A stretch of DNA of 41,739 nucleotides from Henriciella sp. (GTDB taxonomy: Bacteria; Pseudomonadota; Alphaproteobacteria; Caulobacterales; Hyphomonadaceae), in assembly GCA_027019605.1 (NCBI GenBank), contig JALUWJ010000201.1:1-41739 (forward strand), read 5' to 3'. The first letter of the stretch is position 1; every line of letters starts with the position of its first letter. The position numbers and the translations under genes were made by a program. This document shows positions 1 to 41,739 of the stretch, piece by piece. The notes beneath the pieces were generated by a model. It saw only the letters and a program-made list of their open reading frames with translations. It was not told where the DNA came from and did no database searches.

Positions 1-33
1 GCACCTCTGCTTCCCTAAAGGATCGGGCAAGTC

Positions 34-45
34 TATATCGCGCGT
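34..45 (+). promoter_or_regulatory. Possible -10 box of a leaderless lepA promoter
   Basis: TATATC lies exactly six bases before the lepA ATG, so transcription would begin at or next to the start codon. Only a poor Shine-Dalgarno candidate (AAAGGA, about 25 bases upstream of the ATG) is present. No convincing -35 box is visible. The same six-base spacing recurs before the CAP-domain gene and uvrD. This is inference from position only. Confidence 0.3.
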
Positions 46-1851
46 ATGACACCACGCGACAAAATTCGTAATTTCTCCATTGTGGCGCACATTGACCACG
101 GCAAGTCGACTTTGGCGGATCGCTTGATCCAAAAGACGGGCGGTCTGACCGAACGTGAAATGTCGGAGCAAGTGCTCGACTCAATGGATATTGAGAAAGA
201 GCGCGGCATCACGATTAAGGCCCAAACGGTGCGCCTGGACTATCAGGCCAAGGATGGCGAAACCTATACGCTGAACCTTATGGACACGCCGGGCCATGTT
301 GACTTCTCTTATGAGGTCAGCCGCTGCCTCGCGGCCTGTGAAGGCTCGCTGCTCGTGGTGGATGCGAGCCAAGGCGTTGAGGCGCAAACGCTGGCAAATG
401 TGTACCAAGCCATCGATCAGGACCATGAGATCGTTCCGGTCCTGAACAAGATCGACCTGCCCGCCGCCGATCCTGACGCGGTCAAGGCAGAGATTGAGGA
501 CATTATCGGCCTCGATGCCTCTGACGCGGTTGAGATTTCGGCCAAGACCGGCCTCGGCATTGAGGATGTGCTTGAAGCGATTGTCGAACGCCTGCCAGCG
601 CCGGGGCACGGCGAAGCTGATGCGCCGCTTAAGGCCGCCTTGGTAGACGCGTATTATGATCCTTATCTCGGGGTTGTGGTGATCGTTCGCATGCATGACG
701 GCGTGCTGAAAAAGAAAATGAAGATCCGCATGCTGAAAACCGGCGCGACTTATGATGTCGACCGGGTTGGCGTGTTTAAACCCAAGCCAACCGATGTGGA
801 TGAGCTGGGCCCGGGCGAGGTTGGCTTCCTCGTGGCTTCGATCAAGGAAGTCGCAGATTGCGCCATCGGGGATACGATTACGACCGATAAAGCTGGCACC
901 GAAGACGCCCTGCCAGGCTATAAAGACGTCCAGCCAGTGGTGTTCTGCGGGCTGTTCCCGATGGACGCCGGCGATTTCGAAGAGCTGCGCGCCGCGATGG
1001 GAAAATTGCGCCTGAATGATGCAAGCTTTACCTGGGAAATGGAAACCTCCGCCGCGCTCGGCATGGGCTTTCGCTGCGGCTTCCTCGGGCTCTTGCATCT
1101 TGAAATCATTCAGGAACGCCTGAGCCGCGAATTTGATCTCGATCTGATCGCGACAGCGCCAAGCGTGGTCTATGAGATGACCATGACGGATGGCTCAGAG
1201 ATTGAACTGCACAATCCGGCAGACATGCCAGACGTGGTGAAGATTGAAGAAGTGCGCGAACCGTGGATTGAGGCGACCATTTACTCCCCAGACGAGTACC
1301 TAGGTTCCATTTTGAAACTTTGTCAGGACAGACGAGGTATTCAAAAGGAACTCTCCTATGTGGGCGGGCGCGCTATGGTCAAATATGAGCTTCCTCTCAA
1401 CGAGGTTGTGTTCGACTTTTATGACCGCCTGAAATCGATGTCGCGCGGCTATGCGAGCTTTGACTATGAGATTATTGGCCACCGCGCCGAAAACTTGGTC
1501 AAAATGAACATTCTCGTGAATGACGAGCCAGTCGACGCCCTCGCCATGCTGGTCCACCGCGACCGCGCCGAAAGCCGCGGCCGTCAAATGTGCGAACGGT
1601 TAAAAGACCTCATCCCCCGTCAAATGTTCAAAATCCCGGTCCAAGCGGCGATTGGCGGACGGATCATCGCCCGCGAAACCATCTCTGCCCTACGCAAAGA
1701 TGTGACCGCGAAATGCTATGGCGGCGACGCGACCCGGAAACGGAAACTGCTCGACAAGCAAAAAGCCGGCAAACAGCGCATGCGCCAATTCGGCAAAGTC
1801 GAGATCCCGCAAGAGGCCTTTGTGGCCGCGCTGCGCATGGATGGGGATTAG
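46..1851 (+). CDS. lepA: Elongation factor 4 (LepA), ribosome back-translocating GTPase
   Basis: This is a translational GTPase that acts on the ribosome in the cytoplasm, remobilising stalled or mistranslocated complexes. The 601-residue length is normal for the family. G-domain motifs are visible in order: the P-loop AHIDHGKST at residues 14-22, the RGIT switch near 53-56, DTPGH at 80-84 and NKID at 134-137. The C-terminus carries the lysine/arginine-rich [16 protein letters not shown] stretch typical of LepA rather than EF-G. The ATG gives the standard N-terminus that begins just before the G domain. No strong Shine-Dalgarno lies at normal distance, and a TATATC box ends six bases upstream. 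The gene stands alone, with a 235-base gap before folE. Identification is secure. Confidence 0.97.
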
Positions 1852-2020
1852 AGAGTCGCTCGGCGGCCCGCACAAAAACACGCGCGCTTCACCAAAACTT
1901 GAAATCCAGTCGGCAGCGTCTGCCGTAGAGAGAGTCTGGTAACTTGTGGAATTCGCCACTATGTTACTGTCATCGCCCTGAGGGTACACACTCCGGGCGG
2001 GCGTTAAGTCCTTATCTGGC

Positions 2021-2086
2021 AGGGTCCTTGAATGGTCTACCTCAGGTTCGGCTCGACCTCCGTCCCTCAGACTAAGGAATTCGCAC
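2021..2086 (+). promoter_or_regulatory. Structured folE leader that can hide the ribosome binding site (candidate THF-II/folE-type riboswitch)
   Basis: The last 65 bases before folE fold on paper into a two-part helix. TCCTT (2025-2029) pairs with the Shine-Dalgarno AAGGA (2074-2078), GGTCT (2034-2038) pairs with AGACT (2069-2073), and an inner hairpin AGGTT/GACCT (2044-2048 with 2055-2059) caps it. AGGG at 2021-2024 could alternatively pair with CCCT at 2064-2067. Alphaproteobacterial folE genes are known to carry the folE motif (THF-II riboswitch) that controls translation start, so position and design fit. The published consensus was not matched base by base, so the class assignment is inference. 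Confidence 0.45.
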
Positions 2087-2707
2087 ATGGCCATGGATGC
2101 CATCACACCAAAAGATCAAATCGAACGCGCTGACGAAATCAAACGCCCGAGCATGGAAGAAGCGATGGACGCTGTCCGCACATTGCTTGCCTGGGCTGGC
2201 GATGATCCACGCCGCGAAGGCCTGATCGATACGCCGAAACGCGTGGCAAAAGCCTATCAAGAGTTCTTCGCTGGATACGAAATGGATCCTGTCAAAGAGC
2301 TGTCTCGCACGTTCGAAGACGTTCAGGGCTATGACGATATCGTTATGCTCAAAGACATCGATGTTGAGAGCCATTGTGAGCACCATATGGTGCCCATTTT
2401 GGGCAAAGCGCATGTGGCCTACATGCCAACCCACCGCGTTGTCGGGATCTCAAAAATTGCTCGCGTCGTCGAAATCTTCGGCAAACGCTTGCAAACCCAG
2501 GAAACCATGACCGCCCAGGTCGCAGATTGCATCACTGATGCCCTGCAGCCAGCAGGCGTTGCGGTCCTGATCGATGCAAAGCATCAGTGCATGACCACAC
2601 GCGGCGTGCACCATAAGGATGTCGCAACGATCACGACGCAATTTACCGGCGTCTTCAAGACTGACAAAGATCTGCGTAACCGCTTCCTTCGCTTTGCGGG
2701 CCAGTAA
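2087..2707 (+). CDS. folE: GTP cyclohydrolase I
   Basis: The enzyme converts GTP to 7,8-dihydroneopterin triphosphate, the first step of tetrahydrofolate (and often queuosine) synthesis, in the cytoplasm. It has 206 residues, normal for bacterial FolE. Zinc ligands are visible as Cys97 and His100 in the [20 protein letters not shown] region and Cys168 in HQCMTTRGV; the 71-residue spacing between the two cysteines equals that of the E. coli enzyme. The start at ATG 2087 has AAGGA eight bases upstream; a second ATG two codons later is possible. The leader contains a structure able to sequester this binding site. Identification is secure. Confidence 0.97.
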
Positions 2708-2722
2708 CCTATTGACCCAAAA

Positions 2723-2752
2723 CCGACTTGCCCGATGATAGGGCAAGATCGG
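2723..2752 (+). other. Strong hairpin between folE and the VOC-fold gene
   Basis: CCGACTTGCCC pairs with GGGCAAG-A-TCGG around the loop GATGATA, giving 11 base pairs with one bulged A. It ends directly at the GGGGAGGG Shine-Dalgarno of the next gene. No T-tract follows, so it is not a standard intrinsic terminator. It may be a processing or stability element, or it may partly occlude the next binding site. Confidence 0.5.
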
Positions 2753-2762
2753 GGAGGGCCAA

Positions 2763-3143
2763 ATGGATTTGAAAGTTGCAAAGACAACGATTTTTCTCGC
2801 CACTTCGGATGCGGAGTCGGCGAGAAATTTTTATGAGGAAAAGCTCGGGCTCACCCTCGCCTCAGATGAGCCCTACGCATTGGTCTATCAAATGGCCGGG
2901 AGCGAGCTTCGGCTCTCGAAAGTGCCGAGCTTCACCCCACTTCCATTTACCGTCCTGGATTGGCAGGTCGAGGACATCTTGGCCGCGCACAAGATGCTGT
3001 CGGAACGCGGCGTCGAGTTCACCCTCTTCGACGGCATGGGACAGGACGAAAAGGGCATTTGGGCAAGCCCCGATGGCGGCGCGCGCATCCTTTGGTTCAA
3101 GGATCCTGATGGCAATGTGCTCTCCGTCTCGGAACGTTCCTAG
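2763..3143 (+). CDS. VOC-superfamily (glyoxalase/bleomycin-resistance fold) protein
   Basis: The protein has 126 residues with the beta-alpha-beta-beta-beta repeats of the vicinal oxygen chelate fold. It starts with KVAKTTIFLATSDAESARNFYEEKLGL (module 1, about residues 4-30) and ends with the signature LWFKDPDGNVLSV near residues 109-121. Family members bind a metal and act on small molecules, or sequester them; substrate cannot be read from the sequence. The classic metal-ligand set is not obvious. GGGGAGGG six to eight bases before the ATG is a strong ribosome binding site. It follows folE by 55 bases on the same strand and may share its transcript, but no functional link to folate is implied. 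Confidence 0.85.
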   Translation: MDLKVAKTTIFLATSDAESARNFYEEKLGLTLASDEPYALVYQMAGSELRLSKVPSFTPLPFTVLDWQVEDILAAHKMLSERGVEFTLFDGMGQDEKGIWASPDGGARILWFKDPDGNVLSVSERS

Positions 3144-3235
3144 CTTGTCATTTGCCCAACACGCGCTGCTGCGTTAACCATAGCGCGTTGTGCGGACAAC
3201 CGCCCGACACTTATAACCTTTGGGAGGATGGACTC

Positions 3236-3562
3236 ATGAAAAAGTTTATCGCTGCGGCGCTCGCCGCTGGATTTATCGCTGCGCCAGCATTGGCCGCAAC
3301 CATTACCGTATCTTTTGCAAATGATGACGGCACCACGCAGGAATGGACGTTTGATGACGCCACCGGTATGGCGACCACAGGCGATATCAGCGTGCCTTAC
3401 ACATTCGACCAGGAAGCCGGTGTGCTGTGCGCCGACATCCCTGAGCAGGGCGAGGTTTGCGCCACGTTTGACGGTGTTGCCCAAGCAGTTGGCGAGAGCG
3501 CTGGCTACACGCTTTCAACAGGCGGCGCAGGCACGGCCACCATCACGGCGATGGCTGAGTAG
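3236..3562 (+). CDS. Small secreted protein of unknown function
   Basis: The 108-residue protein starts with a clear Sec signal peptide, MKKFIAAALAAGFIAAPALA, with likely cleavage after ALA at residue 20. The mature part is acidic, beta-rich in appearance and has two cysteines (in VLCADIP and EVCATF) nine residues apart that could form a disulfide. No family was recognised. The start was chosen because GGGAGG lies eight bases upstream of this ATG and because it gives the signal peptide; a longer reading from 3152 has neither. A good terminator follows 20 bases after the stop, so this looks like a single-gene unit. Confidence 0.8.
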   Translation: MKKFIAAALAAGFIAAPALAATITVSFANDDGTTQEWTFDDATGMATTGDISVPYTFDQEAGVLCADIPEQGEVCATFDGVAQAVGESAGYTLSTGGAGTATITAMAE

Positions 3563-3583
3563 GACCACCCTATTCCATTTTAG

Positions 3584-3613
3584 AAAGCCCGGCGCGTTGG
3601 TCCGGGCTTTTTT
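3584..3613 (+). terminator. Rho-independent terminator
   Basis: A perfect 9-bp stem, AAAGCCCGG with CCGGGCTTT, encloses a 9-base loop and is followed by further T residues (six in a row counting the stem end). It ends the transcript of the small secreted protein gene. Confidence 0.9.
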
Positions 3614-3666
3614 ATTGACTTCCGCTCCGCCCAACATTATTGTTTATCAATAAGAAGGAGCCTCCC

Positions 3667-4074
3667 ATGCATGCAGAAATTGTCCGCCTCGGACTTCACC
3701 AAGTCGATATCAAGGTCGTGAATGGCGATGCGATGCATGTTCTGCAATGGCGCCGTAATATGCTGTGGGATGAGGTGCTTCTGGACGGCAAACGCCAGGC
3801 GCACTCCTCAGGTTTCCTCGGGCGAGAGAAAGTCTACGGACTGGTCTTTGGCGCCGATGAGAAAGGACAAGGCGGGACGCAAGTGATGCTGCTGCTCGAC
3901 CCCAGCACGGAATACGGCAATTGGAGCAATTCACAGCGGATCAGCGGCATCCGGCTTGAGTCAAAAGACGGGCCGATTGTTTCATATGGATCGCTCGATC
4001 CGCAAGCGCTGCAAAAGCCAGCGACCTTTGCCGATTGGATGAAGAAGACCATGGGTATGGAATGGGGAAGCTAG
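3667..4074 (+). CDS. Conserved-looking protein of unknown function
   Basis: The protein has 135 residues and no signal peptide or membrane segment. It contains LQWRRNMLWDEVLLDG and LLLDPSTEYGNWSNSQRISGIRLES and ends in FADWMKKTMGMEW; the strand-rich first two thirds suggest a small beta-sandwich. No family was recognised. The start at ATG 3667 is preceded by AAGGAG at the ideal distance, while the in-frame ATG 27 bases upstream has no binding site. The gene is bounded by terminators on both sides and is therefore monocistronic. It converges with the CAP-domain gene. Confidence 0.75.
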   Translation: MHAEIVRLGLHQVDIKVVNGDAMHVLQWRRNMLWDEVLLDGKRQAHSSGFLGREKVYGLVFGADEKGQGGTQVMLLLDPSTEYGNWSNSQRISGIRLESKDGPIVSYGSLDPQALQKPATFADWMKKTMGMEWGS

Positions 4075-4093
4075 CCGCCGGGCATTGCTTCCA

Positions 4094-4137
4094 AATAAAA
4101 AGGGCGCCTGGATCTTGATCCGGCGCCCTTCTTTTAT
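4094..4137. terminator. Bidirectional terminator between convergent genes
   Basis: AAGGGCGCC (4100-4108) pairs with GGCGCCCTT (4122-4130), with an inner GGAT/ATCC extension. CTTTT follows on the plus strand and a T-rich run (the complement of AAATAAAA) follows on the minus strand. It can stop both the upstream plus-strand gene and the CAP-domain gene. Confidence 0.88.
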
Positions 4138-4152
4138 CGTCTTTAATACAGC

Positions 4153-4989
4153 TTAGTTACGGCCGCTCACCAACGGTCCTTTGAGGACATAGGTGCTGCT
4201 GTGCAGACCAACCAGCACATTGATCGCCGCATCTGCACCATCCAGCGCGCTGTAGCGGATACGCGGCATTGTACTGCGTGCCAGCATTTCACCTGAATTG
4301 GTGTCAACCAGGCCCCAAGCCACCAGGCGCTGGTCGCTGCTGGAAAGTTTGGCTTTAAGCGGCGCCGTGCCCGCAACTGAAATCGGCACAGCCTCATTCA
4401 GGTCGCCTTCAGCTGCTGCGAAGACCTGAACCACATAATATTGGCCAGCTTCTTCCACCACACCGATACCGACATCGGTAAAGCTGTCGCGCATCATATT
4501 TGTGACGTTCAAATCATCGCCCTTGAGATGCGCATGCACCATTTCAGGTGTGTCTGCAGCTCGGCTAATGGTGACGTTCGAACCCGACGCGCCGACCAGC
4601 ATTGTCCGATCAAACGCACGGATCCGGTGCAAATGGTCCCGGCCCTCTAGATCGACATGTCCGGCATAGATGCGCACGGACATATCAAGCGCATGCGACA
4701 AGGCCGCTTGATCCAGCGTTGAACGGCGTTTCAGCGGTGCCAGACCATTTGCCACGCGCTCAGCATTGAGCTCGGCAAACAACCCATCCGCGACGGTCGT
4801 ATTGATATTATCTGCAGCGTCCATGCAGGATGTCGCCTCTGCGACATAGGATGCGAGCTCGCTCGAATAGCCATTTTCGAGGGCGCAGTTTGCTTCTGAA
4901 GCACTCGCAGCACCTGAAATTGCTGCTCCTCCGGCGGCCGCGACAGCCAGCAGCAGGGAGGATTTTAGTTTGTCATATTTCTGTAACAT
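4153..4989 (-). CDS. Secreted CAP-domain (SCP/PR1, YkwD-like) protein
   Basis: The 278-residue protein has an N-terminal export signal (hydrophobic residues 11-30, AAASASE cleavage region) and a CAP domain. The domain begins at FAELNAERVANGLAPLKRRSTLDQAAL (about 71-97), has the conserved GHVD histidine at 111, and ends in DVGIGVVEEAGQYYVVQVFA (172-191). In place of the usual GEN motif it has GSN (136-138), so one of the acidic cavity residues is missing. Bacterial CAP proteins are usually envelope or secreted proteins of poorly known activity. A C-terminal extension of about 80 residues is not recognised. Upstream there is no ribosome binding site but a TTGACA-type promoter placed to give a leaderless transcript. 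Confidence 0.82.
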   Translation of the reverse strand: MLQKYDKLKSSLLLAVAAAGGAAISGAASASEANCALENGYSSELASYVAEATSCMDAADNINTTVADGLFAELNAERVANGLAPLKRRSTLDQAALSHALDMSVRIYAGHVDLEGRDHLHRIRAFDRTMLVGASGSNVTISRAADTPEMVHAHLKGDDLNVTNMMRDSFTDVGIGVVEEAGQYYVVQVFAAAEGDLNEAVPISVAGTAPLKAKLSSSDQRLVAWGLVDTNSGEMLARSTMPRIRYSALDGADAAINVLVGLHSSTYVLKGPLVSGRN

Positions 4990-5024
4990 AACCGTCTGTA
5001 ACTTATGTGACAGTTATGTGTCAA
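4990..5024 (-). promoter_or_regulatory. TTGACA promoter placed for a leaderless transcript, overlapping a direct repeat
   Basis: On the minus strand a perfect -35 box TTGACA (5024-5019), a 17-base spacer and TTACAG (5001-4996) end six bases before the CAP-gene ATG. Transcription would start at the A of ATG, and there is no Shine-Dalgarno. The spacer contains a near-perfect direct repeat, TTATGTGACA (5003-5012) and TTATGTGTCA (5014-5023), with an 11-base period, which looks like a regulator site on one face of the helix. Confidence 0.55.
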
Positions 5025-5082
5025 TTCATTTTTATCCGGGATCGGATCATAATATGTCCCAGACCGGACGAATTAACCAAAG

Positions 5083-5110
5083 AAAAAAGGCGCCCGTCAA
5101 GGGCGCCTTT
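5083..5110 (-). terminator. Rho-independent terminator of pnp
   Basis: AAAGGCGCCC (5086-5095) and GGGCGCCTTT (5101-5110) form a perfect 10-bp stem around a 5-base loop. Read on the minus strand it is followed by a run of T, as expected at the end of the rpsO-pnp transcript. Confidence 0.9.
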
Positions 5111-5148
5111 CTCATTCTGGTTTAATTTTGCGACAGAAAGCGTCGGTT

Positions 5149-7269
5149 TTACGCCTCTGGCTCAACCTCTTTACCGGTCTCTTGATCGATGTTCTTCATC
5201 GACAGACGAACCTTACCGCGATCGTCAAAGCCCATGAGTTTCACATAGACTTGCTGACCTTCAGAAACGACGTCTTTCGGGTGACCAATGCGCTCATTCG
5301 CCATTTGCGAGACGTGCACCAGGCCATCCTTCGGACCGAAGAAGTTCACGAACGCGCCGAAGTCTTTGATTGAGACGACTTTACCTTCGTAGATCTCGCC
5401 GACCTCTGGCTCTGCGACGATCTCTTTGATCATCTTCAGGGCCTTATCGATGCTTTCGCGATCGGTAGCAGAGACCTGAACCGTGCCATCATCATCGATG
5501 TTCACTTTGGCGCCAGACTCATCCACGATGCCGCGGATGACTTTACCGCCAGACCCGATGACTTCACGGATCTTGTCTTCTGGAACCTTGATGATTTCCA
5601 TTTGCGGGGCGTTGTCAGCCAGCTGCTCACGAACGGTGTCCAGACCTTTGGCCATTTCACCGAGAATGTGAGCGCGGCCGCCTTTGGCCTGCTCCAGAGC
5701 GGTTTCCATGATCTCTTTGGTGATCCCAGCGATCTTGATGTCCATCTGCAAGCTGGTCAGGCCTTTTTCAGTCCCGGCCACTTTGAAGTCCATGTCTCCG
5801 AGGTGATCTTCATCACCCAGGATATCAGACAGAACAGCAATGCCTTCATCATCTTTGATCAGGCCCATCGCGATCCCAGAAACCGGGCGCTTCAGCGGCA
5901 CACCGGCATCCATCATTGCGAGAGAGCACCCACAAACGGTCGCCATAGAAGACGAGCCGTTTGACTCTGTGATCTCTGAGACCATGCGGATCGTGTATGG
6001 GAACTCTTCATGCTCTGGCAAAACCGCACGAAGCGCGCGCCAGGCCAGCTTTCCGTGACCGGTCTCACGGCGGCTTGTGCCACCCATGCGACCGGTTTCA
6101 CCAACTGAATATGGCGGGAAGTTATAGTGAAGCAGGAACTTCTCTTTGCGGGTTCCGTCCAGGCCGTCGATGAATTGCTCATCATCGCTGGTTCCGAGCG
6201 TTGCCACACAGATCGCCTGTGTTTCACCGCGGGTAAACAGCGCAGAGCCGTGTGTGCGCGGCAGGAAGCCTGCTTGCGCTTCGATCGGGCGAACCTGATC
6301 GAGCGAGCGACCATCAATCCGCTTACCGGTTTTGATGATGTCGCCGCGAACGACTTTCGCTTCGGCCTTTTTGAAGGCGGACTTGAACACGTTCGCGTCC
6401 ATGCCGTCTTCATTCTCTTCGGTCGCAACCAGAGCCTCAGCCGCTTTTTCGCGAGCCTCGCCAACAGCGGCCTGACGCTCAAGCTTTTCCGTGATTTGGT
6501 AAGCTTTAGAAAGATCTTTGCCGACCAGTTTCTGAATTGCGTTCAGCTCTTCAGAGAGATCTTCAGCTTCGAACTCAAACGGCTCTTTTGCCGCCGCTTC
6601 AGCCAGCTTGATGATCGCATCAATCACCGGCTGCATCGCATCGTGGCCAGCCATAACCGCGCCGAGCATAACGTCTTCAGAAAGCTCATTTGCTTCTGAT
6701 TCAACCATCATCACGGCGTCGCTTGTGCCAGCAACAACAAGATCAAGCTCTGACTCTTCAAGCTCTTCGACGGTTGGGTTGATGACATAGCCGCCATCCT
6801 TGTAGCCCACGCGCGCAGCGCCGATCGGGCCCATGAATGGGGCACCAGACAGAACCAGCGCTGCAGAGGCACCAATCATGCCGAGAATGTCCGGGTCGTT
6901 CTCGAGATCATAAGAGACCGCGGTCAGAACCACTTGAACTTCATTTTTGAAACCGTCGACGAAAAGCGGACGGATTGGACGGTCGATCAGACGAGACGTC
7001 AGAGTCTCTTTTTCAGTCGGGCGCCCCTCACGCTTAAAAAACCCGCCTGGAATGCGGCCTGAAGCGTAGTATTTTTCCATATAGTTGACGGTCAGCGGGA
7101 AGAAGTCTTGTCCCGGCTTCGCAGACTTCGCGAAGGTTGCCGTCGCCAGCAGGGTTGTATCACCATAAGTGACCATAACCGCGCCGTCAGCTTGACGGGC
7201 CACTTGGCCTGTCTCGATTTTAAGTGTCCGGCCGGCCCATTCCAGCGAGACTGATTGCTTATCAAACAT
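5149..7269 (-). CDS. pnp: Polyribonucleotide nucleotidyltransferase (PNPase)
   Basis: This is the phosphorolytic 3'-to-5' exoribonuclease of mRNA and sRNA turnover, a ring-shaped trimer that also docks on RNase E. The 706-residue length is standard. Two RNase PH domains are visible (about 10-145 and 310-460; the second contains the [16 protein letters not shown] and [12 protein letters not shown] segments), then a KH domain with the VIGSGGKVI loop near residue 565, and a C-terminal S1 domain starting at [18 protein letters not shown]. It lies 71 bases downstream of rpsO on the same strand, the classic rpsO-pnp arrangement, with a GC-rich hairpin between them. A strong terminator follows the stop. 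Confidence 0.98.
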
Positions 7270-7294
7270 ACGTTTTGCTTTCTTTCATACATAC

Positions 7295-7329
7295 GAAAAG
7301 CCCGCCGCGGCCGAATGCCTGGGCGGGCT
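7295..7329 (-). terminator. rpsO-pnp intergenic hairpin (leaky terminator or processing site)
   Basis: AGCCCGCC (7299-7306) pairs with GGCGGGCT (7322-7329) around a 15-base loop. On the minus strand the stem is followed by TTTTC only. In many bacteria this intergenic region contains an attenuator and RNase III/E sites through which PNPase controls its own mRNA; that role is inferred from position. Confidence 0.65.
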
Positions 7330-7340
7330 GTTGTGAGAGC

Positions 7341-7610
7341 CTAGCGGCGAATGCCGAGCTCTCCGATGAGCGTTTGATAACGCTCGTCACTTTTCCTCTT
7401 CACATAGTCGAGGAGTTTGCGGCGGGTGGCGACCATCGCCAGAAGCCCGCGGCGGGAGTGGTTGTCTTTCTTGTTGTCCTTGAAGTGGTCGGTCAGGTTG
7501 TTGATCCGTTCGGTCAGGATTGCGACCTGGACTTCAGGGCTACCCGTATCACCTTCGGTGCGGGCAAATTTCTTGATCAGTTCGGCTTTACGCTCAGCTG
7601 TGATCGACAT
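7341..7610 (-). CDS. rpsO: 30S ribosomal protein S15
   Basis: S15 is the primary 16S rRNA-binding protein of the platform and a bridge to the large subunit. The 89-residue length and motifs are typical: [12 protein letters not shown] at the start, [26 protein letters not shown] at about 19-44, [21 protein letters not shown] at about 51-71 and the terminal [19 protein letters not shown] upstream serves as ribosome binding site. It heads the rpsO-pnp unit. The usual neighbour truB is not next to it; instead a 400-base spacer and a divergent sulfotransferase follow. Confidence 0.98.
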
Positions 7611-8008
7611 CGATATACTCTCTTTTGTCGCCTTGCGGCGGGTTGATACGCGGCCAGGTGGCCTGTGTTTTGAGGGAGGGCGGCGCGGGTTCAGCCTCGT
7701 CCGGGATGTCGTCCAGAAGGGCTAGGTTTGCACGTTGCTCGCAACAAGCCGCGCATTTCGCACATTTGGTTGCATTTGGAAAGGGTTTGTTGCGGTGCCT
7801 GTTATGGGGAACGGCAGATGGTGCTGGCTAAAGTTCTGCCTTCATTCAGCAGAAGCATACCTCGCAAAATATACACTTTGACAAGCTGCACGCGAAATCA
7901 TCGTTTGGGTAATATTTTTGAAGCAAGATTCCGACTTGGTGTTGGAATTGCATTGCTCGCAAGCAAAGAAGAACGCTCACTGAAAAAATGGGCATCTAGG
8001 AAACGAAT
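7611..8008. other. 398-base gap between rpsO and the sulfotransferase
   Basis: The part near rpsO must hold its promoter (minus strand), but no convincing -35/-10 pair stands out. The part from about 7770 onward has lower GC, like the sulfotransferase. A plus-strand open frame with a possible ATG at 7818 (64 codons) ends in an ATGA overlap with the sulfotransferase start. It resembles nothing known and has no clear binding site, so it is not called as a gene. Confidence 0.4.
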
Positions 8009-8710
8009 ATGAGACTTCAGTTCGCGATAAAATCCGGAATTGAACGAATGGGGCTTTCCCAGCGTTATTATCACGCTCGATTACAGTATTCCAAGTCTGG
8101 TGACTGCTTAACACACTGGAATTACGAGAAAAATGTGATCTTCATCCACATTCCAAAGAACGCAGGCACAAGTGTTTATAGCTCGATGAAAGTCGATACA
8201 CTTCCTCCTGATACTCATATACCAGCAACTGTGTATCGCACGACCGACCCAAAACTGTTCGAATCTGCCTATGTGTTTGCCTACATACGCGATCCTTGGG
8301 ATCGATTTGTTTCCGCATTTCACTATTTGAAACAAGGAAACCATCCAAATGATAAAGCGATGCAGGAATTCTTGCAGCCAATCACTGATTTCTCTCATTT
8401 TATCAATGAGTTGAAGAATCGCCCAGGCTTTCGTGCAACCGTGATGTCCTGGCTCCACTTTTTACCACAATCCTACTTCCTATGCGACTTTTCTGGACGC
8501 TCTCTCGTTCAGAACCTCCATCGCGTGGAGAATTTCAACGACGGCTTGGATGCCGTTGCTCAGGCAACCGGTCTCAATATCATCCCTCAATTCGAAAATC
8601 GCTCGAGAAGAAGCGATTTTAGAGAATATTATGATGTAGAGTCAGCCAATTTGGTTCACAATCTATATCGCGCTGACATTGAGCTACTTGGATATCGCCC
8701 CCCTAAATAA
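8009..8710 (+). CDS. Sulfotransferase family 2-type protein
   Basis: The protein probably transfers a sulfate group from PAPS to a carbohydrate or similar acceptor. The 233 residues include the 5'-phosphosulfate-binding loop FIHIPKNAGTS (about 45-55) and the 3'-phosphate-binding segment YIRDPWDRFVSAF (about 92-104), the two hallmarks of the family. The acceptor cannot be deduced. TAGGAAA lies six bases before the ATG. The gene is more AT-rich than the ribosomal genes beside it, stands alone in its orientation and sits where truB or other translation genes often occur next to rpsO, which suggests acquisition by transfer. It might modify the exopolysaccharide made by the locus at 26-41 kb, but there is no direct link. 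Confidence 0.85.
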   Translation: MRLQFAIKSGIERMGLSQRYYHARLQYSKSGDCLTHWNYEKNVIFIHIPKNAGTSVYSSMKVDTLPPDTHIPATVYRTTDPKLFESAYVFAYIRDPWDRFVSAFHYLKQGNHPNDKAMQEFLQPITDFSHFINELKNRPGFRATVMSWLHFLPQSYFLCDFSGRSLVQNLHRVENFNDGLDAVAQATGLNIIPQFENRSRRSDFREYYDVESANLVHNLYRADIELLGYRPPK

Positions 8711-8819
8711 TCGACAATTGGCTTTACAAGTTCGCTCAAAAATCGCGCCGAATGATTGCGGCACAAGATGGGAGGCGTTTTGCGTTAAAGCAAAAGCAAA
8801 GGAACGACGTATTTTCGAT

Positions 8820-8853
8820 AGAACATGATAGACGGTTTTCGTTCTGGTTTTTT
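8820..8853 (+). terminator. Weak terminator in the 231-base gap after the sulfotransferase
   Basis: AGAAC (8820-8824) pairs with GTTCT (8841-8845), followed two bases later by six T. The stem is short and the loop long, so this is tentative. The remainder of 8711-8941 shows only an imperfect GCCCT/AGGGC repeat near 8899-8916, in front of the convergent ABC1 kinase stop. Confidence 0.3.
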
Positions 8854-8941
8854 GCTATTTGAGCAACCTCAAGCCGTTCGATGCAACACGATCGTAGGCC
8901 CTCGAGGAGCAAGGGCGCCTCTAAGCCAATTCTTGTTCTTC

Positions 8942-10321
8942 CTAGCTGGAGTTTACTGAGTTTAACCCTTCAGCCAACAGCGCTTGTGCCTGATTTTCAG
9001 CTAAGCTCGTCTCACTAAATCCGTCCAAACTCTCCTCGAAGAGCTGATGATAATTCAGCTCCGCACCAAGCCTTAGATACGCCGCACCAAGACCGATGGC
9101 GGCCCGGTCCATGAAGACAAATTCGGCTGGGATCATGACCGGCCCTTTCTCTTTCAGAAGCTTGCGGACCGCGAAGGCTTCTTTGCGGCCATACTCGCCG
9201 GGCTTGATGCCATCAGCGACACTGCGAACACGGTCATCGAGGAGCGGGCCATAGATGAAGCGCGCCCAAATGCTGAGCACTTCCACCAATTCAGTGTTCA
9301 GGCCTTTGAAGCCCCATTTCTCGAACGCGGCATAGACCGCGTCGAAATCATCCGCGAGCAGACCGCGATAGAGATCCACCACGCCCGCCACAAAACTTGG
9401 TGGGAAGATACGGATGCAGCCAAAGTCCAACAAGTTGAGACCCTGCCCCTCCCGTGTCACTTGGTAATTACCGAGATGCGGATCGCCATGGATCACTGCC
9501 GCGCCTGTGAATGGGTTCCACCAGGTCCAGAATAGATGCCGCGCAATCGTGTTGCGGACCTCTTGCGGCGCGTCTTCATAGTCATTCAGCCGGTCGCCGG
9601 TGACCCAGGACATGGTCAGCAGACGATCGGTACTCAGCTCGGGCACAAGGTCCGGCACAGTGACATAGTCCGCGTCTTTCAGCAGGTGCTTATAGAGCTG
9701 CATATGCTTCGCCTCGCGGGCATAATCGAGCTCTTCACGGAGGCGATCGGTGATCTCGTCAATTGCCTCTGACGGATCAACCGAGCCATCCAGGCGTTTG
9801 AACATACCGAGTAGCATTCTGAGCTGACCCACATCGCTCTCAACGGCTGAGGCCATGTCCGGATATTGCAGCTTACAGGCAACCTCACGACCATCATGCA
9901 GGGTGGCGCGATGGACCTGGCCGAGGCTCGCCGCGTGGGCGGCCTCTTTGCCGAACGCGGCAAACTTGCTCTGCCAATCTGCGCCCAGCTCCGCCCGCAT
10001 GCGGCGGCGAACGAAGGGCCAGCCCATAGCCGGTGCTTGCGCCTGCAGCTGGCTTAGCTCATCCGCGTATTCCTCGGGCAGAAAGTCGGGCACAGTGGAG
10101 ACCATCTGCGCCACCTTCATCAGCGGCCCTTTCGACTTCCCGAGCGCCGCCGCCAAAGCTTTGGCAATCCGCTCATCGCCTTTCTCTCCGCCAAACATCG
10201 CGTTGGCAGCAAAGGTCAGCCCGGCGCCCGATAGATTGGTGCCCACCTTCATCGTCCGCCCCAATCGCGCCGAGAGGCGGTTACGTTCTGGGTCTTTTTC
10301 GATGTCTGGCGTGTCGGTCAT
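8942..10321 (-). CDS. ABC1/UbiB-family atypical kinase (AarF domain)
   Basis: Members are protein-kinase-like ATPases linked to ubiquinone synthesis and lipid homeostasis. From ATG 10321 the protein has 459 residues. Visible motifs: KVAQ at 69-72 in the place of the family's KxGQ, AASLGQVH at 130-137 (the alanine-rich nucleotide loop), the VACKLQYP lysine at 150, HGDPHLGN at 278-285 (catalytic loop) and the LLDFGC magnesium loop at 297-302. There is no C-terminal transmembrane hairpin, so this is the short soluble type rather than classical UbiB. A longer reading starting at 10447 would run into the uvrD coding region and adds only a hydrophobic stretch of doubtful origin, so the shorter start was chosen. 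The gene is divergent from uvrD, 101 bases apart. Confidence 0.88.
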   Translation of the reverse strand: MTDTPDIEKDPERNRLSARLGRTMKVGTNLSGAGLTFAANAMFGGEKGDERIAKALAAALGKSKGPLMKVAQMVSTVPDFLPEEYADELSQLQAQAPAMGWPFVRRRMRAELGADWQSKFAAFGKEAAHAASLGQVHRATLHDGREVACKLQYPDMASAVESDVGQLRMLLGMFKRLDGSVDPSEAIDEITDRLREELDYAREAKHMQLYKHLLKDADYVTVPDLVPELSTDRLLTMSWVTGDRLNDYEDAPQEVRNTIARHLFWTWWNPFTGAAVIHGDPHLGNYQVTREGQGLNLLDFGCIRIFPPSFVAGVVDLYRGLLADDFDAVYAAFEKWGFKGLNTELVEVLSIWARFIYGPLLDDRVRSVADGIKPGEYGRKEAFAVRKLLKEKGPVMIPAEFVFMDRAAIGLGAAYLRLGAELNYHQLFEESLDGFSETSLAENQAQALLAEGLNSVNSS

Positions 10322-10410
10322 GGTCGCTCTGGAGTGAGGTTTCCACAAACATAGGGCTAAAAGCGCAGCCGCGAAGAGGAGAAGGAGTCGCGGGGGGCGA
10401 AGAACGTGTC

Positions 10411-10422
10411 TATATTCCCAGC
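10411..10422 (+). promoter_or_regulatory. Possible -10 box of a leaderless uvrD promoter
   Basis: TATATT ends exactly six bases before the chosen uvrD ATG and no Shine-Dalgarno lies in the normal window (the GGAG nearest the start is more than 30 bases away). No clear -35 box is seen. The layout copies that before lepA. Confidence 0.3.
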
Positions 10423-12753
10423 ATGTCGGGACCGAATCGCCCATCAATTTCTGAAATGGCTGCTGCGCGGGCTCCTGTGCCGCGGGATAATGCGGGCTAT
10501 TTGGAAGGTCTGAACCCGGAACAGAAGGACGCCGTGCTGACCACGGAGGGCCCGCTGCTCGTGCTCGCGGGGGCTGGAACCGGGAAGACGCGCGTGCTGA
10601 CCACGCGGCTGGCGCACATTATCGCATCCGGCCTCGCCTATCCGAGCCAGACGCTGACCGTGACTTTTACGAACAAGGCTGCGCGCGAAATGCGCGAGCG
10701 CGCTTTGAAGCTGACCGGCGATGCTGGCGAAGGGTTGCGCTGGCTGGGCACGTTCCACTCGATCTCCGCGCAAATCCTGCGGCGCCATGCTGAACTGGTT
10801 GGGCTAAAATCCAGCTTCACAATTATCGATACCGATGATCAGATCCGGCTTTGCAAACAGATTATTGAAGCCGAGAATATTGATGCGAAACGTTGGACCC
10901 CGCGCTATCTCGCGGGTCTGATCGATGGCTGGAAAAACCGCGCTCTGCTGCCCCACAAAGTCCCCGGCGATGAAGCCTATCAGTTTGCCGATGGCAAAGG
11001 CATTAAATGCTATGAGACCTATCAGGCGCGCCTAAAGGTCCTGAACGCTTGTGATTTCGGCGACCTTCTGATCCACAATATCACGCTGTTCCAGGACAAC
11101 CCGGACCTGCTCGCCGACTTCCATCGCAAGTTCAAATACATCCTGGTCGACGAGTATCAGGATACGAATGTCGCGCAGTATCTCTGGCTGCGCCTGCTCG
11201 CACAGGGTAATTCGAACATTTGCTGTGTCGGCGATGATGACCAGTCGATCTATGGCTGGCGCGGCGCTGAGGTCGACAATATTTTGCGCTTTGAGAAAGA
11301 CTTTCCCGGCGCGAAAACGATCCGCCTGGAACGCAACTATCGCTCGACCGAGCCGATCCTGGCCTGCGCCTCAGCGGTGATCGCGAACAATAAGGGCCGG
11401 CTTGGCAAGACGCTGTTTGTTGGCGGCGACTGGGCGGGCGATCCGGACGCCAAGAAAGTGCAAGTCCGCGGCTTATGGGACGGCGAAGCTGAAGCGCGTA
11501 TGGTCTGCGACGAGATCGAAGCCTGGGCGGCCAAAGGCGGCAAGAACAGCTATGAGGATTGTGCCATTCTGGTCCGCGCCTCCTGGCAAATGCGCCTGTT
11601 TGAAGAGCGCCTGATCATTCTGGGCATTCCCTATCGCGTCATCGGCGGCCCGCGTTTCTTCGAGCGGGCTGAGATCCGCGATGCGATGGCTTATCTTCGC
11701 CTGATCCGTTCCACCGATGATGATCTCGCCTTTGAGCGTGTGGTCAATCAACCGAAACGCGGCGTTGGCAATACGACGGTGCAGAAGCTGCAGCGCTATG
11801 CCCGCGATGATGGCCGCAGCCTGTTCACGCTCACACCAATGGTCCTGCAGACCGACGAGATCAAAGGCCCCGGCAAACGCGGGCTCACCCAATTCATCGA
11901 TCAGATCAATCTTTGGCGCGACCGCCATAATAGCGGCATGAGCCATACCGAGCTCGCACAGGTCATCCTCGATGAGTCCGGCTATACAGACATGCTGCAA
12001 AAGGATCGCAGCCCGCAGGCCCAAACCCGGCTCGACAATTTGAAAGAGTTGATCAACGCGATGGGCGAGTTCGACAATCTCACTGGGTTCCTCGAGCATG
12101 TGGAACTGGTCATGGACACGGGCGGCAAATCGAACGGCGATGAGGTACAAATCCTCACCCTGCACGGCGCCAAAGGCCTCGAATGGCCATTGGTCTTTCT
12201 GCCAGGCTGGGAAGAAGAAGTGTTTCCGTCACGCCGCTCACTCGATGAAAGCGGCGCCAAAGGGCTCGAAGAAGAACGCCGTCTCGCCTATGTCGGCATC
12301 ACCCGCGCCCGCGAAGTCTGCCGCATTTCGTTTGTCGCCAATCGCCAAATCTTCGGTCGCTGGCAAAGCGTCTTGCCGAGCCGGTTTGTCGACGAACTGC
12401 CGCATGACCAGGTCGAGGCTGAAGCCGAAACAGGATATTCTTCCCTACCCGGCAGCGAAGACGGCTTCACCGGCACCGTCGAAGATCTTGGCGAGCGCTC
12501 AAACTACACCTCCCCTGGCTGGAAGCGCCTGAAAGAGAATGCTGGAAAGTACGATTCCGCGCCGGTCATAGATGGCAAAGCCACGCTGATGGCCTCCGAG
12601 TCCGGCCAGTCCGGCTTCAAACTCAACCAGCGCGTCTTCCACGAGAAATTCGGCTACGGCAAAGTCATGGACGCCAATGGCACCAAACTCACCGTCGCCT
12701 TCGAAAAAGCCGGCCTCAAAAAAGTCATCGCCACCTTTGTGACAGCGGCTTAA
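10423..12753 (+). CDS. uvrD: UvrD/PcrA-type superfamily 1 DNA helicase
   Basis: This is an ATP-dependent 3'-to-5' helicase that acts in nucleotide excision and mismatch repair and in clearing protein from DNA. The 776 residues from ATG 10423 are typical. Motifs in order: Q-motif region LNPEQKDAV (30-38), Walker A GAGTGKT (50-56), Walker B DEYQDTN (243-249), motif III GDDDQSIYGWRGA (about 270), motif IV NYRSTEPIL, motif V LHGAKGLEWP and motif VI RRLAYVGITRAR. The C-terminal 45 residues (FKLNQRVFHEKFGYGKVM) match the Tudor-like tail of PcrA/UvrD. The frame stays open upstream to 10033, but that part is antisense to the ABC1 kinase and lacks family residues. PcrA and UvrD cannot be told apart from the sequence alone. 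Confidence 0.95.
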   Translation: MSGPNRPSISEMAAARAPVPRDNAGYLEGLNPEQKDAVLTTEGPLLVLAGAGTGKTRVLTTRLAHIIASGLAYPSQTLTVTFTNKAAREMRERALKLTGDAGEGLRWLGTFHSISAQILRRHAELVGLKSSFTIIDTDDQIRLCKQIIEAENIDAKRWTPRYLAGLIDGWKNRALLPHKVPGDEAYQFADGKGIKCYETYQARLKVLNACDFGDLLIHNITLFQDNPDLLADFHRKFKYILVDEYQDTNVAQYLWLRLLAQGNSNICCVGDDDQSIYGWRGAEVDNILRFEKDFPGAKTIRLERNYRSTEPILACASAVIANNKGRLGKTLFVGGDWAGDPDAKKVQVRGLWDGEAEARMVCDEIEAWAAKGGKNSYEDCAILVRASWQMRLFEERLIILGIPYRVIGGPRFFERAEIRDAMAYLRLIRSTDDDLAFERVVNQPKRGVGNTTVQKLQRYARDDGRSLFTLTPMVLQTDEIKGPGKRGLTQFIDQINLWRDRHNSGMSHTELAQVILDESGYTDMLQKDRSPQAQTRLDNLKELINAMGEFDNLTGFLEHVELVMDTGGKSNGDEVQILTLHGAKGLEWPLVFLPGWEEEVFPSRRSLDESGAKGLEEERRLAYVGITRAREVCRISFVANRQIFGRWQSVLPSRFVDELPHDQVEAEAETGYSSLPGSEDGFTGTVEDLGERSNYTSPGWKRLKENAGKYDSAPVIDGKATLMASESGQSGFKLNQRVFHEKFGYGKVMDANGTKLTVAFEKAGLKKVIATFVTAA

Positions 12754-12792
12754 GCAACATCATTCGAAACTCAAGCGAGCAGGACCCATCCC

Positions 12793-13137
12793 ATGAAAAC
12801 ACCCGAAGATGCCCTCGATGATTTTCTTGAAACCTTGCGCCGGGAGTTTCGGTCTGATCCGGAGCTGGCGCATCGGGTGGTGAAAGCGCTCGGCGTGAAG
12901 GTTGAGCTGCGCGGATCTAAGGCCGCCGATGTGCTCAATGCGCTTGAGCTGGTCGACAAAGACGGGCCAGACGGCGCGCGCGAGACGCTTCGCTCCTTCT
13001 CAGCGACTGAGCTGAAAAAGATCGCGAAGAACAATAATCTCGCGACGCCCGTGGATATGAAATCGCTCGACGATGCGGGCCTGATCGAGATGATCGCGAC
13101 CCGCGCCGCCAACAAGATTGCAGAGCGCCGCCGCTAG
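12793..13137 (+). CDS. Small protein of unknown function downstream of uvrD
   Basis: The 114-residue protein is charged, apparently all-helical and has no signal or membrane segment. The first part (EDALDDFLETLRREFRSDPELAHRVVKALGVKVE) looks like a helical bundle; the C-terminal part (ATELKKIAKNNNLATPVDMKSLDDAGLIEMIATRAANKIAERRR) resembles SAP- or Rho-N-like helix-turn-helix folds that bind nucleic acid, which is suggestive only. AGGA lies upstream of the ATG. It follows uvrD by 39 bases and is probably cotranscribed. Its stop codon overlaps the stop of the convergent sulfhydrylase gene in one CTAG. Confidence 0.75.
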   Translation: MKTPEDALDDFLETLRREFRSDPELAHRVVKALGVKVELRGSKAADVLNALELVDKDGPDGARETLRSFSATELKKIAKNNNLATPVDMKSLDDAGLIEMIATRAANKIAERRR

Positions 13138-14420
13138 CTCGCCGCTTTCAGCGCTTGATCCAAATCGGCCATCAAGTCATCCGCTTCTTCGATCCCGATT
13201 GAAAGACGGACGGAGTCCGGCGCCGCGCCAGCCGCAATTTTCTGCTCGTCCGTCAACTGACGGTGCGTGGTTGAGGCCGGGTGGATGACCAAGGACCGCG
13301 CATCACCAAGGTTCGCAACATGGCTGAACAGTTCGAGACTGTTCACGAACTTCACGCACGACTCATAGCCGCCTTTCAGCTGCACCGTGAACAGAGCGCC
13401 CGCCCCTTTCGGGCAAAGCTTTTGCGCGCGCGCTTTATAAGGTGAGCTGTCGAGGCCCGCATAGGTTACGCTCGACACCGCGTCATGGCCTTCCAGCCAG
13501 GCCGAGATTTTCTCAGCATTGGCGACGTGCTTTTGCATACGCAGAGACAGGCTCTCAATCCCCATCAGCGTGTAGTGCGCGCCTTGCGGGTTCATGGTCA
13601 TGCCAAGGTCACGCAGGCCAACCGCAATTGAGTGGAATGTGAATGCCGCCGGGCCGAACGTCTCCTGGAATTTAAGACCGTGATAAGCGGGCTCAGGCTC
13701 GGTCAAGGATGGGAATTTGCCTGCTGCCGACCAATCAAAGGTGCCAGAATCGACAACCGCGCCGCCTGTGACTGTGCCATTTCCGGTCAGGTATTTGGTC
13801 AAAGAGTGGGTGACCAAAGTCGCGCCATACTGGATCGGGTTGCAGAGGTAAGGCGTCGCCGTGGTATTATCGACAATCAGCGGCACCTGCGCCGCATTCG
13901 CGATCGCCGCGATTGCTTCAAGATCGGTAACATAGCCGCCCGGATTGGCGATGGTCTCACAGAAGATTGCACGCGTGTCTTCGTTGATGGCAGCTTTAAC
14001 CGCATCAAGATCGTCGAAATCAACAAAGGTCGCGTCCCAGCCGAAGCGTTTAATCGTATGGGTAAACTGCGTGACAGAGCCGCCATAAAGGCGCGTCGAG
14101 ACCACAACATTGCGGCCAGGTTCCATGAGCGGGAAGAGCGCCATCAGCTGCGCCGCGTGTCCAGAAGAACAACAGACCGCGCCAGCGCCGCCCTCAAGCT
14201 GAGCGATCCGATCGCCGAGCGCGCCCACCGTTGGATTGGTCAGGCGAGAATAGATATACCCGACCTCTTGAAGGTTAAACAGCGCCGCCGCATGATCCGC
14301 ATCGCGAAACACAAAGGCCGTCGACTGGTAAATCGGCACTTGGCGCGCACCGGTCGCCGGGTCCGCAACAGCGCCCGCATGAATTTGTTTGGTATCAAAG
14401 CCGAGGTCTTGTTCGCTCAC
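13134..14420 (-). CDS. O-acetylhomoserine/O-succinylhomoserine sulfhydrylase (MetY/MetZ type)
   Basis: This PLP enzyme of the Cys/Met-metabolism family makes homocysteine from an activated homoserine and sulfide, in methionine synthesis. The PLP lysine is in VTHSLTKYLTGNG (Lys209 from the GTG start). Other family marks are YSRLTNPTVGALGDRIAQLEGG, SSGHAAQ, RLYGGSVTQF and the C-terminal SLVIHPASTTHRQL. The GTG start at 14420 is preferred: GGGAGAAG lies directly upstream at good spacing and the protein then begins MSEQDLGFDTKQIHAG like its relatives. An ATG five codons earlier (14435) lies inside a hairpin without a binding site. The length of 428 fits MetY better than the shorter MetZ. It lies downstream of dnaJ behind a hairpin-rich leader. 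Confidence 0.9.
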   Translation of the reverse strand: MSEQDLGFDTKQIHAGAVADPATGARQVPIYQSTAFVFRDADHAAALFNLQEVGYIYSRLTNPTVGALGDRIAQLEGGAGAVCCSSGHAAQLMALFPLMEPGRNVVVSTRLYGGSVTQFTHTIKRFGWDATFVDFDDLDAVKAAINEDTRAIFCETIANPGGYVTDLEAIAAIANAAQVPLIVDNTTATPYLCNPIQYGATLVTHSLTKYLTGNGTVTGGAVVDSGTFDWSAAGKFPSLTEPEPAYHGLKFQETFGPAAFTFHSIAVGLRDLGMTMNPQGAHYTLMGIESLSLRMQKHVANAEKISAWLEGHDAVSSVTYAGLDSSPYKARAQKLCPKGAGALFTVQLKGGYESCVKFVNSLELFSHVANLGDARSLVIHPASTTHRQLTDEQKIAAGAAPDSVRLSIGIEEADDLMADLDQALKAAS

Positions 14421-14496
14421 TGGATCTTCTCCCATCTCGTTTGAGATGGGTCGTAGACCACGGCGCTTACAGGTTCAACTAAAGCTTGGCTTTAGT
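14421..14496 (-). promoter_or_regulatory. Hairpin-rich leader of the sulfhydrylase gene
   Basis: Read on the minus strand there are three hairpins. ACTAAAGC/GCTTTAGT (14496-14478, 3-base loop) contains the dnaJ stop. GGTC/GACC (14459-14449) comes next. CCCATCTC/GAGATGGG (14450-14431, 4-base loop) ends inside the ribosome binding site GGGAGAAG. The second and third share two bases and so exclude each other. That is the layout of a translational switch. Methionine genes in alphaproteobacteria often carry SAM-II riboswitches, and a UUGAACC segment recalls that class, but the conserved GCUAAA is not seen downstream. The ligand is unknown. Confidence 0.45.
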
Positions 14497-15658
14497 GTTT
14501 CGTGGCTTCGTCTTCGCCGCCAATGCCGTCCCAGAATTTTTTCACGCGGCCCATAAAGCCTTCGGATTCTGGATTACAATCCTTGCCTGAACAATCGCAA
14601 AACTCGCGCAATATTTCTTTCTGGCGCGCGGTGAGATTGCGCGGTGTTTCAACAAACATCTCAATATAGAGATCGCCCGTCTGGTGATTGCCGCGCAGGC
14701 TTGGCATGCCCTTGCCGCGCAGACGCAGCTTGCGGCCGGTTTGTGCACCTTCCGGAATGCTGACCCGCGCGCGCCCGCCATCAATTGTCGGAATTTCAAT
14801 TTCGCCGCCGAGGGACGCGGTGACCATTGAAACAGGGGTTCGGCAGTAGAGGTTTGGTCCGTCGCGCTCGAAGATATCGTGTTCATCGACGTTCACGAAG
14901 ATATAGAGATCGCCTTTAGGTCCGCCTTGCGCTCCCGGTTCCCCTTCGCCGGACAAACGGATCCGCATGCCGGTCTCGACCCCGGCCGGGATTTTGACCG
15001 ATAGGTTGCGGTCTTCCTGAACCTGACCCGCGCCATGGCAGGTTTTGCACGGTTTTGCGATGATCTGGCCTTTGCCATTACAGCGCCCGCAGGTGCGCTC
15101 CATGGTGAAGAACCCTTGTTGCGCGCGAACCCGGCCTGCACCGCCGCATGCGGGGCACGTTTCCGGGCTCGTTCCAGGCTCAGCACCGCTGCCGTCACAG
15201 GTCGAGCAATCAACCGCGGTTGGCACGTTAATCGTCGCGTCCTTGCCGTTGAATGCCTCTTCCAGAGAGATATCCATGTCATAGCGCAAATCAGCGCCGC
15301 GCTGCGGCCCGCCGCGACGACGGCCACCGCCAAATGGATTGCCGCCAAAGACCTGGCTGAAAATGTCCTGGAAAATATCGTTCGGGTCACCGCCACCGAA
15401 GGGGTTACCGCCCCCGCCGCCGCCCATGCCGTTCTCAAAGGCCGCATGGCCAAAACGGTCATAAGCCGCCTTCTTCTCAGCGTCAGACAAGACGGCGTAA
15501 GCTTCGCCAACCTCTTTAAACATCGCCTCGGCTTCAGCATCATCCGGGTTCTGGTCCGGGTGATACTTCATTGCCAGCTTCCGATAGGCGCTCTTAAGGG
15601 CCTTCTCGTCCGCATTTCGGTCTACACCGAGCACGTCATAATAGTCGCGTTTGCTCAT
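14492..15658 (-). CDS. dnaJ: Chaperone protein DnaJ
   Basis: DnaJ is the Hsp40 co-chaperone that delivers substrates to DnaK and stimulates its ATPase, in the cytoplasm. The 388 residues show all parts of a class A J-protein: the J domain with HPD at 33-35, a Gly/Phe-rich linker (about 78-118), four CxxCxGxG zinc motifs (Cys151/154, 168/171, 190/193, 204/207) and two C-terminal substrate-binding barrels. The tail has extra cysteines (FCDCSGKDC) followed by [15 protein letters not shown]. dnaK is not adjacent, which is unusual but not rare. The gene lies 85 bases after gltB and ends in a hairpin that may belong to the leader of the next gene. Confidence 0.97.
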
Positions 15659-15743
15659 GAAACGGGTGCCTATTGTTCTAATTCACTCTCGATCGCCAAG
15701 GTGGGGAGGTCCGCAGCGAAGTGCAAGGCCTGTCACTGTAGCC

Positions 15744-18700
15744 CTAACCCACCTTTTCGATTTTGGTGTCGCCCAGCACACGGTCTGAGATTTCTTTAGG
15801 CACGATCATCAGTGTCTCAGAAACGGTTTGATCCCATTCTTGAAGCAATTCAGCCGCGCGGGCAGACCCGGTCCGCTCCTGATGGATATCGAGCATCATT
15901 TTGAACACATCAATGTGCTTCTGATCCATATCGCCAACTGGATACCAATCGATCGCATCCGGGTTCGCAACATGCTCAAAGCGTTTTTCAGGGTCCCAGA
16001 TATAGGCAATGCCGCCCGTCATACCGGCGCCGAAATTGTCGCCAACAGAGCCGAGGATGGCGACGCGGCCACCGGTCATATACTCGCAGCCATTCGCGCC
16101 GCAGCCTTCAACAACCGCTTCGGCGCCAGAGTTTCGAACGCCGAAACGAACACCAGCTTGTCCCGCCGCATATAACTTGCCGCTGGTCGCGCCATACAGA
16201 CACGTATTGCCGATAATCGTGTTTTCGCCGCTCTGATAAGACGCATCAGCGGGCGGCCGCAATTGAATGGTCGCGCCGGAAAGGCCTTTGCCGACATAGT
16301 CGTTCGCGTCACCAATCACATCCAGAAGCAGCCCCTGAACGCTAAAGGCGCCGAGCGATTGCCCTGCACTTCCAGTCAGACGGATGTGCAAGCGGCCTTC
16401 TGGGAGCGCTTTTTCACCAAACTTGCGAACGATCGCTGAGCTGGCGCGCGCGCCGATTGTGCGCTGGACGTTTTGCACCTCATAGGTGAGCTGCATCTTC
16501 TCGCCGCGCGCAAAGAATGGCTCACCATCGCGTAGGATTTGAGCATCGAGTGTGTCCGGCACATCTTCCCGGCGATTGGGCTCATAAGAGATTGCCGTCG
16601 CCGTATCGACTTGCACCAGAAGCGGGTTCAAATCCAAATCGTCCAGATGCGGCGCACCGCGTGAGACCTGAGCGAGGAGGTCGGTTCGACCAATCGCTTC
16701 ATCCAGTGAATTCAGGCCAAGCGACGCCAGGATCCGGCGCGCATCTTCAGCGACAAAGCTCATCAGATTAATGACCTTGTCAGCTGTGCCGGTGAATTTA
16801 GCACGCAATGACTCATCCTGCGTACACACGCCGACGGGACAGGTGTTCGAATGGCACTGGCGCACCATGATACACCCCATGGCGACCAGGCTGGCAGTGC
16901 CGATGCCATATTCTTCGGCGCCGAGCATGGCGGCGATGACAATATCGCGGCCTGTGCGCAGACCGCCATCGGTCCGCAATGTAACCTTGTCGCGAAGATT
17001 GTTCAGGCTGAGCACCTGGTGGGCTTCTGCAAGCCCCATTTCCCAAGGCAAGCCAGCATATTTGATACTGGTCTGCGGCGAAGCGCCGGTGCCGCCGACG
17101 CCGCCAGCGATCAGAATGATGTCTGCTTTCGCCTTTGCGACACCCGCAGCGACCGTTCCAACACCTGACTGAGCCACCAGTTTCACACAGACCCGGCAAT
17201 CCGGATTGATCTGCTTCAGGTCATAGATCAGCTGCGCCAAGTCCTCGATCGAATAGATATCGTGGTGCGGCGGCGGACTGATCAGGGTCACACCCGGGGT
17301 TGAGTGACGGTTCTTGGCAATGAATTCTGTGACTTTAAAGCCAGGCAGCTGCCCGCCTTCACCAGGCTTCGCGCCTTGTGCGACTTTAATTTCCACTTCA
17401 CGGCAATTGTTGAGGTATTCGGCGGTGACCCCGAACCGACCAGAGGCGACCTGCTTCACAGCAGAGTTCATATTGTCGCCGTTTGGCAGCGGACGATAGC
17501 GCTCGCGCACCTCGCCGCCTTCACCGGAAACCGACTTCGCACCGATCCGGTTCATGGCGACGTTCAGCGTGCCGTGCGCCTCTGGGCTTAGCGCGCCGAG
17601 CGACATGCCGGGCGTTACAAAGCGTTTGCGGATCTCATTGACCGATTGCACGCGTTCCAATGGCTCTTCTGGACCGGCAGGTTTGAAATCGAGCAAGTCG
17701 CGCAGCTGGATCGGTTCATCACGCTTTTCGATGACGTCTGTATACTTCTGGAACAGGCTGTAATCGCCGCGATCACAAGCGGCCTGAAGCATATGGATAG
17801 AGTTTCCATCCAAGGCATGCGGCTCGGACCGCGCCCGCAGTCGGTAGAACCCGCCAACCGGCAGTGCAACAACGTCTTCGTCAAACGCCTCTTCGTGACG
17901 GGTGACCGCGTTCTCTTCAATGCCCGCAAGGCCAAGACCAGAAATGCGGCTGGCAAGCCCCGGGAAATAGTCCGCGACCAGAGCGCGTGAAAGACCCAGC
18001 GCCTCAAAATTATAGCCGCCCCGATAAGAAGAGATCACAGAGATCCCCATCTTAGACATGATCTTCAACAGACCTGCCTCAATCGCTTTTTTGAAGTTCA
18101 GAACCGCTTGGCCGAGCGTAATGTCGCCGAGCAAACCGCGATCATGGCGATCCGCAATCGCATCTTGAGCGAGATAAGCATTTACACAGGTCGCCCCGAC
18201 ACCGATCAGCACAGCGAAATAGTGCGTATCGATACATTCAGAGGATCGAACCGTAATCGAACAGAAGGTCCGCAGGCCTTGCGCCACCAAATGTGAGTGA
18301 ACCGCGCCCGTTGCCAAGATCATTGGGATCGCAACATGCGTATCGCCTTGCGTCTCATCGGTGAGAACGATGTGTTCCCGGCCAGCACGCACGGCATCTT
18401 CAGCTTCCTGACGGATCCGCGAGAGCGCGTCCTTCAAGGCCCGTCCGTCGCCGGTCGCATCATCCAGCTCGAACGTACAATCGATCTTCTGGACACCGTC
18501 GCCTAGCATCTTGGTCAAGCGCTCATACATGCCCGTCGACAGCACCGGACTATCCAGGACGAACACATCCTGCTGGGTTTCATCCGTCGTCAGCACGTTG
18601 CCGAGATTTTTGAACCGGGTCTTGAGGCTCATCACCCGGTCTTCACGCAGCGGATCAACCGGCGGGTTGGTCACCTGACTGAAATTCTGACGGAAGAAGT

Positions 18701-20270
18701 GCGAGAGCGGACGGAATTGTTCAGACAGCACCGCGACCGGGCTATCATCGCCCATCGAGCCGATGGCCTCTTTGCCATTCTCCGCCATCGGCGCGAGAAT
18801 GAGCTCCAAAGTTTCGAGCGTGAAGCCAGCAACTTTTTGCCGGCGCATCATCATCTCGGTTTCGAACAGACGCGGCTCTGGCCCTGGCCCAATTTCCGGA
18901 TCAAGGTCGCGAACGTTCTTGAGCCATTTCTCATAAGGGTGCTCTTCGGCAAGCTCGTCGACAATCTCTTCGTGCTCGTAAAACTTCCCGGTTTGCAGAT
19001 CAGCGGCAATCATGCCGCCCGCTTTCACGTGTCCACGGCGAACGACTTCATGCCCTGAGAGCGGGCACATGCCGGTTTCAGACCCAACCGCGAGAATACC
19101 GTCCCCGGTCAGCGCATATCGAAGCGGACGCAAACCATTGCGGTCCAAGCCAGCAACCGCCCAACGGCCATCATAGGCGCAAACCGCAGCCGGGCCGTCC
19201 CACGGCTCCATGACAGAGTTACAATAGGCATACAGAGCCGCATGCTTTTCCGGCATGATCGAGGCGCGTTTTGACCAAGCTTCCGGGATCAGCAGCGCCT
19301 TCGTCATTGGTGCCGTGCGGCCGGCTTTACAAAGGATCTCGAACACAGCGTCCAAGGCGCCAGAATCCGAGCTGCCTTGCGGCGCCACGGGTTTTACATC
19401 GTCGACATAGTCGCCAAACGTTCCCGAGACCATTTTGATCTCGTGGCTTTTCATCCAGTTCAGGTTGCCGCGAAGCGTATTGATTTCACCATTGTGGGCG
19501 AGCATCCGGAACGGCTGCGCCAAGGCCCATTGCGGGAACGTATTGGTTGAATAGCGCTGGTGATAAATCGCAACCGCAGACTCAAACCGCTCGTCCTTCA
19601 GGTCGAGATAGAAATTGTCGATATCCTCGGCGAGGAACATGCCTTTATAGATCAGCGATTTGTGGCTGAGCGAGCAGATGTAGAAGCTTGGAATGCCCGC
19701 CTCGCGGGCCCGGCGTTCAATCCGACGGCGACAGATATAAAGCGCCCGCTCCAGCTCTTCCGGATCGCGTGCGCGATCATCGCGGAACATGATCTGTTCG
19801 ATTTCGGGACGCGTGTCCTGTGCCTTCTGACCGATGATAGAGACATCGACCGGCGGCTGGCGCCAGCCATAGATATAGAATCCAAAGTGGAGGATTTCTG
19901 TTTCCACGATCGCCCGCGCCGCTTCTTGCTGGCCAAGATCGGTGCGCGGCAGGAAGATTTGCCCGACGCAGATTGGATCTTCGGTCGGCTCGTGACCGCA
20001 GCGACTGACTTGGTAGCGAAAGAATTCCTGTGGAACCTCAACCCGGATGCCGGCGCCGTCGCCTGTTTTGCCATCCGCATCGACCGCGCCGCGGTGCCAG
20101 ACATTCTTCAGCGCCTTGATGCCCATTTCGACGATTTCACGCCGCGGCTTGCCGTCGAGTGCGGCAACCAGGCCGACGCCGCACGCACTATGCTCATCCT
20201 CAGGATTGTAAGCATGCGCATCGATCAGGCGATCACGATTGGCGAGATAGTTTTGTACGAATTCAGTCAT
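15744..20270 (-). CDS. gltB: Glutamate synthase (NADPH) large subunit
   Basis: The enzyme makes glutamate from glutamine and 2-oxoglutarate with electrons delivered by GltD. The 1508-residue chain has an N-terminal class II glutamine amidotransferase domain whose catalytic cysteine is Cys30 in HSACGVGLVA (normally exposed by removal of the short propeptide). It is followed by the central domain and the FMN-binding synthase domain with the 3Fe-4S cysteines in CIMVRQCHSNTCPVGVC (about residues 1125-1142), and the C-terminal beta-helix (GANGCEYMTGGRVAILG). AGGAAG is the ribosome binding site. Its ATG overlaps the stop of the GFA-domain gene by four bases (ATGA), so translation is probably coupled to the gltD operon. 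Confidence 0.97.
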   Translation of the reverse strand: MTEFVQNYLANRDRLIDAHAYNPEDEHSACGVGLVAALDGKPRREIVEMGIKALKNVWHRGAVDADGKTGDGAGIRVEVPQEFFRYQVSRCGHEPTEDPICVGQIFLPRTDLGQQEAARAIVETEILHFGFYIYGWRQPPVDVSIIGQKAQDTRPEIEQIMFRDDRARDPEELERALYICRRRIERRAREAGIPSFYICSLSHKSLIYKGMFLAEDIDNFYLDLKDERFESAVAIYHQRYSTNTFPQWALAQPFRMLAHNGEINTLRGNLNWMKSHEIKMVSGTFGDYVDDVKPVAPQGSSDSGALDAVFEILCKAGRTAPMTKALLIPEAWSKRASIMPEKHAALYAYCNSVMEPWDGPAAVCAYDGRWAVAGLDRNGLRPLRYALTGDGILAVGSETGMCPLSGHEVVRRGHVKAGGMIAADLQTGKFYEHEEIVDELAEEHPYEKWLKNVRDLDPEIGPGPEPRLFETEMMMRRQKVAGFTLETLELILAPMAENGKEAIGSMGDDSPVAVLSEQFRPLSHFFRQNFSQVTNPPVDPLREDRVMSLKTRFKNLGNVLTTDETQQDVFVLDSPVLSTGMYERLTKMLGDGVQKIDCTFELDDATGDGRALKDALSRIRQEAEDAVRAGREHIVLTDETQGDTHVAIPMILATGAVHSHLVAQGLRTFCSITVRSSECIDTHYFAVLIGVGATCVNAYLAQDAIADRHDRGLLGDITLGQAVLNFKKAIEAGLLKIMSKMGISVISSYRGGYNFEALGLSRALVADYFPGLASRISGLGLAGIEENAVTRHEEAFDEDVVALPVGGFYRLRARSEPHALDGNSIHMLQAACDRGDYSLFQKYTDVIEKRDEPIQLRDLLDFKPAGPEEPLERVQSVNEIRKRFVTPGMSLGALSPEAHGTLNVAMNRIGAKSVSGEGGEVRERYRPLPNGDNMNSAVKQVASGRFGVTAEYLNNCREVEIKVAQGAKPGEGGQLPGFKVTEFIAKNRHSTPGVTLISPPPHHDIYSIEDLAQLIYDLKQINPDCRVCVKLVAQSGVGTVAAGVAKAKADIILIAGGVGGTGASPQTSIKYAGLPWEMGLAEAHQVLSLNNLRDKVTLRTDGGLRTGRDIVIAAMLGAEEYGIGTASLVAMGCIMVRQCHSNTCPVGVCTQDESLRAKFTGTADKVINLMSFVAEDARRILASLGLNSLDEAIGRTDLLAQVSRGAPHLDDLDLNPLLVQVDTATAISYEPNRREDVPDTLDAQILRDGEPFFARGEKMQLTYEVQNVQRTIGARASSAIVRKFGEKALPEGRLHIRLTGSAGQSLGAFSVQGLLLDVIGDANDYVGKGLSGATIQLRPPADASYQSGENTIIGNTCLYGATSGKLYAAGQAGVRFGVRNSGAEAVVEGCGANGCEYMTGGRVAILGSVGDNFGAGMTGGIAYIWDPEKRFEHVANPDAIDWYPVGDMDQKHIDVFKMMLDIHQERTGSARAAELLQEWDQTVSETLMIVPKEISDRVLGDTKIEKVG

Positions 20271-20701
20271 TGCGGAGCTTCCTCTGCATCGGGGGCATAT
20301 TTGGCAAACACTTCGGCGCCAGTCAGTTGGGGGGCATCATCGGTGATGTCGTAATAGTCAGGCTTCTCATCGATGAAGTAATGTTCGGTGATCTTCAGGC
20401 CTTTGGGCATGTCGAATGATCCGGACTCGCCCATGATCAATCCACCGTCGAGCAAACGATAGAACAGGGTTGAGCCGCACGTTTTGCAAAAGCCGCGTTC
20501 AGCCCAGTCTGAACTGCTATACCAGCCGACATTGTCTTCACCCTTGGTGATCTGGATGCCATCGGCGAAGTTCGCTGAAAGGGACGGGCCGCCATGCCAA
20601 CGCTGACACATTTCACAGTGACAGGAAGCGACGCTCGCCTCGCCAAGACCTTGCATTTCGATGGCGCCGCAGAGGCAGCGCCCATTGTGCACGTCTGCCA
20701 T
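20267..20701 (-). CDS. GFA-domain (glutathione-dependent formaldehyde-activating enzyme-like) zinc protein
   Basis: This 144-residue protein has the cysteine pattern of the GFA fold: Cys9 and Cys11 (GRCLCGAIE), Cys27/Cys29/Cys32 (SCHCEMCQRWHGG) and Cys72/Cys75 (FCKTCGSTLF), which bind two zinc ions. The founding member was proposed to speed the glutathione-formaldehyde reaction; most relatives have no proven role. It starts one base after the CsaA-like gene and overlaps gltB by four bases, so it is embedded in the glutamate synthase operon. A functional link to glutamate supply (for example for glutathione) is only a guess from position. Confidence 0.9.
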   Translation of the reverse strand: MADVHNGRCLCGAIEMQGLGEASVASCHCEMCQRWHGGPSLSANFADGIQITKGEDNVGWYSSSDWAERGFCKTCGSTLFYRLLDGGLIMGESGSFDMPKGLKITEHYFIDEKPDYYDITDDAPQLTGAEVFAKYAPDAEEAPQ

Positions 20702-20702
20702 C

Positions 20703-21074
20703 TCAACTTATCCTTGTGCCATTGGCGATCGGTGCATCCGGGCCAGCGAGCCGAATGGCGCCTGCATCATCGGCAAACCCCAAAGTCAGCACTTCCGACA
20801 TGAACTTGCCGATCTGGCGCGGCGGGAAGTTCACGACGCCCATCACCTGACGGCCGATCAAAGTATCAGGCGCATAATGTTCGGTGATTTGAGCCGAGCT
20901 CTTTTTGGCACCAATCGTCTCACCGAAATCGATGACCATTTTGATCGATGGCTTGCGCGCACCCTCCAGAGGCGCGGCATCCGTCACGGTGCCGATCCGG
21001 ATGTCCACGGCAAGAAAGTCGTCGAAGCTGATTTCGGGCATGGCCGGCGCGTCCGGCGTAAAGCTTAAATGCAT
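20703..21074 (-). CDS. CsaA-like tRNA-binding (OB-fold) protein
   Basis: The 123-residue chain is a single tRNA-binding OB domain of the CsaA/YgjH type, also seen at the C-terminus of bacterial methionyl-tRNA synthetases: ISFDDFLAVDIRIGTV (about 15-30), ARKPSIKMVIDFGE (39-52) and the signature GRQVMGVVNFPPRQIG (73-88). CsaA proteins are dimers with chaperone-like and tRNA-binding activity. The start at 21074 has GGAG seven bases upstream; the internal ATG at 21041, which would match the usual CsaA length, has none. It starts three bases after the gltD stop and is in that operon. Whether it is the functional CsaA of this organism is not shown. Confidence 0.88.
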   Translation of the reverse strand: MHLSFTPDAPAMPEISFDDFLAVDIRIGTVTDAAPLEGARKPSIKMVIDFGETIGAKKSSAQITEHYAPDTLIGRQVMGVVNFPPRQIGKFMSEVLTLGFADDAGAIRLAGPDAPIANGTRIS

Positions 21075-21077
21075 GCT

Positions 21078-22523
21078 CTACTCCGCTGCGACTTTGCGCG
21101 CTTTCGCAGCGGCGCGCATGGACTTGTGCATTTGCTCCGCCGCCTCGCGGCCATCGACAATGGCCCACACGACCAGAGACGCGCCGCGCACAATATCGCC
21201 CGCCGCGTAGACTCCAGGCAGGCTCGTTTCCATGGTCTTGAAGTCGACTTGAATCGCGCCCCAACGATTTACGCGTAGGGCGGACTCGTCGAACAAAACG
21301 GGCAAGTCTTCAGGATCAAAACCGAGCGCCTTGATCACCATGTCGGCTTTCATGTCGACCGTCTCATCAGTTTTCTCTGGAGACTGACGGCCGGACGCGT
21401 CTGGTGCACCCAGTTTCATGCGGCGGACTTTCACGCCTTTGACCTTGTTGGCTTTGGTGTGAAGCACAGCTTCTGGGCCAGACAGCCACTCAAATTTAAC
21501 GCCTTCTTCCTCTGCGTTTGCGACCTCGCGCTGCGAACCCGGCATGTTGGCGCGGTCGCGGCGATAGAGACAAGTCACAGCTTTCGCGCCTTGGCGCACC
21601 GCCGTGCGGACGCAGTCCATCGCCGTGTCGCCGCCGCCAATAACGACCACGCGCTTGCCATCAGCGTTCAGCGGGCCTTCTTCAAAAGCTTCAACCGTAT
21701 CGCCGAAACCAACGCGGTTGGACGCGGTCAAATAATCGAGCGCCGCATGCACGCCATCCGCTCCGACGCCTGGAACCTTCAGATCGCGCGCTTTGTAAAC
21801 GCCCGTCGCGATCAGGACGGTGTCATGGCTGTCGCGGATCTCGGTCAGGCTAATATCTTGGCCGACATCGCAATTGAAACGGAACGTTATGCCGCCGTCT
21901 TCCAAATGCTTGATGCGACGTTCAACAATGTCTTTTTCGAGCTTGAAGCCAGGAATGCCATAAACGAGCAGGCCGCCGCCGCGATCATAGCGGTCATAGA
22001 CGGTGACTTGATAGCCTTTCCGGCGCAGCTGTTCGGCAGCTGCCAAACCACCAGGCCCAGCGCCAATGATCCCAGCGGACTGCGTGCGCTCGCGCCGCGG
22101 CTTGATCGGCTTGATCCAACCCTCTTCCCAAGCGGTGTCTGTGATATGACGCTCGATCGAGCCAATTGTCACTGTGCCGTGGCCAGACTGCTCAATCGTA
22201 CAGATGCCCTCACAGAGACGGTCTTGCGGGCAGATACGGCCGCATATCTCTGGCATATTATTGGTCGCGCTTGAGACCGCATAGGCTTCTTCCAAGCGGT
22301 CTTCGGCCGCGAGCTTCAACCAATCTGGGATATTGTTTGAGAGCGGGCAGCCTTGCTGACAAAACGGAACCCCGCACTGTGAACAGCGTGACGCCTGGTC
22401 TCGCGCGGCCTTTTGAGCGTAATCCCCATAGATCTCATTAAAGTCAGTTTTACGCGTCTTCGCCGAGCGCTTTTTCGGCATGGCGCGGTCAACTTTGATG
22501 AATTGCAGCATTTTTTCTGCCAT
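21078..22523 (-). CDS. gltD: Glutamate synthase (NADPH) small subunit
   Basis: GltD oxidises NADPH on FAD and passes electrons through 4Fe-4S clusters to GltB. The 481 residues are standard. The N-terminal cluster cysteines are Cys47/50/55/59 (CSQCGVPFCQQGC) and Cys94/98/104/108 (CGRICPQDRLCEGIC). The FAD-binding GIIGAGPGGL is at 151-160, the NADPH-binding VVVIGGGDTAMDC lies near 290, and the C-terminal GVYAAGDIVRGASLVVWAI is the FAD site close. GGGAG lies six bases before the ATG. It is the first gene of a unit gltD, CsaA-like, GFA, gltB. The 236-base upstream region holds AT-rich inverted repeats that may be its operator. Confidence 0.96.
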   Translation of the reverse strand: MAEKMLQFIKVDRAMPKKRSAKTRKTDFNEIYGDYAQKAARDQASRCSQCGVPFCQQGCPLSNNIPDWLKLAAEDRLEEAYAVSSATNNMPEICGRICPQDRLCEGICTIEQSGHGTVTIGSIERHITDTAWEEGWIKPIKPRRERTQSAGIIGAGPGGLAAAEQLRRKGYQVTVYDRYDRGGGLLVYGIPGFKLEKDIVERRIKHLEDGGITFRFNCDVGQDISLTEIRDSHDTVLIATGVYKARDLKVPGVGADGVHAALDYLTASNRVGFGDTVEAFEEGPLNADGKRVVVIGGGDTAMDCVRTAVRQGAKAVTCLYRRDRANMPGSQREVANAEEEGVKFEWLSGPEAVLHTKANKVKGVKVRRMKLGAPDASGRQSPEKTDETVDMKADMVIKALGFDPEDLPVLFDESALRVNRWGAIQVDFKTMETSLPGVYAAGDIVRGASLVVWAIVDGREAAEQMHKSMRAAAKARKVAAE

Positions 22524-22605
22524 AGTGAGCTCCCAAGGGTAGAGCTTTGCTTATGCGCAACCAAAACAGGCGTCGCAAGGGCGAATTCTACCTATGTGGA
22601 TCGTT

Positions 22606-22686
22606 TTGATATATATTTACTGCTACAAATCCACTCACCAGCGCAGCGTGAAAACCATTCTCATATTTTATATATCAATTTGATAT
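22606..22686. promoter_or_regulatory. Cluster of TTGATAT half-sites between divergent gltD and uppP
   Basis: TTGATATATA (22606-22615) is repeated as its inverse TATATATCAA (22669-22678), centre to centre 63 bases, which is six helical turns. The second copy is also one arm of the 15-base palindrome ATATCAA-T-TTGATAT (22672-22686). The region is strikingly AT-rich compared with its flanks. It looks like a multi-site operator, possibly with looping, for gltD or uppP. No known regulator's consensus is claimed. Confidence 0.45.
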
Positions 22687-22759
22687 TTGCAAATCCCGCG
22701 TGCGCGATGGCGAGAATTATGCAAGAGGCTAGACCACGTTCAAAATCTGCGGACCCGCT

Positions 22760-23611
22760 ATGTCACTGCTCCAGCTGATTATCATTTCCCTTGTACAGGG
22801 CATCACCGAATGGCTCCCGATTTCCTCTTCGGGGCATGTGCTGCTTGCTGCCAACCTGTTTACCTTGGAAGGGCGGGACGAATTGCTGATCAATGCCGTC
22901 TCAAATTTGGGAACTCTTGCAGCGATGCTGATCTATTTCCGTAAAGACGTCGCTGCTGCAACGCTCGGCGGGTTTGAGCTGCTCGGCGCGGGGTTTCGAA
23001 AGGCACAATTGTCTCGCGGGGCCCATCTCGCGCTTTGCATCATTGTCGCGACCCCGATCGCCATCATCGCCGCGATTGCGCACGAAATGTTCGTTCCGGA
23101 CAGTATCCAGGCGCATCTCCGCAGTGTGTGGACCGTCGCTGGCGCCACCATCGGCTTTGGCCTGTTACTCTGGTGGGCGGATGTCGCGGGCGGCAAAGAC
23201 CGCACCGAAAAAGATATGACGCTCGGCCACGCAGTGATGATTGGCGCGACCCAAGCGATTGCCGCACTGATCCCTGGCACCAGCCGCTCTGGCATCACCA
23301 TGACCGCCGCGCGCGCACTTGGTTATGAACGCACAGAGGCGGCTCGTTTCTCCATGCTAATCGGCGCGCCCATTCTCGCAGCAGCAGGGCTCTACGGCGC
23401 AATCGGATTGCTGGACGCAGACACCGCAGGCGGCATTGTCACGCTGCGGGACGGAATGATCGTCGCCGCCCTCGCTTTCGTCTCTGGAATCGCCTCCATC
23501 CACGCCTTGATGACGCTTCTGAAACGAATGAGTTTCCTGCCCTTCGTCATCTATCGGCTTCTATTGGGCGCAGGCCTCATCCTCGCGGCACCCGTCTTGG
23601 GATTGATTTAA
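22760..23611 (+). CDS. uppP: Undecaprenyl-diphosphatase (UppP/BacA)
   Basis: This integral membrane enzyme dephosphorylates undecaprenyl diphosphate and so recycles the lipid carrier used for peptidoglycan and polysaccharide repeat units; overproduction gives bacitracin resistance. The 283 residues contain the two catalytic segments QGITEWLPISSSGH (13-26, Glu17) and PGTSRSG (172-178), and about eight hydrophobic helices. No strong ribosome binding site is visible (only GCGGAC before the ATG). It is divergent from gltD. The carrier it regenerates is needed by the Wzx/Wzy pathway encoded later in the window. Confidence 0.96.
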   Translation: MSLLQLIIISLVQGITEWLPISSSGHVLLAANLFTLEGRDELLINAVSNLGTLAAMLIYFRKDVAAATLGGFELLGAGFRKAQLSRGAHLALCIIVATPIAIIAAIAHEMFVPDSIQAHLRSVWTVAGATIGFGLLLWWADVAGGKDRTEKDMTLGHAVMIGATQAIAALIPGTSRSGITMTAARALGYERTEAARFSMLIGAPILAAAGLYGAIGLLDADTAGGIVTLRDGMIVAALAFVSGIASIHALMTLLKRMSFLPFVIYRLLLGAGLILAAPVLGLI

Positions 23612-23623
23612 AAGGGAAAAATT

Positions 23624-23649
23624 CTGTCCTGACACTTTTTTACTGGCGT
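23624..23649 (+). promoter_or_regulatory. Two-part upstream motif, copy 1
   Basis: CTGTCCTGACAC, seven bases, then CTGGCGT. The same pair with the same seven-base spacing occurs at 24583-24608 before the paralogous gene, and both copies lie about 80 bases before the start codon. TGTCC with CGT 17 bases on could be an extracytoplasmic-function sigma promoter; the first half is also close to a palindrome. Which reading is right cannot be told from sequence. Confidence 0.6.
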
Positions 23650-23730
23650 CTTGGCAGGATCCTCCTTTTATAGAGAGCGATATGTCGAAAAGTGCGGGCC
23701 ACTGGTCCAGCCAATCTGATCGAGTACGTG

Positions 23731-24543
23731 ATGAAGCGCCGAGAAAAGAAAAGCGAAAGCTTAGACATTCGTCTGCCATACCAACAGAAGCAAGACTTCA
23801 TGGCAGCCACAAAGCAACGAGGCGAAAGCGCCTCGGAAGCTCTGCGCCGCTACATCGCTGACTATATCGAGGAGGCTCGACTGGCCGAACAACCCCATCC
23901 GGTCCAGGAGATTACCATGACCCTCGCACGACATCGCTTTAAATCCCTCGCCACCGCGGCGGGCGCCGCCATTGGCGTGTTTTCCGTTACCGCCCTACCT
24001 TCAGCCGCCGACGCCACCGCCTTTGAGGCGCTCGACAAAAACAATGATGGCGTGCTCACAGAGGGCGAGATCGCTCCGGGCTATGATGCCGACATCATCA
24101 AAAAACTCGATACAGATGGCTCTGGCGGCGTCAGCCAGGCCGAGCTTGAAGCCGCTGGCAATCACATCGTCATCCATGACAGCGAGACCGCCTCTGAAGA
24201 GGACGGCCAGGAAGTAACCCGCAAGACGATGAAAGTCTTGAAGTTCAGCGACTCTGCAGATGGTGAAATCCACGGCGAGGTGACCACCGAAGTCGACAAG
24301 CGCATTACCATCAAACGCATGGGCGAGGGCGAAGAACTCTCTGAAGAAGAGCTGGAAGCCCTGATTCAGGAAGCGCTCGCCGAAGCCGGCGGCGAAGGCA
24401 ACATCGATATCGACCTCGATTTCGACACTGAGACGGTCTTCAAAGAATCCAGTGAGTCTGGCGACACGCGCATTATCGTCAAAAAGATAAAGCGCTCAGA
24501 AACGTCGACAAACTCAGAGACTGACACGGACGAGACCGAGTAG
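23731..24543 (+). CDS. RHH-like domain fused to a signal segment and an EF-hand domain
   Basis: From ATG 23731 the protein has 270 residues. Residues 9-50 (SESLDIRLPYQQKQDF, then SASEALRRYIADYIEE) look like a ribbon-helix-helix DNA-binding domain: one strand and two helices. Residues 63-95 are a complete signal-peptide-like stretch, starting with an internal Met63, basic residues and a hydrophobic core, and ending SAADATA. Two EF-hand loops follow: DKNNDGVLTEGE (102-113) and DTDGSGGVSQAE (127-138), with calcium ligands at the expected positions. The rest is very acidic. The internal ATG at 23917 has CAGGAG six bases upstream, so a second product, a plain secreted EF-hand protein, is plausible. 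The outer start has only a weak binding site. The next gene is a paralog. Confidence 0.75.
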   Translation: MKRREKKSESLDIRLPYQQKQDFMAATKQRGESASEALRRYIADYIEEARLAEQPHPVQEITMTLARHRFKSLATAAGAAIGVFSVTALPSAADATAFEALDKNNDGVLTEGEIAPGYDADIIKKLDTDGSGGVSQAELEAAGNHIVIHDSETASEEDGQEVTRKTMKVLKFSDSADGEIHGEVTTEVDKRITIKRMGEGEELSEEELEALIQEALAEAGGEGNIDIDLDFDTETVFKESSESGDTRIIVKKIKRSETSTNSETDTDETE

Positions 24544-24573
24544 AACACGGCCCGTTCGCCCCATCATAATAAG

Positions 24574-24628
24574 ACCGAAAGCCTGTCCGGACACGAAAAG
24601 TCTGGCGTATGAACGGGCTTTCGGTTTT
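24574..24628 (+). terminator. Terminator-like inverted repeat wrapped around motif copy 2
   Basis: ACCGAAAGCC (24574-24583) pairs perfectly with GGCTTTCGGT (24616-24625), followed by TTTT. The 32-base loop contains nearly the whole two-part motif of the next gene, including the palindrome TGTCCGGACA. It may terminate the EF-hand gene while the next promoter starts inside the loop. The long loop makes terminator function uncertain. Confidence 0.45.
24583..24608 (+). promoter_or_regulatory. Two-part upstream motif, copy 2
   Basis: CTGTCCGGACAC, seven bases, then CTGGCGT: 18 of the 19 fixed bases agree with copy 1 and the spacing is identical, while the seven-base spacer differs completely. In this copy TGTCCGGACA is a perfect 10-base palindrome. 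The start codon lies 75 bases downstream. Confidence 0.6.
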
Positions 24629-24683
24629 CACGCCCTCACGAAGCGGTCCTGATACGGGCACCGACGAACCTTCGGAGAGCGGC

Positions 24684-25289
24684 ATGACGAAACCACGCCC
24701 GGAAAAGAAGACTGAAATGATTGAAGTGCGCCTGCCGCACTCCAAGAAAGAAGCCTTCAAGCGCGCGTGTGAAGAAGAAGGGATCACGGTCAGCCATGCC
24801 GTGCGCACCTTTGTTGATGCTTATCTGCGCCGGTCTCGCCGGATGAAAGCCAAACGTATCGCAAAGGACATATCGATGACCCTCATCCGCAATCCCATCA
24901 AAACCACTGGCGGCCTCGGCGCCGCGCTTGCAGCCGCCTTTGGCGTGGTGGCCTTGTCAGCTTCGCCCAGTTTCGCCGACCGCGACACCCAGCCGATCGA
25001 ACCGCCAGTGCCTGACTATCCGATCGACCTTGCCAGCCAGGGCATTGGCGCCCATTGCGACAACTATTTCGATGTTAGTCCGGAAGGCTATGTCATCAAT
25101 CTAGAGGTTAAATGCGGACACCCCGGATTCGTCGCATCATCACGAAACGCAGTTTCCACGCTTCGGTTCGAACCCAAAATCGTCGACGGCGTCGCGGTTG
25201 TCCGGAAGGGCGTCGTCTATCCCGTCGTCTATTTCCTGCAGGATGAAGACGGGAATGACATTGCGTCCCTAATGTCTGAAAGCGGTTAA
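24684..25289 (+). CDS. RHH-like domain fused to a signal segment and a TonB-C-like domain
   Basis: From ATG 24684 (GGAG six bases upstream) the protein has 201 residues. Residues 10-50 (TEMIEVRLPHSKKEAF, then TVSHAVRTFVDAYLRR) are RHH-like. Residues 65-99 form a signal-peptide-like segment ending SFAD. Residues 111-186 resemble the C-terminal domain of TonB-type energy transducers (YPIDLASQG, GYVINLEVKCG, AVSTLRFEPKIVDG, VVYPVVYFLQ), with Cys125 and Cys144. Aligned without gaps to the first 60 matching residues of the upstream protein, 19 are identical. Internal Met65 (ATG 24876) has AAGGA seven bases upstream, at the same place as in the paralog. No proline-rich periplasmic spanner is present, so it is unlikely to be a true TonB. 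Confidence 0.75.
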   Translation: MTKPRPEKKTEMIEVRLPHSKKEAFKRACEEEGITVSHAVRTFVDAYLRRSRRMKAKRIAKDISMTLIRNPIKTTGGLGAALAAAFGVVALSASPSFADRDTQPIEPPVPDYPIDLASQGIGAHCDNYFDVSPEGYVINLEVKCGHPGFVASSRNAVSTLRFEPKIVDGVAVVRKGVVYPVVYFLQDEDGNDIASLMSESG

Positions 25290-25312
25290 AGCTTAAACCG
25301 CTTCAGACTTTT
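25274..25312. terminator. Shared hairpin terminator containing both stop codons
   Basis: GTCTGAAAGCGGTT (25274-25287) pairs with AACCGCTTCAGAC (25296-25308), 13 pairs with one bulged base and an 8-base loop, followed by TTTT on the plus strand. The stop codons of the two convergent genes both fall in or at the loop. Confidence 0.75.
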
Positions 25313-26300
25313 GATGATACTGCCCGTATGGGCGGAAGCGGTACAAGTAACTCGGCACAATCGCTTCGACCGTTTCGATTTGAGACACTCCGAGATCGTT
25401 CAGCGTCAAGGCATCGTCCGAGACAACATTATCAGACTTCAACATTTCGACTTGATCGCCGGTAATCGGCGGTGGGCCAAAAATTCCGGACGAAAGCGGC
25501 GGCACGTGCCGGAACAGCGCCCCAAAGGTCAGACCAAGCGGCTTTGCGACGAAGAAAGGTAACGGCAATGCGAATCGCTTTCGGTCAATCGTTTCGCCGA
25601 TAAACGCGTACAGCTCTTTGAACGTATAGACGTTCGGTCCACCCAGCTCATAAGTATTGCCAGCTGCATCACTCTTCGAAACGGCCGCGGCAATCGCGTC
25701 TGCAACGTCGCCCGCATAAACAGGCTGAACCTTGGTCTCGCCGCCACCAATCGCTGGTAGAAACGGAGCAACCGTTGAGATCGGGTGAGACGACATTGCC
25801 GCAAAGCGATTGAAGAAATCGTCCTCTGGGCCAAACACGATGGACGGGCGAAGGATCGTCGCTGTCGGCACGAGCTCGCGAATCGTCAACTCTGCCTCGC
25901 CCTTGGTTTTACCATAGTCGGCCGAGCTGTCTGTGTCCGCCCCAATGGCTGACACATGTACGAAACGGCCTATGCCCGCTGCTTTGCAAGCTTCCGCCAC
26001 GTTCTTAGCGCCGTCTCTCTGTGCGCCTTCAAAGCTCTGACGGCCTTTTTCGTAGAGAATGCCGACCAGGTTCACGACCGCATCGGCGCCATCAACAGCC
26101 GCGGCAACCGATTGCGGATTGCGGACATTCGCCTGAACGATATCGACCCAACCAGGAGCGCCAGCCAGACGAACATCGCCGGCAAGATGAGGGCGCCGAA
26201 CCGCAACACGAACCCGATAGCCTGCTTCGACAAGCGCTCGAGCCGCGTATCGGCCGATAAAGCCAGATCCGCCGAATAGTGCCACTAGACCTTTTGCCAT
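25293..26300 (-). CDS. NAD(P)-binding epimerase-like protein of the complex I NDUFA9 family
   Basis: The 335-residue protein is an atypical short-chain dehydrogenase. The N-terminal dinucleotide loop GGSGFIG is at 10-16, VVNLVGILYEKG follows near 77-88 and YGKTK provides the Tyr and Lys of the active-site pattern near 130-134. Its closest kind is the NDUFA9-type protein of alphaproteobacteria, related to a mitochondrial complex I accessory subunit that binds NADPH; in bacteria the role (quinone or lipid related) is not settled. AAAGGAG lies upstream of the ATG. It converges with the TonB-C-like gene and is divergent from the polysaccharide locus. Confidence 0.88.
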   Translation of the reverse strand: MAKGLVALFGGSGFIGRYAARALVEAGYRVRVAVRRPHLAGDVRLAGAPGWVDIVQANVRNPQSVAAAVDGADAVVNLVGILYEKGRQSFEGAQRDGAKNVAEACKAAGIGRFVHVSAIGADTDSSADYGKTKGEAELTIRELVPTATILRPSIVFGPEDDFFNRFAAMSSHPISTVAPFLPAIGGGETKVQPVYAGDVADAIAAAVSKSDAAGNTYELGGPNVYTFKELYAFIGETIDRKRFALPLPFFVAKPLGLTFGALFRHVPPLSSGIFGPPPITGDQVEMLKSDNVVSDDALTLNDLGVSQIETVEAIVPSYLYRFRPYGQYHQKSEAV

Positions 26301-26453
26301 TTTGCAAATCTCCTTTAGGGCCCAATTGCTCTTCGACGAACCAAGATCATGCAGAGTGATTTTTGTCCATACGGCATTATTGCTCTATCACAGTGGAACA
26401 AAGATTGCTGCAACGCACCAAATCGAGCAAGAAGGCTTTTAAAGGAGCTGCAT

Positions 26454-27557
26454 GTGCACAGTATTAGCTTCAATGGGCGTTTTCTCGATGCCCCTCAGAC
26501 GGGCGTTCAACGCGTGGCGCGAGAGCTCATTTTATCAGTGTTGCAACACCTTGATGCCAATCCTGAACTAAGATCCGAATTAAACTTGCGTCTGATTGCG
26601 CCAAAAGTAACGAGATACGATAAACCTCGTGATGATCTTAAACTGGTTCGTTTCGGACGCTTTTCTGGACAAGCTTGGGAACAGTTGGATTTACCGCGCG
26701 CTCCGACCGGGGATTTACTTGTAAATCTTTGTAATTTGTCACCATTAGCGTCAACCAACAGCATAACAATGATCCATGACGCGCAAGTTTTTCAAACGCC
26801 CGATAGCTACTCAAGAGCTTTCCGTGCTTGGTACAAGTTTGCACTGCCGCGGATTGGAAAATCGGCTCGAAGAATTCTAACCGTTTCGAATTTTTCGGCC
26901 GACCAGCTCGCTGCCAACAGTATCGCTCCGCGCGACAAAATTGATGTCGTCCACAATGGTGTAGATCACATTCTGAATATGGTACCCGACAATTCCGTAA
27001 TTGAGAGGTTTAGACTCGAGCCCGGAAACTATGACGTGGGCGTGGCAAATGTGCAGACGCACAAAAATGTATCTGTTTTGCTGAGGACCTACCAGGATCA
27101 ACGCCTTAAAAACCGAACCCTGGTTTTATTTGGAAGCGCGGATCTAGAGGCTTTCGAAGCAGCAGGCTTACACCTGCCACCCAACGTGTTGCTCGCTGGA
27201 CGATTGTCGGATTCTGAATTGAGAGCACTGTTGGAGTCAGCCAATAGTCTGCTTTTTCCATCTAGAACTGAAGGCTTCGGGCTTCCTCCTCTCGAGGCTA
27301 TGATATTGGGCGTGCCCGCGATTTGTTCCAACACTGGTGCGCTGCCCGAAGTCTGCGGAAATGCTGCCATATACGCTGCCCCAGATAATCCCACAGGCTG
27401 GGTAAATGCTATATTGGATATCGCATCCGAGCGCCCCTCAGAGCGACAATACCGAGCTGAAAATTGCAAGAAACAAGCTGAAAAATACACTTGGTCAAAA
27501 GCGGGCGAAAAATTGATTGGTGTTATTTGTCGAGAACTTCGCCCCCCATCAGGTTGA
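26454..27557 (+). CDS. GT4-family glycosyltransferase
   Basis: This is a GT-B fold enzyme that adds a sugar from a nucleotide-sugar to the growing repeat unit on the cytoplasmic side of the membrane. From GTG 26454 it has 367 residues: FNGRFLDAPQTGVQRVARELI at the start (acceptor-side domain) and FPSRTEGFGLPPLEAMILGVPAICSNTGALPEV in the second half, the E-x7-E donor-binding region. The GTG start is preferred because AAAGGAG lies six bases upstream; an ATG-led reading from 26349 has no binding site and adds 35 unlikely residues. It opens the plus-strand arm of the polysaccharide locus, followed by the HAD and Wzx genes. Sugar specificity cannot be read. Confidence 0.9.
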   Translation: MHSISFNGRFLDAPQTGVQRVARELILSVLQHLDANPELRSELNLRLIAPKVTRYDKPRDDLKLVRFGRFSGQAWEQLDLPRAPTGDLLVNLCNLSPLASTNSITMIHDAQVFQTPDSYSRAFRAWYKFALPRIGKSARRILTVSNFSADQLAANSIAPRDKIDVVHNGVDHILNMVPDNSVIERFRLEPGNYDVGVANVQTHKNVSVLLRTYQDQRLKNRTLVLFGSADLEAFEAAGLHLPPNVLLAGRLSDSELRALLESANSLLFPSRTEGFGLPPLEAMILGVPAICSNTGALPEVCGNAAIYAAPDNPTGWVNAILDIASERPSERQYRAENCKKQAEKYTWSKAGEKLIGVICRELRPPSG

Positions 27558-27750
27558 AAATTCCCGCAAAAATAGCAGTTCCATTTGCCTAAATTAAACA
27601 CCCAAACATTAGACTACAGCAACGTAATGCGGCTTTTAGCGACTTAGTAGCGCGCTCAACCATCATAAGGCGGTGATTGGCACGATTCCTGAACCGTTTG
27701 ACGCCAAACAAGTACCTCATATGTATCCGCATTTCCTTAGAGGAAAAATT

Positions 27751-29682
27751 ATGCATCAACAGAAGTTCGCGTGCTACGATCTGTTCGACACAGTTCTTTT
27801 TCGCGCAGTTCTTGCACCCAGCGACGTCTTTCGCCTCATCCACCGAAAGCTCTTAAAGGACGGCATCGTTGATGAAGCCAGAATCGGAGAAGACGCTTTT
27901 GTCGCTGCACGTCGATGTGCCGAAACCAAGGCGCGGGTTGGTGTCGAGGAATGTACGCTTGACGAGATTTGGACTCTTCTAGCGGCGGACCTAGGCAGCG
28001 ATTGCGCAACTCTCGGTGTAAAACTCGAAGAGGAAGCGGAACGTCAAGTTTTATACCCGAACGCTGAGATTGTGAATTTACTTAGAAAGCAACGAGCTAA
28101 GGGTGAGACCATTGTCTTTATTTCAGACATGTATCATTCGACCAAGTTTCTAAAGAGCGTTCTGATTGACTTGGGTATATGGGAGAACAATGATCACATT
28201 TTCGTCTCCTCTTGCGAAGGCGCTCAAAAGCATACAGGCCGTCTATACACTAAAGTCAGAGCTGCATTGGGCGGCAATCCTAGATCATATCGGATGACTG
28301 GAGACAATCGCCGTAGCGACGTTTTACGCGCTCGCTTGGCTGGCTGGAGAGCAAGACACTATCGGGGACAACAGCTGAATCGATATGAGCGAACACTACT
28401 CCAAAAGCTAAACACGACGCGCCTTCAGAAGTCAGTCCTGGTTGGAACCATTCGACGATTTCGATGCGCAGATCAAAGCCATCGAACTTCCCGCTTCGTC
28501 AGCGATTTTCTGGGGTTGGTGGCAATGTTCTGGGCTCTTTGGGCGATACGACAAGCCCAGGCACAAGGAGTACATCGACTGAAGTTTGCAGCTCGCGACG
28601 GCTATCAGGCCTGGGTTGCGGCAGAGGCGCTTCACAACCTGGGTGTCACCAGCGTGAAATGCGATTACTTTTATAGTTCTCGCGCATCTCTTTACTTTGC
28701 CAATATCAACAATTTTGAAGAAGATTTAGATTGGATAGCCAACCAGAGTGAAGAACTGACTGCGAAAAAGGTTTATCAGTATTTGAATCTGGACACGGAC
28801 GCCATCAAAACCAGCCTGCCCGCAAACCTCACCGAATTAGATGCTTTATCTGCCGACGACTATCGCGCACTCAAAGAAAATCTACTGCAATCAGGTTTGG
28901 CCGAACACGTAATAGACGCTGCCGCGAACCAACGAGCGCTAGTTCTCAAATTCCTCGAACAAGAACATATGATGAGCGACGAAGTTTGGGCCATCGCGGA
29001 CATCGGTTGGCATTTAAATGTTCAAGCTCAAATCGCCAATATTGCTGGCGTTGATCGGACGCGAGGCCTCTATCTGTACTTATCAGAAAAACGACAGCCG
29101 CCCTCAAGTTGCGGAGTTGCTTCGGCAATGCTGCCAACGATTGCAGAAGACGCTAAAGTTGAATCCATCCCTAGTATATGGAGATACACCACCATCGCTG
29201 AACATCTCCTTAGCATGGCCCCACATGGAACCACCACGGGGTACGCGCAAGCCCCAAATGGTACGGTCGTTCCCGTTTGCAAAAACATCAACGAAACCGA
29301 GCGAGAAGGAAAAGAAGCGATCGCAACTGAGGTCAGAAAATTCGTTACGGAAAATGGAGCGGAATTCGCAGTTTTGTTTGATTCTGATCAGTCTTGCACA
29401 GAAGCACTGAGACAAATCACCAACGTGTTCATAGATCACCCCACACGGGACGCACTGAAGGGTTTACCGGGTCTCTTATCCGTTGGGCGAGGTATGCGAA
29501 ACGAAGGCGACAAAAAACTTCTTCAACCGATTGGCTTTTTAGACATTCTGAATGCGGTCTTGGTGATTTTGAGAATCAGGCGGCGCGGCAACTTTGAGTG
29601 GCTGCACGGCAGATTGGTCATGACGGGACCAATGGCCACCATCGGAATACACATATCTAATTTCCTACGCAGAGGATCCTAA
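27751..29682 (+). CDS. Large protein with N-terminal HAD-like hydrolase domain, polysaccharide locus
   Basis: From ATG 27751 (AGAGGA six bases upstream) it has 643 residues. The first ~220 form a HAD-type domain with all four motifs: DLFDT (Asp10, Asp13), ISDMY (Ser125), Lys160 in GAQKHTGRLY and GDNRRSD (184-190). The remaining ~400 residues are an unassigned domain beginning near FAARDGYQAW (about 275-285), containing ADIGWHLNVQAQI (about 413-425), with no membrane helices. Similar two-domain proteins occur in surface-polysaccharide loci of many bacteria without proven function; hydrolysis of a phospho-sugar or transfer of a glycan-phosphate are both conceivable. In-frame ATGs further upstream (27721) lack a binding site. 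It lies between the GT4 and Wzx genes. Confidence 0.8.
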   Translation: MHQQKFACYDLFDTVLFRAVLAPSDVFRLIHRKLLKDGIVDEARIGEDAFVAARRCAETKARVGVEECTLDEIWTLLAADLGSDCATLGVKLEEEAERQVLYPNAEIVNLLRKQRAKGETIVFISDMYHSTKFLKSVLIDLGIWENNDHIFVSSCEGAQKHTGRLYTKVRAALGGNPRSYRMTGDNRRSDVLRARLAGWRARHYRGQQLNRYERTLLQKLNTTRLQKSVLVGTIRRFRCADQSHRTSRFVSDFLGLVAMFWALWAIRQAQAQGVHRLKFAARDGYQAWVAAEALHNLGVTSVKCDYFYSSRASLYFANINNFEEDLDWIANQSEELTAKKVYQYLNLDTDAIKTSLPANLTELDALSADDYRALKENLLQSGLAEHVIDAAANQRALVLKFLEQEHMMSDEVWAIADIGWHLNVQAQIANIAGVDRTRGLYLYLSEKRQPPSSCGVASAMLPTIAEDAKVESIPSIWRYTTIAEHLLSMAPHGTTTGYAQAPNGTVVPVCKNINETEREGKEAIATEVRKFVTENGAEFAVLFDSDQSCTEALRQITNVFIDHPTRDALKGLPGLLSVGRGMRNEGDKKLLQPIGFLDILNAVLVILRIRRRGNFEWLHGRLVMTGPMATIGIHISNFLRRGS

Positions 29683-29740
29683 GCCATCTGCATGCTCCAG
29701 CCCCATACGCGCATACGCATTAGCTGCAAAGGATCGCCCG

Positions 29741-31222
29741 ATGCAATCTAATGTTATGAAACGAACAGCGAGCGCAAGTCTCGCTCTCGCTGGCGCTCAA
29801 CTGTTTGCGAGATTTATCGATTTTTTCCTGATTCTACTTCTCGCTCGGCTGCTGACTCCGGAAGACTTTGCGCTGATCGCGATCGCGATGATCTTTGTAC
29901 AAGTCACTGAAGCGATTCTAGAAGTGCCAGTTTTCCAGGCGTTGATACGCACGCCTCGAGTAACCCGGAACATGTTGTATACGGCATTCACGATTTCGCT
30001 GATTCGGTCTTTCGTGGTCGTAGCAATTATCTTGATTTTGACACCAGTCGCCGCATTTCTCTTCGACGAACCCAGGCTTTACGCTCTGATGCCAGTGTTG
30101 GCGCTTGCCCCTGGTTTTCGGGGGCTCATAAACCCCAAGATCGTGTTGTTTGCCCGGCGTTTGAACTACTATCCGGAAGCGCTGATTTCTTGCGGAGCAA
30201 AGGTATTGACCGCGTTGATTGCTTTGCCCTTTGCATTAGCTACCCAAAGCTATTGGGCACTGGCTATGATGACGGTAATCTCTCCCATTTTGTTGGTCTT
30301 CGGCTCTTACCTTTTTGTACCGTTCCTGCCTAAGCTCTCGCTCAAATCATGGAGTACGTTCTCAAACATGATTGGTTGGGCAACAGTCTCACAGTTTTTT
30401 GGGGCTGCGAGCTGGCAGGCGGAAGTGTTTATCTTGGCGCAGTTTGCCTCAAGAACGACGACGGGGAACTATAGCGTTGCTAGCAATCTTAACGGGACCG
30501 TATCTCAGATTTTCATTGGGCCAGTATTTAAACCATTTATATCGTCGTTTTCGGAGCTTCGTAGACTTGGAACGCTTAGAGAAGGGTACCTCTTAGGCAC
30601 CAGGACCGTTTTCATTCTCACCGGTCCAGTTTTTACGGTGCTGGCTGTACTTTCGGCACCCATAGTTATGCTCCTGTTCGGCAAAGAGTGGGGAGAAGCG
30701 CCTTTGTTCTTGACGATTCTCGCTTTTTGCAAGCTTTTCAAAACCGCGGTTCAGCCCGCGGGCAGCGTGGCGTACGCTTTTGACAAAACTATCTATGTCG
30801 CGCTGATTACCGGATGTGTTTTCTTGTTTAAGACATCCCTCATGTACGTGGGCTACGTCACTCACGGAATCCCAGGGTTCTTGATAGGCCAAATCCTAGG
30901 AGCGGTTGTTTATTTCATGATTTCAGCCTGGGTCGTGCAACGATTGATTGATCTGAGCGTGTGGCAGCAAATCAAAACCATCTTAGTTCCAGCATTGGGA
31001 CTCATTGCAATGGCGCTAGTTATGCTCGGACTGAAGCAGTTTATTGACTATAACAATCAACTAACATTGTTCTTCTCAATTGCCGCGGTCGCTGCGATTG
31101 GATCGATCTGCTATGTTACTCTGGTGTTGATTGTTTGGATGCTGAACGGTCGCCCAGACGGCTTCGAAAAGCAGCTCATTCTGTATATTACGAGAATGAC
31201 TCAACGCATTACATCAAAATAA
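29741..31222 (+). CDS. Wzx-type lipid-linked oligosaccharide flippase (MOP superfamily)
   Basis: The 493-residue polytopic membrane protein shows about 12-14 hydrophobic helices. It begins RTASASLALAGAQLFARFIDFFLILLLARLLTPEDFALIAIA, the standard start of the polysaccharide-synthesis/export flippase family. It would move undecaprenyl-diphosphate-linked repeat units across the inner membrane. AAAGGA lies seven bases before the ATG. It is the last gene of the plus-strand arm and converges with the GT2 gene; the 111-base gap between them shows no clear terminator. It pairs functionally with the Wzy-like polymerase on the other arm. Confidence 0.9.
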   Translation: MQSNVMKRTASASLALAGAQLFARFIDFFLILLLARLLTPEDFALIAIAMIFVQVTEAILEVPVFQALIRTPRVTRNMLYTAFTISLIRSFVVVAIILILTPVAAFLFDEPRLYALMPVLALAPGFRGLINPKIVLFARRLNYYPEALISCGAKVLTALIALPFALATQSYWALAMMTVISPILLVFGSYLFVPFLPKLSLKSWSTFSNMIGWATVSQFFGAASWQAEVFILAQFASRTTTGNYSVASNLNGTVSQIFIGPVFKPFISSFSELRRLGTLREGYLLGTRTVFILTGPVFTVLAVLSAPIVMLLFGKEWGEAPLFLTILAFCKLFKTAVQPAGSVAYAFDKTIYVALITGCVFLFKTSLMYVGYVTHGIPGFLIGQILGAVVYFMISAWVVQRLIDLSVWQQIKTILVPALGLIAMALVMLGLKQFIDYNNQLTLFFSIAAVAAIGSICYVTLVLIVWMLNGRPDGFEKQLILYITRMTQRITSK

Positions 31223-31333
31223 CTGCTGACGAGCTGTTGTCATGAGACTACCAGCAGATTGATACGGCAAGCAGATATTTCTTCCCAACCAGCGAACGAG
31301 CTGAGGCGGAAATCTCTCTTTTTCAGAAGACGG

Positions 31334-32209
31334 TTATGCTCTCTCGGCAGAGTGCTTACGAATAGGCGAAGTGTCGAAATAGCCTTCTGCCCTTCCAATC
31401 GCAACGTTGGCGGCCTGCTCAGCTAAAGCCGGGCGAAAACGCATCAAGTTAAACGCTGCTTTTAGGATCGGCCGAACGACCCAAAACCCCATATGAGCCC
31501 AAGAGTATCCGTGCATTTTCAGCACGCGACCGTGACCACGTGCATAATTGCGCGACTTACGTATTAGCTGCGAACTGGGTCGACGTGAATAAAGAGATTC
31601 ATGGTGTCCGTACATTGAAGGATCGAAGACAATGTTTGCATCTTTTTCGAGAGCTCGAAGAACAATTTCTTGACCCTCGCAAGCTTGCCACGGTGAGGCT
31701 GCACCCACGCCGATTACCGGATCGTAGCCGCCAAGCATTTCAAGAAGATCTCGTCGAAAAAATGCCATCCATTCAATTTGAGTCGTCCAAACGTTCTGCC
31801 GCGTAACAGTTTGGGTTTTCGTTTCAAAACGTCCGTTTATGGATTGGCCGCTTTCATTCGCCGCACGCCCCGTCAATCCATCCAAACTCTTCGATTCCAT
31901 CGCATCGATCGCGCGCGCGAATAGATCCTCTGGATACCAACAATCATCGTCCGGAAATACAATAAATTCACCTTTCGCGAACTCGAGCCCGCGATTCCGA
32001 CCAATACTCAAACCACGTTCTTTCGGGGTATGAATGCGGCTGATCGGAAAACTGAATGCTGCATTGTCCAAAAACGACAAACGGTCATCGTCGTTTTGGT
32101 CAATAATAATCACCTCAAAGTCGCGGAACGTCTGCGCCTCAAGACTTCTAAACAATACATCTAACTCGGCCTGTCGCCCGAGGGTCGAAATAATCGCTGA
32201 AAGTTTCAT
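31334..32209 (-). CDS. GT2-family glycosyltransferase
   Basis: This is an inverting GT-A fold enzyme, 291 residues. Residues 1-40 (KLSAIISTLGRQAELDVLFRSLEAQT, then FEVIIIDQNDD) form the nucleotide-binding half. RGLSIGRNRGLEFAKGEFIVFPDDDCWY (about 65-92) contains the DDD metal-binding site, and the C-terminal half has the CEGQEIVLRALEKDA acceptor/base region. No membrane segment is seen. It is the last gene of the minus-strand arm, 22 bases after the other GT2 gene, and probably adds one sugar of the repeat unit. Confidence 0.9.
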   Translation of the reverse strand: MKLSAIISTLGRQAELDVLFRSLEAQTFRDFEVIIIDQNDDDRLSFLDNAAFSFPISRIHTPKERGLSIGRNRGLEFAKGEFIVFPDDDCWYPEDLFARAIDAMESKSLDGLTGRAANESGQSINGRFETKTQTVTRQNVWTTQIEWMAFFRRDLLEMLGGYDPVIGVGAASPWQACEGQEIVLRALEKDANIVFDPSMYGHHESLYSRRPSSQLIRKSRNYARGHGRVLKMHGYSWAHMGFWVVRPILKAAFNLMRFRPALAEQAANVAIGRAEGYFDTSPIRKHSAERA

Positions 32210-32231
32210 ACCGATCGTCCCGGAACTATTG

Positions 32232-33146
32232 TTATTTCAATGATAAAATGCGTTCGGGCTGCAAACGACCGCGAGCAGCATCCGAAATCGCCACCATATT
32301 ACCGAGCAGGCGACCACGATAGTCTATGTATGGATGCTGGGCGACGCTCTTAACGGTATTCGCCAAAAGGGCCTTAGCGAGAAACTTGGCGCAAACACGC
32401 GTGGACACACTCCCCTTCGCGCGCAAGTAAACCATGTTCGCTATTTGCGAGTAGCCCATTTTGAGGCCGCTGTTTCTAGCAGATTTAGCCCCAAGGTGCA
32501 CACCACGCGGAGACGGGTGGTATATTGCGCGTCCAAAACTTCTCGCTGCACTCGTAAAATCACGATCTTCTTGCCATGCATACAATGGAAGCCGCTCATC
32601 AAATCGCGCTTTGGAAAAAATCAAGCTTCGCACAGCCATATTACAACCGTAAAGTGAATCCACCGCCCTAGGTCTATCCCCTTGCGCCCAACATTTTTCC
32701 GGTGCCAGCTCGCCGCTCAAAAACAGAGACGCATCTCCTTCCGAAATACCTGCTCCCTTAATTCCATCCGCGAGTACTTGTCCGGTGAGGGCAACGACCT
32801 CCTCGTTGTCCTGAAAAACTTGCTCAGCATTGCTGAGCCAATTTTCATCAGGTCGAAAATCATCATCAAAAAAGACACAAAAGGATTCTCTGTCGCCGGC
32901 AAACCTATCCAGAATGTGTTCGACGCCTGCGTTTCTCTGCACGGGAAGGCCAGCTTTTTTGGCGAAAAGCACATGTCCACCGAGCACTTCAAATGAGGGA
33001 TGCTCGGACAATCCCGTGGTGTCAGAATCATCAACACCCACAAACGTTACAGAAGTGGGCGACAAAGTCTGGGTGGCGAGCAGATCCAAGAGCCTATAGC
33101 ATTCATTAGGCCTGCCCTTGGTAGCTACGATTATGTGCACATCCAT
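32232..33146 (-). CDS. GT2-family glycosyltransferase
   Basis: The 304-residue GT-A enzyme starts MDVHIIVATKGRPNECYRLL; VTFVGVDDSD gives the first aspartate pair, GLPVQRNAGVEHIL the conserved Arg-Asn segment, and FCVFFDDDFRPDENWL (about residues 90-105) the metal-binding DDD. AWQEDRDFTSAA near residue 210 is the likely catalytic-base region. The ATG at 33146 is chosen because AAAGGA lies seven bases upstream; a TTG-led reading six codons longer would consume that binding site. It lies between the Wzy-like gene and the second GT2 gene in the same operon. Confidence 0.9.
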   Translation of the reverse strand: MDVHIIVATKGRPNECYRLLDLLATQTLSPTSVTFVGVDDSDTTGLSEHPSFEVLGGHVLFAKKAGLPVQRNAGVEHILDRFAGDRESFCVFFDDDFRPDENWLSNAEQVFQDNEEVVALTGQVLADGIKGAGISEGDASLFLSGELAPEKCWAQGDRPRAVDSLYGCNMAVRSLIFSKARFDERLPLYAWQEDRDFTSAARSFGRAIYHPSPRGVHLGAKSARNSGLKMGYSQIANMVYLRAKGSVSTRVCAKFLAKALLANTVKSVAQHPYIDYRGRLLGNMVAISDAARGRLQPERILSLK

Positions 33147-33239
33147 AAGCGAATCCTTTATCAAAACTTTTCAATATTTGTGCCACTTCACTCGTTGCTG
33201 TGATGCCATATCCTACACCGAGCGCTCAAAACCGGGAAC

Positions 33240-34670
33240 TTATGCGCCATTGGAAGAATGACTTTCTGATACAGCACCAGGTCGATCTTGTATTTTGTAG
33301 GATGCCATTGCGGCAAAAACAAAAAACAAAATGCCAAGCGAAGTCCCTCCAGACAAAGACTTGGCAATCAACAGCGCAATCAAACCAGACCTTGCAGCTG
33401 CCGCGATTTGTTTATCTTCTTGCGCCCACCGGTTCATAAATATTCGCCTGTGATTTGTTCCAAACACTCGCGCCAAGAATAACAAAAACAAAAACACCCC
33501 GATGATTCCCGTAGAAGAGATCAAAGCTATCGCGAAGCTTGAATTTCGGTTGCTGCCAAGCCCTACCCCTAAACCGTAAGAGTCAAAAACATTCTGAAGG
33601 GCCAACATGTTCCATTCCATGCGCTCAACGCCAGACTCAGAGTCTAATTTGTTGACCAGCATCTCATTTATCATGTCCTCTATCGGATTTAGCAAATCAG
33701 GGCGGAGCGCGAGTGCAAATGCGGCTAGAAAGCCTGCAAATGGGATCAAAGAGACCAAAAAACTAGTTCTACCAACTCTTCCGCTTCCATTCGGCAAGGT
33801 TGGATCGGTGCGAGAAAAATCACGCGGCAAAACGATCATCAGATATATGATCAAAGCCCCATATGCCGTAGAAGATGTCGACATGACCAATGCGATAAAT
33901 GTCGCAAGAGAGAGCAGGCCTGTATAGGGTATTGAGACTCCGCCCCGCCAAAGCCTAAACGTGAAGGCAAATAGTCCCATAGCGTGTATGGAAAATGACG
34001 AAGTCTCAGAGAAGAACCCAGTTACTCGCTTCATACCGAGAACAACGTCATTTGCCCTCTGCACATAACCTGCATTTCGAATAAAATCCAAAATACTGGC
34101 CGTGCCGGTGGTGTAAGTCGCCATATCAATGACTACAAACAAGATGTTGAAAGCAACGGAAACCACAACTGCGATCGCTATCGGCCTCAGACTCTTCAAT
34201 GACAAGATCAGCGCACCGACCATCAGAAAAATCGCCAAGTCTCCCACATAATAAACTGATTGCGCCAGGTTACTTGTTAGCGGAGCAATAGGCTGGCGAA
34301 GGAGTTTGCCAGGCTTGTCCGCTCCGAGAGGAAAAACCTCAAACATTCCGCTGAATAATCTGGGCATAAACACCGCAGTAATAATCGCCCAAGCGACGAA
34401 TAGTATTAATAAGAATTCAGGGCGATTTAAGTCGAGCGTCTGCAAAAGGCGCTGGGCACCCCCCACTCTGATCAAAATAGCCAAACCCAAAAAGACTATC
34501 ATCAAATAGCCTGGTGGTATCGGTGACCCCCCCAAGGAGTGCAGCGTAATAGCGGCCGATGCTTGGAAAAGCGTTGCAACACATAAAACTGTTAGAGCCG
34601 CAACCCGTGAATGAAACATCGCCGCGAGACAAAGCGCACTTAACAGCACACCGATTATTTCTATGCTCAT
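33240..34670 (-). CDS. O-antigen ligase/Wzy-like polysaccharide polymerase
   Basis: The 476-residue polytopic inner-membrane protein has about ten to twelve hydrophobic helices and a large polar loop (about 330-375, NPIEDMINEMLVNKL through NVFDSYGLGVGLGSNRNSSF). That loop, with the GxGLGS element, is typical of the Wzy/WaaL/RfaL superfamily. Its place next to the Wzc-type co-polymerase argues for Wzy, which joins repeat units in the periplasm. Family members diverge too much for a substrate call. GGGAAGG lies nine bases before the ATG. It follows the Wzc gene by 71 bases. Confidence 0.78.
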   Translation of the reverse strand: MSIEIIGVLLSALCLAAMFHSRVAALTVLCVATLFQASAAITLHSLGGSPIPPGYLMIVFLGLAILIRVGGAQRLLQTLDLNRPEFLLILFVAWAIITAVFMPRLFSGMFEVFPLGADKPGKLLRQPIAPLTSNLAQSVYYVGDLAIFLMVGALILSLKSLRPIAIAVVVSVAFNILFVVIDMATYTTGTASILDFIRNAGYVQRANDVVLGMKRVTGFFSETSSFSIHAMGLFAFTFRLWRGGVSIPYTGLLSLATFIALVMSTSSTAYGALIIYLMIVLPRDFSRTDPTLPNGSGRVGRTSFLVSLIPFAGFLAAFALALRPDLLNPIEDMINEMLVNKLDSESGVERMEWNMLALQNVFDSYGLGVGLGSNRNSSFAIALISSTGIIGVFLFLLFLARVFGTNHRRIFMNRWAQEDKQIAAAARSGLIALLIAKSLSGGTSLGILFFVFAAMASYKIQDRPGAVSESHSSNGA

Positions 34671-34741
34671 ACCGCGGAGCCTTCCCTACTCATGATAAGC
34701 AGATTCCCTCGCGAACGTGGAGACTATGTCCGCGGTTGGCG

Positions 34742-37000
34742 TTAATCAGAATAGTAGCTCGAGTAAGAACTGTATCCTGAATGGCCATATCCACGGTCGT
34801 GGTATTTTTTCACGTCCACCTGGTTCAACAAGACCCCTGTGATAGACGCACCAAAATCAGCTAATACTGACAAAGTTTCTTTCAAAGCAGATCGATTGGT
34901 TTTCAACCATTGCGCCACAACAACCACCTGATCCACCTTGCTTGCCAGCACGCGTGTTTCAGACATCAACAAAATTGGGCCTGTGTCAAAAATTATCAGA
35001 TCGTACTCTCTCTTCAGTTCTTCGAGCAGATCGTTGAATACTTTTGAGCCAAAAACATCTCGAGGCGTGTTTCTGTTCTCAGTAAGTGGCAATATGTGGA
35101 GACCTGTTTTTTCGTCGACCTTAACCGCTTCTTCGACACTGCATTCTCCGAACAAACACTCTAAGAATCCAAGCTCTCCCACATCGCTGACAGCACGCGT
35201 AGATAACTGACGACGGCGGAAATCTCCATCAACGATCAAGGTCTTAGATCCGCACATAGCCGACATTCTGCCTAAGCCATAAGTTAGGGTAGATTTTCCC
35301 TCGTTAGGTTGAGATGATGTGAGAGTCACAGTTTGAATTTTGGAATCGAGATCTGCGAAAATCAAAGAAGCTCGTAAATTTCGCAATGCCTCTGCGTAGC
35401 TAGACATCGGATTGTTGACCAAATACTTCGCGGGATCTTTACGATCTACCCGCGAAAGCAACGGAAACACTCCGAGGAAGGGCACCTTAAAGCTCTGCTC
35501 AATCTCTTCACCAGTGGAAAGCTGACTATTGAGTGTCTCAATAATAACAATAACGCCGACACCAACGAAACCGCCCAGAAGAAGACCGATAACGAGATTA
35601 AGCGATGTTTTTGGGAAAGATGGGGCTGTAGGCACCATTGCTTGCGAAAGAATTCGCGCGTCTGCTTCAGCTAAATTTTCTTGATCGTCAATCTGCTTGT
35701 AACGCTCGAGATAAGTCTCATAAGTCGTTCGAGCAGCTTCCGCATTTCGTTCTAATTCTCGCAAACGAACGCTCGCGCGATTATTTTCTGATAATGTCGC
35801 GCGCATCGAAGACAAATTGCGCTCTAAACTGTTCAGCCGCTGACGAGAAATCGTTACTTCATTCTCGAGGTTGGACACAATGCGCCGGATTTCTGTTCTA
35901 ATCTGAGCATTAATATTCGATGTTTGCTGATTTATCCGCTGAATCTCTGGGTGATTTGGTAAGTACCTATTCTCCAAATCCGCCTTTTCTCGATCAATTT
36001 CTGCTTGTTGGCGACGCAGATCCGCGATCACCGCAGACTGCAGTGCTTCAGAACTCGCATCTGCTGAATTGCCTGCCTCGGCCGCCTGGCGTACAGAGTT
36101 AAGTCGAGCTTCGCGTTCCGCCAAATCAGCTCGCTGAACAATCAGCTGAGCATTGAGATCTGTCATTTGTTGTTCGTTCAGTGTGGTTGCCCCGGCCATA
36201 AACAGACCTGACGCAGATCTATAGGCCTCTACGAGACTTTCTGCATCGTTGAGCTCATCCCGCAAATCAGCCAGGCGGTCTTCAATCCACGCGTTAGCGC
36301 GACGCGTAGCCTCATACTTTGCATCCAGCTGCTCAACCAGGTATTGTTCAGCAATTCCATTCGCAATTGCTGCAGCCATTTCCGGATCGCGACTGTCCGC
36401 GCCTACGGAGATGCCATATGTCGCTCCAATACGAGACGCGCTTGTTTTCGCAAGAAAGGTAGAAATCGTAACATCCATTTCCAAGCGTGGGTCTGGTTGC
36501 GACGATTCCGTCTCAAGGCTGTCATCACGCCCTCCACCGAACAGCCCCAGAACAAGACCCTTAACACTTGCCTTGGCCTGATCCATCGATGATGGTTCAC
36601 GCAGAAACGGGTTGAATTCAGGTGATTTCGTCAGATCGAGTTTTTGGACAACTTTCCTCGCCAAGCTCCGGGATCGAAGAATCTCTACTTCCGTATCTAC
36701 GATAGCAGAGTCTGGCGGCAAACCTGACAACACCGACCCAAAGTCAACAACATTTTTTTCGCGGGAATCAATTATCACAGACGCACTGGTTGAATAAATC
36801 GGAACGGCTTGAAACGTGAAAAACGCCACTGTCGAAAACACGGCCAGAATCACCAAAAAGAACACAGGCAGCCTGCGTCTGAACGCGCGAACGATTTGGT
36901 TTGGATCAGTTATTTTCTCTTCGGCCAAACCACCGTAGTCAGGCGTGTAACCTTTGTTCACGGAGCTAAAGCTAGATTCCAGTCGAAACGGTTTGTTCAC
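34742..37000 (-). CDS. Polysaccharide co-polymerase with tyrosine autokinase domain (Wzc/ExoP type)
   Basis: The inner-membrane protein controls polymerisation and links the polymerase to the export channel; cycling phosphorylation of its C-terminal tyrosines drives assembly. From GTG 37000 it has 752 residues: a first membrane helix (about 45-65), a long coiled-coil periplasmic part, a second helix (about 465-488) and the BY-kinase domain with Walker A PNEGKST (565-571), Walker A' VDGDFRRR (590-597) and Walker B IIFDTGP (669-675). The tail from residue 733 has seven tyrosines in 20 residues, ending GYSSYSSYYSD. GTG 37000 has GAGG eight bases upstream; a longer reading (to 37090) would overlap the barrel gene and lacks a site. 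No Wzb-type phosphatase gene is in the window. Confidence 0.93.
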   Translation of the reverse strand: MNKPFRLESSFSSVNKGYTPDYGGLAEEKITDPNQIVRAFRRRLPVFFLVILAVFSTVAFFTFQAVPIYSTSASVIIDSREKNVVDFGSVLSGLPPDSAIVDTEVEILRSRSLARKVVQKLDLTKSPEFNPFLREPSSMDQAKASVKGLVLGLFGGGRDDSLETESSQPDPRLEMDVTISTFLAKTSASRIGATYGISVGADSRDPEMAAAIANGIAEQYLVEQLDAKYEATRRANAWIEDRLADLRDELNDAESLVEAYRSASGLFMAGATTLNEQQMTDLNAQLIVQRADLAEREARLNSVRQAAEAGNSADASSEALQSAVIADLRRQQAEIDREKADLENRYLPNHPEIQRINQQTSNINAQIRTEIRRIVSNLENEVTISRQRLNSLERNLSSMRATLSENNRASVRLRELERNAEAARTTYETYLERYKQIDDQENLAEADARILSQAMVPTAPSFPKTSLNLVIGLLLGGFVGVGVIVIIETLNSQLSTGEEIEQSFKVPFLGVFPLLSRVDRKDPAKYLVNNPMSSYAEALRNLRASLIFADLDSKIQTVTLTSSQPNEGKSTLTYGLGRMSAMCGSKTLIVDGDFRRRQLSTRAVSDVGELGFLECLFGECSVEEAVKVDEKTGLHILPLTENRNTPRDVFGSKVFNDLLEELKREYDLIIFDTGPILLMSETRVLASKVDQVVVVAQWLKTNRSALKETLSVLADFGASITGVLLNQVDVKKYHDRGYGHSGYSSYSSYYSD

Positions 37001-37067
37001 GATCACGTCCTCGTTTGGCACACTCTGTCTTCGATGTTGGCAATACTTGTGCCCAAAATAAGGTCGA

Positions 37068-38333
37068 TTACGGGAATATACGCAAACCAATCAAGAAACG
37101 ATTGTCAGAGAAATCTTGCACATTTGAGGACTGGTCCGTCAGCTCATAAGACCCATCAACCCAGAGATTTGGGTTTACTTTCCAGGTCGCAGCCGCTCTG
37201 AGGTTCCAACGGTCATCATTGCGATCAACATTTTCAAAGTCGAAATTGGTGAATCTCGCTTCGCCAGTGATAATCACGTTTCGGCGCAATTCATGATCCG
37301 CCCTGGCGCTCACATTCGTTCTGACAGCGGCATTTGATTGGACCAGACCCGGATCAATTACACCACGTCCAGCGCCGAAGCTAAGAGTCGTTAGCTGGCT
37401 CGCAAACCATTGCAGGCTCCCATCAACCGACAGCCCGCTGACATCTTCAACCGTTGGATCGTCATATTCACTTTGGAACGCCCCAATACCGATATCGCCG
37501 CGAATTAGGTTTCGCAGCTCAAAGTCTGTACCCACTCGTAGCGAAGTATTCGAAAAATCACGATTTAAGGCCGTAAAGATGTTTGGAGCATCATAATCTG
37601 CTTCACTGTGGTCGACTTCGGCGAAGACTGCCCAGTCGCGCTCGACGGCATATGATGTTCTGGCAACAACAGACGTAACATCACGATCGCGGAAGTCTTG
37701 GTCTTGAAACAAGCCATTATCGAGCTCGACATCATCATAGTCGAAACTCTCTAATCCGACCGCACCGCGCACTCGAAGACGGCCAGATTGATACTGCAAG
37801 CCGGCTTCCCCACCGACACGAGTATACTCGACCGGCTCGGTCGCATTATCCAAGCTGGCAATGTTTGAGCGAGGTTCCGTAAGGTCGTCTGCCTGGAACG
37901 CGCCAAACAGATTCACTTCTCGGCTTACATCGATACGTCCATCGGCGCCGAGATTGAGATTCGTCCGGCTTTCTGAGGATGTATCGCCATATTCAATGTG
38001 ATCCACTTGGCCACGCAGACCAAGCGCATGACGGCTCCACGTTGAATTCAACGCAATGCTCGGCACGACGCCCAGAAAATAATCATCGACCTCGTTTTCG
38101 CTGGCCGCGAACAGGTTTGACGTCGTCCCCGCTTTGAACGAGACTTCAGGACTAATCTCGAAACCATCTGTTCGAATCGGAAGGGGATCGAACTCAGGCT
38201 GTGCGCGATCCGTAACAGCTTCATACTTATTGCGGATAAAGAAATCTTCGTCGGCCTGCGCAAATGCGCCGCCAGATCCGATTGCCGCGCATACCACGCT
38301 CAAAGAGCTGATTTTGAGGAGATTCTTTTTCAT
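37068..38333 (-). CDS. Outer-membrane beta-barrel protein of the polysaccharide locus (BBP2-like)
   Basis: The 421-residue precursor has a signal peptide (MKKNLLKISSLSVVCAAIGSG..AFA, cleavage near residue 26). The remainder alternates short strands with polar turns, with many aromatic/aspartate pairs (EYGDTSSESRTNLNLGADGRI, GLESFDYDDVELDNG), and ends in LIGLRIFP, a C-terminal aromatic strand as needed for barrel insertion. It resembles the putative beta-barrel family found beside Wzc/Wza genes in alphaproteobacterial exopolysaccharide loci, perhaps a secretion pore or anchor. It lies 67 bases upstream of the Wzc start in the same operon. Confidence 0.82.
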   Translation of the reverse strand: MKKNLLKISSLSVVCAAIGSGGAFAQADEDFFIRNKYEAVTDRAQPEFDPLPIRTDGFEISPEVSFKAGTTSNLFAASENEVDDYFLGVVPSIALNSTWSRHALGLRGQVDHIEYGDTSSESRTNLNLGADGRIDVSREVNLFGAFQADDLTEPRSNIASLDNATEPVEYTRVGGEAGLQYQSGRLRVRGAVGLESFDYDDVELDNGLFQDQDFRDRDVTSVVARTSYAVERDWAVFAEVDHSEADYDAPNIFTALNRDFSNTSLRVGTDFELRNLIRGDIGIGAFQSEYDDPTVEDVSGLSVDGSLQWFASQLTTLSFGAGRGVIDPGLVQSNAAVRTNVSARADHELRRNVIITGEARFTNFDFENVDRNDDRWNLRAAATWKVNPNLWVDGSYELTDQSSNVQDFSDNRFLIGLRIFP

Positions 38334-38401
38334 TTTAGTCGTGCCTGCTTACATTAACGTCCAGCCCAGCGAGTACCCCTGAAAAGATGTAATTCACCTT
38401 A

Positions 38402-38426
38402 ATCGAACAAACAAAATATGTTCGAT
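38402..38426. promoter_or_regulatory. Palindrome upstream of the barrel-wzc genes
   Basis: ATCGAACA (38402-38409) and TGTTCGAT (38419-38426) form a perfect 8-base inverted repeat around a 9-base AT-rich centre. It lies about 70 bases before the barrel gene start, in a 120-base gap that probably holds an internal promoter. It has the shape of a dimeric regulator site rather than a terminator, since no T-tract follows on the minus strand. Confidence 0.4.
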
Positions 38427-38453
38427 GGGTGCATCAAAGGCGCGGCGAACACC

Positions 38454-38927
38454 CTACTCTTGGTAGTCAGAGGGTGGCGGGTTTGACGAGCCACTCAATG
38501 GCGGCAGATCAGCAGAACTCGAAAGAATGATACTGTTTTGAGCGCCAGCACCTTCTGGTTCCTCGACATCGAACGACACTGGCGTTGCTGCAGGTCGTTC
38601 TGCGCCCAGACGTGCCTCAAGCGTGGCCATGTCACTCTCTGCGAGCGCGAGCATGTTCACGGCAAATGTGTTCATCTGGCCGCAAACATTGTCGGCTTCC
38701 GACAGGATTTCCAAGGCCGCGAGCACGTCGACCATGCTAGCTTGCATCTTGGTTGTTTCAGCTTTGAAATCAGCTTGCAACAGAGACGGCGTTTCACATG
38801 ATGCGTAAGCCGCTACGGTCCATGCCAATGCTTCACCGCCAAGCTCAGACTTAGTGGTTGAATCTGCAGAAGCAGAAACGCTCATCAATACACCCGCCGC
38901 CACGCACGACAAAAGTTTTCCAATCAT
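38454..38927 (-). CDS. Secreted protein of unknown function within the polysaccharide operon
   Basis: The 157-residue precursor has a signal peptide (MIGKLLSCVAAGVLMSVSASA, cleavage near residue 21). The mature part is helical (about 30-110) with two cysteines (YASCETP, DNVCGQMN) about 39 residues apart, followed by a low-complexity Pro/Ser/Glu tail. No family was recognised. A run of eight A and AAGGGG precede the ATG; the AGGGG/CCCCT repeat around it could pair with the binding site. It lies between the Wza-like and the barrel genes on the same strand, so a periplasmic role in export is likely but unproven. Confidence 0.72.
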   Translation of the reverse strand: MIGKLLSCVAAGVLMSVSASADSTTKSELGGEALAWTVAAYASCETPSLLQADFKAETTKMQASMVDVLAALEILSEADNVCGQMNTFAVNMLALAESDMATLEARLGAERPAATPVSFDVEEPEGAGAQNSIILSSSADLPPLSGSSNPPPSDYQE

Positions 38928-39004
38928 AGGGGGTCCCCTTTTTTTTATTCCATACCCGAAATATTCGGCGGAGGAAAGTTACACTCTCGTGTCAGGCGAA
39001 TCGC

Positions 39005-39580
39005 TTAGAAAAACCGTTCTACAACACGAATTGTGTCGCCAGGTAATATGGGCGTGGATGGATCGAGTTTCACCCGAAATTCTGTAGAGTCTTCGGCGCC
39101 TTTGATAAGGATAAAGCTCTCGTTTGCTCGATAGGTAAAGCCGCCGGCAGTCGCAACCGCGTTCAAGACCGTCAGCCCATTCGTGTAAGGATATTCGCCC
39201 GGCTGGCGCACTTCACCCAAAATATAGAATGGACGATAATTCAACACCTCAGCATTCACGCGAGGTTCCCGCAAATACCCATCTGCATAGCGCGCCTCAA
39301 CCGCGCTCTGAAACTCTCGAACGGTCAGATTGAGGGCCTGGACATCCCCAACCAGTGGCAATGAAACTGTTCCAGTTCCATCTAATACGTATTCACCGGA
39401 TAGCTCTGGTTCGCCGAAGACCGTTACACGCAACTGATCTGATGCACCTAGACGATACTCGTCCACTGTGCGTTCCGCCATCGTATCTAGCTCAGAACTC
39501 GCGTCCGACACCGTTGAAGATTGACAAGCTGAAACACCTGCCATCAGCAATCCGACCATTCCAATAACAAAGCGCTTCAT
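39005..39580 (-). CDS. Wza-like polysaccharide export lipoprotein
   Basis: This outer-membrane lipoprotein forms, or helps to form, the export channel. From ATG 39580 it has 191 residues. The lipobox VSAC places the lipidated cysteine at 19. The polysaccharide export domain follows (DEYRLGASDQLRVTVFGEPELSGEYVLD, about 40-68, and GTVSLPLVGDVQALNLTVREF), then a SLBB-type domain (YILGEVRQPGEYPYTNGLTVLNAVATAGGFTYRAN). It lacks the C-terminal transmembrane helix of E. coli Wza, so it belongs to the short class that may need an outer-membrane partner, perhaps the barrel protein. GAGGA precedes the ATG. It starts 19 bases after the phosphoesterase stop. Confidence 0.93.
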   Translation of the reverse strand: MKRFVIGMVGLLMAGVSACQSSTVSDASSELDTMAERTVDEYRLGASDQLRVTVFGEPELSGEYVLDGTGTVSLPLVGDVQALNLTVREFQSAVEARYADGYLREPRVNAEVLNYRPFYILGEVRQPGEYPYTNGLTVLNAVATAGGFTYRANESFILIKGAEDSTEFRVKLDPSTPILPGDTIRVVERFF

Positions 39581-39599
39581 GCGGCAATTCCTCTTCGAT

Positions 39600-40562
39600 C
39601 TACGTGTCAGTGGCGATGAACGCCACATCGGTTCCAGTTAACTTCGCAGCCGTCAGGCGCCCCGTAAAGTAAGCGCCTGTATCTACGTTGATCCGTCTGT
39701 GGTCATTGTGTGGCTTATCAACAGGCGTGTGCCCGTGGACAACCATCACATCGAAAGTCCCATTCTCGTTCAAGAATTCATCCCTGATCCACATTAGGTC
39801 ATGATCATTTTGCTCTGCGAATTTCTTGCCAGGTCGCAATCCTGCGTGCGCAAAACCATATCCGCCAATTTGAACGCTTGTCGGCATCGAGCGCAATAAG
39901 GTCTGATGGGCATTGGGAATTGCTTTTAGAAAAGCATCATGCGCCTGTTCCCATTCCGCGTTGAATGAAAGACTACGCGGAGGCCTCACACCATAGGACA
40001 CCAAGGTTTCCCGTCCGCCATAGGCCGCCCATTTTGGTCCGAAACTCGGATCAGACAAAAACGAGAGAAGCGCATCCTCATGATTGCCCTTGATGTAGTA
40101 AGCTTGGAACGCATCAAGCCGGTCGCTCAGCAGCGTATCGATCACTTGCCGAGATTGTAGACCGCGATCGATATAGTCACCGAGGAAAACCAGGCTTGGT
40201 TTCTGCTCTAGGCCAGCACGATCAGCTTCGATTTTATCTAGCAATTTTGACAAAAGATCTGCACGGCCGTGCACATCACCGATGGCATAAACGACCTCCC
40301 CTTCAGGCAGCAAGGGGCCTTCAGGGCGCTTTAGATCAATGGCTTTTTCAGGTGTTGAAGCGCGAGCACTTTGCGCTGAGGGTCCTGATTGAGACCGCCG
40401 TTCACTTTTCTCATACCCCGTTTGTTTCAGCACTTTTGTCGCGAGAATGACCGCACGGTTTGCAACCGAGGTTAAGTGCTTGAACGCCGAAACGAACCAA
40501 GCAGCGCCCGCGTCGGTTGAACGCGAGAACCAGCGTTGAAAGCGAGAGATATGGTCGAACAT
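39600..40562 (-). CDS. PPP-family metallophosphoesterase
   Basis: The 320-residue protein has the full calcineurin-like signature: GDVHGR (95-100), GDYIDRG (128-134), GNHE (159-162), HAG (239-241) and HGHT (276-279). These bind two metal ions in Ser/Thr-type phosphatases and ApaH-like enzymes. The first ~85 residues are a non-catalytic extension with a short amphipathic or hydrophobic stretch (about 20-44) and a Ser/Ala-rich linker. It is the first large gene of the minus-strand polysaccharide operon, immediately before the Wza-like gene, and could act on the phosphorylated Wzc tail or another locus protein. That role is inferred from position; the substrate is unknown. No good ribosome binding site precedes the ATG. 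Confidence 0.88.
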   Translation of the reverse strand: MFDHISRFQRWFSRSTDAGAAWFVSAFKHLTSVANRAVILATKVLKQTGYEKSERRSQSGPSAQSARASTPEKAIDLKRPEGPLLPEGEVVYAIGDVHGRADLLSKLLDKIEADRAGLEQKPSLVFLGDYIDRGLQSRQVIDTLLSDRLDAFQAYYIKGNHEDALLSFLSDPSFGPKWAAYGGRETLVSYGVRPPRSLSFNAEWEQAHDAFLKAIPNAHQTLLRSMPTSVQIGGYGFAHAGLRPGKKFAEQNDHDLMWIRDEFLNENGTFDVMVVHGHTPVDKPHNDHRRINVDTGAYFTGRLTAAKLTGTDVAFIATDT

Positions 40563-40584
40563 AGTCTTGGTTGGGTGTCCCTTC

Positions 40585-40654
40585 GTCGCAACATATAGTC
40601 TTTCGCGAGGGCGAAATCCATTGCGACGCGTATCGTCGTCTTTAATTCAAGACG
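40585..40654 (-). other. Possible structured leader of the phosphoesterase gene
   Basis: Three inverted repeats are packed in 70 bases: GTCGCAA/TTGCGAC (40585-40591 with 40621-40627), which encloses TTTCGC/GCGAAA (40601-40606 with 40611-40616), and TCGTCTT/AAGACGA (40636-40642 with 40649-40655). None has a T-tract, so they look like folded 5' untranslated RNA rather than terminators. Confidence 0.4.
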
Positions 40655-40691
40655 AGGGACTATGCATTCATCATACCAAGCTGCCGCTTGA

Positions 40692-40880
40692 TTAAACGAG
40701 AAGCGAGATTAACAGCCCCCAAAAGGCTGAACAGAACAGAGTCACGGCAACGACCGTACGCCATAATGGCCATTTCTGCGCTTGCTGGTCTGGCTTTTCA
40801 CGACCGGCGATCAAGGGTCCAACCGACAAAGTGTCTGCCGTTTGACCTCCCAATTCGCTTTGACTCGCTAAGTAGCGCAT
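40692..40880 (-). CDS. Small single-pass membrane protein
   Basis: The 62-residue protein has a polar N-terminus (about 1-36) and one C-terminal membrane helix (WPLWRTVVAVTLFCSAFWGLLISLLV). No family was recognised. ATG 40880 is chosen because GAGAAG lies eight bases upstream; a GTG three codons earlier is possible. It is on the same strand as the phosphoesterase, 129 bases upstream, and may be the first gene of the polysaccharide operon. Support is limited to length, the helix and position. Confidence 0.5.
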   Translation of the reverse strand: MRYLASQSELGGQTADTLSVGPLIAGREKPDQQAQKWPLWRTVVAVTLFCSAFWGLLISLLV

Positions 40881-40950
40881 CCGATTCACTTCTCGTTACC
40901 TACGGCTTAATGTTAGAGGGAGTATATTGATCAGTTCTTAATCAAATCTG

Positions 40951-41009
40951 GTGTTATTAAACAAGAAATCGCTTTTTGCTTTTCATTCAAAGACGAATAA
41001 CACGATTTC
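40951..41009 (+). other. Two crossing inverted repeats (possible pseudoknot) upstream of the last full gene
   Basis: TGTTATT (40952-40958) can pair with AATAACA (40996-41002), and GAAATCG (40965-40971) with the directly adjacent CGATTTC (41003-41009). The pairs interlock, as in an H-type pseudoknot. The region is AT-rich, so chance is possible. It lies in the divergent gap 40881-41057, which must also hold promoters. Confidence 0.3.
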
Positions 41010-41057
41010 GCAGAGATGCTCCATAATAATCGGTAACCCGCAGAGATCCCGTTCACC

Positions 41058-41675
41058 ATGTTGATGTATCGCCTTTTACAAGCCTTACCCGCAGTGGCAC
41101 TCGCCCTGTTTGGCTTGGTTTCAGCGCTACAAACAATTTCTGCCGATACCAGGATCTCTGCGGTTCAATCTGGGCAGATTGCGGCTGCAGATGCAGCGAC
41201 GCGGCTCTTACAAGGGAACGACGTGAACGATCCCCGAGAGTGGATCGCAGTCGCCTCTGTTCTGAGCGTCGAGGGGCCTGAAAACGACCCAGTTTCGATT
41301 GCCATACTAGAACGCGCTTTGGACGCAGATCCGTACCATCCGACTGTTTGGTCTTTACTGGCGTATCTCAGAGTGCGGCACGCGAATGAATTCACGGAGG
41401 CGGCCGCATCTGCGTTGCGGGAAGCAAACCAACGTTGCACGCTTTGTAATCGCGCGGAGCTCAAATGGCGACTGACATTCACGCTCAGCAACTGGGAACA
41501 AATGCCCGAAGACCTGAGAATGTCGGCGTTCATTGGCGCAGATTTCCTCAGGTGGTGGTATCTGGAATATGATTATCTAAATCAGATCCGCGAAAGCGCG
41601 CAGGCTTTGAGCATCCCTTTCGATGAATACCGTCGAAAGGTGAATTCGCCTGTCAGACCGAATGAGATTCCATAG
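41058..41675 (+). CDS. Membrane-anchored TPR-like protein of unknown function
   Basis: The 205-residue protein has an N-terminal membrane anchor or uncleaved signal (about 5-27, LLQALPAVALALFGLVSALQT). The helical remainder contains TPR-like repeats: PVSIAILERALDADPYHPTVWSLLAYLRVRH (about 78-108) and the following pair with CTLC. It probably acts in the periplasm as a scaffold; nothing more specific can be said. ATG 41058 or the ATG two codons later could be the start; no strong binding site is seen. It is divergent from the small membrane protein and the polysaccharide operon. Confidence 0.65.
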   Translation: MLMYRLLQALPAVALALFGLVSALQTISADTRISAVQSGQIAAADAATRLLQGNDVNDPREWIAVASVLSVEGPENDPVSIAILERALDADPYHPTVWSLLAYLRVRHANEFTEAAASALREANQRCTLCNRAELKWRLTFTLSNWEQMPEDLRMSAFIGADFLRWWYLEYDYLNQIRESAQALSIPFDEYRRKVNSPVRPNEIP

Positions 41676-41687
41676 CGCTTTTTGGAC

Positions 41688-41739
41688 TTAAATCTCGATG
41701 CCGTTTTGAGACAGTATCGCTTGTATTCTGGTCTTGAAT
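41688..41739 (-). CDS. Possible C-terminal end of a gene cut by the window edge
   Basis: On the minus strand a frame enters from the right edge and reads FKTRIQAILSQNGIEI before a TAA at 41690-41688. The composition is protein-like and the position, convergent with the preceding gene and 12 bases from its stop, is plausible. Sixteen residues are too few for identification. Confidence 0.3.
   Translation of the reverse strand, partial: FKTRIQAILSQNGIEI

Follow-up and report, generated by a model that had tools for sequence, protein, structure and literature searches.

Genes A and B stand in tandem at 23624-25289 of the window, which is the whole 41,739-nt stretch of Henriciella sp. DNA analysed here (assembly GCA_027019605.1, contig JALUWJ010000201.1), between uppP and an epimerase-like gene. 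In each encoded protein an RHH domain leads through a linker into a cleavable-looking Sec signal, behind which lies the exported part, made of EF-hands in A and of a TonB C-terminal domain in B. The features are these, with the basis for each given last.

23625..23634, no strand: operator O1 of A, TGTCCTGACA; sequence, kept before A in relatives
23643..23671, + strand: putative promoter of A, -35 CTGGCG at 23643-23648 and -10 TTTTAT at 23666-23671; anchored consensus
23647..23656, no strand: second half-site O2 of A, 22 bp on; 6/8 fixed bases, counted by eye
23731..24543, + strand: gene A, RHH - signal - EF-hand protein of 270 aa; ORF, Pfam
23743..23874, + strand: RHH domain of A; family profile, predicted model, A/B alignment
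23906..23919, + strand: internal Shine-Dalgarno (AGGAG) and ATG of A; sequence, synonymous-recoding test
23917..24009, + strand: Sec-type signal of A, ending in PSAA; motif only, no signal predictor
24019..24156, + strand: EF-hand pair of A; Pfam
24584..24593, no strand: operator O1 of B, TGTCCGGACA; sole copy in the source genome (84% complete)
24602..24630, + strand: putative promoter of B, -35 CTGGCG at 24602-24607 and -10 TTTTCA at 24625-24630; anchored consensus
24606..24615, no strand: place of O2 of B, weak; 4/8 fixed bases, counted by eye
24684..25289, + strand: gene B, RHH - signal - TonB_C protein of 201 aa; ORF, Pfam, model
24696..24833, + strand: RHH domain of B; family profile, model, structure alignment
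24863..24878, + strand: internal Shine-Dalgarno (AAAGGA) and ATG of B; sequence, synonymous-recoding test
24876..24977, + strand: Sec-type signal of B, ending in PSFA; motif only, no signal predictor
25008..25226, + strand: TonB C-terminal domain of B; Pfam, structure alignment

Translation probably starts at ATG 23731 for A and at 24684 for B. In the case of B, the ATG at 24609 is passed over because it lies inside the putative B promoter, upstream of the B transcription start. Position 23624, where a first-pass annotation made from the letters of this DNA opened the pair, is the edge of an operator and not the start of a gene, although both ORFs are present as it claimed. Pfam matches EF-hand_7 in A (5.4e-8) and TonB_C in B (3.2e-7), and a structure alignment of the B model finds the TonB-CTD 2gsk at Z = 10.6. 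The EF-hand part of A also has a weak likeness to lanmodulin (NCBIfam E = 0.0037; Foldseek to 8fns, E = 0.067), and A could conceivably be specific for a metal other than calcium.

The N-termini of A and B are 23/70 identical without a gap (BLASTP E = 8e-14), which bears out the paralogous pair with RHH-like N-termini proposed by the first-pass annotation on 19 of 60 identities. The RHH fold that it also proposed is upheld by a family profile and by structure alignments of model B. Taken as single proteins, A and B score weakly in Pfam, all below curated cut-offs (A to RHH_1, E = 0.15; B to RelB, E = 7e-4, and to ParG, E = 0.0093), and RHH families in Pfam are matched by members of the family. 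The family profile scores against solved RHH chains at 1.2e-5 for DinJ 9lew, 8e-5 for ORF56 2k9i, 0.0035 for VapB26 and 0.013 for ParG. Residues 9-58 of model B align with AtaR, KacA, PutA, Arc and CopG at Z of 3.8 to 6.5, a range below 8 in which, by the tool's own warning, a match may reflect a common arrangement. Model B has helices at 19-32 and from 36 on, and is a single chain, as are all the predicted structures used here; model A is of low confidence, and a fold search with it gives no match at E <= 0.001. What is found is a strand-helix-helix domain with sequence kinship to known RHH proteins, as the RHH superfamily is defined.

A and B are members of an alphaproteobacterial family, delineated by sequence searches, in which the RHH is constant and the exported domains vary. 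The RHH-signal module of B is matched in 63/150 relatives and that of A in 62/150, and the family alignment matches 147/398 genomes of the order at E <= 1e-8, with no stops among the matches listed; many relatives keep the fusion of RHH to export signal, as they should if the first-pass annotation was right about it. Across the class, 32/385 genomes are matched at E 0.001, with only 4 (source genome included) below 1e-13, the matches above that value being mostly short RHH matches. Relatives among the best 80 of 187 include members of Henriciella, Hyphomonas, Ponticaulis, Parvularcula, Kordiimonas, Caulobacter, Phenylobacterium, Brevundimonas, Devosia, Aminobacter and Sphingomonas. Sorting the exported parts of 183 distinct proteins by an EF-hand loop pattern and a profile built in this analysis gives 134 with EF-hands, 12 with TonB, 2 with both, 30 with something other and 5 that are short or truncated, which supports the exchangeable exported domain that had been suggested. 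A hydrophobic segment follows the RHH in 178/183. In the subfamilies of A and B the RHH is the best conserved part: its mean column identity is 0.82 in B and 0.70 in A, and that of the mature part 0.62 and 0.50, respectively; RHH-free TonB-domain proteins are common in the same genomes.

No conserved partner gene is seen, except that members in the Caulobacteraceae have signal peptidase I next to them. Among relatives in the Caulobacterales, the gene for the RHH-EF-hand protein is convergent, often 2 bp apart, with a neighbour gene (L135, L136, L139, L145, L154, L158, L161, L164, L166, L167, L171, L176, L178, L183), which in L164, the one locus checked, is signal peptidase I (TIGR02227, 2.9e-45). 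Gene B is apparently broken after the signal with an intact RHH in G002 (L009, frame lost) and in G006 (L006/L041, with a short 117-aa ORF in L006), and other degenerate members are L083, with an apparent frame loss past the RHH, and L099, with a TAG within the RHH.

The first-pass annotation pointed to a shared upstream motif, and there is one: TGTCNNGACAC occurs in the window only at 23625 and 24584, against an expectation of 0.22, and at least 2 copies occur in 5/100 shuffles. Upstream of family members the palindrome TGTCNNGACA is perfect in 117/184 and has one mismatch in 32 more, and dinucleotide shuffles of all 184 upstreams give a mean of 0.77 perfect palindromes with a maximum of 2. 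In 35/184 rows, many of them Caulobacteraceae, there is no site with <= 1 mismatch, and no common motif is seen there by eye. The 184-row set includes L203, a generic RHH protein of 92 aa whose palindrome centre is likewise AT; left out are ORFs with an off-pattern strand or less than 110 nt upstream, and duplicates, recognised by identical last 50 residues or an identical RHH segment.

Anchored on the palindrome, the family consensus reads TGTCCGGACACGatTTT.CTgGcGTCcGg.Cg, and a T-rich element follows at about +41 to +47. From it we infer CTGGCG as the -35 and the T-rich element 17 bp downstream as the -10; a sigma-70 consensus scan of 23500-25350 calls no promoter, neither the putative one of A nor that of B. 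A second half-site at +22 has a family mean of 4.11 of 8 fixed bases, the next best offset having 2.91. O1 and O2 lie on either side of the -35, which suits a repressor if the promoter reading is right.

Three loci with the strand KKTELIEFR (L088, L091, L094) carry GTGTGGGGACAC instead of the common palindrome, possibly a further specificity variant. A global regulon of TGTCCGGACA was considered and set aside, the count over 22 genomes being near background at 104 places versus 86 for the reversed-pattern control. At 40 loci of nine genomes, 34/42 of the TGTCCGGACA sites fall within ORFs of 90 aa or more, and one of these 34 is a module gene's own operator. The same genes have TGTCCGGACA in G028 and in the module-less G023 (L421/L433, L422/L432), and one of these shared genes has a longer AAATTTGTCCGGACAAATT-like palindrome, perhaps for another regulator; the sharing weighs against the reading favoured below.

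The RHH probably reads its own promoter, because the palindrome centre covaries with strand residue X, the first outward strand residue, in K-S/T-E-X-L-E-V-R. With X = Lys the centre is AT in 15/15 rows, and with any other X in 1/151, a count over 166 rows, namely those whose site score is at least 8; L203 is left out, and the Lys row L082 is lost for want of a site. In the full 184-row set 16/17 Lys rows have the AT centre, L203 among them, and L082 is the row with no site. In a first set of 89, X carried the maximum possible information, and in 148 rows (L203 left out) it ranks first among 45 columns for three labels; for CG versus the rest, the E/D position scores the highest z. The number of independent events behind the covariation is small: Lys is gained 4 times on the best tree, where only one pair is on supported branches; it agrees, in a sign test that cannot reach significance, and the remaining Lys pairs in the table agree too unless the partner is L289, the sole exception. 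Residues 9-53 of model B align without a gap to Arc 6-50, so that X, E and R fall on the base-contacting Arc positions 9, 11 and 13. That the shared motif is recognised by the RHH, as first suggested, gains support from this covariation.

In the source genome TGTCCTGACA is found at eight places besides gene A, of which two are upstream of yajC-secD and rpoH; the others are outside ORFs of 100 aa (L100, L108) or inside ORFs (L103, L104, L107, L109). Upstream of rpoH, a perfect palindrome is at -197 to -203 in 10/10 genomes of the genus with gene A, and one is found in 1/15 without it (G010, at a different place and in a different flank). Upstream of yajC, the palindrome is at -148 to -152 in 9/9 gene-A genomes (5 perfect, 4 with one mismatch) and in 0/15 without gene A, a count that omits the gene-A genome G011, which has no yajC match. 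An identical 15-mer is common to rpoH and gene A of the source genome. Identity at the fixed positions is 100% for rpoH and 94% for yajC, against 71% and 77% at the remaining positions, and there are other equally conserved stretches in these upstreams, probably core promoters. The flanked pattern TGTCNNGACANKWWT has 40 matches in eight gene-A genomes versus 12 for the reversed control (4-7 versus 0-4 per genome), and in the source genome it is at four places, namely gene A, rpoH, yajC and one inside an ORF. Counted by hand, the rpoH and yajC palindromes start 28-29 bp before a CTTGAA-like hexamer, so they would sit near -60, a frequent position for activators. In the gene-A clade, the regions upstream of rpoH and yajC-secD are probably further binding targets for the RHH of A.

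The word clade is used because gene-A holders look like one by YajC identity (78-100% versus 61-69%), and the rpoH/yajC pattern is therefore within-clade conservation plus one co-occurrence, and may be one event. Elsewhere, the rpoH test covered 30 module-holder genomes, of which 2 have no match and a 28th locus begins inside rpoH; of the 27 testable, 0/27 have a perfect site and 3 have one with one mismatch, at differing places. In two gene-A genomes, G008 (L373) and G025 (L374), TGTCCGGACAAGTTT is near a glyoxalase-like lipoprotein gene (named by eye), a possible further target.

Most family members with a long linker have a candidate second start. With ATG alone considered, an internal ATG within 23 codons up to the hydrophobic core is found in 122/183 proteins, and a Shine-Dalgarno of at least 4 bases is present for 98/122 of these, compared with 48.9 +/- 4.8 (maximum 65 in 500 trials) after synonymous recoding. 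Among 78 representatives below 60% identity the figure is 42/52, versus 20.1 +/- 2.9 recoded with a maximum of 28, and control ATGs in mature parts have a Shine-Dalgarno in 65/405. The codons that spell it differ between subfamilies. The internal ATG is found in 47/60 representatives with a long linker and in 5/18 with a short one. Many family genes would probably yield a long RHH form and a short RHH-free plain preprotein.

The motif PxxA stands behind the hydrophobic core in 85/122 proteins with the internal Met and in 48/57 without it, against 12/134 control windows; the looser AxA is uninformative, with 75/134 in controls. The long form, where apparently the sole product, seems also built for cutting. 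Because PxxA is kept where the internal ATG is not found, a permanently attached sensor is less likely, and PxxA retention together with the RHH-free internal-start form fits the suggestion, made in passing by the first-pass annotation, that the RHH may be released on cleavage. Three things go beyond that annotation: the second start, the promoter geometry and the sites at rpoH and yajC.

Arc, CopG, RelB/DinJ, AtaR/TacA and PutA are like A and B in having an RHH fold and a palindromic operator at their own promoter, but in A and B the RHH precedes a Sec-type signal and an exported domain, and to our knowledge the known RHH autoregulators and antitoxins are cytoplasmic. For a comparison with type II antitoxins, no recurrent small partner is seen among neighbour ORFs of at least 90 aa. 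The DNA-binding domain of ToxR and CadC is a winged helix, and A and B have an RHH instead. CadC and ToxR share with A and B a DNA-binding domain inside, a membrane-entering segment and an outside domain in one chain; A and B differ by the RHH, the cleavable-looking signal and the internal start.

SecM, VemP, MifM and ApdP, which are themselves exported or inserted into the membrane, adjust Sec/YidC genes through a translation arrest that acts on the gene downstream, and PMC7897499 places ApdP upstream of secDF in alphaproteobacteria. The logic proposed below for A and B is similar to that of SecM, VemP and ApdP, except that A and B would act on transcription, with sites at unlinked genes; they are not directly upstream of a controlled Sec/YidC gene, yajC-secD and rpoH being on other contigs. 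Caulobacter CaBP, from a related order, is a periplasmic EF-hand protein whose signal peptide is reported at residues 1-21 (PMC13171946), which, in difference to A, leaves no room for a preceding RHH. B has the C-terminal TonB domain expected of TonB, and at its N-terminus stand an RHH and a cleavable-looking signal. Searches of open-licence literature listed no paper describing an RHH joined to a signal sequence together with EF-hands or a TonB domain.

We give about an even chance to each gene being an export-coupled autoregulator module, in effect an export monitor in the form of a transcription factor. The RHH domain would remain cytoplasmic, bound to the palindrome of its own promoter, and in this clade the A-type RHH would have extra sites upstream of rpoH and yajC-secD. 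The same chain would run from the RHH into the cleavable Sec signal and exported domain, and the start just ahead of the signal would supply an additional RHH-free exported form. With export working, the RHH would be pulled to the membrane on the signal-peptide stub and then removed; with export faltering, unexported RHH precursor would accumulate and reset not only its own gene but also those of the translocase and of the heat-shock sigma factor. The position of the RHH ahead of the signal peptide, together with the sites at its own, the translocase and the rpoH genes, suggests that the unexported cytoplasmic precursor is the signal. What the sequences themselves show is the fusion and its operator, the covariation of operator with RHH, an internal ribosome site and the conserved rpoH/yajC sites; the RHH as the binder, the direction of control, the cleavage and the signal that is read are what we infer. 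A sharper version, for which we would put the chance a little short of even, takes the RHH as the N-region of a cleavable signal peptide: every export event would cost one molecule of regulator, and the amount of precursor in the cytoplasm would inform its own gene, yajC-secDF and rpoH of the Sec capacity, with the nested start supplying exported protein independently. The monitor reading is not family-wide, because the perfect rpoH site is absent from all the testable module holders outside the gene-A clade.

The main rival of the export monitor is a tethered calcium sensor, uncleaved and membrane-spanning like ToxR or CadC, in which the exported EF-hand or TonB domain would respond to a periplasmic cue (calcium for A) and alter RHH dimerisation and DNA binding. 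The N-in/C-out layout with positive charge ahead of the hydrophobic core would suit it, as would a constant RHH with variable exported domains and the self-operator. However, the hydrophobic runs are of signal-peptide length, the cleavage motif persists in those 48/57 proteins without the internal Met, the internal start would yield a sensor domain with no RHH, and 30/183 exported parts are neither EF-hand nor TonB. We regard this rival as unlikely, if still a serious contender, and a sensor staying attached to its regulator, as the first-pass annotation had it, is less supported given that PxxA count and the RHH-free form. Plain autogenous control, by which the RHH holds the amount of exported protein constant with no sensing and rpoH and yajC are occasional extra targets, agrees with the own promoter being the only recurrent target outside the gene-A clade and with O1 and O2 flanking the putative -35; since it leaves unexplained both the RHH fusion ahead of an export signal and the conserved rpoH and yajC sites, we think it rather improbable.

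Another protein may use such a palindrome, because the module-less G023 shares TGTCCGGACA sites at other genes with a second genome, and on that ground one could suppose that some other transcription factor acts on TGTCNNGACA at all these promoters and the RHH has a different job. Against this, the palindrome centre tracks RHH residue X, and the rpoH/yajC sites are in gene-A holders and almost never in non-holders, which makes it very improbable. Scarcely credible to us is that only the short form is made and the RHH part is no more than a leader frame, untranslated or vestigial: the internal Shine-Dalgarno is well formed, as this would have it, but the RHH is the best conserved part, no stops are found among the order-wide matches listed, and the internal Met is missing in 57/179 members.

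The export monitors in the literature found (SecM, VemP, MifM, ApdP) use ribosome stalling, and an RHH in the signal peptide would, if true, be another solution to the problem that they solve. Such a design could link the capacity for export to the heat-shock sigma factor. Beyond this, the family provides a natural code for RHH-operator specificity, along with genes that would each have two nested products.
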